A stretch of DNA of 41,447 nucleotides from Planctomycetota bacterium (GTDB lineage: Bacteria; Planctomycetota; Phycisphaerae; UBA1845; Fen-1342). A program made the position numbers and the translations under genes. Below, piece after piece: positions 1 through 41,447 of the stretch (the stretch's first letter is position 1; each line of letters starts with the position of its first letter). Under the pieces are notes generated by a model. That model made no database searches, was not told where the DNA came from, and worked only from the letters and a program-made list of their open reading frames with translations. Location: NCBI GenBank assembly GCA_022574815.1, contig JACZRH010000003.1:1-41447 (forward strand), given 5' to 3'.

Positions 1-300
1 ACCAATTGATGCTCCAATATACCACCAAAGCCAAGTTTTTGCAATAGTTGTTTCAATAAATATTTCTTTCATCCACCAAAAAATAACCAATATAGGAATA
101 ATTGTTATTATCATTGGCTTAAAACTATGCTTAAGATTTTCCATAGTATGAGACATTAATTCTTTGGATAATTCAGTTTGTTTAGCTTGGTCATGCTTAT
201 TCTCTTTCATCTGTTTTTGCAGCTCTTTCTGAGTATTCAGCAAATCCTCGATCTGCTTCTTTTCTTCCCATGACAATGTTTTTTTTATTGCTAGCCAGCA
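1..300 (-). CDS. Partial DUF106/EMC3-like membrane protein, archaeal type (probably foreign sequence)
   Basis: Reading the minus strand leftwards from about position 300 gives an open frame of roughly 100 codons that runs off the window edge, so the C-terminus is missing. It starts as a charged helix (WEEKKQIEDLLNTQKELQKQ), passes through HSFKPMIITIIPILVIFWWM, and ends with TWLWWYIGASIG. A Lys/Glu-rich coiled coil, then an 'S-F-K-P-M' transmembrane helix, then 'W-x-W-W-Y-I' is the pattern I know from archaeal DUF106 proteins, which are Oxa1/EMC3-superfamily membrane insertase relatives. The stretch is strongly AT-rich, whereas everything right of about 340 is GC-rich. No start codon can be placed because the 5' end lies at the suspected join. 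I infer a fragment from another genome, probably archaeal, rather than a gene of this bacterium. Confidence 0.6.
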
Positions 301-336
301 GTTTTGCACACGCAGACTTCTCACAGACGATTGAAA
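285..336. other. Probable chimeric junction
   Basis: Base composition switches from AT-rich to GC-rich in this interval. PurB homology coming from the right stops abruptly after IDAFLAF (near 335) and is followed by a short unrelated tail and a stop. DUF106 homology coming from the left becomes unrecognisable before about 285. Two unrelated genes both broken at one point, with a composition step, is what an assembly join looks like. A real rearrangement cannot be excluded from sequence alone. Confidence 0.6.
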
Positions 337-749
337 GCGAGGAAGGCGTCGATGACGTTGACCAGCCAGTCTCGGATCAGGTGCAGGGCGTCGCGCATAA
401 TGAGTAGATCGGCGTTGTCGGTGATGTAAGCGCTGGTCGCCCCCAAGTGCAGGATGCCGCGCGCTTGCGGAGCCCGATCGCCGAACGCGTGCAGGTGGGC
501 CATCACGTCGTGGCGCATCTTGCGTTCGTAGGCGGCCGCGGCCCGAAAGTCGATGTCGTCGATGGCCCGGCGCAGAGCATCAACCTGGCGCTTGGTGATC
601 GCCAGGCCCTGACGCCGTTGGGCGTCGGCAAGGGCCACCCATAATCGGCGCCACGTGCGAATGCGCTTCCGGGGCCCGAACAACCTGCACATGGCCGTAG
701 AGGCGTTCCGGGCTACCAGTGGCGATTGGTAGTTTTCATAACGGTCCAT
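321..749 (-). pseudogene. purB: Adenylosuccinate lyase, N-terminal fragment
   Basis: PurB acts twice in purine synthesis: it releases fumarate from SAICAR and from adenylosuccinate. The 142 residues match the N-terminal domain of the family. YQSPLVARNAS is followed by the LFGPRKRIRTWRRLW helix, RHDVMAHLHAFG (the His region of the family) and HLGATSAYITDNADLLIMRD. A normal PurB is about 430-480 residues and continues past 'IDAFLAFA'. Here the frame ends in an unrelated NRL and a stop at the composition break, so the fumarase-fold catalytic core is absent. The gene is listed as broken because of what is visible, but an intact gene in the organism with a false join here is more likely than true decay. 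It is transcribed away from the Fe-S oxidoreductase gene at 1030. Confidence 0.85.
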
Positions 750-808
750 CGTGGCCTCTGTTTATCGCAAACGCACGTCGATCGGAAGTGCGGCGCTGCG
801 TGGAAAGC

Positions 809-866
809 GTTCAGGGTTCAGGGTTCAGGATGAAATGGTTTGCCCACTGAACCCCGAACCCTGAAC
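809..866. repeat. Inverted repeat of GGTTCAG units
   Basis: The left arm, 809-828, consists of tandem GGTTCAG heptamers. The right arm, 847-866, is its reverse complement with one mismatch. The 18-base spacer could be a loop. It sits between divergently transcribed genes, so it is not an obvious terminator. It is probably one of the dispersed palindromic repeats seen across this window. Confidence 0.7.
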
Positions 867-958
867 CCTCTCTCCCGGCAACTGACCACGCTCCCAGCCT
901 CAGGAACTGCCGCCGATACTGTCACGGACCCCCGACTGGCGACCGAGGCAGCGGTGGT

Positions 959-987
959 CTGGCAGCGCGCGTGGCAGCGGCTACAAT
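959..987 (+). promoter_or_regulatory. Candidate sigma70-type promoter
   Basis: CTGGCA (959-964, four of six to the -35 consensus) is followed after 17 bases by TACAAT (982-987, five of six to the -10 consensus). It lies 43 bases ahead of the chosen start of the Fe-S oxidoreductase gene at 1030. It was identified by eye only. Confidence 0.4.
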
Positions 988-1029
988 GCCTAATCCCTGA
1001 TGATCCCAGCATGTTCCTCGAGGTACGCC

Positions 1030-3141
1030 ATGCGTCCGCTCGTGATGACGATACTGATTCTGATCTCCGTGGCGGTCTTCACGAGAACGGCCCTGAAGCG
1101 CTGGAAACTGATGAAGGCCGCCCGGACCCCCGTCGATCGCTCCGACCACCCGTGGCGGCGGTTTCGCAACGTGCTGTGGTACGGGTTCGGTCAGGCGCGC
1201 ATGTTCCGCTACAAGGGGGCGGGCGTCGCGCACGCGTTCATTTTCGGCGGCTTCGTCGTGCTGTTGCTGCGCGCCCTGATCCTGTTCGCGCGCGGGTACA
1301 GCTCCGACCCCGGCTTCGGATTCTGGATCTTCGACGACGGGACGCGGCTCGGAAACGCGTACCTGTTTCTCAAGGAAGCCGTGGTCGTGCTCGTGTTCGT
1401 GGGGGTGATCTACTTTCTTCGCGCGCGGCTGCTTGCACCGCCCAAGCGCATCGCGCTGAGCGCCCAAGGGATCGTGATCCTCTGCATGATTCTCGGCATC
1501 GTCCTGACGGACGTGTTCTACGACGCGACCGGCCATATCAAGAAGATGCAAGACGAGCACCAATCGCTCGTCTTCCACGCCGCGACGCCGGTGGCGTCCG
1601 TCCTGTCGTTCGTTCTGCTTCCCGAGCCCGGCTCGGAGGAGATTATCGCGGCGTCCCACGAGGCGTGCTTCTGGCTGCACGCCGTGCTGATCCTGGTGTT
1701 CCTGAACGTCCTGCCGCTGGGCAAGCACTTTCACATTTTGACCGTGCTGCCCAATATCTACTTCGCCGACGCGCGCGGCATCGGGCGGCTGCGCCCGCTC
1801 GACGACATTGAGGGCCAGCTCGAACGCGAGGAGACGCTGGGCGTCAAGACGGCGGCGGACCTGAGCTGGAAGGACGTGCTCGACCTTTACACCTGCACCG
1901 AGTGCGGGCGCTGCTCGGATCACTGCCCGGCCACGATCACGGGCAAGCAGCTTTCGCCCATGCAACTGACGATCGACCTGCGCGACCATCTGGTCAAGAA
2001 CCAGGCACGAATCCTGGGTGCGAGCGAGTCGGCCGGGGCGGCTGACGACGCAACCGATAGCGCCGCCGACGACGAATTGCAGTTGGTTCCGGGCACGATT
2101 CAGCCGGAAGTCCTCTGGGCGTGTACGACTTGCGGCGCGTGCGAGCAGGAATGCCCGGTGTTCATCTCGTTCGTGGACAAGATCGTGGACCTGCGCCGCA
2201 ATTTGGTCATGGAGCAGGGCGAGTTCCCGGCCCAGTTGCAGAACGCATTCCGCGGACTCGAGACCGTCGGCAACGTGTACAGCTTCGCCAACGAGCAGCG
2301 GGCCGATTGGGCCGAGGGGCTCGACATTCCGCTCCTGTCCGACAAGCCCGATGCACAGATTCTGTACTGGGTCGGCTGCGCCCCGTCGTTCGACGACCGC
2401 GCGCGCAAAATCGCCCGCGCGATGGCGAGCCTGCTGCGGGAGGCCGGCGTTGATTTCGCCATCCTCGGCCCCCAGGAGCAGTGTACCGGCGACCCGGCGC
2501 GGCGGGCGGGCAACGAATACCTGTATCAAACGCTGGCCAAGTCGAACATCGAGACCCTGAACGGATACTCCGTCCGCAAGATCGTGACGACCTGCCCGCA
2601 CTGCTTCAACACGCTGGCCAACGAGTACCCCGAGCTGGGCGGACGATTCGAAGTCGTACACCACTCCGTTTTCCTGGCGCAGCTCGTCCGCGAAGGAAAA
2701 CTCGAGCCCAAGCATCGTTGCGAAACAACTCTGGTCTATCACGACGCGTGCTACCTCGGCCGGCACAACGGCGTCTACGACGCGCCGCGCGAGATGCTCG
2801 CGGCCATCCCCGGCCTGAAGCTGGTCGAGGCGGCCGAGAGCCGCGATCGCGGCATGTGCTGCGGCGCCGGCGGGGCGCAGATGTGGAAGGAAGAGGAGCC
2901 CGGCGACGGCAAGGTCAATCATGCCCGCGCCAACCAGCTCCTGAAGGTCTTGCCGAGCGGCGGCGAATCGCGCGCGGTCTCGACGGCTTGCCCCTTCTGC
3001 ATGACGATGCTCAGCGACGGCTTCCGCGATCAGGGGCACGATGACGTGCAACCGCTGGACCTTGCGGAAATCCTGTGGCGCTCGGTCAACGGACCGGGGC
3101 AGGAGGCCGCCGCCGCGGATCGGGCAAGCGCAACGAATTGA
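1030..3141 (+). CDS. HdrD-like membrane Fe-S oxidoreductase (CCG domains)
   Basis: This is a 703-residue inner-membrane electron carrier. The first ~260 residues hold several transmembrane helices with histidines, like the NarI-type cytochrome b part of such proteins. Two ferredoxin-type [4Fe-4S] motifs follow: CTECGRCSDHCP near residue 289 and CTTCGACEQECP near 365. Two CCG cysteine-rich domains come next: CTGD and TCPHC, then HDACYLGRHN, GMCCGAGG near 610 and ACPFC. This architecture belongs to heterodisulfide reductase D-related proteins, which often pass electrons between electron-transfer flavoprotein and the quinone pool; the partner here is not visible. I chose ATG 1030 over ATG 1000 because GAGGT lies six bases ahead of it. 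No etfAB genes are present in the window. The class assignment is firm; the physiological partner is unknown. Confidence 0.85.
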   Translation: MRPLVMTILILISVAVFTRTALKRWKLMKAARTPVDRSDHPWRRFRNVLWYGFGQARMFRYKGAGVAHAFIFGGFVVLLLRALILFARGYSSDPGFGFWIFDDGTRLGNAYLFLKEAVVVLVFVGVIYFLRARLLAPPKRIALSAQGIVILCMILGIVLTDVFYDATGHIKKMQDEHQSLVFHAATPVASVLSFVLLPEPGSEEIIAASHEACFWLHAVLILVFLNVLPLGKHFHILTVLPNIYFADARGIGRLRPLDDIEGQLEREETLGVKTAADLSWKDVLDLYTCTECGRCSDHCPATITGKQLSPMQLTIDLRDHLVKNQARILGASESAGAADDATDSAADDELQLVPGTIQPEVLWACTTCGACEQECPVFISFVDKIVDLRRNLVMEQGEFPAQLQNAFRGLETVGNVYSFANEQRADWAEGLDIPLLSDKPDAQILYWVGCAPSFDDRARKIARAMASLLREAGVDFAILGPQEQCTGDPARRAGNEYLYQTLAKSNIETLNGYSVRKIVTTCPHCFNTLANEYPELGGRFEVVHHSVFLAQLVREGKLEPKHRCETTLVYHDACYLGRHNGVYDAPREMLAAIPGLKLVEAAESRDRGMCCGAGGAQMWKEEEPGDGKVNHARANQLLKVLPSGGESRAVSTACPFCMTMLSDGFRDQGHDDVQPLDLAEILWRSVNGPGQEAAAADRASATN

Positions 3142-3265
3142 GCGGTGGCCGCGACGGCCCTTGATCGAGCAAAGCTCGCCGATCACGGAAATCAACCACG
3201 CGCCCGGCGAACGCCACGCTGTTCCGCGGACTCCGAAACGCGTGCGCCGGCCATCGGATCGAAAC

Positions 3266-3293
3266 TTGACTTTGCGCGTGCGCCCCTTAGGCT
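3266..3293 (+). promoter_or_regulatory. Candidate sigma70-type promoter
   Basis: TTGACT (3266-3271, five of six to the -35 consensus) is followed after 16 bases by TAGGCT (3288-3293, three of six to the -10 consensus). It lies just upstream of the start at 3319 in a 177-base gap. The -10 element is weak. Confidence 0.35.
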
Positions 3294-3318
3294 CCAAACG
3301 AATCACATGGAGGAATTC

Positions 3319-4392
3319 ATGCCGGAGAATCCCGGGGAACGGGCGCCGCGCACCGCGAAAAACCTCCGGGACGGCTGGTCGGACAACCTCCAGCCGCTCG
3401 AGCCTTTCGACGTTCGCAAGGCGTCGAGCGCGTCGGCCATGCTGGAGCAAATGGCCCGCACGTCGTTCGGAGCCCGCAGCCTCGGTGAGGCCGCGGAGGT
3501 CTTGCATGAAATGGTCGATGATCCTAAGTGTCTGGTGGTCGGCACCTTTTCCGGCGCGATGACCGTCGCGAAAATGGGCTTGCTGATCGCCGAGATGATC
3601 GACCAACGCATGCTCGACGCCGTCGTCAGCACCGGGGCGCTGCTCTGCCACGGGCTGGTCGAGCAGACCGGCGGCACACACTTCCGCTACGATCCGTCGT
3701 GGGACGACACCAAGCTGTTCGAGGCCGGCTACGACCGGATCTACGACACGCTCGAGCTGGAGAAAAACCTTTACGACGCGGAACAGATCTTTATCAGTAC
3801 GTTCAAGACGATGGATCCCGCTCAGCCGTTTGGAAGCTGGGAGCTGAACCGCAAACTCGGCGGTCGACTGCGCGAAGCCGACGATCGCCGCGGCATCCTG
3901 CAATCCGCGGCCGCGCGCGATATTCCGATCTATATTCCCGCGTTCACGGACAGCGAGCTGGGGCTCGACGTGTTCACCCACAATTTCGTCGCTGAGAAAA
4001 TGGGAACGCACGCCCCTATTCAATTCGATCCGATGCGCGACGTGCGCGACTATTACGAACGCGTCGATGCCGCCGAACGTATCGGCATCTTCACCATCGG
4101 CGGCGGCGTGCCGCGCAACTGGGCGCAACAGATCGGCCCGCTGGGGGAGGTGCTTTTCCAGCGCACCGGCGGCAAGTTCGGACGGCTGATCCGCATCCAA
4201 TACGCCGTTCGCATTTGTCCCGAGCCGACGCACTGGGGCGGGCTTTCGGGCTGCACTTATTCGGAAGGCGTGTCGTGGGGCAAGTTCGTGCCCAAGGCCG
4301 AAGGGGGCCGCTTCGCCGAGGTCTACGCCGACGCGACCATCGCTTGGCCGATCGTGGTGCGCGGCGTGCTCGAGCGCATGGGGCGCGTGTAA
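3319..4392 (+). CDS. Deoxyhypusine synthase-like protein
   Basis: This 357-residue protein has the deoxyhypusine synthase fold signatures. SGAMT is followed by VSTGALLCHGLVEQTGG, then GGGVPRN, then SGCTYSEGVSWGK and VYADAT. In eukaryotic DHS the lysine of SWGK forms the enzyme intermediate during transfer of the aminobutyl group of spermidine to eIF5A; the equivalent is K322 here. Bacteria lack eIF5A. Bacterial members of this family are poorly characterised and some act in polyamine chemistry. The 'KHH' stretch found near the NAD site of eukaryotic DHS is replaced by RNW, so chemistry may differ. The start at ATG 3319 is set by GGAGG at 3309-3313; the in-frame ATG at 3307 would overlap that site. 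The next gene follows after 27 bases. Confidence 0.85.
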   Translation: MPENPGERAPRTAKNLRDGWSDNLQPLEPFDVRKASSASAMLEQMARTSFGARSLGEAAEVLHEMVDDPKCLVVGTFSGAMTVAKMGLLIAEMIDQRMLDAVVSTGALLCHGLVEQTGGTHFRYDPSWDDTKLFEAGYDRIYDTLELEKNLYDAEQIFISTFKTMDPAQPFGSWELNRKLGGRLREADDRRGILQSAAARDIPIYIPAFTDSELGLDVFTHNFVAEKMGTHAPIQFDPMRDVRDYYERVDAAERIGIFTIGGGVPRNWAQQIGPLGEVLFQRTGGKFGRLIRIQYAVRICPEPTHWGGLSGCTYSEGVSWGKFVPKAEGGRFAEVYADATIAWPIVVRGVLERMGRV

Positions 4393-4419
4393 GGTTTCCG
4401 CAGCGGGCCGAGGAGCGCC

Positions 4420-5838
4420 GTGAATTCGTCACGCACTCGATGTGGACGATCCACCCTAGTTACTTGTGGCGTGGTCTTGTCCGGGCTCGCGTCGGGCGGA
4501 TGCTTTTCCGAACGGTCGTTTCCCATCCGACCCCGCGACGTCGTGCGGATTCCTGATCGGCTCATGGTTTCGTCGGACGCGCAACGCTCAACGCGAGAGT
4601 GGTTGCAAACCGCGCACGCGACTCTGGAGAGATCGTTACCGCGCGGCAGGCCGCCGGCGTTGCTGACCGACGACCTGACCGACGACGCCGGCGACGCGAT
4701 CGACGTCTTCGCTCATTTCGGCCGGAACCCGCGGCAACTGAGCTCACTCTGGTGCAACCTCACCGGCATCGCGCACACCGCGCAGGCCTCCGGCGCCGAC
4801 TCCGAGCCCGGCAGCGAACCGCCGGACTGGCCGGAATTCGAGGACATCTGGATCCCTATTCATGAAGGTCTGCAACTCGCGGCGCGGATCGGCTTCGCCG
4901 AGCGCGACGGCGAGCGCTTGCTCGCCGACTGCATCGTGATCCTGCCCGGCCTGTTCGGCGACCTGAGTGCGTTGCGCATGCGCGATATCGCGCTCGCGCT
5001 GCGCGACTCCGGCCGACACGTCGTGGCGCTCGAGACGCGCGGTTTCGGACAGACGGGGGACCGCTATCCGAACATCTACTACACGTTCGGCGCGCTGGCA
5101 ATCGGCGATGTGCTAGCCGTCGCCGAGTGGCTCCAGGGCAAACCGGAGATTCGCGAAACGGGACTGATCGGGTTCTGCTGGAGCGCCAACACGGTGTTGC
5201 TGGCGGCGTGGGAGACGTCGCGCCGCGACGATCATCTCAGCGTAACCGACCGTCTCAAGCCGCACTTGCGCGGGCCGTGGAGCGGCCGGCTGCTGCGTGC
5301 CGGTGTCTTGGCGTTTTCGCCGGTGCTGCGGTTCGAGGAGATCGTCGAGAGTTGCGAGCGGCCCTGGTCGATCCTGGAAGATCCGGTGCTCGACGCGCTT
5401 CAGGACGGGATCGAGAAGCGGATGGAGCGGCAAGGTTACGCCGAAATCTCCGGAAGACTGCGCGATCTGATTCAATTCGAGTTCGACCGCTCGGAACTGA
5501 GCTATCCGCGGGCGGTCGAGGATAGCTTACGTCTTCTGCGGCTGTTGCCTCATCGCGGCAAGCCGGCCGGGGACAAGCTGCGCGACGCGAACGTTCCGGT
5601 GCTGATCGTGCAGGGCGCCGACGATCCCCTGACCTCCGCACAAAATGTCGCGGACCTGCTGGCGGGCCTCGACAATCCCAATGTGGCCGCGCTTGTGCTG
5701 CCCGGCGGCGGGCACGTGGGATTCGCGCCGTTCGCGCGCTCCTATTTCTACAGCCTGATTCTCAATTTCTTCGATCCGGAGCGGGGCGCCGCCGCCGTGC
5801 GCGGCGGAATTGCTACAGACGGGAGTGAAAACCGTTGA
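4420..5838 (+). CDS. Alpha/beta hydrolase, exported, with apparent Cys nucleophile
   Basis: This 472-residue protein starts at GTG 4420, with GAGGAG about five bases upstream. The N-terminus has a basic stretch, a hydrophobic segment and GGC near residue 28, so it is likely a secreted protein or lipoprotein, although the lipobox is not ideal. The hydrolase core contains ILPGLFG (oxyanion region), ETRGFGQTG, GFCWSA at the nucleophile elbow (Cys253), D401/D402 in QGADDP, and H432 in GGGHVGF. A cysteine in the elbow recalls dienelactone hydrolases (GFCxGG) more than serine esterases. The substrate cannot be told from sequence. It probably shares a transcript with the DHS-like gene upstream. A dispersed repeat starts three bases after its stop codon. 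Confidence 0.75.
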   Translation: MNSSRTRCGRSTLVTCGVVLSGLASGGCFSERSFPIRPRDVVRIPDRLMVSSDAQRSTREWLQTAHATLERSLPRGRPPALLTDDLTDDAGDAIDVFAHFGRNPRQLSSLWCNLTGIAHTAQASGADSEPGSEPPDWPEFEDIWIPIHEGLQLAARIGFAERDGERLLADCIVILPGLFGDLSALRMRDIALALRDSGRHVVALETRGFGQTGDRYPNIYYTFGALAIGDVLAVAEWLQGKPEIRETGLIGFCWSANTVLLAAWETSRRDDHLSVTDRLKPHLRGPWSGRLLRAGVLAFSPVLRFEEIVESCERPWSILEDPVLDALQDGIEKRMERQGYAEISGRLRDLIQFEFDRSELSYPRAVEDSLRLLRLLPHRGKPAGDKLRDANVPVLIVQGADDPLTSAQNVADLLAGLDNPNVAALVLPGGGHVGFAPFARSYFYSLILNFFDPERGAAAVRGGIATDGSENR

Positions 5839-5840
5839 AT

Positions 5841-5908
5841 GTCATGCTGAGCCCAGCGAAGCATCTTGCCCAGGACTCGGCAAGATTCCGCGCTGCGCTC
5901 GGAATGAC
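5841..5908. repeat. Dispersed inverted repeat (GTCATGCTGAGC type)
   Basis: The left arm, 5841-5868, begins GTCATGCTGAGC. The right arm, 5881-5908, ends GCTCGGAATGAC. The 28-base arms are reverse complements with about six mismatches around a 12-base loop. I know this sequence class as a frequent intergenic repeat in several bacterial phyla, where it is often mis-called as a short protein. Here it fills the space between two convergent genes and could also form a bidirectional terminator hairpin. Confidence 0.75.
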
Positions 5909-5979
5909 GATGTTCGGCACAGTCCGCTCCCAGCCGGAAGTGATTCCCAAGCCGCGCCGTTCGCGAATGAGCCGAGCGT

Positions 5980-8250
5980 TCAGCGAGGCCCGGCGAAGGG
6001 CGGCCCGGTCAGATACAGGTCCGTGCGAACGGCGAGCGCCGCCCACTCGCGCGCGTGCGGCACCTCCTCGCGCATCTTGACGAACCGCGCGAAGGTCTCT
6101 CGCCGGACCCATAATTCGCTCAGCACTTCGTCATCGACGTTGTCGTGCCACCAGACGCGGATTAGCTCGAGCTCCTCCCGCGAAGGCCGCGGGCGCTCCA
6201 AGAGAGGCGCGCGCGGCGCCGCGAGCGCATCGGCGACCGGAAGCAGGACGGCTCGCAATCCATCTCGCGCGACGCTCGAAGTGTCTTCCCGGTTTAGCCC
6301 AAGAGCGGCGAACAATGTTTCGGCCGCCGCCGCCTCGCCGGCCGCGAGACGCTGAACGGCCGTGGCGATTTGGTCGTGAGTCGGGACCGGGTCCGGCCAT
6401 ACGGGAGTCTCGACCCGCGCGTCCGCCGACCGAAATCGCAGCCGCGCCGCCGGGAAATCGCGCGTCGCGAGATAAAAGCAATAGCCAGGGTCGCGGAGTG
6501 GTTTCGGAAACGTGAAGACCAGCTTCCGCACGCCTTCGTCGTCGGCCGCCGCGATCCGGACGTCGAACGCCTCGCCGTGAACCCGATCGCCGGTGTGAAA
6601 TCGCCCCGCCTCCGCTCGAAACCCCTCGATCAGAAATCGGCCCAGCAGACGCGAGAAATAGGGCTGGCCCTCGATCTCGACCGAAAAACTGCGATCGTCG
6701 AGCTGCGTGAGCCGGCAGCGGTCGAGCACGAGCACCGGCTGCGGCGAAAACGTGAGCACGTGGCAGCGCACGCCCCGAAACGACGGACCCAATTCCGCGT
6801 CCAACGCCGGCTTGATGTACACATTGACGAACGGGAGATTGATGAAGAAAACGTCGGTCACTTCTCTCGGCGGCGGCGAGGCGACTACGCCCGCGGTCGC
6901 GTAGCGCTCCGCGGCAATCGTGCCCGTCCACTGCCAGCGCGAGAACATGCTGAACGGACAAAGCAGCAGGAAGAAGACGACGACATACCCGGCGCTGCAA
7001 CGAGCGAGCCAGACCGAGCGCGCGTGCGGGTGCCGGGCGCCGCGTCGCGGCAGGCCGGCCGCCAACGTCGCTCCGACCGCGAACCCGACGCCGCTCATGT
7101 ATCCCGAGTGCGGTGTGGCGATGACGGGAACGACGGGCAGCATGGAGAGCAGGATCCAGAGCGGCCAGATCCAGTACCCGCGGGCCTTGCGTGTCGATAC
7201 GAAATATCCGAGACCGATTGCGGCCACGATTCCGAGCATCAGTAGGCAGTCACCGGGCGCCTCGGCCCAGGGGTTGATGCGTCCGGTGGGGCCAACTGTC
7301 ATCGGTGCGATCCAGATGGATGAAGACAGATAGTGCAAGAGCTTGGCGGCGCACCAGAGCGAATACTCGATCCAGTCTCCGTCCGGCCACCGCACGTAGA
7401 CATCGGGCATGGCGTGCGTCACATTCGCGACGCGCCAAAGGACGAATCCGACAGCGACCAGCGCAAACGTGGCGTAGACCCAACGACGCGCCCAGACATG
7501 GCGCCTGCCCCCGAACACCCCGTCGAACGCCAGAAGGATCAGCGGCAGCATCAGCGCGTTCTCGCGCGTGAAGATCGCCAGGATCCACAGGTTAAGCGCC
7601 ACCGCGAGCAGCCCGACCCGCGGCCGCGGCGGCTTCGGCCCGCCAAGATCCCGAACAACGGAGACATCGAGCCGCGACGCGCGCAGATAACAAAGCAACG
7701 CCGCTAGCATGAAAAACGTCTGCAAGACCGCGTTCAGCGACGACGGCCACGCCACCGTCACGACGCTATGGTGGTAGATCGCAAAGAGCACCCCGCCGCC
7801 GACGCTCCAGAAGCGCTGCCGCGTCAGCAGGAAGCCAAGCCGCCAGACCATGCACGCCGAAGCGAAGTGCAGAGCGACGCTGAAAAGGTGGAGCCCGAGT
7901 GGGTCGTCGTGGCCCAGCACGTGATAGACGATTTTCATCGCCAGGATAAACACGGGCCGGCCGTACTCCCAGCGTACCGGCGTGTCCTGCCACCACAGGT
8001 CGAGAAATTCGGCGGGCTCGATGACGAGCGTGCGCAGCAGCTCGTCCGGCGACCAGCCGTGCTCGCGCAGACCTTTCTGGTGCCAATGGTCGTCGAGCAC
8101 GGTGCCGTCGCCCAGCGACCAGCCGTGCAGGGCCAACGTCGCAGCCGCGATCGCCGCGCCGCCGACGAGCCGGTAGGCTCGCGCCCTCGTCTGGCGCTTG
8201 TTGACATTTTCGCGACGGATGAGACCGGAGGCCGGGTTGGCAGAGGTCAT
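5980..8250 (-). CDS. GT-C-like multi-spanning membrane protein
   Basis: This is a protein of about 756 residues. The N-terminal two thirds are membrane helices and the soluble C-terminus is about 300 residues. An early acidic loop contains GTVLDDHWH. It is followed by EYGRPVF, HLFSVALHF and FAIYHHSVVTVAWPSS. A DD/DH in the first periplasmic loop and a 'F-A-x-H-P-x-x-x-x-V-A-W' style helix are typical of GT-C glycosyltransferases of the GT39/TMTC kind, which use lipid-linked sugars. The C-terminal part is not recognised. Starts at 8250 (ATG) or 8256 (GTG) are both possible, and neither has a clear Shine-Dalgarno site. No glycan-synthesis genes are nearby, so the acceptor is unknown. Confidence 0.6.
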   Translation of the reverse strand: MTSANPASGLIRRENVNKRQTRARAYRLVGGAAIAAATLALHGWSLGDGTVLDDHWHQKGLREHGWSPDELLRTLVIEPAEFLDLWWQDTPVRWEYGRPVFILAMKIVYHVLGHDDPLGLHLFSVALHFASACMVWRLGFLLTRQRFWSVGGGVLFAIYHHSVVTVAWPSSLNAVLQTFFMLAALLCYLRASRLDVSVVRDLGGPKPPRPRVGLLAVALNLWILAIFTRENALMLPLILLAFDGVFGGRRHVWARRWVYATFALVAVGFVLWRVANVTHAMPDVYVRWPDGDWIEYSLWCAAKLLHYLSSSIWIAPMTVGPTGRINPWAEAPGDCLLMLGIVAAIGLGYFVSTRKARGYWIWPLWILLSMLPVVPVIATPHSGYMSGVGFAVGATLAAGLPRRGARHPHARSVWLARCSAGYVVVFFLLLCPFSMFSRWQWTGTIAAERYATAGVVASPPPREVTDVFFINLPFVNVYIKPALDAELGPSFRGVRCHVLTFSPQPVLVLDRCRLTQLDDRSFSVEIEGQPYFSRLLGRFLIEGFRAEAGRFHTGDRVHGEAFDVRIAAADDEGVRKLVFTFPKPLRDPGYCFYLATRDFPAARLRFRSADARVETPVWPDPVPTHDQIATAVQRLAAGEAAAAETLFAALGLNREDTSSVARDGLRAVLLPVADALAAPRAPLLERPRPSREELELIRVWWHDNVDDEVLSELWVRRETFARFVKMREEVPHAREWAALAVRTDLYLTGPPFAGPR

Positions 8251-8352
8251 ACGCACCGCATCAGAGCAAGCGTGGAAACGCGTGTCGCCGGAGCGCGATT
8301 ATAACGCGGTCTGAGCGAGCCTCGTAACTGGAGATCGGGATCGGCAATGCGC

Positions 8353-8580
8353 CTAACCCCGCGATGGCGAGGAGATGTACGTTTCGTACGCCCGAAAGAG
8401 CATGTCTGCATCGGACATTCGCGGGCGCCAGTCGAGCTCGCCACGCCGATCGGCATCGACCAGATTCTCGATCTCGAGCCCACCGGCGGAGCCAAATTGG
8501 GCAGCAACTTCCGCACCGACGGCGGCGCGCGCAAGGTTCGTCCATGCGCTAGACGGCTCGGCTTCGAGCGTGCCGCTCAA
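8353..8580 (-). CDS. Possible small protein, unknown
   Basis: An open frame of 75 codons starts with TTG at 8580 and reads with the GC-rich third positions usual here. The product is soluble and rather acidic, ending in MLFRAYETYISSPSRG. I recognise no family and see no clear ribosome site. It follows directly after the likely terminator hairpin of the upstream dehydrogenase gene, so it would need its own promoter. The rest of the 8251-8651 gap shows nothing else. Confidence 0.3.
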   Translation of the reverse strand: MSGTLEAEPSSAWTNLARAAVGAEVAAQFGSAGGLEIENLVDADRRGELDWRPRMSDADMLFRAYETYISSPSRG

Positions 8581-8586
8581 GAGGAA

Positions 8587-8615
8587 AGCCCGCGCCGGAC
8601 TGTCCGGAGCGGGCT
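8587..8615 (-). terminator. Probable intrinsic terminator of the sugar dehydrogenase gene
   Basis: The sequence is a near-perfect palindrome. Arms of 14 bases (AGCCCGCGCCGGAC and its complement, one mismatch) flank a one-base centre. Read on the minus strand it is followed by TTTCCTCTT, a short U-rich tail. It lies about 37 bases past the stop at 8652. Confidence 0.6.
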
Positions 8616-8651
8616 CGTACGGATCGATTCGCGGTTATCGAGGAATCGCGG

Positions 8652-10037
8652 TCAGGGGCAATTCCCGTTTCCGAGGCAATCGAAGAACGGGTCGATGTCG
8701 GCCCCGTTGAGCGCGCCGTCCCGGTTCATGTCGCCCAGAAGCGGGCAGCAATTCGGAAACTGCGCGGCGTAAGCGACCGGATTACCGAGCGCCAGGAAGA
8801 ACGGGTCGATGTCCGCTCCGTTGACGGCGCCGTCGCAGTTCATGTCGCCGATCTCGGAAATGCGAATGATCTTGAAGATCTCGCCGCCGAGGTCGCAAAT
8901 GTACAGCTCGCCGGCGTCGTCCTCTCCGAAGGAGCTGATCGAGTTGATCGTGCCGCCTTTGATCGGACGGAATTGGATCGTTCGGTCGGTGAACTCGGTG
9001 AGATTCGTTCCGTCATAGCGGAACGAAAAGATCCGCGCGCTGCAGTAGTCGGCGAAGAAATAGGTGCCCTGGGTGCAGCTCAGTTCGCTGCCGCGATACA
9101 CGTAGCCGCCCGAGACGGCGCAGGGGGAGCCCGAGAGGCTGTAGGTGTGGATGGGGAAGACCATGGTGTTGGCCGGCGGGCAGCCGACGGTATTGAACGG
9201 CGCGTCGCCTTCGTAGCAACGCCACCCGTAGTTTTCGCCGCCCATGCTCGCGGCGGGCTGGAAGTCGATCTCTTCCCACCTGTTCTGGCCGACGTCGCCG
9301 ATGTACAGGTCACCGGTCACGCGGTCGAAGCTGCACCGATAGGGATTGCGCAGGCCGTAGGCCCAAATCTCGTCATCGCCGGTGATGCCGACGAACGGGT
9401 TGTCGAGCGGAATGTTGTAGCCGGCGCCCGGGACGTCGACGTCGAGCCGCAGGAGCTTGCCCAGCTTCATGTTGGTGATGTCTTGGGCCCGGTTGCCCGG
9501 GTCACCGCCGCTGCCGCCGTCGCCCGCGGCGATATACAGGAATCCATCCGGACCAAACCCGATCCAGCCGCCGTTGTGGTTGCTGAAGGGTTGTGAGTAG
9601 CTGATTACAGTTTGCACGCTGGCCGGATCCGCGATGTCCGGATCGCCGGCGGATACCGTGTAGCGACGAATAAACGTGGCCCCGCCGGAGACGTTGACAT
9701 TGACGTAGAAGAACCCGTTCTTGGCGTAGTTCGGGTGAAAGGCGAGGCCCAGCAGCCCCTGTTCGTTGCCGCGCGAGAGCCCGGAGATTTGGAGAAAGGG
9801 CGTCGGGTTGATCACCCCGCTGGTCAGGTTCAGAATCTTGATGCGGCCGGTGTGTTGTTCAATGATGAACAAGCGGTCGGCATCGCCGGGTGGCGACGCC
9901 ACGAAAACCGGCCGAGACAACCCCGACGCCACTCGAACGGTCCCGATCTCGAAATCCCAAGCCGTACACGCCAGCGCCAGAGGCACCAGCAGCGCAGCGT
10001 TTCGTCGAAATCCCCCGCGAAGGTCGCGAATCGCCAT
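8652..10037 (-). CDS. Secreted PQQ-type glucose/sorbosone dehydrogenase with dockerin-type repeats
   Basis: This 461-residue exported protein starts with a signal peptide (RDLRGGFRR, then a Leu/Ala-rich core, then an Ala-rich cut region). The body is the six-bladed propeller of soluble PQQ-dependent sugar dehydrogenases. It contains RPVFVASPPGD, NEQGLLGLAFHP, HNGGWIGFGPDG (catalytic His region), GDGGSGGDP, LGKLLRLDVD, GLRNPYRCSFD and YIGDVGQNRWEEID. Known relatives oxidise aldoses or sorbosone in the periplasm. The last ~65 residues form two EF-hand-like dockerin repeats, GDMNCDGAVNGADIDPF and GDMNRDGALNGADIDPF, a common C-terminal unit in planctomycetes. I chose ATG 10037 because GGAG lies nine bases ahead; the ATG at 10046 has that GGAG directly adjacent, too close. 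A terminator follows. Confidence 0.85.
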   Translation of the reverse strand: MAIRDLRGGFRRNAALLVPLALACTAWDFEIGTVRVASGLSRPVFVASPPGDADRLFIIEQHTGRIKILNLTSGVINPTPFLQISGLSRGNEQGLLGLAFHPNYAKNGFFYVNVNVSGGATFIRRYTVSAGDPDIADPASVQTVISYSQPFSNHNGGWIGFGPDGFLYIAAGDGGSGGDPGNRAQDITNMKLGKLLRLDVDVPGAGYNIPLDNPFVGITGDDEIWAYGLRNPYRCSFDRVTGDLYIGDVGQNRWEEIDFQPAASMGGENYGWRCYEGDAPFNTVGCPPANTMVFPIHTYSLSGSPCAVSGGYVYRGSELSCTQGTYFFADYCSARIFSFRYDGTNLTEFTDRTIQFRPIKGGTINSISSFGEDDAGELYICDLGGEIFKIIRISEIGDMNCDGAVNGADIDPFFLALGNPVAYAAQFPNCCPLLGDMNRDGALNGADIDPFFDCLGNGNCP

Positions 10038-10100
10038 GTCTTCCATCTCCGTTTTCTTGGGACCAATCCACAGCTCAATAGCGCCGCCGGGCGCGTGATC

Positions 10101-10117
10101 TCTCGCACCGTGCGAGA
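10101..10117. promoter_or_regulatory. Operator-like perfect palindrome
   Basis: TCTCGCAC and its exact complement GTGCGAGA flank a single C. It lies 64 bases upstream of the start of the sugar dehydrogenase gene. The compact symmetry suits a dimeric repressor site. A hairpin in the leader RNA is the alternative. Nothing else was seen in the 10038-10386 gap. Confidence 0.35.
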
Positions 10118-10386
10118 ACGTTGCTTGGTAGCGATGGATGCGTCGTCCTGGCTCGCGCAATACTAGCCGCACAGTCTAACGGAATCCGCAGGCGATTCCA
10201 AGCGAAACCGCCGGGGCGCGAGAGATTCATCCTACGCCGGCGTGCGGCCCGCAGGTGCGGATCCGAGGATCGAACGTCGTGGAAGCGGCGATTGCGTCGC
10301 GGCCGTAAGTGTTTGTAGCATAATGGATTACGGTGAATCTCGTGGACCAGTGCGGGTCTGAGAGGCGTTGGGGGTCCGCTAGTTGC

Positions 10387-11958
10387 TTAGCCCTCGGTTT
10401 CCTCGACGTACAGCTCAGGATGCGCCCGTTCGCGCGCTTCCTGACGCACGCGCGTCTCGTGGGCGTCCGAGCGTTTCTTCACTACGTGGCGCAAAGCGAG
10501 ATTCACGGCGATTGCAATGAACATCCCGGGCCAGCTCAGCAGGTAGACCATTTGGCACACCAAAGCGGCCCCAACTGCCGCCAGCACCGCCGCGCTCAGC
10601 CAACTGAATACGACCCATACTGTCCGGGCGGTTTTCAGTTCCGCGTCGCCGCGCTGCAGAATGCGGTCCGCCATTCCGGTAGCGATGACCGCGGCAAACG
10701 CGACGTAGGTGGTCGAGACGGGCAGCTTGAACCCGGAGGCCGTCGCGATCACGCAGGCCGACACCGCCAGGATGACGCAGGCCCGCAGCACGTCATAGTG
10801 CTTGGTCTTGCCTTCCGCCGTCGTCGTGGGCAAGGGGGCCAGCACCGGCTGGCGTCCGCGGAATCGCAGAAAGAACCGCGCGACTTTGTGGCACCAGCGC
10901 GGCGCCCACAGGCGCACGGTATGAGCCATGCTGCCGGCATGGACGGCGGCACTGGTGACGCGCTGCGCATTGGTGGTCGTCATGCCCAGCGCCATGAACA
11001 CCCCGCACCCCAAAAGGGCCAGCATCGGAAGCGGCTGGTCGGTCGCGGCTACGACGCCTTCGGCGCGATGGTCGATCAGGTTGTAAATCGCGAGGCCCGG
11101 TGACGCCGCGTTCGCCAGATCGTTTTGTCCGAAGGAGAACGCCATGGCGAACGTCCCGATCACCGCCAGGACCGGAAACAGGTTGCGGGCCGCCTTTTTC
11201 CCGAACAGGACGAGCAGCGCATGGATCGCAATGGCGAACGCCGTCCATAGCGCGATGACGATTATGACCGTTCCGATCTCGCTGGACTTCAGCTTCTCGT
11301 TGAGGTCCGACACGAACTCGGTATGGCGCATGCCCTTGACGAGCATGAAGTAACATAGCGCGGCCAGCATGCCCCCGCCGATCCAACCGCCGTGCACCAG
11401 CGCCACGGACAAGTTCTGCGCGCGGTCGCGCACTGCGCCGCGAACCGCCCGCTGGACGAAGAACGCCACCACTCCGGTGATGAAGATCGAAAGGAAAATG
11501 GCGCCGATGATCTTCCCGGCGACGCCCCAATCGACGATTCCTCCAATCCGCATCGACAACGATGCGCCGAGCAGTGAGAAAACGAGCGTCGCCGTCGTGC
11601 TGACCGGCATTCCGTAAGCCGAATACGCGTAGAGCATGATCGTGTCGACGATGTACACCGCGATGTAGACCGAGATGGCTTGCTCGAGCGTGAGCATTTT
11701 GGGATCGAAGATGCCCTTGCGGGCCGTCTCAATCACGCCTTCCGAGGCGCAGGCCCCCAGGATCACCCCCGCCGCCGCCACCATCACCGCCGCCCGGCGC
11801 GTGAGCACCCGCGCCCCGAAGACGGCGTTGATCAAATTGGCGGCGTCGTTGCGGCCGACCTCGATCGTGTCCCACAGGAGCATGACCGCGGCCACAACGC
11901 CGGCGCATAGCAGAAACGGCGTCAGCGAGTCGGTCGCTGCGAGGGTCAGGTACGGCAT
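10387..11958 (-). CDS. pit: PiT-family inorganic phosphate transporter
   Basis: This 523-residue polytopic inner-membrane protein transports phosphate with protons or sodium. Both halves of the duplicated PiT signature are present: VGRNDAANLINAVFGARVLT near residue 34 and SFGQNDLANAASPG in the second half. Each half also has its partner motif, GMPVSTTATLVFSLLGAS and LPVSTTYVAFAAV. The C-terminal tail is charged and cytoplasmic. It starts at ATG 11958, 47 bases downstream of the DUF47 gene on the same strand, so the two are very likely one operon. Length and motifs look intact. Confidence 0.93.
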   Translation of the reverse strand: MPYLTLAATDSLTPFLLCAGVVAAVMLLWDTIEVGRNDAANLINAVFGARVLTRRAAVMVAAAGVILGACASEGVIETARKGIFDPKMLTLEQAISVYIAVYIVDTIMLYAYSAYGMPVSTTATLVFSLLGASLSMRIGGIVDWGVAGKIIGAIFLSIFITGVVAFFVQRAVRGAVRDRAQNLSVALVHGGWIGGGMLAALCYFMLVKGMRHTEFVSDLNEKLKSSEIGTVIIVIALWTAFAIAIHALLVLFGKKAARNLFPVLAVIGTFAMAFSFGQNDLANAASPGLAIYNLIDHRAEGVVAATDQPLPMLALLGCGVFMALGMTTTNAQRVTSAAVHAGSMAHTVRLWAPRWCHKVARFFLRFRGRQPVLAPLPTTTAEGKTKHYDVLRACVILAVSACVIATASGFKLPVSTTYVAFAAVIATGMADRILQRGDAELKTARTVWVVFSWLSAAVLAAVGAALVCQMVYLLSWPGMFIAIAVNLALRHVVKKRSDAHETRVRQEARERAHPELYVEETEG

Positions 11959-12005
11959 CGTGCCGCGGACTCCATCACTGCAAGATCAGGTCGGTATTTC
12001 GCAGA

Positions 12006-12680
12006 TCAGCGCGCCAACATTCGACGAAGACGGTCCGCGGTCTTGTCCGCGTGATTGGCCAGTTTTCCGAGTTCCTTGAAGACGCCGGACCACAGGAAGA
12101 TATCCGTCGCACGAATCTCATCCTCCAGCGCGAACAGCTTCTGGGCCAGTGAATACTGGGACTTGTCGGCTTCCCATTCGGCGTGCTCGGCCTGGGCGGC
12201 GAGCTCGAGCACTCGCCGGCCGCGCTCGCCGCCGCCGGTGATGTCGCGTTCGGTCACTTCCTTGAGCTCGTCCGTCGCGCTGCGCAAGAACTCGCAAACC
12301 TTGAGCACGCACGACACGTGCTCGACGACGTCGTCGGCGATGGCCGGCGGCAACTCGAGCTTCTTGATCGTCAGCACGACCGCCACGTCCTCGACCGAGT
12401 CGGCCATGTCGTCCTGCATTTTCAGCAGCGTCAGCAGATCTCCGCGAAAGACCGGCAGACCAAACGTCTTGGGCAAGTACCGGCGAATCTCGTCCTTGAT
12501 TTTGTCGGCCTCGTGCTCGGCCTTGAAGACCTGCTCGCAGAGGCCCCGCAGCCCGTCATGATCTCTGGAACGGACGTGCTCGAACATCGGCATGACCAGC
12601 GCCGTGCATTCGGTGACCTTGGCCATGTGCAGAGCCAGCGGACGGAATGGGCTGATCTGAAAGTCCTGAAAGGGGTTCAC
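12006..12680 (-). CDS. DUF47 family (PhoU-like) phosphate transport accessory protein
   Basis: This 224-residue all-helical cytoplasmic protein is of the PhoU-like DUF47 family, normally encoded next to PiT transporters and needed for or modulating their activity. Diagnostic stretches are FKAEHEADKIKDEIRRYLP, LLKMQDDMADSVEDVAV and the C-terminal HADKTADRLRRM. The repeated E/D-x-x-x-D patterns are those that bind metal in PhoU proteins. I start it at GTG 12680 (NPFQDFQISPF), with AGGAG five bases upstream; the open frame extends further up, but that part is low-complexity Ala/Pro. It is the first gene of the pair with pit. Confidence 0.88.
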   Translation of the reverse strand: MNPFQDFQISPFRPLALHMAKVTECTALVMPMFEHVRSRDHDGLRGLCEQVFKAEHEADKIKDEIRRYLPKTFGLPVFRGDLLTLLKMQDDMADSVEDVAVVLTIKKLELPPAIADDVVEHVSCVLKVCEFLRSATDELKEVTERDITGGGERGRRVLELAAQAEHAEWEADKSQYSLAQKLFALEDEIRATDIFLWSGVFKELGKLANHADKTADRLRRMLAR

Positions 12681-12803
12681 TCCGGCTCCTGCTGCAGCGC
12701 GGCGACCTTCGGCCGCGCCTCTTTCGGGTTGAGCCGGGAAGCTATCCGTGGCGGGCGCCGGCGTCAAGTTTGGAGCCTTGGGCAACGCTGGTTCACTCGG
12801 CGA

Positions 12804-12980
12804 TCAGCGCGCTGGCGTCTTAACGGTGGCTGCGGGGTCGACGACCGGAAAGGCGGGGGCAGCCGGCGTTTCAAACCTCTCGAAGTAGTTGAGGATCGTG
12901 AGCGGGACGGCGAGCTCCTCCAAGGCGAAGAAATGGCTTCCACCCGGGCGGATGACGAAGTCCAGGCCGGACGGGTTATT
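12804..12980 (-). pseudogene. Remnant of a hydrolase C-terminus
   Basis: Directly after the putA stop, in the same frame, 58 codons stay open to a TGA at 12804. They read like the tail of an alpha/beta hydrolase: FVIRPGGSHFFALEELAVPL (the 'P-G-G-S-H-F' catalytic-His style), then TILNYFERFE, then a Pro/Ala-rich end. There is no start codon with a ribosome site and no N-terminal part. I infer a decayed gene remnant, or less likely a readthrough extension of PutA. This fills most of the 300-base gap between putA and the DUF47 gene. Confidence 0.4.
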
Positions 12981-15900
12981 CTACCCCACCGCTTTTGCGA
13001 CTTCTTCGCTGGGTGCGAACCCTCGCCGGAGCGTGTTCTCGGTGATGGTGCGGGCTTGGCAAAATTGGATCAGATAGTCGGGTCCGCCGACCCGGCCGCC
13101 GCTGCCGGACATTTTCAGGCCGCCGAAGGGCTGGAGATCGGCCGCCGAGCCCGTGATTTTTCGGTTGATATAGAAATTGCCGCACTCGCACTCACGGCGG
13201 GCGCGCTCGATGTTGGCGGGGCTGCGCGAGTAAATGCCGCCGGTCAGGGCGTAGTCCGTGCCGCTGAAAATATCGATCGCGTGGTCGATGTCGCGGGCCC
13301 GCACGACCGAGAGGACCGGCCCGAAGATCTCCTCGCGTGCGATGCGCGCCTCGGGCGGAACGTCGGTGAAAATGACCGGGCCCACGAAATACCCACCGCT
13401 TTTTGCGATCGGCTCGGATGCGTCCACCTCAAGCGCGCAGGTCGCTTCGCTTTTTCCGATCCGGATGAACTCCCGAACGGAATCGAACGCGGCTTGGTCG
13501 ATCAGCGGCGACACGAACGTGGTCGGTTCGTCGCCGGGGCCGATTCTCAAGGTCCGTGCCGCTTCGACGAGGCGTTCGACGAAGCGGTCGTGGACCTCGT
13601 CCAGCACGATCACGCGCGAGCAAGCCGTACACTTCTGCCCCGCGTAACTGAACGCACTCCCGATGATCCCGGTGACGGCCGCGCCGAGCTCGGCGTCGCT
13701 GTCGACGATGACGGCGTTCTTTCCGCCCATTTCGACGAGAACCTTCTTGAGGGCCGGCGCCGCCGTGACGACTTCGGCCGCGAGGCGGTTAATCCGGCAG
13801 CCGACGTCGCGCGAACCGGTGAACGCGATCATCGCGACGTGGCGGTGTCGAACGAGCGCCTCGCCGACGACGGTGCCCGGTCCGGGCAGGTAGTTGAGCA
13901 CGCCCGCCGGCAGGTCGGCCTCCTCGAAAACGTCCATCAGGCGGGCCGCGACGCAGGCGGCCTGCTGTGCGGGTTTCATGACGACCGTATTGCCCGTGAC
14001 CAGACCGGCCGCCGTCATGCCCGTCAGCAAAGCGAGCGGAAAATTCCAGGGGCTGATGACCGCGACTACGCCGCGCGGCGTATAGAAATACTCGTTGGTT
14101 TCCCCGGCGATGTCCCTTCGGCGGCGGTGCTCGGAGATGCGGATCATCTCCTTGGCGTGATAGTTGCAGTAGTCGATCGCCTCCGAAACGTCGGCGTCGG
14201 CCTCGCGCCAGGGCTTGCCGCACTCGACCGTCTCCAGCGCCGCCAATTCGAAGCGCCGGGCCTGCATGATATCGGCGGCGCGGAATAGCAGTTCGGCTCT
14301 TTCGTGCGGCGCGACGCGCCGCCATTCACGAAACGCGGCCCCGGCTGCCTCGACCGCGCGGTCGACACAACCCTCGTCGGCTTGCGCGATCTTTCCCACC
14401 ACTTCTGCGGGGCGCGAAGGGTTCCGCGACTCGGCCCAGACGTCCGTCGTGACCCGTCGGCCGCCGATCACCAACGGCTGCTCACCGCCGATGTTCTTTC
14501 GCGCGTGGGCGAGTCCCGACAGCATCTCCTGGCGGTTCGGCTCGCGCGTGAAGTCGGTGTTCGCAACATTTTCAAAGGGGTCCATGACGGGTTCCTCGAA
14601 CTCGTAACGCAGGACGATCGGCTCCGCGGGCGGCGGCGTCGCGCGGCCGATCTCCTCGGGGTCGCTCAGCAGTTCTTCCTCGGGCGTGTCATCGTTGACG
14701 CTGTGCGCCAGGAAGGACTCGTTCGCCGTATTCTCCAGCAGCCGGCGAATCAGGTAGGCCATGCCCGGAATCAGTTCGCCGTAGGGCGTGTAGACCCGGC
14801 AGCGCTCGCCCATCGCGACAACGGCCCTTTTGATCGGGTTGCCCATCCCGAAGAGCATCTGAAGCTCAAAGTCCGAACTGGGAATGTCCCACAGCCGCTT
14901 GAGGGCCATGGCGTGGGCCAGACTGCGAATGTTGTGACTCGCGACCGCGACGCGCGTGTGTGCGTGGTTTTGCAGCAGGGTGCGCGAGACGCGCTCGAAG
15001 CACGCGTCGGATTCCCATTTCTGCCCCCAAACCGGGTAAGGCCAGTGGCGCTGCTCGGCCAGCACGGTCTCCGTATCCCAATAGGCACCTTTGACGAGCC
15101 GCACCCAGATCGGCGTCCCGCGCCGCCGTGCCCAGTCGATCGTTTCCGCGACGTCCCGTTCGCAGTCGCGCAAATAGGCTTGCAGGACGACGCCCAAGTG
15201 CGGATAGTCGCGGAACTCGCGCTCCATGAAGATCTCACGGCAGATCGCGAGCGTGATATCCTTGATGGCGTAGTGTTCGGTGTCGATGTGGACGTGCGCC
15301 CCGGCGTCGATTCCCTTGCGCAGCAGGGGCCGCAGCCGCTCCTTGAGCACGCGTTTGGCGTCGTCGGGGGCGATGGCGTCCAGCCCGGCGTGCAGCGACG
15401 ACAACTTGACCGAGACATTGATGCGCGGAATGGGTTGCCCGTCCGCGCTATCGATCAGCGCGATTGACTTCCACCGAAGGGCCTGTCGCGGGAGCTCGGT
15501 GATCAGTTCGTCGTAGACGCCGGCGTAAACGTCGCATTCGGCCCTCGAGATCGCGGTCTCGCCTAGCACGTCGACCGAAAACGCCATCCGCTGTTGCCGC
15601 AGCCGCAGGATCGCCCGCCCGACATCGCGAATGTTTGAGCCTGCGATGAAGCGCGCCGCCATCGCCTGCGACGCGCGCCGCGCCACAAAAGCGAAAAAGC
15701 GCGCCCGCGGCTCGTCCAAGCGTTGAAAATTCATCCTGCCCGACAGCCAGCGCAACAGGCCGTCACCCCGGTCGGACTCGAGTTCGGCCAACGCGGCGCG
15801 GTTTTCGGCGCGGCGGTCCCGGTGTCTCGTCGTGGCCGAGCCGTTCGACGGAACGAGCGCCGCGAAGTACTCGCGCAGGTGTTGCGCGATCAGCTTGTCG

Positions 15901-16100
15901 TCGTGCATGATCATCGGCAGCGCGTCGATGAAGCGGAAGGCCTGCACCTTCAGCCGCTCGTTGCCCATGCACTGCTGCATGAGCCGCTCTTCCCACCACT
16001 CGGCTTGGAAGACCCACGGCCGTGAGCCGCGCATGCGAGCGAACATCTCCCGGCCCAAGCTGTGGGTCAGGGCGTCAATCTCGGAGGCGCGGACGATCAT
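12981..16100 (-). CDS. putA: Bifunctional proline dehydrogenase / glutamate semialdehyde dehydrogenase
   Basis: PutA oxidises proline to glutamate in two steps: FAD-dependent proline dehydrogenase, then NAD-dependent P5C dehydrogenase with channelling. The 1039 residues contain the PRODH barrel (IPRINVSVKLSSLH, DTEHYAIKDIT, RLVKGAYWDTE near 334, YGELIPGMAYLIRRLLENTA) and an aldehyde dehydrogenase domain from about 480 on. The latter shows SPWNFPLALLTGM, FTGSRDVG, EMGGKNAVIVDSDAEL, the catalytic cysteine in YAGQKCTACSR near 823, and EEIFGPVLSV. There is no N-terminal ribbon-helix-helix DNA-binding domain, so it should not autoregulate as E. coli PutA does; the size fits the short type-A PutAs. 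The start is set at ATG 16100, where similarity begins, and has no obvious Shine-Dalgarno site. It is divergent from the sulfatase-like gene. Confidence 0.92.
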   Translation of the reverse strand: MIVRASEIDALTHSLGREMFARMRGSRPWVFQAEWWEERLMQQCMGNERLKVQAFRFIDALPMIMHDDKLIAQHLREYFAALVPSNGSATTRHRDRRAENRAALAELESDRGDGLLRWLSGRMNFQRLDEPRARFFAFVARRASQAMAARFIAGSNIRDVGRAILRLRQQRMAFSVDVLGETAISRAECDVYAGVYDELITELPRQALRWKSIALIDSADGQPIPRINVSVKLSSLHAGLDAIAPDDAKRVLKERLRPLLRKGIDAGAHVHIDTEHYAIKDITLAICREIFMEREFRDYPHLGVVLQAYLRDCERDVAETIDWARRRGTPIWVRLVKGAYWDTETVLAEQRHWPYPVWGQKWESDACFERVSRTLLQNHAHTRVAVASHNIRSLAHAMALKRLWDIPSSDFELQMLFGMGNPIKRAVVAMGERCRVYTPYGELIPGMAYLIRRLLENTANESFLAHSVNDDTPEEELLSDPEEIGRATPPPAEPIVLRYEFEEPVMDPFENVANTDFTREPNRQEMLSGLAHARKNIGGEQPLVIGGRRVTTDVWAESRNPSRPAEVVGKIAQADEGCVDRAVEAAGAAFREWRRVAPHERAELLFRAADIMQARRFELAALETVECGKPWREADADVSEAIDYCNYHAKEMIRISEHRRRRDIAGETNEYFYTPRGVVAVISPWNFPLALLTGMTAAGLVTGNTVVMKPAQQAACVAARLMDVFEEADLPAGVLNYLPGPGTVVGEALVRHRHVAMIAFTGSRDVGCRINRLAAEVVTAAPALKKVLVEMGGKNAVIVDSDAELGAAVTGIIGSAFSYAGQKCTACSRVIVLDEVHDRFVERLVEAARTLRIGPGDEPTTFVSPLIDQAAFDSVREFIRIGKSEATCALEVDASEPIAKSGGYFVGPVIFTDVPPEARIAREEIFGPVLSVVRARDIDHAIDIFSGTDYALTGGIYSRSPANIERARRECECGNFYINRKITGSAADLQPFGGLKMSGSGGRVGGPDYLIQFCQARTITENTLRRGFAPSEEVAKAVG

Positions 16101-16365
16101 GGCATGTGCCGTAGTTCGGAAGGCCTTTCCCCGCGTCCACACGCGGCAGGCTGCACGTCGCTTGCCGGGTTTCCGAAAGGCCGACAAGAGCCAAAGCGAT
16201 GTTACAGAATCGCCGTCAGCGCGGCAATCGCCGCGGGTACCAGTTCATGCGTCTGGGGTCGCTCGTGGAGTGCGCGCTGCCGTGTTGATCCCGGCGCGGC
16301 CAAGACCTATGCTCTCTCGGCCGGGATCCGCTGGTATCATGGGAGCGTGCAAGAGGTTCTGATTC

Positions 16366-17883
16366 GTGTCGACACATGGGCGGCGCAAGCGGTTGGTCGC
16401 GGTCCTGGCGGTGTGGCTGCCGACCATCGTCGGCTGTGACAGTGGGACGGGAGCTCGTGTTTCAACGGCGGGCAAGCGTAGCGCCTCGCGCCCCAACATT
16501 CTCCTCATTCTGATCGACACCCTGCGGGCCGACCGGCTGGGTTGCTACGGCAACACGCAGGGCCTGAGCCCGGCCATCGATGCGATCGCCGCCGACGGCG
16601 TAACCTTCGAGCGCGTCATCGCCCCCTCCCCGTGGACCCAACCTTCGATCGTCGGCCTGTTCACCGGTATCTATCCGGGCGCGATTCGGCCGATCGGGGA
16701 TTACCGACAGACGTTTGATTCGGCGCGGCGGAGGGCGAAGCTGGTTCGGGTGTTGGAGGAGGAATACACGACGATGGCCGAGGCCCTGCGAGATGTGGGC
16801 TACACGACCGCAGCCGTTATCACGAACCCCTACATTTCGCGGGCATTCGGGCTCGCCCAGGGTTTCGACCACTTTGACGTCGGTTTGGCGGAGGTCCATG
16901 CGGCGGGCGACGCCGTCAATGACGCCGCGGTTCAATGGCTCGCCGAGCGCGAGCCCGGCAAGCCGTTCTTTCTCTACCTGCACTACATGGACGTACACGG
17001 GCCATACGACGGCGGCCCGGCGTTTCTCGATCCGCTGTTGGATATTGTCGATCGGTTGGCTGACAAGCACGCGCTCAGCGACGCCCAGATGAAGCAACTC
17101 GACCCGCGTTACTTGCTCAAACTGCCGAAAAGTTACACGAACCTAGCGCGGCATGAGCGGCTGATGGGCTACCGCGAATATTGGCAGGCACGCTACGAGG
17201 CCGGCGTCGCGGAGTTGGACCACCACCTGGCGGCCTTGCAACAGCGCCTTGGGGAAATGGGTTTGTGGGACGACCTTACGGTCATCGTGACATCCGACCA
17301 CGGGGAGGCCCTGGGGGAGCACGGCTACTTCTCCCACGGCCTAAGCGTGCATCACACCGAGCTACACGTACCGCTGATCATTCGCTCCCCGGGGCGCCTG
17401 CCCAAGAGCAAGCGCGTACCGCAGACCGTGCGGCTCATCGACGTGATGCCCACGTTGCTCGACCATGTGGGGGCCCCGCCGGTGGACGAGTTCCAAGGCG
17501 GCTCGCTGTTGCCGTACGTGGCCGGCAACCCACCGGCCGAGCCGATCACGGCGGTGTGCGAGGGTCTCAAAATCGAAAGCGAGCAGTTCGCGATTTACCG
17601 CGGCGAATGGAAGGTGGTCATCCTTCCCGATCCGAGCCCGATGGTGTTGTACCGATTCGCGACGGACCCGCTCGGGCGCAACAACGTCGTCAAGCAAAAC
17701 CTCGCGGTGTTTCGTCTGATGCAGGATCTCGCCGCTCGGCAGCGCGCCGAAAACGCCGCTCTGGCAACCAACGCCCAGCGCGAGGCGATTCAGCTCAGCG
17801 ACGAACAAATGAGCCGGCTCGAAGCGCTCGGCTACATCGGCGGCGCTCGGTCGAAGCAGGACGGCGATCAGCGCACTCCATAG
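16366..17883 (+). CDS. Sulfatase/alkaline-phosphatase superfamily lipoprotein
   Basis: This 505-residue protein has a lipoprotein signal (LAVWLPTIVGC, cysteine at about 24), so it is probably membrane-anchored and periplasmic. Metal-binding signatures are NILLILIDTLRADRLGCYG (D51) and TSDHGEALGEHG. The sulfatase nucleophile position is a threonine (T91 in SPWTQPS), not the Cys or Ser of a C/S-x-P-x-R formylglycine site. Thr is the nucleophile in phosphotransfer members such as LtaS or EptA, so a classical sulfatase activity is doubtful; a phosphodiesterase or phosphoglycerol/phosphoethanolamine-type reaction is as likely. It starts at GTG 16366, with AGAGG nine bases ahead. It stands alone, divergent from putA. 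Confidence 0.75.
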   Translation: MSTHGRRKRLVAVLAVWLPTIVGCDSGTGARVSTAGKRSASRPNILLILIDTLRADRLGCYGNTQGLSPAIDAIAADGVTFERVIAPSPWTQPSIVGLFTGIYPGAIRPIGDYRQTFDSARRRAKLVRVLEEEYTTMAEALRDVGYTTAAVITNPYISRAFGLAQGFDHFDVGLAEVHAAGDAVNDAAVQWLAEREPGKPFFLYLHYMDVHGPYDGGPAFLDPLLDIVDRLADKHALSDAQMKQLDPRYLLKLPKSYTNLARHERLMGYREYWQARYEAGVAELDHHLAALQQRLGEMGLWDDLTVIVTSDHGEALGEHGYFSHGLSVHHTELHVPLIIRSPGRLPKSKRVPQTVRLIDVMPTLLDHVGAPPVDEFQGGSLLPYVAGNPPAEPITAVCEGLKIESEQFAIYRGEWKVVILPDPSPMVLYRFATDPLGRNNVVKQNLAVFRLMQDLAARQRAENAALATNAQREAIQLSDEQMSRLEALGYIGGARSKQDGDQRTP

Positions 17884-18145
17884 TCGAACGAAGTCGCCCC
17901 AATAGCCTGTGCCGCGTTTTCTTGAGCCCTTCAACGGCCTTCGACGCCCGATAAGAACGCGTGCTTTCGGTGAGCGCCACACCTACAAAGGGAGCTCCGC
18001 CGAAAAGGACGTGGGCGATTCGATTCAATCGCGACTGACGTGCCGCGAGCGCCGATGTTGTTGGTATCCGGCGGATTGCTGACGGGTGGCGTCCGTCCGT
18101 CGTGTTGGATTCCTTCCGCAAGACTTTCGCCTGAGGAGCTTGATC

Positions 18146-20527
18146 ATGCGACGTGTGTTTCTCATTGGTGTTCTAGCGTCCGCGGCGCACGCACAGCTCG
18201 TCTACAACCCCGCTCCGGATTGGGAATCTCAGGAACCGCACACGCCGCGCGGCGTCGCGCTCGTGGACCTCAACCGAGACGGCTGGCTCGATCTCGTGGT
18301 CGCCAATCATTTCACGGGAGACGGGACCATCCCAGCACCGCTCCAGGTCTTTTACAATCGCGGCGACGGATCATTTCCACGCACCGCCGACTGGCAGTCC
18401 GCCGACCTCGGCTGGAACGCCCGCGTGGACGTAGCCGACGTGAACGGTGACGGCTGGCCGGACGTTGCGGTCGGACAAGCCCAGCAGCGAGAGGGCCCGC
18501 CCGCCAAGCTGTACCTGAACATCAACGGAACGTTATCGGATCATCCCGCGTGGACGCCGAAGGATTACCGAACCTACTCTTGGGGCATTGCTTTCGGGGA
18601 TATGAACAACGACGGCAGGCCGGACCTTGCCGTAACAGGCTGGCCGCATTTGCGCGTGTATCTCAACGTCGAGGGCCGGCTCGAGACGTCCGCGAGTTGG
18701 GAGTCGCGCGAACCTCCTTCACCGCGTGGCGCCGTGGAATGGGTCGACGCCGATGGCAATGGTTGGCTGGACCTGGCTCAAACAGAGTGGCTCTCCGCGA
18801 CACACGCCTTCGGAATCCACTTGAATTCAGCCGGCCGGCTCAGTCAGCGCTACGATTGGAATCCAGGGAATCCGGGCGGCTGCGAGATTGGAGATGCGTT
18901 CGCATTCGGCGACCTTTCCGCAGACGGCATTCCCGACATCGTGACTGCAATGAGCCTATGTAGGTACGGAAGTTGGCCGCCCGGCAGCCTCGCGCTGCAC
19001 CTTGGCCTGGAAACAGGTCTGTATGCCGAGCCGCCGAACTGGCGGCTGCCGGTCTTGAGTACGTTAGCCCTCGCGCTCGCTGACCTAGACGCGGATGGGG
19101 ACCTCGACATGTTGGTCGGCGGGATCTCCGGCCTGAAGGCTTTCTTCACGCGAAGCGATGTGAACGGCATTTCGAGTATTTCTCCGGCGTGGCTCAGCGC
19201 CAGTTCGTCCGCGAACTGGGACATCGCCGTGGGTGACATCGACAACGACGGCATTCGACCCGTCCGGCGTGAATTCGGCCCGGCCGAAAACCAGCACCTT
19301 TTCTATCTCGGGCACCAACCCATTCAGGGCGTCACGGCCGTCCGGCGCGACGGGGTCCGGCTCGAGCCGTCGCAGTACACCGTCAATCGAAGAAATGGCT
19401 GGATCAGTGTCTTTGCCGGGCCAACGAATTCACTCGTCGTAGAATACGAGTACTCGGACCGCTGGGACTTGGCGGTCGCTCGAAGTCAGAACGCCGCCGT
19501 CTTCTTCAACCGCTGGCACCTCATGATCGGCGACATGAATTGCGACGGAGCGTTCAACGGGGGCGATGTCGAGCCGTTTCTTCAGGCCCTGGGCGATCCT
19601 GCGGCCTATCAGGCCGCGCACCCGAATTGCCACGTCGAGAACGGCGACATCAATTGCGACGGCCTCGTCAACGGTGCCGATCTCGACCTGTTTTTCGACT
19701 GTCTGGTGGGCTCGGCCTGCCGCGATTGCAACGCCAACGGCTTGCCCGATTCATGTGAGGGCATCGGTCCGCTGGAGATCATCGCGCAGCCGCAGAACAC
19801 CGGCGCCTGCTTAGGAGAGCGCGTGATCCTGCGCGTCGCGACCAACCACCCGCCTGTACGCTACCTGTGGCGCAAAGACGGTATCGTGATCCCGAGAGCG
19901 ACATCCGAAATATTGGTACTGGACCCAATCACTTTTGCCGATGCCGGCGACTACGACGTGATCGTCGCCGATGCCTGTGTAACACTCTTCAGCGACGTGA
20001 CCACCGTGGTCGTGGACACCGTGCCGACCATTATCGCCGGGCCGGAGGACCAGACCAGGTGTGAGGGCGAGCGGGTCGTCTTCACAGTCGAGGCTTCCGG
20101 GCCGAATCTGACCTATCAGTGGATTAAGGATTTCATGGTCATCCCGGGCGCGACGGCGAGCACCTACGTCATCGAATCGGTAACCCTAGCCGATGCCGGA
20201 CGCTACCGCGCCCGACTGCGGAACGGCTGCGGTACGCTCCCGAGCCGGCTGGCCGTACTTTCGGTGCCGATGGGCATCTACGAGCACCCGGCGAGCCAGA
20301 CCGTCTGCGAGAACGACCCCGTCGTATTGCTCGTCGGCGCGTCGGGACCGTCATTGACCTATCAATGGCGAAAAGACGGCGTCGAGATTCCCGGTGCGAC
20401 ACAGAACATCTATATCATCAAGGCCGCCACGCTCGCTGACGCCGGCGTTTATGATGTCGTGGTCACAACGAGCGAATGCGCGCAAGTTAGCGACCCGGCA
20501 ACCGTTATCGTCGATCAGTGCCCGTAG
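18146..20527 (+). CDS. Secreted FG-GAP/VCBS repeat protein with dockerin and Ig-like domains
   Basis: This 793-residue exported protein starts at ATG 18146, with GAGGAG seven bases ahead and a signal peptide ending at AHA. From about residue 40 to 410 it has FG-GAP/VCBS beta-propeller repeats with calcium-type loops, such as DLNRDGWLDLVV, DVNGDGWPDVAV, DMNNDGRPDLAV and DLDADGDLDMLV. Around 460-530 there are two dockerin-like EF-hand repeats (GDMNCDGAFNGGDVEPF, GDINCDGLVNGADLDLF), then the DCNANGLPDSC motif. The rest is three immunoglobulin-like domains, each with a Y-x-W-x-K-D-G strand and a D-A-G-x-Y end. It is probably a cell-surface adhesion or binding protein. The dockerin pair is internal here, unlike in the sugar dehydrogenase at 8652. 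It converges with the sigma54 activator gene, 24 bases away. Confidence 0.82.
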   Translation: MRRVFLIGVLASAAHAQLVYNPAPDWESQEPHTPRGVALVDLNRDGWLDLVVANHFTGDGTIPAPLQVFYNRGDGSFPRTADWQSADLGWNARVDVADVNGDGWPDVAVGQAQQREGPPAKLYLNINGTLSDHPAWTPKDYRTYSWGIAFGDMNNDGRPDLAVTGWPHLRVYLNVEGRLETSASWESREPPSPRGAVEWVDADGNGWLDLAQTEWLSATHAFGIHLNSAGRLSQRYDWNPGNPGGCEIGDAFAFGDLSADGIPDIVTAMSLCRYGSWPPGSLALHLGLETGLYAEPPNWRLPVLSTLALALADLDADGDLDMLVGGISGLKAFFTRSDVNGISSISPAWLSASSSANWDIAVGDIDNDGIRPVRREFGPAENQHLFYLGHQPIQGVTAVRRDGVRLEPSQYTVNRRNGWISVFAGPTNSLVVEYEYSDRWDLAVARSQNAAVFFNRWHLMIGDMNCDGAFNGGDVEPFLQALGDPAAYQAAHPNCHVENGDINCDGLVNGADLDLFFDCLVGSACRDCNANGLPDSCEGIGPLEIIAQPQNTGACLGERVILRVATNHPPVRYLWRKDGIVIPRATSEILVLDPITFADAGDYDVIVADACVTLFSDVTTVVVDTVPTIIAGPEDQTRCEGERVVFTVEASGPNLTYQWIKDFMVIPGATASTYVIESVTLADAGRYRARLRNGCGTLPSRLAVLSVPMGIYEHPASQTVCENDPVVLLVGASGPSLTYQWRKDGVEIPGATQNIYIIKAATLADAGVYDVVVTTSECAQVSDPATVIVDQCP

Positions 20528-20551
20528 TCCCGAAGTGGCGCTCCCGGTCCA

Positions 20552-22132
20552 CTACGACCGGCGAGGCGCCGGTCGATATGACGTCGTCGTCGCTCCCTGC
20601 CGCCGCAGCGCGTCGAGCAGCTTTGCGTCGATACGGCTCTTGACCGTCCGCCGATCGAGCCCGATGCGGCGGGCGGTCTCCAGAAAGCTGCCGGTCCGAG
20701 CGTAGACCAACGTGCAATAGCGGCAGATCAATTCGTCCACCGACAGCGATGCGGATCGAATCGCATCGGCGAGCTGGTCGGAACCGCGATCGGGTTCGCG
20801 TCGCGGCGGGCGGTATTCCTTTCGGATCAACACGTTTCGCACGCATTGCTCCAGCTCGCGCACGTTGCCAGGCCAGGCGTAGTCTTGGTCCAGTGACTGC
20901 CGAATGAACCGCTCCACTTCGGCAGCCAGGGCCTCGGCATCCCTTCCCACGAGCCGGCGGGCGATGAACAAGACCAGGTGGCCGAGCTCCTTGGGCGAAT
21001 CGCGCAGCTGCTCGTACAGCGCCGGCGTGCGGATCATGTCCGAGCAGAGCCGGTAGTAGAAGTCCTCGCGGAATCGTCCGGTCCGCGTCTGTTCGGCAAG
21101 GTCGCGGTTCGTGGCGGCGATGATCTTGCCGTGAAAGAGCCGGTCTTTCGTGTCGCCGACGCGTTGAAAGGCGCGCTGTTGCAGCACGCGCAACAGCTTG
21201 AGCTGGATCGCCGGGTCCAGGTCGCCGATCTCGTCGAGAAAGACGGTCCCCAGCGGCGGGCAGACCTCGAGCCGGCCCACGTGGTCGGCGATCGCGCCCG
21301 TGAACGAGCCGCGGCGATGCCCGAACAATTCCGACTCGATCAGGGTCGGCGACAGGGACGAGAGATTGACGGCGTGGAACGAGCCGGCCACGTCTTCCGT
21401 GAAGGCCCGGCGATCGGGATCGAATGGTACGTATCGTGAGAGTCCGATGGCCCGCGCCGCCAGCTCCTTGCCGGTCCCCGACGGCCCGGTGATGAGCGTC
21501 GTAAAGTCGGCCATGCGGTCGTACAGCACGCGGCGATAGCGGCGCATGTCGTGCGTGAAGATGGACTGCCAGACGGCGGCTCGAAAGCGCGCTGCCGGCG
21601 CGGACACGCCGATGATGTTGCCGAAGATGTGGTGAAAGGCGCGGCGGATCTGGTAGAAGCAGGCGAAGAGGTGGGCCAGCTCGGCTTCGTCGATCGGCCG
21701 CATTCCCCGCACGCGCAGCAGGCGATCGGCGTCCTGCTGGTACCGATCGAAGAAGCTCACTCGTGATGACTCGGCCCGACTCGCCTCGCCGCGCTGGATC
21801 AGGGCCTCGAAGTCCGCGCGGAAGCGGTGATAGAGCACAAAAAGCGCCAGGTCTTCGTAGAGCCGCCGGTCGGCGTCGCCGCCGGCCGCCCCGCGCGCGA
21901 GCTTGTCGGCCAACTCCGTCGCCAGCGCATCGCTGTCGCGGGCCAACTTCTGGACGTTGGGATGATCGTCGCCGAGCTTGGCGTGAACATTCCAGTCCGC
22001 CCCCGATTCGATGAACTCGTCACCGAGCGCGGCCCGCTCGTGTTCGATCCGTTCGGGCAGGAACGGATTGCAATACGCCAGATTCGAGATACTCGCTACG
22101 AACGCCCGCTTGCGCTGGGTCAGAAAGGACAC
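20552..22132 (-). CDS. Sigma54-dependent enhancer-binding protein with unknown N-terminal domain
   Basis: This 526-residue transcription activator belongs to the bacterial enhancer-binding protein family, which remodels sigma54 RNA polymerase with ATP. The central AAA+ domain (about 195-430) has Walker A GPSGTGKE at 216, ESELFGHRRGSFTGA (the sigma54 loop, GSFTGA rather than the usual GAFTGA), Walker B GTVFLDEIGDLD, ATNRDL and FREDFYYRL. WPGNVRELE follows, then a Fis-type helix-turn-helix at the end (GSFLETARRIGLDRRTVKSR). The first ~190 residues are helical and match no receiver, GAF or PAS domain that I recognise; they may sense the signal. The start GTG 22132 is fixed by AAGGAG six bases upstream. 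It is divergent from the VIT/VWA gene, whose leader carries a sigma54 promoter. Confidence 0.88.
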   Translation of the reverse strand: MSFLTQRKRAFVASISNLAYCNPFLPERIEHERAALGDEFIESGADWNVHAKLGDDHPNVQKLARDSDALATELADKLARGAAGGDADRRLYEDLALFVLYHRFRADFEALIQRGEASRAESSRVSFFDRYQQDADRLLRVRGMRPIDEAELAHLFACFYQIRRAFHHIFGNIIGVSAPAARFRAAVWQSIFTHDMRRYRRVLYDRMADFTTLITGPSGTGKELAARAIGLSRYVPFDPDRRAFTEDVAGSFHAVNLSSLSPTLIESELFGHRRGSFTGAIADHVGRLEVCPPLGTVFLDEIGDLDPAIQLKLLRVLQQRAFQRVGDTKDRLFHGKIIAATNRDLAEQTRTGRFREDFYYRLCSDMIRTPALYEQLRDSPKELGHLVLFIARRLVGRDAEALAAEVERFIRQSLDQDYAWPGNVRELEQCVRNVLIRKEYRPPRREPDRGSDQLADAIRSASLSVDELICRYCTLVYARTGSFLETARRIGLDRRTVKSRIDAKLLDALRRQGATTTSYRPAPRRS

Positions 22133-22141
22133 CTCTAGCTC

Positions 22142-22161
22142 CTTGTACAAGCAATGTACAT
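22142..22161. promoter_or_regulatory. Paired palindromes, candidate activator binding sites
   Basis: CTTGTACAAG (22142-22151) and ATGTACAT (22154-22161) are both perfect palindromes sharing a TGTACA core. They lie just upstream of the activator gene and 106 bases or more from the sigma54 promoter. That is a suitable distance for an enhancer-like upstream activating sequence and also for autoregulation. Binding by the neighbouring activator is an inference. Confidence 0.4.
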
Positions 22162-22266
22162 GAAATATACCATAAGTGCCACTCTCTGGTGCGATCGGGA
22201 GGACGCACTGAACGACCAAGGCGTGTAACTTCTTGTAAATAAATCAGTTAGAGATTTCGGCGCTGG

Positions 22267-22282
22267 TGGTACGGGGTTTGCT
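22267..22282 (+). promoter_or_regulatory. Sigma54 (-24/-12) promoter
   Basis: TGGTAC, then five bases, then TTGCT, matches the TGGCAC-N5-TTGCW consensus with one mismatch. The invariant GG (22268-22269) and GC (22280-22281) are separated by exactly ten bases. It points at the VIT/VWA gene starting at 22378, giving an expected transcript start near 22293 and a leader of about 85 bases. A sigma54 activator is encoded divergently next to it, which raises confidence. Confidence 0.7.
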
Positions 22283-22377
22283 TGGTCTCGCCGTAGGAGT
22301 CCGACTGCGGGTTCGCGGTGAATCCGGCGGGTCGGCAAACGTGGAGATCGGCGATCCGATCCGTGGAGGTACACACG

Positions 22378-24444
22378 ATGAGATTCTTCAGAAAACCCGG
22401 CGGCGTACGCGGCGCCGTCGGCTCTTGTTGGACGACTTTGGCTGTGCTGGTTGTCGGAGCCGCGGCCGTGGACGCGCGTGCGGGTGGAACGCTTACGCCG
22501 AAAGGTGCGCCGGATCAGCCTATTCTGATTCTCGACCATCACGTCAACGTGGTCATCAACAATGGGTTCGCGCAAACCGAAGTCTCGCAGACGTTCTTCA
22601 ATCCCAATGACGCCGACCTCGAAGCCGTCTATTCCTTCCCGATCCCGCGCAGCGCCAGCCTGTCCGAGATGACGATCTACGCCGGCGAAGAGGAGATCCA
22701 CGGCGAGGTGCTGACCAAGGAAGAAGCCGAGAGAATCTACGGCGAGGAGAAAGACAAGGGCAACGACGCGGGGCTTGCACAAAAAAACAACTACCAGACG
22801 TTTGAGTTTCTTGTTTCGCCCGTTCGGGCGCAGGCCGAGATACGCCTGCGTTTCGTGTATTACCAACCGATTCAAATCGATACGGGCGTCGGGCGGTATC
22901 TCTATCCTCTGGAAGACGGCGGCACCGACGAAGCGGCGATTAGTTTCTGGACCACGAACGAAAAAGTCGAGGGAACCTTCTCGGTCGATCTGGAACTCAA
23001 GACCGCGCACCCCGTGAGTGACGTGCGCACGCCGGGATTCGAGGCCGCCGCGACGATCGATCAGATTGACGAGGGGCACTACCGGGTTCGCGTGGAGACC
23101 ACGGACACGCATCTCAACCGCGACTTCGTGTTTTACTACCGCTTGCGGGACGACCTGCCCGGGCGGGTCGAATTGCTGGCCTATCGCGCCGATCCGGACA
23201 AACCCGGCACGTTCATGTTGATTGTGACGCCGGGGCTCGACCTGCAACCGCTCACCGCCGGCGCGGACTACATTTTCGTGCTCGACGTCTCCGGCAGCAT
23301 GAGCGGCAAACTTCAGACACTGGGACACGGAGTCGGCAAAGCACTCGGGCGCCTTCAGCCTCAGGATCGGTTTCGCATCGTCACCTTTTGGACAAGCGCC
23401 CAGGAGGAGACCGGCGGCTGGGTGAACGCGACGCCCGAAAACGTGAGCCGCGCGATCCGCCGGGTGGAAGGGCTCAGCGTCAAGGGCGGCACGAACCTCT
23501 ATGCCGGAATCGAGACGGCTTTGAGAAAGCTTGACGACGATCGCGCGACGAGCATCATTCTGGTGACCGACGCGGTGACGAATACCGGCGTAATCGATCC
23601 CAAAGCCTTCCACGATTTGCTCAGCCGGTACGACGTGCGTTTCTTCGGTTTCCTGATGGGCAACAACGCCAATTGGCCGTTGATGCGTTTGATCTGCGAG
23701 ACCAGCGGTGGATTTTACGCGGGTGTTTCGAACGGCGACGACATCATCGGTCAAATCATACTGGCCAAGAGCAAGGTCGTTCACGAGTGTTTGCACGACG
23801 CCGAGCTTCGTATCGACGGTGTCAAGGTTTTCGACACTACCGACGGCGCAATCGGCAAGGTCTATCGCGGGCAGCAGCTTGTGCTGTTTGGACGGTACGC
23901 CGAGGGCGGCGCGGCGTCGCTGACCCTCAAGGCGCGCCTGACAGGCGAGGACAAGACCTACAAGACGACCTTCGAGTTTCCCGATCTCGATACCGACAAC
24001 CCCGAACTCGAACGCCTGTGGGCCATGAATCGCATCGAGGCGATCGAGATGGAGCGTCTGATCGGCTCGTTGCCATCTTCGGAGGCGGACGACGCGATCG
24101 AAAGTCTCGGCGTCGAATACCAATTGGTGACGGATTACACGTCGATGGTTGTCCTGTCCAACGCCGCGTTTGAAGAGCACGGCATCGAACGTCGCAATCA
24201 ACAACGGACCGCAATCGAGCACTCGGCGCAGGCACAGCGACGGTCACAGCCGGTTCGCAGCTACCGCGTGGACCGTTCGCAGCCCATGTTCCAGCACAAC
24301 GCACCGCGCCCTGGCGGCGGAACCGGCGGTGGGGCGATCGATCCGATTACCGGCAGCGTGGTCCTGGCGATCGGTGGTGTGGGACTATTGGCTCGACGCC
24401 GGAATCAGAAACAGGGCGAGCGGCAGGGCGGCGAGTCGTCGTGA
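22378..24444 (+). CDS. VIT/VWA domain surface protein with GlyGly-CTERM-like tail
   Basis: This 688-residue exported protein starts at ATG 22378, with GGAGG eight bases ahead and a signal peptide ending near ARAGG. Residues about 40-170 form a VIT (inter-alpha-trypsin inhibitor) domain: NNGFAQTEVSQTFFNPN, EAVYSFPIP and LTKEEAERIYGEEK. A von Willebrand A domain follows with a complete MIDAS: D303/S305/S307 in DVSGSMSG, T372 in GGTNLY and D398 in VTDAVTN. The C-terminus is a three-part sorting signal: a Gly-rich GGGTGGGAIDPITG stretch at 646-659, a short hydrophobic helix, then ARRRNQK. That form resembles GlyGly-CTERM tails, which rhombosortases cleave; the gene for one overlaps the stop codon by four bases. 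The role on the surface (adhesion, protein binding) is inferred from the domains. Confidence 0.85.
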   Translation: MRFFRKPGGVRGAVGSCWTTLAVLVVGAAAVDARAGGTLTPKGAPDQPILILDHHVNVVINNGFAQTEVSQTFFNPNDADLEAVYSFPIPRSASLSEMTIYAGEEEIHGEVLTKEEAERIYGEEKDKGNDAGLAQKNNYQTFEFLVSPVRAQAEIRLRFVYYQPIQIDTGVGRYLYPLEDGGTDEAAISFWTTNEKVEGTFSVDLELKTAHPVSDVRTPGFEAAATIDQIDEGHYRVRVETTDTHLNRDFVFYYRLRDDLPGRVELLAYRADPDKPGTFMLIVTPGLDLQPLTAGADYIFVLDVSGSMSGKLQTLGHGVGKALGRLQPQDRFRIVTFWTSAQEETGGWVNATPENVSRAIRRVEGLSVKGGTNLYAGIETALRKLDDDRATSIILVTDAVTNTGVIDPKAFHDLLSRYDVRFFGFLMGNNANWPLMRLICETSGGFYAGVSNGDDIIGQIILAKSKVVHECLHDAELRIDGVKVFDTTDGAIGKVYRGQQLVLFGRYAEGGAASLTLKARLTGEDKTYKTTFEFPDLDTDNPELERLWAMNRIEAIEMERLIGSLPSSEADDAIESLGVEYQLVTDYTSMVVLSNAAFEEHGIERRNQQRTAIEHSAQAQRRSQPVRSYRVDRSQPMFQHNAPRPGGGTGGGAIDPITGSVVLAIGGVGLLARRRNQKQGERQGGESS

Positions 24445-25106
24445 AGCGTTGGTTCCTTCGTGCAAGTCGAGCGGCGAAGCGCCTCGGGGGCGCTTCGTCG
24501 CTGCTTGCGATCGTCGCGCTGGTGGTATTCTTCTGGCCCGGGGCGACCGAAGGACTCGAATTCGACCGGGCGGCGATCGGCGCGGGTGAGCTCTGGCGAC
24601 TTCTGACGGGCCATTGGACGCACTGGAGCTTCGAGCATTTGTTCTGGGATGTGATCGTCCTCGTGGTGCTGGGTGTGCTCTGCGAAAGAACAACTCGCGG
24701 CGCGTTTGGCGCTACCGTCGTTCTGTCCGCGTTGGCGATATCAACGAGCGTGTGGTTCGCGCGCCCGGACCTCGCGTTTTACCGGGGACTGTCGGGCCTC
24801 GATTCGGCGCTGTTCGTGCTCTACGGCGTTCTCGTGATTCGGCGACATCGGCTTGCGGATTGGCGCGGCGTCGCGATGCTCGTCGCGCTCGCGGGGTTTG
24901 TCGGGAAGATCCTGTTCGAGTTCGTCACCGGCGACGCATTGTTGGTCGATGCGCAATCGGCGGGTTTCAGCGTTGTGATCGAGGCACATGTCGTCGGGGC
25001 CGCGATCGGGTTTCTGGCTGCATTTGTGGTGCAACGGAAACTGCCGGTCGGTGCCGACGTGGCCGTCTGCACAGGCGGGACGCCTGTGCCACAGCGTGCT
25101 ACTTGA
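24441..25106 (+). CDS. rrtA: Rhombosortase (rhomboid-family intramembrane sorting protease)
   Basis: This 221-residue multi-helix membrane protein shows the rhombosortase hallmarks. These are GELWRLLTGHWTHWSFEHL near residue 50, the catalytic serine S118 in FYRGLSGLDSALF, KILFEFVTG, and the catalytic histidine H183 in VVIEAHVVGAAIGF. Such proteases cut a GlyGly-CTERM-like tail and release or transfer the substrate. Its GTG start overlaps the stop of the VIT/VWA gene (GTGA), so the two are translationally coupled and that protein is the obvious substrate. The last ~13 residues (CTGGTPVPQ region) are encoded by a palindromic repeat, so the natural end was probably shorter. It overlaps the convergent peptidase gene by eight bases. 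The symbol is used for family membership only. Confidence 0.82.
   Translation: MKRWFLRASRAAKRLGGASSLLAIVALVVFFWPGATEGLEFDRAAIGAGELWRLLTGHWTHWSFEHLFWDVIVLVVLGVLCERTTRGAFGATVVLSALAISTSVWFARPDLAFYRGLSGLDSALFVLYGVLVIRRHRLADWRGVAMLVALAGFVGKILFEFVTGDALLVDAQSAGFSVVIEAHVVGAAIGFLAAFVVQRKLPVGADVAVCTGGTPVPQRAT
25069..25089. repeat. Palindromic repeat, GCACAGGCG type
   Basis: GCACAGGCG and its complement CGCCTGTGC flank three bases, followed by CACAG. The element is translated into the C-terminus of the rhombosortase as TGGTPVPQ. A related element is read in the same frame (TGATPVPQ) inside the MmgE/PrpD gene at 32831. It lies between two convergent genes and could also act as a terminator hairpin. Confidence 0.7.
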
Positions 25107-27090
25107 GATACTGGTCGAACCACTCCAACTGCCGTGTGTACAAGTCCAGACGATGGGCCCGCTCGGAGACGCCGTGCCCGGAGCGCGGGTAGAGCACCAG
25201 TTGGGTGGGAACATCCTTGGTCTTGAGGGCCGTGTACATCTCCCACGCCTGGCCCGGCGAGACGCGGACGTCTTTCTCGCCGTGCAGGATCAGCGTCGGC
25301 GTCTTGGCCTTGTCGATGCGTGAGAGCGGCGAGCGGTCCCAGTACATGGCCGGGTCGTCGTAGCCCCATTGGTTCCAGTGCACGAGCGACATCTCGTGCG
25401 GGATGTCGGTCGTGCCCATGAACGATAGCCAGTTGCAGATGCCGGCGCCCATGACGGCGGCCTTGAAGCGTTCGCTGTGGTGCGTGGCGGCGAGAGCCGA
25501 CAGGTAACCGCCGTAGGACCAGCCGCCCATCCCGACGCGTTTGGGGTCGGCGATGCCGTGCTGCACGAGCCGATCGACACCGGCGAGGATGTCCTGAAAT
25601 TCCTTGCCGCCGAGGTCGTTGTGATCGCCCTTGGCGAATGCGATGCCGCGCCCGCCGCTGCCGCGGTAGTTGGGTTGCAGGACGACGTAGCCGTGCGCCG
25701 CCAGCAGCTGCGGCCAGGTGTTCCAGCCGTCCATGCTGGTGCCCTCGGGTCCGCCGTGCGGGTTTACGATCAACGGGTAGGTCTTGTCGGACTCGTAGCC
25801 GACGGGATAGGTTAGGACGCCTTGGATGTGCAGGCCGTCCGCGGCTTTCCAGTCGATGACTTCCTGCTTCGCGACGCGGATCGAGTCGAGCCGGGGATTG
25901 CTATGGGTGATGCGGCGCAGCTTTCCGTTCGAAACCGAGCCGACGAACAGCTCGGACGGATGCCCGGGCGCGCTGGCGGCGGCTGCGATCCGGCCGGTGG
26001 CCGCGTGCAGCTCGAATGAGAAAAGGACCGGGGCGCTCGCCAGTTCCTCGGGCTTGCCGCCGGCCGCATCGACGCGGACAAGTTTCGACCGGCAGCCTTC
26101 GGTCACGGCGAGCAGCAGCGTGTTCTCGTCGATCCACGCCACGTCGGAGGCCGACGCTTCGAGGTCGGGCGTCAGGTTGCGCGGCACACCGCTCGGCAAA
26201 TCGACCACGAACAAACTTTGCGAAAGGGGGTCGTTGAGGCTCGTCGCCCCCAGGAACGCCAGCCGCGACCCGTCCGGCGACGCCGCCATGCTGCCGAGCT
26301 TTCCTTTCGTCTGGCACACTGGCGCGGGATCGACGCCCTCGCAAGGCATCGCGTAAATCCCGCTGTACATCATCGCGTCGTCGGTGCGCGGCGAGAGGGA
26401 TGCTTGCAGGGCGAGCGCCTCGCCGCCGGGGATCCAGGTGAATCCTCCGATCGAGAACTTCCCATCGTATGCGGGTCGGCTCTCGCCGCCGGCGACGTCC
26501 AGGATCCACAGGCGGGTGTGCTTGAGATTCTGATCGACGACGGTCCAGTCGCGGCCGGCCTCTTCGTCTTCTTCCTCGGCGTCACTCTTGGGGTCCGAGG
26601 CCGTGAAGAGAATCGAGGCGCCGTCGGGCGACCAGCGGAAGTCGGAAATCGACGTCTCGTGCTCGGACAACATCTCCGCCTCTCCGCCCGCGATCGGCAG
26701 GGCGAAGATCTGCGTTTCCTCGCTCCGCTCGGTTCGCTTGGCGAGAAAGGCGATTTGCCGGCCGTCCGGCGACCAGCGCGGCGACGAAGCCCGCGTCTGG
26801 GTTCGCGTGTAGCGCCGCGCGCTGCGGCCTTCGAAGTCCGTGATCCAGATTTCCGAATAGGCCTCGCCGGGGTCGTCGTCCTCGCCGCGCGGCAGGGACA
26901 CGACGTAGGCGATTCTCTCGCCGCTCGGATCAATCGCGACGTCGCGAACGGTCTTGAGCTCGAGGGCGATTTTGGGTGTCAGCACGTCCTGCCCGGCGGC
27001 CAGGCCGGCGAGGCCGTAGGTCAACAGCATGCCGACGAAGTGGCGGTGCGGATGGGCGGCGCGTTCCATGCGGCTTTCTTGATCAATCAT
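25099..27090 (-). CDS. S9-family serine peptidase (prolyl oligopeptidase/acylaminoacyl peptidase type)
   Basis: This 663-residue exported peptidase has a hydrophobic signal (FVGMLLTYGLAGLAAG). A seven-bladed WD-like beta-propeller (about 35-400) follows, with repeated 'RWSPDG' blades and an acidic insert (DAEEEDEEAG). The C-terminal alpha/beta-hydrolase domain carries the triad: Ser near 524 in GGWSYGGYLS, Asp near 606 in HGEKDVRVS, and His near 638 in SGHGVSE. NPHGGPEG is the family oxyanion loop. Members cleave short peptides, often from the N-terminus. It starts at ATG 27090, with GGAG seven bases ahead. It is divergent from the dehydrogenase gene at 27348 and converges with the rhombosortase. 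Confidence 0.9.
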   Translation of the reverse strand: MIDQESRMERAAHPHRHFVGMLLTYGLAGLAAGQDVLTPKIALELKTVRDVAIDPSGERIAYVVSLPRGEDDDPGEAYSEIWITDFEGRSARRYTRTQTRASSPRWSPDGRQIAFLAKRTERSEETQIFALPIAGGEAEMLSEHETSISDFRWSPDGASILFTASDPKSDAEEEDEEAGRDWTVVDQNLKHTRLWILDVAGGESRPAYDGKFSIGGFTWIPGGEALALQASLSPRTDDAMMYSGIYAMPCEGVDPAPVCQTKGKLGSMAASPDGSRLAFLGATSLNDPLSQSLFVVDLPSGVPRNLTPDLEASASDVAWIDENTLLLAVTEGCRSKLVRVDAAGGKPEELASAPVLFSFELHAATGRIAAAASAPGHPSELFVGSVSNGKLRRITHSNPRLDSIRVAKQEVIDWKAADGLHIQGVLTYPVGYESDKTYPLIVNPHGGPEGTSMDGWNTWPQLLAAHGYVVLQPNYRGSGGRGIAFAKGDHNDLGGKEFQDILAGVDRLVQHGIADPKRVGMGGWSYGGYLSALAATHHSERFKAAVMGAGICNWLSFMGTTDIPHEMSLVHWNQWGYDDPAMYWDRSPLSRIDKAKTPTLILHGEKDVRVSPGQAWEMYTALKTKDVPTQLVLYPRSGHGVSERAHRLDLYTRQLEWFDQYLK

Positions 27091-27347
27091 CGGCGTTCTC
27101 CGTCAGGTAGCCCGAGCCTCGGCCAGCATACCACAACGGCCCGCCGAGTCATCGGCCCGCTCTGAGCGCGTTCTGGGCGGCGGTTCTTTGCAACGGATGC
27201 GCCCCGCTCTCTCTGCGATACGACCTATCCCAAAGCGAGACGACGCATGTACTTCGGTTTTCCCCGCGCGTATGCTAAGCGGCGCGCTTACCCGCGCGGG
27301 ATGGCCCGCCCGGTGCGGTCCATCTAGTGTCTGAATGGAGAATCTTC

Positions 27348-28532
27348 GTGGCGAAACGCACGATCGTTTCCATGCCGGGCGACGGGATCGGGAAGGTCGT
27401 GCTGCCCGAGGCGGTGCGCGTGCTCGACGCGGCCGGCTTCGAGGCCGAATTCGTTCACGCCGACATTGGCTGGGAGTTCTGGGTGAGCGAAGGCAATCCG
27501 CTGCCCGAGCGGACGATCGACCTGCTCGCCGAACACAAGATCGGCCTGTTCGGCGCGATCACGTCCAAGCCGAAGGACAAGGCCGCCGAGGAGCTCGCAC
27601 CCGAGCTGCGCGGCAAGGGATTCGTCTATTTCAGCCCGATCGTCGGTCTGCGGCAGCGCTTCAACCTCGACGTGTCCATCCGCCCCTGCCGCTCGTTCAA
27701 GGGAAACCCGCTGAACTTCATCCGCCGCAGGGCGGACGGCGGCTTCGAGGAGCCGCCCGTGGACGCGGTCATTTTTCGGCAAAACACCGAGGGGCTCTAC
27801 GGCGGCGTCGAATGGACCAACCCGCCGGACGACGTTTATGCCGCGCTGAACACGCACCCCAAATTCAAGAGCTTCGCCGATACCCCGCGCGAGGATCTAG
27901 CCGTCTCAACGAGAATCTTCACGCGCAACGCCTGTCGGCGGATCGGCCGGGCCGCATTCGAGTACGCGAAGAAGTTCGGCTACAAGTCGGTTACGATCTG
28001 CGAGAAGCCGAACGTGATCCGCGAGACCAGCGGGATGCTGACCGCCGAGGTCAAACGGGTCGGCGCGGACTATCCCGGCATCGACGTCTGGGAAACCAAC
28101 ATCGACGCCCAGATGATGTGGCTGACCAAAAACCCCGAGGATTATGGCGTCATCGTGGCGGGCAACATGTTCGGCGACATCGTTTCGGACGGCTTCGCGG
28201 GCCTGGTCGGTGGGCTCGGCTTCGCGTGCAGCGCGAACATCGGCGACGAATTGGCGGTCTTCGAGCCCACGCACGGCTCGGCCCCCAAGTATGAACGGCT
28301 CGACCCGCCCATCGTCAACCCGATCGCAATGATCCTGTCGGCCTGCATGATGCTCGACCACCTCGGCGAGACGGATAGAGCGGAGCGCATCCGCCGATGC
28401 GTCGCAGCGGTCATCGAAGAGGGCAAGGTTCGCGCCTACGACATGCTCAAGCTCAAAGGCGGCCCCGACGTGATCGCCAAGGGCGCCGCGACGACGGCGC
28501 AGATGACGGACGCGATCATCGAAAAGCTGTAG
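27348..28532 (+). CDS. Isocitrate/isopropylmalate dehydrogenase family protein
   Basis: This 394-residue cytoplasmic beta-decarboxylating dehydrogenase oxidises a 2-hydroxyacid with NAD(P) and releases CO2. Motifs are MPGDGIG at the N-terminus, LNFIRRR, FRQNTEGLYGGVEW (substrate loop), the catalytic-site stretches EKPNVIRETSGM and NMFGDIVSDGFAGLVGGLGF (metal-binding Asp residues), and FEPTHGSAPKY. It is somewhat longer than LeuB, and motifs alone do not decide between isocitrate, isopropylmalate, homoisocitrate or another substrate. The start GTG 27348 has GGAG about eight bases ahead; the GTG at 27327 lies too far upstream. An aconitase-family gene follows on the same strand, so the two probably act on successive intermediates. 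Confidence 0.85.
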   Translation: MAKRTIVSMPGDGIGKVVLPEAVRVLDAAGFEAEFVHADIGWEFWVSEGNPLPERTIDLLAEHKIGLFGAITSKPKDKAAEELAPELRGKGFVYFSPIVGLRQRFNLDVSIRPCRSFKGNPLNFIRRRADGGFEEPPVDAVIFRQNTEGLYGGVEWTNPPDDVYAALNTHPKFKSFADTPREDLAVSTRIFTRNACRRIGRAAFEYAKKFGYKSVTICEKPNVIRETSGMLTAEVKRVGADYPGIDVWETNIDAQMMWLTKNPEDYGVIVAGNMFGDIVSDGFAGLVGGLGFACSANIGDELAVFEPTHGSAPKYERLDPPIVNPIAMILSACMMLDHLGETDRAERIRRCVAAVIEEGKVRAYDMLKLKGGPDVIAKGAATTAQMTDAIIEKL

Positions 28533-28538
28533 CATTGT

Positions 28539-28609
28539 GGCACAGGCTATCAGCCTGTGCCGGGCTGCCCAGGCGATCAGCCTCCACCGACACAGGCTAA
28601 TAGCCTGTG
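28539..28609. repeat. Tandem palindromic repeats (CACAGGC...GCCTGTG)
   Basis: There are three copies of one palindrome. 28539-28561 (GGCACAGGC/GCCTGTGCC) and 28591-28609 (CACAGGCTA/TAGCCTGTG) are intact. 28571-28583 (AGGC/GCCT) is a decayed middle copy. They lie right after the dehydrogenase stop and belong to the same family as 25069. They may stabilise or end the transcript. The rest of the gap to 28681 shows nothing else. Confidence 0.7.
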
Positions 28610-28680
28610 CTACACAAGCTGGTAGCTGTATCACTTAGTGTGATGGTCATCATGTGTCTTTTTTCAAGGCCGAGTCCGCT

Positions 28681-30858
28681 ATGCCCCAGACACTAATCGA
28701 AAAAACCGCCCAGCTTTTTGCCGTCGGGTTGCCCGCCAACCACGAGGTCCACGCCGGCGACTTTCTGACAATCCGTCCGGCGCACGTGATGACGCACGAC
28801 AACAGCGCCGCCGTGATCGGCAAGTTCCGCTCGGTCGGCGCCAAGCGCGTCTTCGATCCGAGCCAGCCGGTGTTCGCGCTCGACCACGACATTCAAAACA
28901 CGACTGTCGAAAACCTCGCCAAGTACGCCAGAATCCAGGCGTTCGCGAACGAGCACGGCATCGCTTTCTACCCCGCCGGACGCGGTATCGGGCACCAGGT
29001 CATGGTCGAGGAGGGTTTCGTCCTGCCCGGCACGTTCGTCGTCGGCTCCGACTCGCACTCGAACCTCTACGGCGCCCTCGGCGCGCTCGGCACGCCGGTG
29101 GTCCGCACCGACGCCGCCGCGATCTGGGCCACCGGGCAAACCTGGTGGCAGGTGCCCGACGTCGTGCGGGCCCGACTGACCGGCCGGCTCCAGCCCGGCG
29201 TCGTCGGCAAGGATGTGATTGTCGCGCTGTGCGGCGTGTTCAACCACGACGAGGTGCTCAACTGCTGCATCGAGTTCGACGGGCCGGGCGCCGCGAGCCT
29301 GAGCATCGAAGAGCGCCTGACCATCAGCAACATGACGACCGAATGGGGCGCGCTCGCCGGCGTGTTTCCGTATGACGAGCGAACCCGCGACTTTTTGCTG
29401 GAACGAGCTGAGGAATTCGAGCGGCGCGGCGACGCGAAGCCGCGGCTGACGCCCGAACGGATCGACCGACTCGAAGCCGACCTGCCGATCGCGGACGTCG
29501 ACGCTTGGTACGCCAAGGAGTTGGAGCTCGATCTGTCGGCCGTGACGCCCTTCGTTTCCGGCCCGAACACGGTCAAGACCATAGCCGCACTGCCGGAAAT
29601 CGAGCAACAAGACGTGCGGATCAACAAGGCGTATCTGATGAGCTGCGTCAACGCCCGACTGCAAGACTTCGAGTCGGCGGCCGAAGTGGTCCGCGGGCGT
29701 CACGTCGCCGCCGGCGTCGAGTTCTACATCGCTGCGGCGTCGGACGAGGTCGAGCGGCAAGCGCGCGCGCGCGGCTTCTGGCAGACGCTCGTGGACGCCG
29801 GTGCGATCGAGCTGCCGCCCGGCTGCGGGGCTTGCATCGGTCTCGGCCGCGGCACACTCGAAGCCGGCGAAGTCGGCATCTCGGCGACTAACCGCAACTT
29901 CAAGGGCCGCATGGGCTCGCGCGATGCGAGTGTCTATCTCGCGAGCCCCGCGGTTGTCGCGGCATCCGCCATCGCGGGGAAGATCGCCTCACCCCAATCC
30001 GTCGCGGCCTCCGATGCGCCGCCGCAATCCGAGCGCGAAGCGCTAGCGAGGGATTCCGCTCCGAACGCCGACCGGCTCCGCGACGCCGAAGAGCCCACGA
30101 TCTCGAAACCGTCCTCCAACTGCTACGAAGCCATGCGCCGCGCATCGTCCTTCCGCATGAATGAACCGCGTGCCAAGGACGGCCCCGCCCCTGTCCAAAT
30201 CCTCCCCGGCTTCCCCGAACGCATCGAAGGCGAGCTGCTCTTCCTCCCCGCCGACAACCTCGACACCGACGGCATCTACGGCAAGGACTACACCTACAAG
30301 GAAGGCATGACGCCCGAGGAGATGGCCGGCGTCGCGATGGAAAACTACGACCCGGCGTTCCAGCAAATCGCCCGCGAAGGCGACATCCTCGTCGGCGGCT
30401 ACAACTTCGGCACCGGCTCCTCGCGCGAGCAGGCCGCCACGGCGCTGAAATATCGCGGCCTGCAAATGATCATCGCGGGCTCGTTCTCGCAAACCTACAA
30501 GCGTAACGCCTTCAACAACGGCTACATCTGCATCGAATGCCCGGCGTTGGTGGACGAACTGAAGGACGCATTCGAGAATGACAAGACCCTGACGATCCGC
30601 AGCGGCGCGACGGCAACAGTTGACTTCACCCGTTCTGAGGTTTCCGTAGCACCCGCGCCCGAGCCGCGGGCTTCAGCCCGCGCGGTGTCGCCTGAAATGG
30701 AAAGCACGAGCATTCTCAAGGATTCACGACCGCGCGGACTGAAGTCCGCGGCTCTTCGATACCCCATCGTCCCGCTCGGTGAAGTCGCCCAGGAACTGAT
30801 CGTCAAGGGCGGCTTCGCGTCGGTGATTCGCGAGCAACTTGCGGCTAGGACGTCGTGA
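28681..30858 (+). CDS. Aconitase-family hydratase, large and swivel domains fused
   Basis: This 725-residue [4Fe-4S] hydro-lyase moves a hydroxyl group between carbons of a tricarboxylate. Cluster ligands are C322 (SCVNAR), C382 and C385 (GCGACIG). RPAHVMTHDNS and GSDSHSNLYGALGALG are also typical. The large domain ends near 440. The swivel domain starts near 495, with FLPADNLDTDGIYGKDYTYK and FGTGSSREQAATALKYRG, then AGSFSQTYKRNAFNNG. The wording is closest to homoaconitases and LeuC+LeuD fusions. Two palindromic elements are translated within it: one in the linker (about 449-458) and one in a C-terminal loop (about 661-691), just before YPIVPLGEVAQELI. I chose ATG 28681; GTG 28654 also fits. 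It is preceded by the dehydrogenase gene, so the pair likely serves one pathway. Confidence 0.85.
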   Translation: MPQTLIEKTAQLFAVGLPANHEVHAGDFLTIRPAHVMTHDNSAAVIGKFRSVGAKRVFDPSQPVFALDHDIQNTTVENLAKYARIQAFANEHGIAFYPAGRGIGHQVMVEEGFVLPGTFVVGSDSHSNLYGALGALGTPVVRTDAAAIWATGQTWWQVPDVVRARLTGRLQPGVVGKDVIVALCGVFNHDEVLNCCIEFDGPGAASLSIEERLTISNMTTEWGALAGVFPYDERTRDFLLERAEEFERRGDAKPRLTPERIDRLEADLPIADVDAWYAKELELDLSAVTPFVSGPNTVKTIAALPEIEQQDVRINKAYLMSCVNARLQDFESAAEVVRGRHVAAGVEFYIAAASDEVERQARARGFWQTLVDAGAIELPPGCGACIGLGRGTLEAGEVGISATNRNFKGRMGSRDASVYLASPAVVAASAIAGKIASPQSVAASDAPPQSEREALARDSAPNADRLRDAEEPTISKPSSNCYEAMRRASSFRMNEPRAKDGPAPVQILPGFPERIEGELLFLPADNLDTDGIYGKDYTYKEGMTPEEMAGVAMENYDPAFQQIAREGDILVGGYNFGTGSSREQAATALKYRGLQMIIAGSFSQTYKRNAFNNGYICIECPALVDELKDAFENDKTLTIRSGATATVDFTRSEVSVAPAPEPRASARAVSPEMESTSILKDSRPRGLKSAALRYPIVPLGEVAQELIVKGGFASVIREQLAARTS
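30026..30055. repeat. Palindromic element inside the hydratase gene (linker)
   Basis: Outer arms AATCC/GGATT enclose AGCGC-GAA-GCGCT. It is translated in frame as part of the region between the large and swivel domains, where the protein is poorly conserved. I take it as an inserted repeat, but with lower certainty than the two longer in-frame elements. Confidence 0.45.
30661..30754. repeat. Palindromic element inside the hydratase gene (C-terminal loop)
   Basis: Arms 30661-30686 and 30729-30754 are 26-base reverse complements with two mismatches. Each arm is itself palindromic around CGGGCTTCAGCCCG or its variant. The 94-base unit is read through in frame and adds about 31 residues between the conserved DFTRSEV and YPIVPLGEVAQELI of the swivel domain. 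Confidence 0.75.
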
Positions 30859-30868
30859 ACTTGTGCAC

Positions 30869-30941
30869 GTGCCACTGCTCTGTGAGCAGTGTTTTGGGCG
30901 GCCGGACCCTCTCGCGAACACTGCTCACAGAGCAGTGGCAC
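30869..30941. repeat. Perfect 25-base inverted repeat
   Basis: Arms 30869-30893 and 30917-30941 (GTGCCACTGCTCTGTGAGCA...) are perfect reverse complements around a 23-base loop. It starts ten bases after the hydratase stop and ends 26 bases before the next gene. It could attenuate the transcript between them, but there is no T-run after it. Confidence 0.8.
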
Positions 30942-30967
30942 CCGGCCACATAGGAAGGGAGCCTAGG

Positions 30968-31246
30968 TTGGCGGCCCGGCGGAGAACAAACTGGAAGCGG
31001 TTGTATGAGCCCGTTCGCGAGACGCTCAATCGGGAGTGGGACCCGATCGGCGTGCATCCTGAAGTCGAGGATGAGTACGACACGTACGCACTGAGAATCA
31101 CGCGTCTGTTGTTCGAAGGCGCGGACGCACACAAAATCGCCCGGCAACTGACCGACTTTGAGAGGGTGAGCATGGGTTATGAGCAGGCAACGGCGGACGG
31201 CAATCGGGCAATCGCCGAGAGGCTCGTTGGATTGACCACGAAATGA
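30968..31246 (+). CDS. Small conserved-looking protein, unknown function
   Basis: This protein has 92 residues. The core is REWDPIGV, then EDEYDTYALRITRLLFEGAD, then KIARQLTDFE. I recall a widespread small bacterial family with the same 'WDPIGV...DEYD.Y...I..LL..GA' layout and no known function. The start TTG 30968 is supported by GGGAG six bases upstream. The frame is open further up only because the inverted repeat at 30869 reads through. It is likely cytoplasmic and lies between the hydratase and HD-like genes. Confidence 0.6.
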   Translation: MAARRRTNWKRLYEPVRETLNREWDPIGVHPEVEDEYDTYALRITRLLFEGADAHKIARQLTDFERVSMGYEQATADGNRAIAERLVGLTTK

Positions 31247-31293
31247 CTCGGTACCGAGACCTGTAGGGTGTGCCATGCCCGCCGTTGAGTCTC

Positions 31294-31349
31294 GTAGGGT
31301 GGGCACCGCCCACCAGAATATGGCGAGTGGTGGGCCGTGCCCACCCTAC
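31294..31349. repeat. Inverted repeat, GTAGGGTGGGCAC type
   Basis: Arms 31294-31315 and 31328-31349 (GTAGGGTGGGCACCGCCCACCA and complement) are 22 bases with one mismatch and a 12-base loop. A partial third copy (GTAGGGTGTGCCATGCCCGCC) starts at 31263. I know this as a common dispersed repeat in several bacterial phyla. It sits 15 bases before the HD-like gene. Confidence 0.75.
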
Positions 31350-31363
31350 TTGGGAAGCGAAAA

Positions 31364-31912
31364 ATGCGTGAAGAAATCGAAGCGATTTTCCCTGAAATCG
31401 ATCAAATCTCCGACCCCACCCTCCGCCAGAAGGTTACCAACGTCTGGAGCGACTCCCTAACCACCGGCGGCTGGACCATCGAGGAGCTCAAGCAGGTCCC
31501 CTTCACGCTCCTCGCCGGCGACACGGACATCCGCTTCCTCGAACACGTCCGCACCTGCTGCCGCATGTCGATCGCGATCTACGACGTGCTCAAGGACGCC
31601 TACGGCGACCGCGTCCCGCTGAATCGCGACCACCTGATCGCCGGCTCGCTGCTCGCCGACGTCGGCAAGCCGATCGAATACGTCAAGGGTCCCGATGGCA
31701 AGCCTGCCAAGGGCACGCGCGGCGACATGCTCCGGCACCCCTTCAGCGGCGTCGGCCTGTGCTGGAAACACGGCCTGCCCGACGAGGTCATGCACATCGT
31801 CGCGACGCACAGCAAGGAAGGCGACCACGTCCAGCGCACGCTCGAGTCGATCATCTTTCATCATGCGGATTTCGTCGATTTCGACATCGCGTGCGCGCTT
31901 GGACGGCGGTAA
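31364..31912 (+). CDS. HD-domain-like phosphohydrolase lacking the HD histidine
   Basis: This is a 182-residue helical cytoplasmic protein. The order FLEHVRTC, then LIAGSLLADVGKPIEY, then LRHPFSGVGLCWKHGLP, then HIVATHSKEG, then FHHADFVDFD, follows the metal-dependent HD superfamily (H...HD...H...H...D). At the central pair, however, residues 98-99 are Ala-Asp, so the second metal ligand is missing. Either the family uses other ligands or it is catalytically weak. ATG 31364 follows GGAAG with good spacing; the open frame upstream comes from the repeat at 31294. It is placed between tricarboxylate-type metabolic genes, with no obvious functional link. Confidence 0.65.
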   Translation: MREEIEAIFPEIDQISDPTLRQKVTNVWSDSLTTGGWTIEELKQVPFTLLAGDTDIRFLEHVRTCCRMSIAIYDVLKDAYGDRVPLNRDHLIAGSLLADVGKPIEYVKGPDGKPAKGTRGDMLRHPFSGVGLCWKHGLPDEVMHIVATHSKEGDHVQRTLESIIFHHADFVDFDIACALGRR

Positions 31913-32038
31913 CCGCAGAGGCGCGGAGAGCGCGGAGGAGCCGGGAGATAGTCACCGTGAATTCGGCGCGCTTGGCGCCTTGGTCGCTAAACAGTAAGGA
32001 TCCTCGGCGTCCTTTGCACTCTCCGCGTCTCTGCGGTT
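31910..32038. repeat. Inverted repeat, CCGCAGAGGCGCGGAGAG type
   Basis: Arms 31910-31929 and 32019-32038 are 20-base reverse complements with one mismatch. The similarity continues weakly inward around a central stretch of about 90 bases. This is another dispersed repeat class known from many bacterial genomes. It begins at the last codon of the HD-like gene and ends 18 bases before the MmgE/PrpD start. Confidence 0.7.
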
Positions 32039-32056
32039 CAAACAGGAGAAAGGGAA

Positions 32057-33499
32057 ATGCCGACAATCACGGAACAAATCGCCCGCTGGGCCTGCGACCT
32101 GAAATACGAACACCTCACGCCCGACGCCATCGAAGCCGCCAAGCGGTTTCTGTTCGACACCGTCGGCTGCGCGCTCGGCGGCTATCAAGTCCACGACGTC
32201 AAAATGTTCCTTGAGCACTACCGTGAATTCGGCCAGCCCGGCCCATGCACCGTCATCGGTGCCGGCGACCGGATGAACCCGGTCGCCGCCGCGATGCTCA
32301 ACGCGCTGATGGTCCGCGCCATGGACTACAACGACATCTACTGGAAGCAGGACCCCGCGCATCCCTCCGACCTGATCTCCGCCCCGCTCGCGATCGCCGA
32401 GTGGAAGAAACTGACCGGCAAGGACCTCATTCTCGCCATCGTCCTGGGCTACGACATCACCATGCGGCTCTGCCACATCGCCGTCCCCGGTATTCGCGAG
32501 CGCGGCTGGCACCACGCCACGCTGATGGCCTTCGCTGCGCCGCTCGTCGCCGGCAAGCTGCTCGGCCTGACGCCGGAGCAGATGCAACACGCGATCGGCA
32601 TCGCGAGCTGCCACTGCTTCACGCTCGGCTGCGCCGTCGCCGGCAAGCTGACCATGATGAAGAACACGGTCAGCCCGATGTCCACCCGCGACGGCGTCGA
32701 GGCCGCATTGCTCGCTCAGCGCGGCTACACCGGTCCCGAAGGCGTCATCGAGGGCAAGGAGGGGCTGGAGCACTGCCTCGGCGAGGCCTGGGATTATTCG
32801 TGGATCACTGACAAACTACCGACCTCAAATTGTGGCACCGGCGTCTCGCCGGTGAGAGACACAGGCGCGACGCCTGTGCCACAAGAGGGTCACGGCTGGA
32901 TGATCACCCAGTGCGGCATGAAGTCCTACCCGATCGAGGCCCTGATGCACTCGCCCGTCTCGGCCACGCTTCATATCCTGCGGGAGCAACATCTCGAGGC
33001 GGAAGACGTCAAGGAAGTACGAATCGAATCCATCGCCCGCGCTGCCGACATCCTCAGCGACCCGGCCAAGTACGACCCGCAATCCAAGGAGTCCGCCGAC
33101 CACAGCCTGCCCTACTGCATCGCCGCGGCGGTCGCCGAGGGCCGCGTGACGCCGCTGGAGTTCAAGGAGGACAAGCTCTGGGACGCCCGGCTGCGCGCGC
33201 AGATGCAAAAGGTGAAGGTCGTCGCGAACGAAGAGTTCGAAAGGGCGTTTCCCGCGAAGCAATGCACCCGGGTAACGATCACGACCAACGACGGCCGCCA
33301 ATTCACGCACGCGCTCGACGTCCCAAAGGGCGACCCGCGCGATCCGATGACGATCGACGAGCTGGAGATCAAATTCAACGCTCTCGCCGAACCGGTAATG
33401 AGCGAAGGCCGGCTGAGCGATCTCAAATCTGCCATCTTCGATCTCGAGCATCTCGCCGACGCCGGCAACCTGATGTCGCTGACCGTTGCGGACCTGTAG
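32057..33499 (+). CDS. MmgE/PrpD family dehydratase or decarboxylase
   Basis: This 480-residue cytoplasmic protein belongs to the family of 2-methylcitrate dehydratase (PrpD) and cis-aconitate decarboxylase. Family stretches are AAKRFLFDTVGCALGG near residue 34, MDYNDIYW, HPSDLISAPLAIAEW, GYDITMRLC, GWHHATLMAFAAP, KLTMMKN and KSYPIEALMHSP. These cover the N-terminal helical domain and the active-site Asp/His/Lys positions. About 18 residues at 259-276 (CGTGVSPVRDTGATPVPQ) come from a palindromic element read in frame, just before the conserved WMITQCGMKSYPIE. It starts at ATG 32057, after AAAGGGAA. With the aconitase-family and decarboxylating dehydrogenase genes upstream it suggests tricarboxylate chemistry, for example a methylcitrate-like branch. 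No citrate synthase-type gene is in view. Confidence 0.87.
   Translation: MPTITEQIARWACDLKYEHLTPDAIEAAKRFLFDTVGCALGGYQVHDVKMFLEHYREFGQPGPCTVIGAGDRMNPVAAAMLNALMVRAMDYNDIYWKQDPAHPSDLISAPLAIAEWKKLTGKDLILAIVLGYDITMRLCHIAVPGIRERGWHHATLMAFAAPLVAGKLLGLTPEQMQHAIGIASCHCFTLGCAVAGKLTMMKNTVSPMSTRDGVEAALLAQRGYTGPEGVIEGKEGLEHCLGEAWDYSWITDKLPTSNCGTGVSPVRDTGATPVPQEGHGWMITQCGMKSYPIEALMHSPVSATLHILREQHLEAEDVKEVRIESIARAADILSDPAKYDPQSKESADHSLPYCIAAAVAEGRVTPLEFKEDKLWDARLRAQMQKVKVVANEEFERAFPAKQCTRVTITTNDGRQFTHALDVPKGDPRDPMTIDELEIKFNALAEPVMSEGRLSDLKSAIFDLEHLADAGNLMSLTVADL
32831..32883. repeat. Composite palindromic element inside the MmgE/PrpD gene
   Basis: Outer arms TGTGGCA and TGCCACA enclose two hairpins, CACCGGCG...CGCCGGTG and ACAGGCG...CGCCTGT. 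The 53-base element can fold as a cruciform. It is translated as GTGVSPVRDTGATPVPQ without a stop. A degenerate relative (CTGGCGTCTCGCCGG) lies just past the stop codon near 33503. Confidence 0.8.
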
Positions 33500-33532
33500 C
33501 AGCTGGCGTCTCGCCGGCCGACGAGCGTTGAC

Positions 33533-33985
33533 TCACCAAACGCCCTCGTACCCCTCCGCCTGCAACGCGCACTTGGGGTTGTTGACATGAAGCCGGTGCG
33601 TCGGTCCCTCGGCGTTCTTCAATTCGCCGCCGTTGTGCGTCCAGGCCAGAATGGCGCCCTTGAGATTGACGGCTGTCAAGCCCCGGGTCAGTAACTGCTG
33701 GGCGTACAAGCCGCTGCGATGACCGATCGTGCAGTAGGTGACGATGGTCGCGCCTTCGTACTCCGACGGGTTCTGCTCGAATTGCTCGGAAGTGATCGCT
33801 CCGGGGATCATCGACACGGCCTGCTCGGCCGGAGAGCGCACGTCGACCAGTACAACTTTCTCTTCCGAGCGGCGCGCCGCAAGCTCCTCGGCCGTCAGTT
33901 CGGGAACCTCCGGAAACAACCGCCGGGATTTCTGATACATCGCCTCGATCTGTTGGCACTTGGCCTCGTCGGTCACGTTCGCCAC
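33533..33985 (-). CDS. Rhodanese-like sulfurtransferase
   Basis: This is a single rhodanese domain of 150 residues. VVLVDVRSPAEQAVSMIPGA is followed by the active-site loop YCTIGHRSG (Cys85), then NLKGAILAWTHNGGEL and a tail GPTHRLHV. The Cys carries persulfide sulfur in this family. The active loop C-x-x-G-x-R-S is complete. It starts at GTG 33985, with GGAGG seven bases ahead, and has no signal peptide, so it is cytoplasmic. It converges with the MmgE/PrpD gene 33 bases away. The 33986-34332 gap holds no gene that I can support. Confidence 0.88.
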   Translation of the reverse strand: MANVTDEAKCQQIEAMYQKSRRLFPEVPELTAEELAARRSEEKVVLVDVRSPAEQAVSMIPGAITSEQFEQNPSEYEGATIVTYCTIGHRSGLYAQQLLTRGLTAVNLKGAILAWTHNGGELKNAEGPTHRLHVNNPKCALQAEGYEGVW

Positions 33986-34332
33986 GGGTCAACCTCCAAT
34001 GATTCGTGCCCGAAACGCGGCTCGGGTGATCGGCCGCGGGGGGGTGCGAAGAACGCCTAGTTCACCGGGCGCCTATCGTAGCGGGTCGCCGGTGCGGCCG
34101 CTATCCGCCGAGTTTCCGGCGAGTGCGAGAGCCATTCTGTCGCGAACGGGGACTTGCCATAAGATGGCTCGGCACGCAAGCTATCTCTGCGAAGGCGGGT
34201 GACCGCCGGGGCCGGTATCGAGGAACCGCAAGGAGTTCGTAGGAAGCGCCATGCCCGAATCCGAATTGCTCGATTGCATGGTCCGCGGTCCGAGTGGATT
34301 CGGCTTCGTTCATGGGGCTCGCCGAGTCAGCG

Positions 34333-35499
34333 ATGTCGGCTAACCGGTCGCGCCACGTCGTCCTGGTGGGCGGCGGCCACGCCCACATACACGTTCTGGA
34401 AGGCTTCGCTGCGGACCCGCCGCCGGACTGCCGCCTGACCGTCGTCGTGGACACGACCATCGCCGCCTATTCCGGCATGGTGCCCGGCTTCGTCGCCGGT
34501 CACTATCGGCGCGAGCAGTTGGAAATCAACGTCCTGCCGCTCGCTCGGCGGGCCAAGGCCCAGGTGGTCGTTGCCCGCGCCGTCGGTGTTGACCCGCGGA
34601 GCCGGCGGATTGTGCTCGAGGATCATCCGCCGGTCGAGTACGACGTCGCGTCGATCGATATCGGCTCGACGGTCGCGGGGCTCGACCTGCCCGGTGTCCG
34701 CGAGCACGCGCTGCCGACGCGACCGATCGGCGTCTTCGTGCAACGCGTGGCTCGGCTCGTCGAAGCGGCGCGAGAACACGTCTCCGAGGAACCGTTCCGC
34801 GTCGTACTGGTCGGCGGAGGCGCCGGCGGCGTCGAGTTGGCGTTTGCGCTGCAACATCGCCTCGCGGTCGGGGCCGGGATTCGCGTCAAAGTTTCCCTGA
34901 TCGATCGCGGCCCCCGAATCCTGGCGGGATTCCCCGATTCCCTTGTGCGACGCGTCCAGCGCTCGTGCGAGGCCCGCGGCATCGAGATTCTCTGCGACCG
35001 CAGAGTGGCCGCCGTCGCCGCCGAGCGCCTTCGGCTCACTACCGGCGAGAGCACGCCGTATCACGCTTTGGTCTGGGTCGCCGGCCCCGCGAGCCAGCCG
35101 ATCTTCGCGGACGCGGGGCTCGCGACGGATCGCCGCGGGTTCGTACACGTGCGTTCGACGCTGCAAGTCGTCGGGCACGACGACCTGTTCGCGGTCGGCG
35201 ATTGTGCGACGCTGATCGATCACCCGAACACGCCGAAGGCCGGCGTCTACGCCGTTCGGCAGGGGCCCTTCGTAACGGACAATTTGCGGGCCTGGTTGGC
35301 GGGAACGAGCTTACGAACCTACAAACCCCAAAGCGACTTTCTGATGTTGCTCAATCTCGGCGACGGCACCGCCATCGGATCCAAATGGGGCCGTTCGTTC
35401 CAGGGCCGCTGGGTCATGCGGCTCAAGGACTGGATTGATCGGCGTTTTATGAGGCGATTCCAATTGCCAGAGTCGGCGAGTATGGGCCTATCCTCGTAG
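34333..35499 (+). CDS. NDH-2-like FAD-dependent pyridine nucleotide oxidoreductase
   Basis: This is a two-Rossmann flavoprotein of about 388 residues. The FAD site is VVLVGGGHAHIHVL at the N-terminus, the NAD(P) site is VVLVGGGAGGVELAF in the middle, and the second FAD motif is LFAVGDCATL. The 'GGGHAH' form is characteristic of a branch related to type II NADH dehydrogenases and to the N-terminal half of some SelD fusions; no SelD domain follows here. SGMVPGFVAGHY, KAGVYAVRQGP and LGDGTAIG also fit that branch. ATG 34333 is chosen because similarity starts there; ATG 34312 and GTG 34294 are in frame and no ribosome site is clear. It is probably monomeric and membrane-associated. Its electron acceptor is unknown. 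Confidence 0.8.
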   Translation: MSANRSRHVVLVGGGHAHIHVLEGFAADPPPDCRLTVVVDTTIAAYSGMVPGFVAGHYRREQLEINVLPLARRAKAQVVVARAVGVDPRSRRIVLEDHPPVEYDVASIDIGSTVAGLDLPGVREHALPTRPIGVFVQRVARLVEAAREHVSEEPFRVVLVGGGAGGVELAFALQHRLAVGAGIRVKVSLIDRGPRILAGFPDSLVRRVQRSCEARGIEILCDRRVAAVAAERLRLTTGESTPYHALVWVAGPASQPIFADAGLATDRRGFVHVRSTLQVVGHDDLFAVGDCATLIDHPNTPKAGVYAVRQGPFVTDNLRAWLAGTSLRTYKPQSDFLMLLNLGDGTAIGSKWGRSFQGRWVMRLKDWIDRRFMRRFQLPESASMGLSS

Positions 35500-35577
35500 A
35501 GGGGGCGATTGATAAGAATGACGCGACGTTGCCAGGCCGACGGATTGGACCAAATGCCGACGTGGGCCGGACGATTC

Positions 35578-36849
35578 TCATTCGTGCCGCAGCGCCTCGA
35601 TCGGATCCATCAGCGCGGCGCGGCGAGCCGGGTAGATACCGAAGACGATTCCTGTCAGGCATGATACGCCCAATGACAGGACCAGCGCCCACGGCGTGAT
35701 GACCGCATTCCAGTGCGTGACCGCTCTGAGCACATACACTCCGCCGATGCCGAGTAGCACGCCGAGCAGCCCCCCGATCATCGCGAGCGCGACCGTCTCG
35801 ATCAGGAACTGCCAGGTGATGTCGCGGCCGGTCGCGCCGATCGCGCGGCGGATTCCGATCTCGCGCGTGCGCTCGGTGATGGTCGCGAGCATGATGTTGA
35901 GAATGCCGATCCCGCCGACCAGCAGCGAGATGCCGGCGATAATCGGCATCACAGTGTTGAAGACCTGCTGCGTGCGCTGCTGCGACGCGAGCAGCTCGAG
36001 CGGCACGGTGACTTCATAGTCCTTCTTCTTGTGAAACGAAGCCAGGATCGCTTGGATGCCGCGGGCAGCGTGAAGGACGTTCTCCTCGCGGTCGACCGCG
36101 CAGACGATCTGGTGCAGTTCGACGCGCGTGCTTTCGCGCGTGCCCGAGCGTTGGGTATAACTCTCGACGCCGAACCGCCCGAGCATGGCCTCGAACGGCA
36201 CATAGACCTCCATCGTGCGCTCTTCGATCCCCAGCACGGACTTGTTGGGGCTTTGGAACTCGAAGTCCGGCAACACGCCGACGACCCGGAAATACTCGGT
36301 GCCGATCTTCAAATCCAGCATGAGCGGATCCCCGACGTAGCGCGCCTCACGCAGCAGCCGCGCGCGAATCACGCACACCCGCCGCCGTTCGACCCCATCC
36401 AGCTCCTCCAGGGCGCGCCCCAGAAACGGCCGCAGCCGCAGACGCTTGAAGTAATTCGGTGTCACGCCGCGCACCTTGGCCTGGATGCGGCGGCTCTTGA
36501 ACCAGATCCACTTTTCGAGGTCGTGGACGGGCAGGACCTCTTCGATCATGGGCAGCGTGCGGTCGATCTGCCGGGCGTCGCGAAAGGTCAGGCCGTAGCG
36601 CAACATCGAGTCGCTCGACTCGTCCTGGACATTGGACTCCTCGGGCGGCTTGCGGGCGTTGATGATGATGTTCTTGATTCCGAGCTCCTGGATTTGCTCC
36701 AGGATTGCCTGGCGGGCACCCTCGCCGATCGCGATCATCGCGAGCACCGACGCGATGCCGAAGATGATGCCGAGCGTCGTCAGCAGCGACCGCAGCTTGT
36801 GCCGCGCTAGATTGCGAAGCGCTTCGGTGCAGAGTTCAAGAAGGAACAT
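35578..36849 (-). CDS. MacB/FtsX-type ABC transporter permease
   Basis: This is a 423-residue inner-membrane protein with one N-terminal helix (KLRSLLTTLGIIFGIASVLA), a periplasmic domain of about 240 residues, and three C-terminal helices. The latter include GIGILNIMLATITERTREIG and IGATGRDI, the coupling region typical of MacB-like permeases, and it ends in PARRAALMDPIEALRHE. This is the mechanotransmission type of ABC exporter. The start ATG 36849 has GGAGG nine bases ahead. It overlaps the end of the ATPase gene by 14 bases and is the last gene of the efflux operon. Confidence 0.9.
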   Translation of the reverse strand: MFLLELCTEALRNLARHKLRSLLTTLGIIFGIASVLAMIAIGEGARQAILEQIQELGIKNIIINARKPPEESNVQDESSDSMLRYGLTFRDARQIDRTLPMIEEVLPVHDLEKWIWFKSRRIQAKVRGVTPNYFKRLRLRPFLGRALEELDGVERRRVCVIRARLLREARYVGDPLMLDLKIGTEYFRVVGVLPDFEFQSPNKSVLGIEERTMEVYVPFEAMLGRFGVESYTQRSGTRESTRVELHQIVCAVDREENVLHAARGIQAILASFHKKKDYEVTVPLELLASQQRTQQVFNTVMPIIAGISLLVGGIGILNIMLATITERTREIGIRRAIGATGRDITWQFLIETVALAMIGGLLGVLLGIGGVYVLRAVTHWNAVITPWALVLSLGVSCLTGIVFGIYPARRAALMDPIEALRHE

Positions 36850-37539
36850 CGACCGGCGCCTCCGAGCGGGTATCGCTTTCAATCCGGCCATCGCGAATGT
36901 GAACGCGGCGCGAGGCGGCGTCGGCCAGTTCGTGGTCGTGAGTGATCAGCAGAACGGTTCGCCCGGACGCGTGCAGCTCGCGTATCAGGCCCATGATGTC
37001 TTTCGACGTGACCGAGTCGAGGTTGCCGGTCGGCTCGTCGGCGAGAATCATCGCCGGGTCGTTGGCCAGCGCCCGTGCGATCGCCGTCCGCTGGTTTTCG
37101 CCGCCGGAAAGCTCGCTCGGCAGGTGATCGGCGCGACCCGTTCGATCAACTCGCGACAGCGACGATGGCGTTCTTTCCGCGCCACGCGGGCGTAGAACAA
37201 GGGCAGCTCGACGTTCTCCAGCACCGAGAGGTGGGGAATCAACTGAAAGGACTGAAACACGAAGCCGAGGCGCGTCTTGCGCACGTGCGAGAGCTTGTGG
37301 TCGTCGAAGCGCGAAACGTCCTCGCCCATGAGCTCGTAGGTGCCGCGCGTCGGCCGATCGAGGCACCCCAGAATATTCAGCAGCGTCGACTTGCCCGCGC
37401 CCGACGGCCCGACGATCGCGACATATTCCCCTTCGTCTATTTCCAGGTCGAAACTGCGCAGCACCGGCAGCGGCCTCTCCGGCGTGCCATAGACCTTCTC
37501 GATCCCGCTAAGCTTCAGTATGGGATGAGCGGACGCCAT
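36836..37539 (-). pseudogene. MacB-type ABC transporter ATPase, frameshifted
   Basis: Two overlapping frames together make one ATPase of about 230 residues. The first (from ATG 37539) has VYGTPERPLPVL, Walker A GPSGAGKST, GCLDRPTRGTYELMGEDVS and FVFQSFQLIPHLSVLENVELP (Q-loop). It ends correctly at RELIERV and then turns to nonsense. The second frame resumes at [17 protein letters not shown] (signature), then Walker [14 protein letters not shown] and the switch His in LITHDHELA. The break is near 37131-37141, around CGGGTCGCGC. The expected linker 'VGLxxRADHLP' is short by a few residues, so a deletion of about 10 bases between short GGGTCG-like repeats would explain it. The other three operon genes are intact, so an error in the sequence or a recent mutation is likelier than old decay. 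Confidence 0.8.
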
Positions 37540-37555
37540 CTTCGCGAAAGTCGGC

Positions 37556-39073
37556 CTAGGGGCCGACCGTGCCCCCGGCGACCGCCACGTCCGGTTTGTC
37601 CTTTAGCGCAACCGCCTCGGCTTGGGCGCGCAGGGCCGGGTTGTAAAGCAAGACCTGATCGCCGGGCTCGATACCCTCGGCAATCTGAATGTATGTTTCG
37701 TTGTTGATCTCCGGCTTGACCTCGACGCGGATCGGCTGGTTCTTCTCGTTCATCACGTAGCTGTAGTGCCGGCCCTTCTCGAGAAAGACGGACTGGATCG
37801 GCACGTACACCACATCGTCGCGCTCTTCGACGAATATCTCGGCCTTGGCGCTGATACCGGGCTTTAGGATCTGGTCCTTGGTGGATTCCAGAATGATGTC
37901 CACCGTGAATTTCTTGACCTCCTCGTTGCGTCCGCCGCCGCGTTTTCCGGCGATCGATGCGATCTTGGAGACCTTCCCTTTGAGCACCAGGCCCGGATAG
38001 GTGTCCATCGTCACCGTGGCCACCTGGTCGACCTTGATCTTGTTGATGTCCGCCTCGTGAACCTCGATTTGGACTTTCATCACGCGCAGATCGGGAATCG
38101 TGAAAATCGTGAACCCACCCCAAATCTGACCGCCGAGCTTGATCTGGTCGCGATACCAGGATCGGCTCGGATCGCCGTAGAGCACGATCCCCGGCGAGGG
38201 CGAGCGGATCGTGAAGCGCTCCAACTCCTTTTCCATCTCCTCGAGCGAATCCTTAAGCGTGGCGAGTCTTCGGGTAGAACTTTCGAAGGCCACTTCCCTC
38301 TTGCGCAGATTCGATTTGCCTCGCTTTTCGGCGTTTCCCCGGCCGCGCTCGGCGTCGCTGAGCGCCGTCTGCTTTTCCGTCATCGTCATCGGCTCGGTGT
38401 ATTTCTCGAAGAGGGCCAGGTCCTTCCTGGCGCCTTCCATCTGGATTTCGGCCCGCTCGTAGTCGATCTGGTCCTGTTCGAACTGGGCCTTGTTAATAAA
38501 TTCTTTGCCCAGAAGCTCGCTCGAGTCCTCGAATCTCTTCTTGGCCCGCGAAAACTTCGTGCGGGCCTCCTTGATCTTGATCTCCAGCTCGCGGCGCTGC
38601 TTGGGAGCGTCGCCGTCGCGGTATTTCTCGAGCTCGTTCTTGGCTTTCGCATACGCGATTTTGGACTTTTCGACATTGGCCACGTTCTCGGATTTTTGAA
38701 TCTCCAGCTCCGTCCTGGCCGAACCGAGATCCGCTCCGGTCTTGAGGATGTCCAGCTTGAGCTGCTCGACGCGCTTTTCGAGCTCGGTTGTCTCGATCCG
38801 GCAGAGCACCTCGTTCTCCTCGACGGTCTTGCCTTCCTCCACGAGAAACGCGATCTTCCCTCCTCGGTGTGCGGTGAAGGTGATCTTCTCCGAATTCTTG
38901 GCCATCAACGATCCATTCTCGGTGATCGTCACCGTCAACTTGCCGCGGGCGGCCGTGAAAAGCATGACCGCCGGCACGCCCCCGTTCCCGGCCGGGCCCC
39001 GGGTGCTGCGCACCAGTAGCGTGCCTCCTCCGCCGATGACGGCCACCACCGCGACAATCAAGATCGCTTTCAT
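37556..39073 (-). CDS. MacA/HlyD-type periplasmic adaptor
   Basis: This 505-residue membrane-fusion protein joins the inner-membrane transporter to the outer-membrane channel. The N-terminal anchor helix is ILIVAVVAVIGGGGTLLV. The lipoyl half-motif GGKIAFLVEEGKTVEENEVLC is followed by a long charged coiled coil (about 95-300) and FTIRSPSPGIVLYG, the second lipoyl half. The barrel and proximal domains come last (DQVATVTMDTYPG, VYVPIQSVF). The coiled coil is longer than in typical MacA. Its ATG 39073 overlaps the stop of the TolC-like gene (ATGA), and the ATPase gene starts 17 bases after its end. Confidence 0.9.
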   Translation of the reverse strand: MKAILIVAVVAVIGGGGTLLVRSTRGPAGNGGVPAVMLFTAARGKLTVTITENGSLMAKNSEKITFTAHRGGKIAFLVEEGKTVEENEVLCRIETTELEKRVEQLKLDILKTGADLGSARTELEIQKSENVANVEKSKIAYAKAKNELEKYRDGDAPKQRRELEIKIKEARTKFSRAKKRFEDSSELLGKEFINKAQFEQDQIDYERAEIQMEGARKDLALFEKYTEPMTMTEKQTALSDAERGRGNAEKRGKSNLRKREVAFESSTRRLATLKDSLEEMEKELERFTIRSPSPGIVLYGDPSRSWYRDQIKLGGQIWGGFTIFTIPDLRVMKVQIEVHEADINKIKVDQVATVTMDTYPGLVLKGKVSKIASIAGKRGGGRNEEVKKFTVDIILESTKDQILKPGISAKAEIFVEERDDVVYVPIQSVFLEKGRHYSYVMNEKNQPIRVEVKPEINNETYIQIAEGIEPGDQVLLYNPALRAQAEAVALKDKPDVAVAGGTVGP

Positions 39074-40725
39074 TCCGTCCACATCCCTTTCGTGTCAATA
39101 AACAAAACACCCAGATCACGGCGTAGTTGCAGGCGCGCGATAAAGTGATCGACCTTCAAGTCGATCAGTGCGTTCTGCGCGTTGGTCAGGCCCTGACGCG
39201 CTTCGAGCAGAGCGCGGTTGTCGACATCCCCCGCTTCGTAGCGAAACCGCGTCACCGCCACCGCCCGTTTCTCGAACTCGATCTGATCGACCTGGAGCTG
39301 AATCCGCTTTTCGATCTGCCCCAGCTCACGCAGTTGATTCAGAACGTCGCGCTCCACTTCGTCGAGCCGCTGCTCGAAATCACGTCGCGCCCGGTCCAGC
39401 CCGATCTGCGCCGAGCGGTACGCGTTGCGCTCCGCCTTGCGATCCAGCGGGACCTCCAGCGTCACGCCGATCGACGCGGATCGGTGGCTGGGCGTGGCGT
39501 CCTCGCCCGCCCGCGTGCCACCGTCCAACCCGTAATTGACGGACAAGTCCAGGTCCGGCAGCAATCCGTTTCGCGCCAGCCGCAAGCCGCGCTCCACGTC
39601 CTCGACGCGCTCGCGCTGGGTGTGCAGGTCCAGACGGTTGTAGTGGGCGATCTTCACAGCCGTTTCCGGATCGATCGCGATCGATCGAAACTCGGGCTCC
39701 TCGTCCATGATACGAATCTCGGCCGCGGTCGGCAACCCCAGCAGAATCTTGAAGACGTCCACCGCCAACTCGTAGTCCGTTCGTGCCACCAGCAGCGCGT
39801 CCTCCGCCTCGATCTCGCGGCGGCGCGCCAGAAAGACATCGTCGTCCTCGTTGCGATCGACTTTCCGCAACGCCTCGGCCTTCTCGCGGTCGAACACGGC
39901 GTCGGTGTAGTTCTGCTCGTCGTTGGCGAGTCTGGTTTTTTGGCCGACGAGTTGGTAGTAGGCGTTGGCTACGCGAATCGCGAAATCCTGCCGAAACAGC
40001 TCAAACGCCCGCACGGCGTAAATGAGATTGCGCTCGCTCTGTGTCAGCGCCTCGTGCGACGCTTCGTAGCCGGCGCCGCGCAGCAGCGGCTGCGTCCAGT
40101 TGACACGTACGGACGAATCGTAGAGGAACCGCTGATTCAAGTCGAACAGCGACGGGTCGTTCGCCCGGCCGGCGTTCAAGCTGGAATTGACCGCGACCCG
40201 ACCGCCCAAAGGCAGAATTTGATTGATGCCGAACGTGGCGGCCAGAGCGTCACTCGCGGACGCGTCTTCCGCGTCGTTCCACACGTAGGAGATCGTGGAA
40301 TTGAGCAGCGGGCCGAAATTGTAGCGCGTCAGCGTCCATCCTAGACCGTTCAGATAGATCGCTTCGCGCGCGTCAAGAATGTCCCGGCCCGAGGCGAAGG
40401 CCTGCTCCAGCGCGCCGCGCCGGTCGAGGATCCGGACCTCCGGCCGCGGCGGCGGCGGGGCGGTCTCATACTTGGCATTCGTGGCGCCCGGTTGCGCCTT
40501 GGACGGTTGTGTTGTCGACGCGGGTTCGACGGGCTGCGCCGCCGGCCGACGAACCCATTGGGCACGGTCTCCCAAGACGCGGCTCTGGTATTCGGCGAGG
40601 ACCGCGGCGACTTCGCGGTTGGCATCGGCCGCGAGCCAGGAGGCACACCCCCCGGCGAATGCGACGATAGATGCGACAACGCCGATGCACGGGATGGCGC
40701 GCCGCGACCGACAACGCGGCGTCAT
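39070..40725 (-). CDS. TolC-family outer-membrane efflux lipoprotein
   Basis: This 551-residue protein has a lipoprotein signal (VASIVAFAGGC), a Pro/Ala-rich linker and then the repeated outer-membrane efflux domain. Features are NQILPLGGRVAVNSSLN, WTQPLLRGAGYEAS, long helices with QNYTDAVFDREKAEALRKVD, GLRLARNGLLPDLDLSVNYG, and FRYEAGDVDNRALLEARQGL near the end. It is the channel partner of the adaptor and ABC genes downstream, and the first gene of the operon. ATG 40725 fits the signal peptide; no good ribosome site is seen. The 40726-41209 stretch upstream holds no gene that I can support; a TAGAAT box near 41000 on this strand might be a -10 element. Confidence 0.88.
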   Translation of the reverse strand: MTPRCRSRRAIPCIGVVASIVAFAGGCASWLAADANREVAAVLAEYQSRVLGDRAQWVRRPAAQPVEPASTTQPSKAQPGATNAKYETAPPPPRPEVRILDRRGALEQAFASGRDILDAREAIYLNGLGWTLTRYNFGPLLNSTISYVWNDAEDASASDALAATFGINQILPLGGRVAVNSSLNAGRANDPSLFDLNQRFLYDSSVRVNWTQPLLRGAGYEASHEALTQSERNLIYAVRAFELFRQDFAIRVANAYYQLVGQKTRLANDEQNYTDAVFDREKAEALRKVDRNEDDDVFLARRREIEAEDALLVARTDYELAVDVFKILLGLPTAAEIRIMDEEPEFRSIAIDPETAVKIAHYNRLDLHTQRERVEDVERGLRLARNGLLPDLDLSVNYGLDGGTRAGEDATPSHRSASIGVTLEVPLDRKAERNAYRSAQIGLDRARRDFEQRLDEVERDVLNQLRELGQIEKRIQLQVDQIEFEKRAVAVTRFRYEAGDVDNRALLEARQGLTNAQNALIDLKVDHFIARLQLRRDLGVLFIDTKGMWTE

Positions 40726-41209
40726 TGCCGAACAACTCGTTAAGAGCGGATCAACCACGAACCGATCCCGCTGCGCCCGTGCCCAAGCCCGCCACGCGCG
40801 TCTTGCCAACTCCGACCGAGGGTATTCGTTCCGACACGCCGGCGGAATCCGCCTGGTGGCGAAGACTCCCGGCAGTGTCGGGCTCGAGCGGCGACGCGAG
40901 ACGGGCCAACGTCAATGCGAATCGTCTGTCGCCGAAACCCATTCCAAACGGGCCACGCGCGCGAATCCCCTTCTTATCAGGCGTTCCATTCTACAACAAA
41001 TCGTCCCTGCGGTGGCGAGTTGGCCCGGCCCGGATACGAATTCACCCGCTGGCGGCACCAAGGCGTTAACGGAGCGCGCCGTTGGCGTGGGGCGCCAAGC
41101 GGGTCCTGTCCGGGTCCATACCAAACATGACCAGGGACCAGTACGTTTCGTTCCAGCGGGAACGGGCGGCTGTGGTGGACTTCGACGGGGCGGCGTAGAC
41201 CGCGCTCGC

Positions 41210-41447
41210 TCACACCCCCAGGACGGACATGGTCACGCCGCTAAGAATGGGCACCGTCAGGTTGTCATCCAACGCCATCGGCACCAGCTCCACAGCCGCC
41301 GCCACCAGCGCGCCGACAACGACCCCGACCTGGAACGAGATGACGCCCCCTGACGCCAGGATCCCAGCGATAGCCAGGGCCATCGCAACGAAAGCCAGGC
41401 TACCCCAGGGGGACTTGCCAAAGATGCGCGGCCCCGGGACCCGAGTC
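41210..41447 (-). CDS. C-terminal part of a dolichol/phytol kinase-like membrane protein
   Basis: The minus strand is open from the window edge to the TGA at 41210, 78 codons. RIFGKSPWGSLAFVAM is followed by hydrophobic helices and then VELVPMALDDNLTVPILSG. 'G-K-S-x-x-G-S' and 'E...P...DDNLTVP' are the end motifs of CTP-dependent polyprenol/phytol kinases and related phosphatidate cytidylyltransferase-like proteins. The N-terminal part lies outside the window. It probably phosphorylates an isoprenoid alcohol in the membrane. Confidence 0.72.
   Translation of the reverse strand, partial: TRVPGPRIFGKSPWGSLAFVAMALAIAGILASGGVISFQVGVVVGALVAAAVELVPMALDDNLTVPILSGVTMSVLGV

Follow-up and report, generated by a model that had tools for sequence, protein, structure and literature searches.

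The window, a stretch of 41,447 nucleotides from a Planctomycetota bacterium, contains two genes for metabolic enzymes that carry repeat sequences within their reading frames. The first, at 28681-30858 on the plus strand, encodes a homoaconitase-like, aconitase-family hydratase of 725 aa (PF00330, E 2.6e-103; PF00694, E 3.1e-17), which scored 786 bits against TIGR00139, a value exceeding the cut-off of that profile. The double palindrome that the preliminary description had placed in this gene at 30661-30754 was confirmed at those coordinates; its two arms of 26 nt, 92% complementary and 42 nt apart, gave a predicted RNA fold of -62 kcal/mol (z -6.0), equalled by 0 of 200 shuffled sequences. 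The upstream arm (30661-30686, plus strand) is a forward copy of a dispersed repeat, family A, with the sequence GAGCCGCGGGCTTCAGCCCGCG, and is read as EPRASARAV; the downstream arm (30729-30754, minus strand) is its inverted partner, with two mismatches to the family pattern, and is read as PRGLKSAA. The element lies in an in-frame insert on the plus strand, of approximate extent 30650-30756, that adds 33 residues between strands E653-657 and E692-695, so that the loop in the alignment has 50 residues in the window protein and 17 in 29 of 29 homologues. In the AlphaFold model, residues 664-683 had pLDDT values below 50.

The second gene, at 32057-33499 on the plus strand, encodes an MmgE/PrpD family protein of 480 aa (PF03972, E 5.1e-73; PF19305, E 4.9e-41), the fold of which matched cis-aconitate decarboxylase and PrpD in structure comparison. 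Close relatives' PrpD aligned to residues 1-254 and 278-480 with nothing between, and because these two blocks were contiguous in the relatives, the insert is exactly 23 codons, residues 255-277 (32819-32887, plus strand). The cruciform-type element described within it at 32831-32883 also held at its coordinates, with paired arms at 32830-32854 and 32860-32884 and a fold z of -6.3. Pattern searches assigned the first arm to family C (GTGGCACCGGCGTCTCGCCGGTG, 32832-32854, plus strand, read CGTGVSPV) and identified the second, complementary arm as an inverted partner of the C type (GTGGCACAGGCGTCGCGCCTGTG, 32860-32882, minus strand, read TGATPVPQ). Residues 258-278 had pLDDT values below 50 in the structure model. 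As the sequence alone had suggested, the repeats therefore lie in loops or linkers of metabolic enzymes: the frame is open throughout, and both inserts, each an inverted pair of a dispersed repeat family, are modelled as disordered loops.

A third, shorter element in the hydratase gene (30026-30055, plus strand; AATCCGAGCGCGAAGCGCTAGCGAGGGATT) had also been taken for a palindrome, an assignment that we rejected, since its fold z was +0.64 and 141 of 200 shuffles folded equally well. Its coordinates and its in-frame position in the inter-domain linker were borne out. It is a single copy of a dispersed repeat, family D, for which we counted 48 copies in the genome and 0 matches to the reversed control pattern; the linker that joins both aconitase domains has 61 residues here and 18-37 in homologues. 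A further copy of the PrpD C-type repeat, read TGGTPVPQ, occurs on the minus strand at about 25065-25094, at the C-terminus of the product of ORF 24441-25106 (putatively a rhombosortase), which ends in AVCTGGTPVPQRAT followed by the stop codon. This copy had been compared with TGATPVPQ of PrpD as showing use of one orientation and frame; the frame is indeed common to both, but it is not the only one used, as another copy reads HRRDAGAT. Outside genes, the window contains an inverted pair of family B (GTRG, then CACAGGC.TATCA.GCCTGTG) at 28536-28614 and a pair of canonical GTAG REPs, family E, at 31294-31349. An Rfam search of the window gave no match.

Across the genome, k-mer counting detected repeats; looking de novo for perfect hairpins of at least 8 bp gave no useful information, as mismatches occur in REP stems and masked contigs consist of runs of N. 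Matches to the family patterns, set against reversed control patterns, numbered 44 versus 0 for family A, 69 versus 11 for family C and 29 versus 3 for family E. As is usual for REPs, the copies were many (29-69 pattern matches per family, 0-11 for controls), mostly extragenic and often arranged as inverted pairs; 118 of 131 repeat clusters lacked coding flanks on both sides. Among the 13 clusters with coding flanks, 10 were in frame and open (binomial p 0.0016 against 1/3), a value to be taken as indicative, since the coding score includes a few weak calls; the in-frame counts come from sampled contigs, some of them picked through pattern search matches. All 32 plus-oriented copies of family C within coding frames were read in the frame giving CGTGVSPV, many of them in tandem. 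Besides the two enzymes of the window, in-frame hosts in the same genome included AlaRS, IleRS, ValRS, UvrA, an S9 peptidase and a permease. Families B (GTRG), C (GTGG) and E (GTAG) each have a conserved 5' tag followed by a stem, with nothing conserved 3' of it. Family A matches this REP anatomy only in part, having a GAGC foot instead of GTAG and conserved bases on both sides, and family D, which alone forms no hairpin, does not match it.

The repeats are associated with RAYT (TnpA-REP) transposase genes. In this genome, the RAYT on contig C120 is bracketed by family E. The RAYTs of this MAG, which is 84% complete, have only family E nearby, and no cognate RAYT was found in it for families A-D. 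In the PurH of relatives (for family B, that of G010), families A and B, each with 0 mismatches, bracket an internal RAYT in convergent orientation, and in their IleRS the internal RAYT is bracketed by C-like repeats. Whole REP-RAYT-REP units were present in frame inside IleRS, ValRS, LeuRS, AlaRS, PurH and GcvP of relatives; host domains flanked Y1_Tnp on both sides in the Pfam matches of the fused ORFs, and NCBIfam located REP_Tyr_transpos inside PurH, IleRS and GcvP. When an embedded-RAYT profile was searched against 298 genomes from the class, open frames 600 aa or longer contained 64 of its 101 best matches and 0 of the next 49. Two long frames with a Y1 match but no assigned host (L390 and L398) were left out of the case count; a further frame (L396) runs off the end of its contig and another (L397) contains a run of N. 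For IleRS and PurH, both empty and occupied sites were found among relatives. The HUH and Tyr motifs were conserved in most embedded copies, and the RAYTs are under purifying selection, with differences at the three codon positions of about 0.25, 0.19 and 0.55.

We consider it very probable that the inserts represent miniature mobile elements of the REP type, for the most part inverted pairs of the REPIN or BIME kind, that were mobilised by RAYT. On this proposal, RAYTs, as HUH single-strand transposases, would spread REP-type elements through Planctomycetota genomes; the palindromic, GC-rich repeat sequence would present few stop codons in most frames, and an insertion of a length divisible by three into a surface loop could survive as a translated, disordered linker, the outcome that we envisage for the hydratase, PrpD, several tRNA synthetases, UvrA and others. 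Transposition was probably carried out by RAYT, and the inserts are presumably neutral for the host enzyme. For the window inserts, neither a target-site duplication nor exact empty-site DNA was established. In relatives, the autonomous REP-RAYT-REP unit would occupy the same niche, its transposase reading frame continuing that of the host, and embedded RAYT and host are probably translated as one chimeric protein. We lean towards the further view that a RAYT clade of the Phycisphaerae leads an intein-like life without splicing, in which REP-RAYT-REP is produced as a domain within conserved housekeeping enzymes and the window's in-frame REP pairs represent its non-autonomous or remnant form.

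If the inserts were instead removed before the enzyme works, by an intron, an intein or ribosomal bypassing, the protein would not be lengthened. The strong hairpins within coding sequence speak for such a reading, and inteins favour host enzymes like those that carry embedded RAYTs. We nevertheless regard removal as very unlikely: no group I or II catalytic intron RNA, nor any other Rfam match, exceeded the gathering score in 11 loci, no Hint or intein splicing domain was among the Pfam matches of 18 fused ORFs, and the inserts have no stops and keep the frame throughout, neither of which splicing would need. Still less probable is a family of the Rickettsia palindromic element (RPE) type with its own, RAYT-independent means of spreading, despite an equal outcome, in-frame palindromes in unrelated enzymes (PMC10969869). 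RPEs have CGTC ends, and no transposase is associated with CGTC repeats (PMC3733652), whereas the tags here are GTAG or GTGG in families B, C and E and GAGC in family A, and RAYTs are flanked by repeats of families A, B and E and by C-like ones; the RPE-like behaviour proposed in the preliminary description was thus not upheld. Least probable is an origin of the extra residues in normal loop sequence, inherited from an ancestor or drifted, and palindromic by chance. Although loop length at the insert places varies in some homologues, the genome contains 44-69 near-identical occurrences, against 0-11 for controls, the hydratase loop is fixed in length in the homologues aligned, and alignment to relatives showed that the inserted residues are absent from homologues. 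Such an origin is refuted for the family A and PrpD pairs, whereas much of the linker near 30026-30055 may yet have arisen in this way.

We compared the inserts with known systems. REP/BIME/REPIN elements and their RAYTs, together REPtrons (PMC3733652, PMC8266576, PMC6006769), share with families B, C and E the one-sided tetranucleotide tag and stem, and with the present repeats generally the inverted pairs, the dozens of mostly extragenic copies and the RAYT bracketed by its own repeats. They differ in that here the tag also occurs as GTGG and possibly as GAGC, several families coexist, and in relatives the transposase gene lies in frame inside host enzymes. The intragenic GTAG/CGTC REPs of O. 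terrae, Thauera, Xanthomonas and R. conorii (Di Nocera et al. 2013) are likewise in-frame pairs of 20-30 aa in unrelated proteins, with uvrA and tRNA synthetases among the hosts and flexible loops suggested; the present work adds new members of the host phylum and new families, and the accessible part of that report describes no RAYT within a host frame. In-frame REPs had been described from many species by 2013, the GTAG cases, uvrA among them, being most numerous in O. terrae, a member of the Verrucomicrobia (PMC3733652); the novelty attached in the preliminary description to an unrelated phylum was therefore too strong a claim. RPEs resemble the present inserts as palindromic in-frame insertions in genes for metabolic and other unrelated proteins, and differ in being about 150 bp long with no known transposase, whereas the GTAG/GTGG-type repeats here are RAYT-linked. 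Class 3 TnpA-Y1 proteins of Planctomycetes, described as stand-alone genes with CnGA feet in a survey that discarded unexpectedly long fusion proteins (PMC6006769), have, by eye, an NHVH pattern similar to that of the RAYTs embedded in ValRS and AlaRS and a Y....Q pattern like that of the RAYTs of PurH type A. Inteins occupy the same niche, since they too place a mobile nuclease gene within the reading frame of conserved, essential enzymes; unlike them, the embedded RAYTs have no detected splicing domain, an HUH nuclease replaces the homing endonuclease, and the unit is REP-flanked.

By published accounts, mobility of tnpA-REP lacks evidence and its genes are treated as domesticated. At the level of comparative genomics, the empty and occupied orthologous sites of the full REP-RAYT unit, found across several genes, provide that missing evidence. 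In open-access full text we found no description of a RAYT inside the frame of a synthetase or other host enzyme. If these units are translated, essential enzymes would have in mid-chain a nuclease domain whose motifs are conserved, which would bear on the persistence of mobile DNA, on the gain of linkers and domains by proteins, and on the great length that synthetases can reach in this class. Loop length also differs among some relatives, with a different 12-aa extension in L017 and longer hydratase loops in L305 and L309, and some loop growth may thus not be insertional. Annotators should be aware that in this class a very long model of a synthetase or of PurH often contains a transposase.

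Two genes in the window carried inverted-repeat elements in frame: an aconitase-family hydratase gene (28681–30858) with a family A pair at 30661–30754, and a MmgE/PrpD protein gene (32057–33499) with a C-type inverted pair at 32831–32883, inside an insert spanning 32819–32887. Both elements lay where the preliminary description had placed them, and their predicted folds were much stronger than those of shuffled controls (z −6.0 and −6.3). A third element, at 30026–30055 in the hydratase gene, belonged to a 48-copy family (family D) but, although it too had been called palindromic, showed no hairpin fold (z +0.64). Alignments contained homologues without the extra residues at both the PrpD and hydratase sites, bearing out the proposal that these are inserts rather than ancestral sequence. 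PrpD of family-mates corresponded to window residues 1–254 joined to 278–480, with exactly 23 codons absent; the closest PrpD homologue (L017) had its own, different and non-palindromic 12-residue extension at the insert site, so this position tolerates extra residues. In the hydratase, the loop was 50 residues long in the window versus 17 in 29 of 29 aligned homologues, and the linker around 30026–30055 had 61 residues versus 18–37, ten of them accounted for by the element. AlphaFold models of the two proteins were good overall (pLDDT 81 and 87), that of PrpD being similar to structures of cis-aconitate decarboxylase and PrpD, with the inserts modelled as coil at pLDDT <50 (PrpD 258–278; hydratase 664–683, flanked by two strands). 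Hydratase and PrpD-like genes also lay a short distance apart in many other genomes (L019–L096), from phyla that include Planctomycetota, Acidobacteriota and Gemmatimonadota, which suggests a conserved pathway pair.

Searches of the window's genome, a 4.48-Mb MAG of 84% completeness in which the window is contig C27 and whose nearest named matches belong to Phycisphaerae (Planctomycetota), gave 44 matches for family A (GAGCCGCGGGCTTCAGCCCGCG) versus 0 with a reversed control pattern, 69 versus 11 for families B and C (CACAGGC/CACCGGC), 48 versus 0 for family D, and 29 versus 3 for family E (GTAGGGTGGGCANNGCCCACC). Aligned copies of B, C and E had the REP signature: a stem preceded by four conserved tag bases and followed by no conserved sequence. 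Family A had a GAGC foot and was conserved on both sides; in family D, inverted pairs recurred at a spacing of ~55 nt. Seven Y1-transposase matches were present, and the RAYT on contig C120 was flanked on both sides by family E; no RAYT adjoining families A–D was found in this incomplete assembly. Directly downstream of the hydratase, 30869–30941 held a perfect 25-nt inverted repeat, GTGCCACTGCTCTGTGAGCAGTGTT (fold z −7.9), which probably represents another REP-like family. An imperfect 48-nt inverted repeat (CCGCAGAGGCGCGGAGAGCGCGGAGG...) lay upstream of PrpD at 31911–32038, and short GGGTTCAG-type repeats formed inverted pairs at 803–872.

In the sampled contigs, 13 of 131 element clusters were flanked on either side by sequence with coding potential; 10 of the 13 preserved the frame and remained open (p 0.0016 versus one third, indicative only). 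Other hosts of in-frame copies included AlaRS, IleRS (with copies of D, A and C), ValRS, UvrA, an S9 peptidase and a permease; a GTAG REP of family E also lay in frame within a TIR-AAA ATPase protein (L151, contig C277). Di Nocera et al. found in-frame REPs in other bacteria, with hosts including uvrA and tRNA synthetases; GTAG cases were most numerous in the verrucomicrobium O. terrae (PMC3733652). This behaviour is therefore already known, and is a trait of REPs rather than of the Rickettsia palindromic elements (RPEs) to which the window elements had been likened; RPEs are CGTC-tagged, whereas families B, C and E carry GTRG, GTGG and GTAG.

When relatives were searched with the IleRS of the window's genome, frames in family-mates reached 1647 aa, and the surplus contained a RAYT domain between repeat-encoded peptides such as GTGVSPV. 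A Y1_Tnp search of 27 genomes of the family gave many matches within frames of 631–1686 aa, and Pfam placed Y1_Tnp with host domains on either side in IleRS, ValRS, LeuRS, AlaRS, PurH and GcvP; the 1686-aa AlaRS frame (L391, contig C11 of G010) had RAYT domains at two sites. L394 and L395 scored 20.3–20.4 with Y1_Tnp (20.4 and 20.3, respectively), just below the cut-off of 23, and the NCBIfam RAYT model matched within L395, PurH L386 and GcvP L389 at 66–81 bits (cut-off 80). RarA (L462) combined a profile A2 match (E 8.6e-58) with host domains. Pfam also found Y1_Tnp between host domains in a (PLD/)SNF2 helicase and an Eco57I-type restriction-modification methylase (L464, L471). Searches for Rfam introns in 11 loci and for Pfam intein domains in 18 fused ORFs found none. 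Among the strong IleRS matches listed for two relatives (G015 and G010), only the fused gene was present.

The PurH and IleRS sites were empty in other genomes. PurH was 557–597 aa long without the unit (577 in the window's genome) versus 801–1131 aa with it, and 13–35 versus 237–353 residues separated the same two conserved motifs; IleRS had two sites, each occupied in some genomes and empty in others. The PurH of the window's genome (L437, C153:20325–22031) had a 35-residue linker, LWHRFATGE...TGATTPAV, exactly at the relatives' RAYT site, and this is possibly the remnant of a RAYT unit. Some of the repeats bordering embedded RAYTs matched families of the window's genome: in PurH, the RAYT lay between family A copies in G013, two of them exactly the window consensus, and between family B copies in G010, one copy identical, with repeats mainly forward before the RAYT and inverted after it. 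C-like repeats flanked the IleRS RAYTs, and GTAG-tagged repeats bracketed the GcvP copy L392. Forward copies read EPRASAR in 9 of 12 cases for family A and GTGV.PV in 32 of 32 for family C, many of the latter being tandem and hence not independent; the reading EPRASAR...PRGLKSAA was common to the window hydratase insert and a family A pair within IleRS of relative G006.

We propose that both REPs and REP-RAYT units most likely spread in single-stranded form, copied or moved by RAYTs, the mode toward which RAYT biochemistry points (PMC8266576), and that purifying selection on the host would then have spared only in-frame, open insertions in loops. Translation of the host-RAYT chimeras and their neutrality for the host are putative. 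We found no description of a RAYT within a host reading frame in the open-access full text searched; one survey excluded unexpectedly long fusion proteins (PMC6006769), and another published work described tnpA-REP mobility as without evidence.

A profile built from ten embedded RAYTs, themselves among the cases counted, was run on the class (298 genomes). At a cut-off of E 1e-19 there were 101 matches, of which 64 lay in frames of at least 600 aa, versus 0 of the next 49, long frames by themselves being no proof in GC-rich genomes; the host was recognisable (by eye and Pfam) for most long frames inspected. Outside the class such frames were a minority. RAYT pairwise differences were about 0.25, 0.19 and 0.55 by codon position, a pattern that shows protein-level constraint. 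The HUH and Tyr residues were invariant across the ten profile RAYTs; the PurH copy L387 had lost the first histidine. In the RAYT tree most embedded copies fell in one clade spanning several hosts, with a tendency to cluster by host gene, from which we infer that old insertions were likely inherited with the host gene and that, perhaps, movement between sites likely occurred as well.
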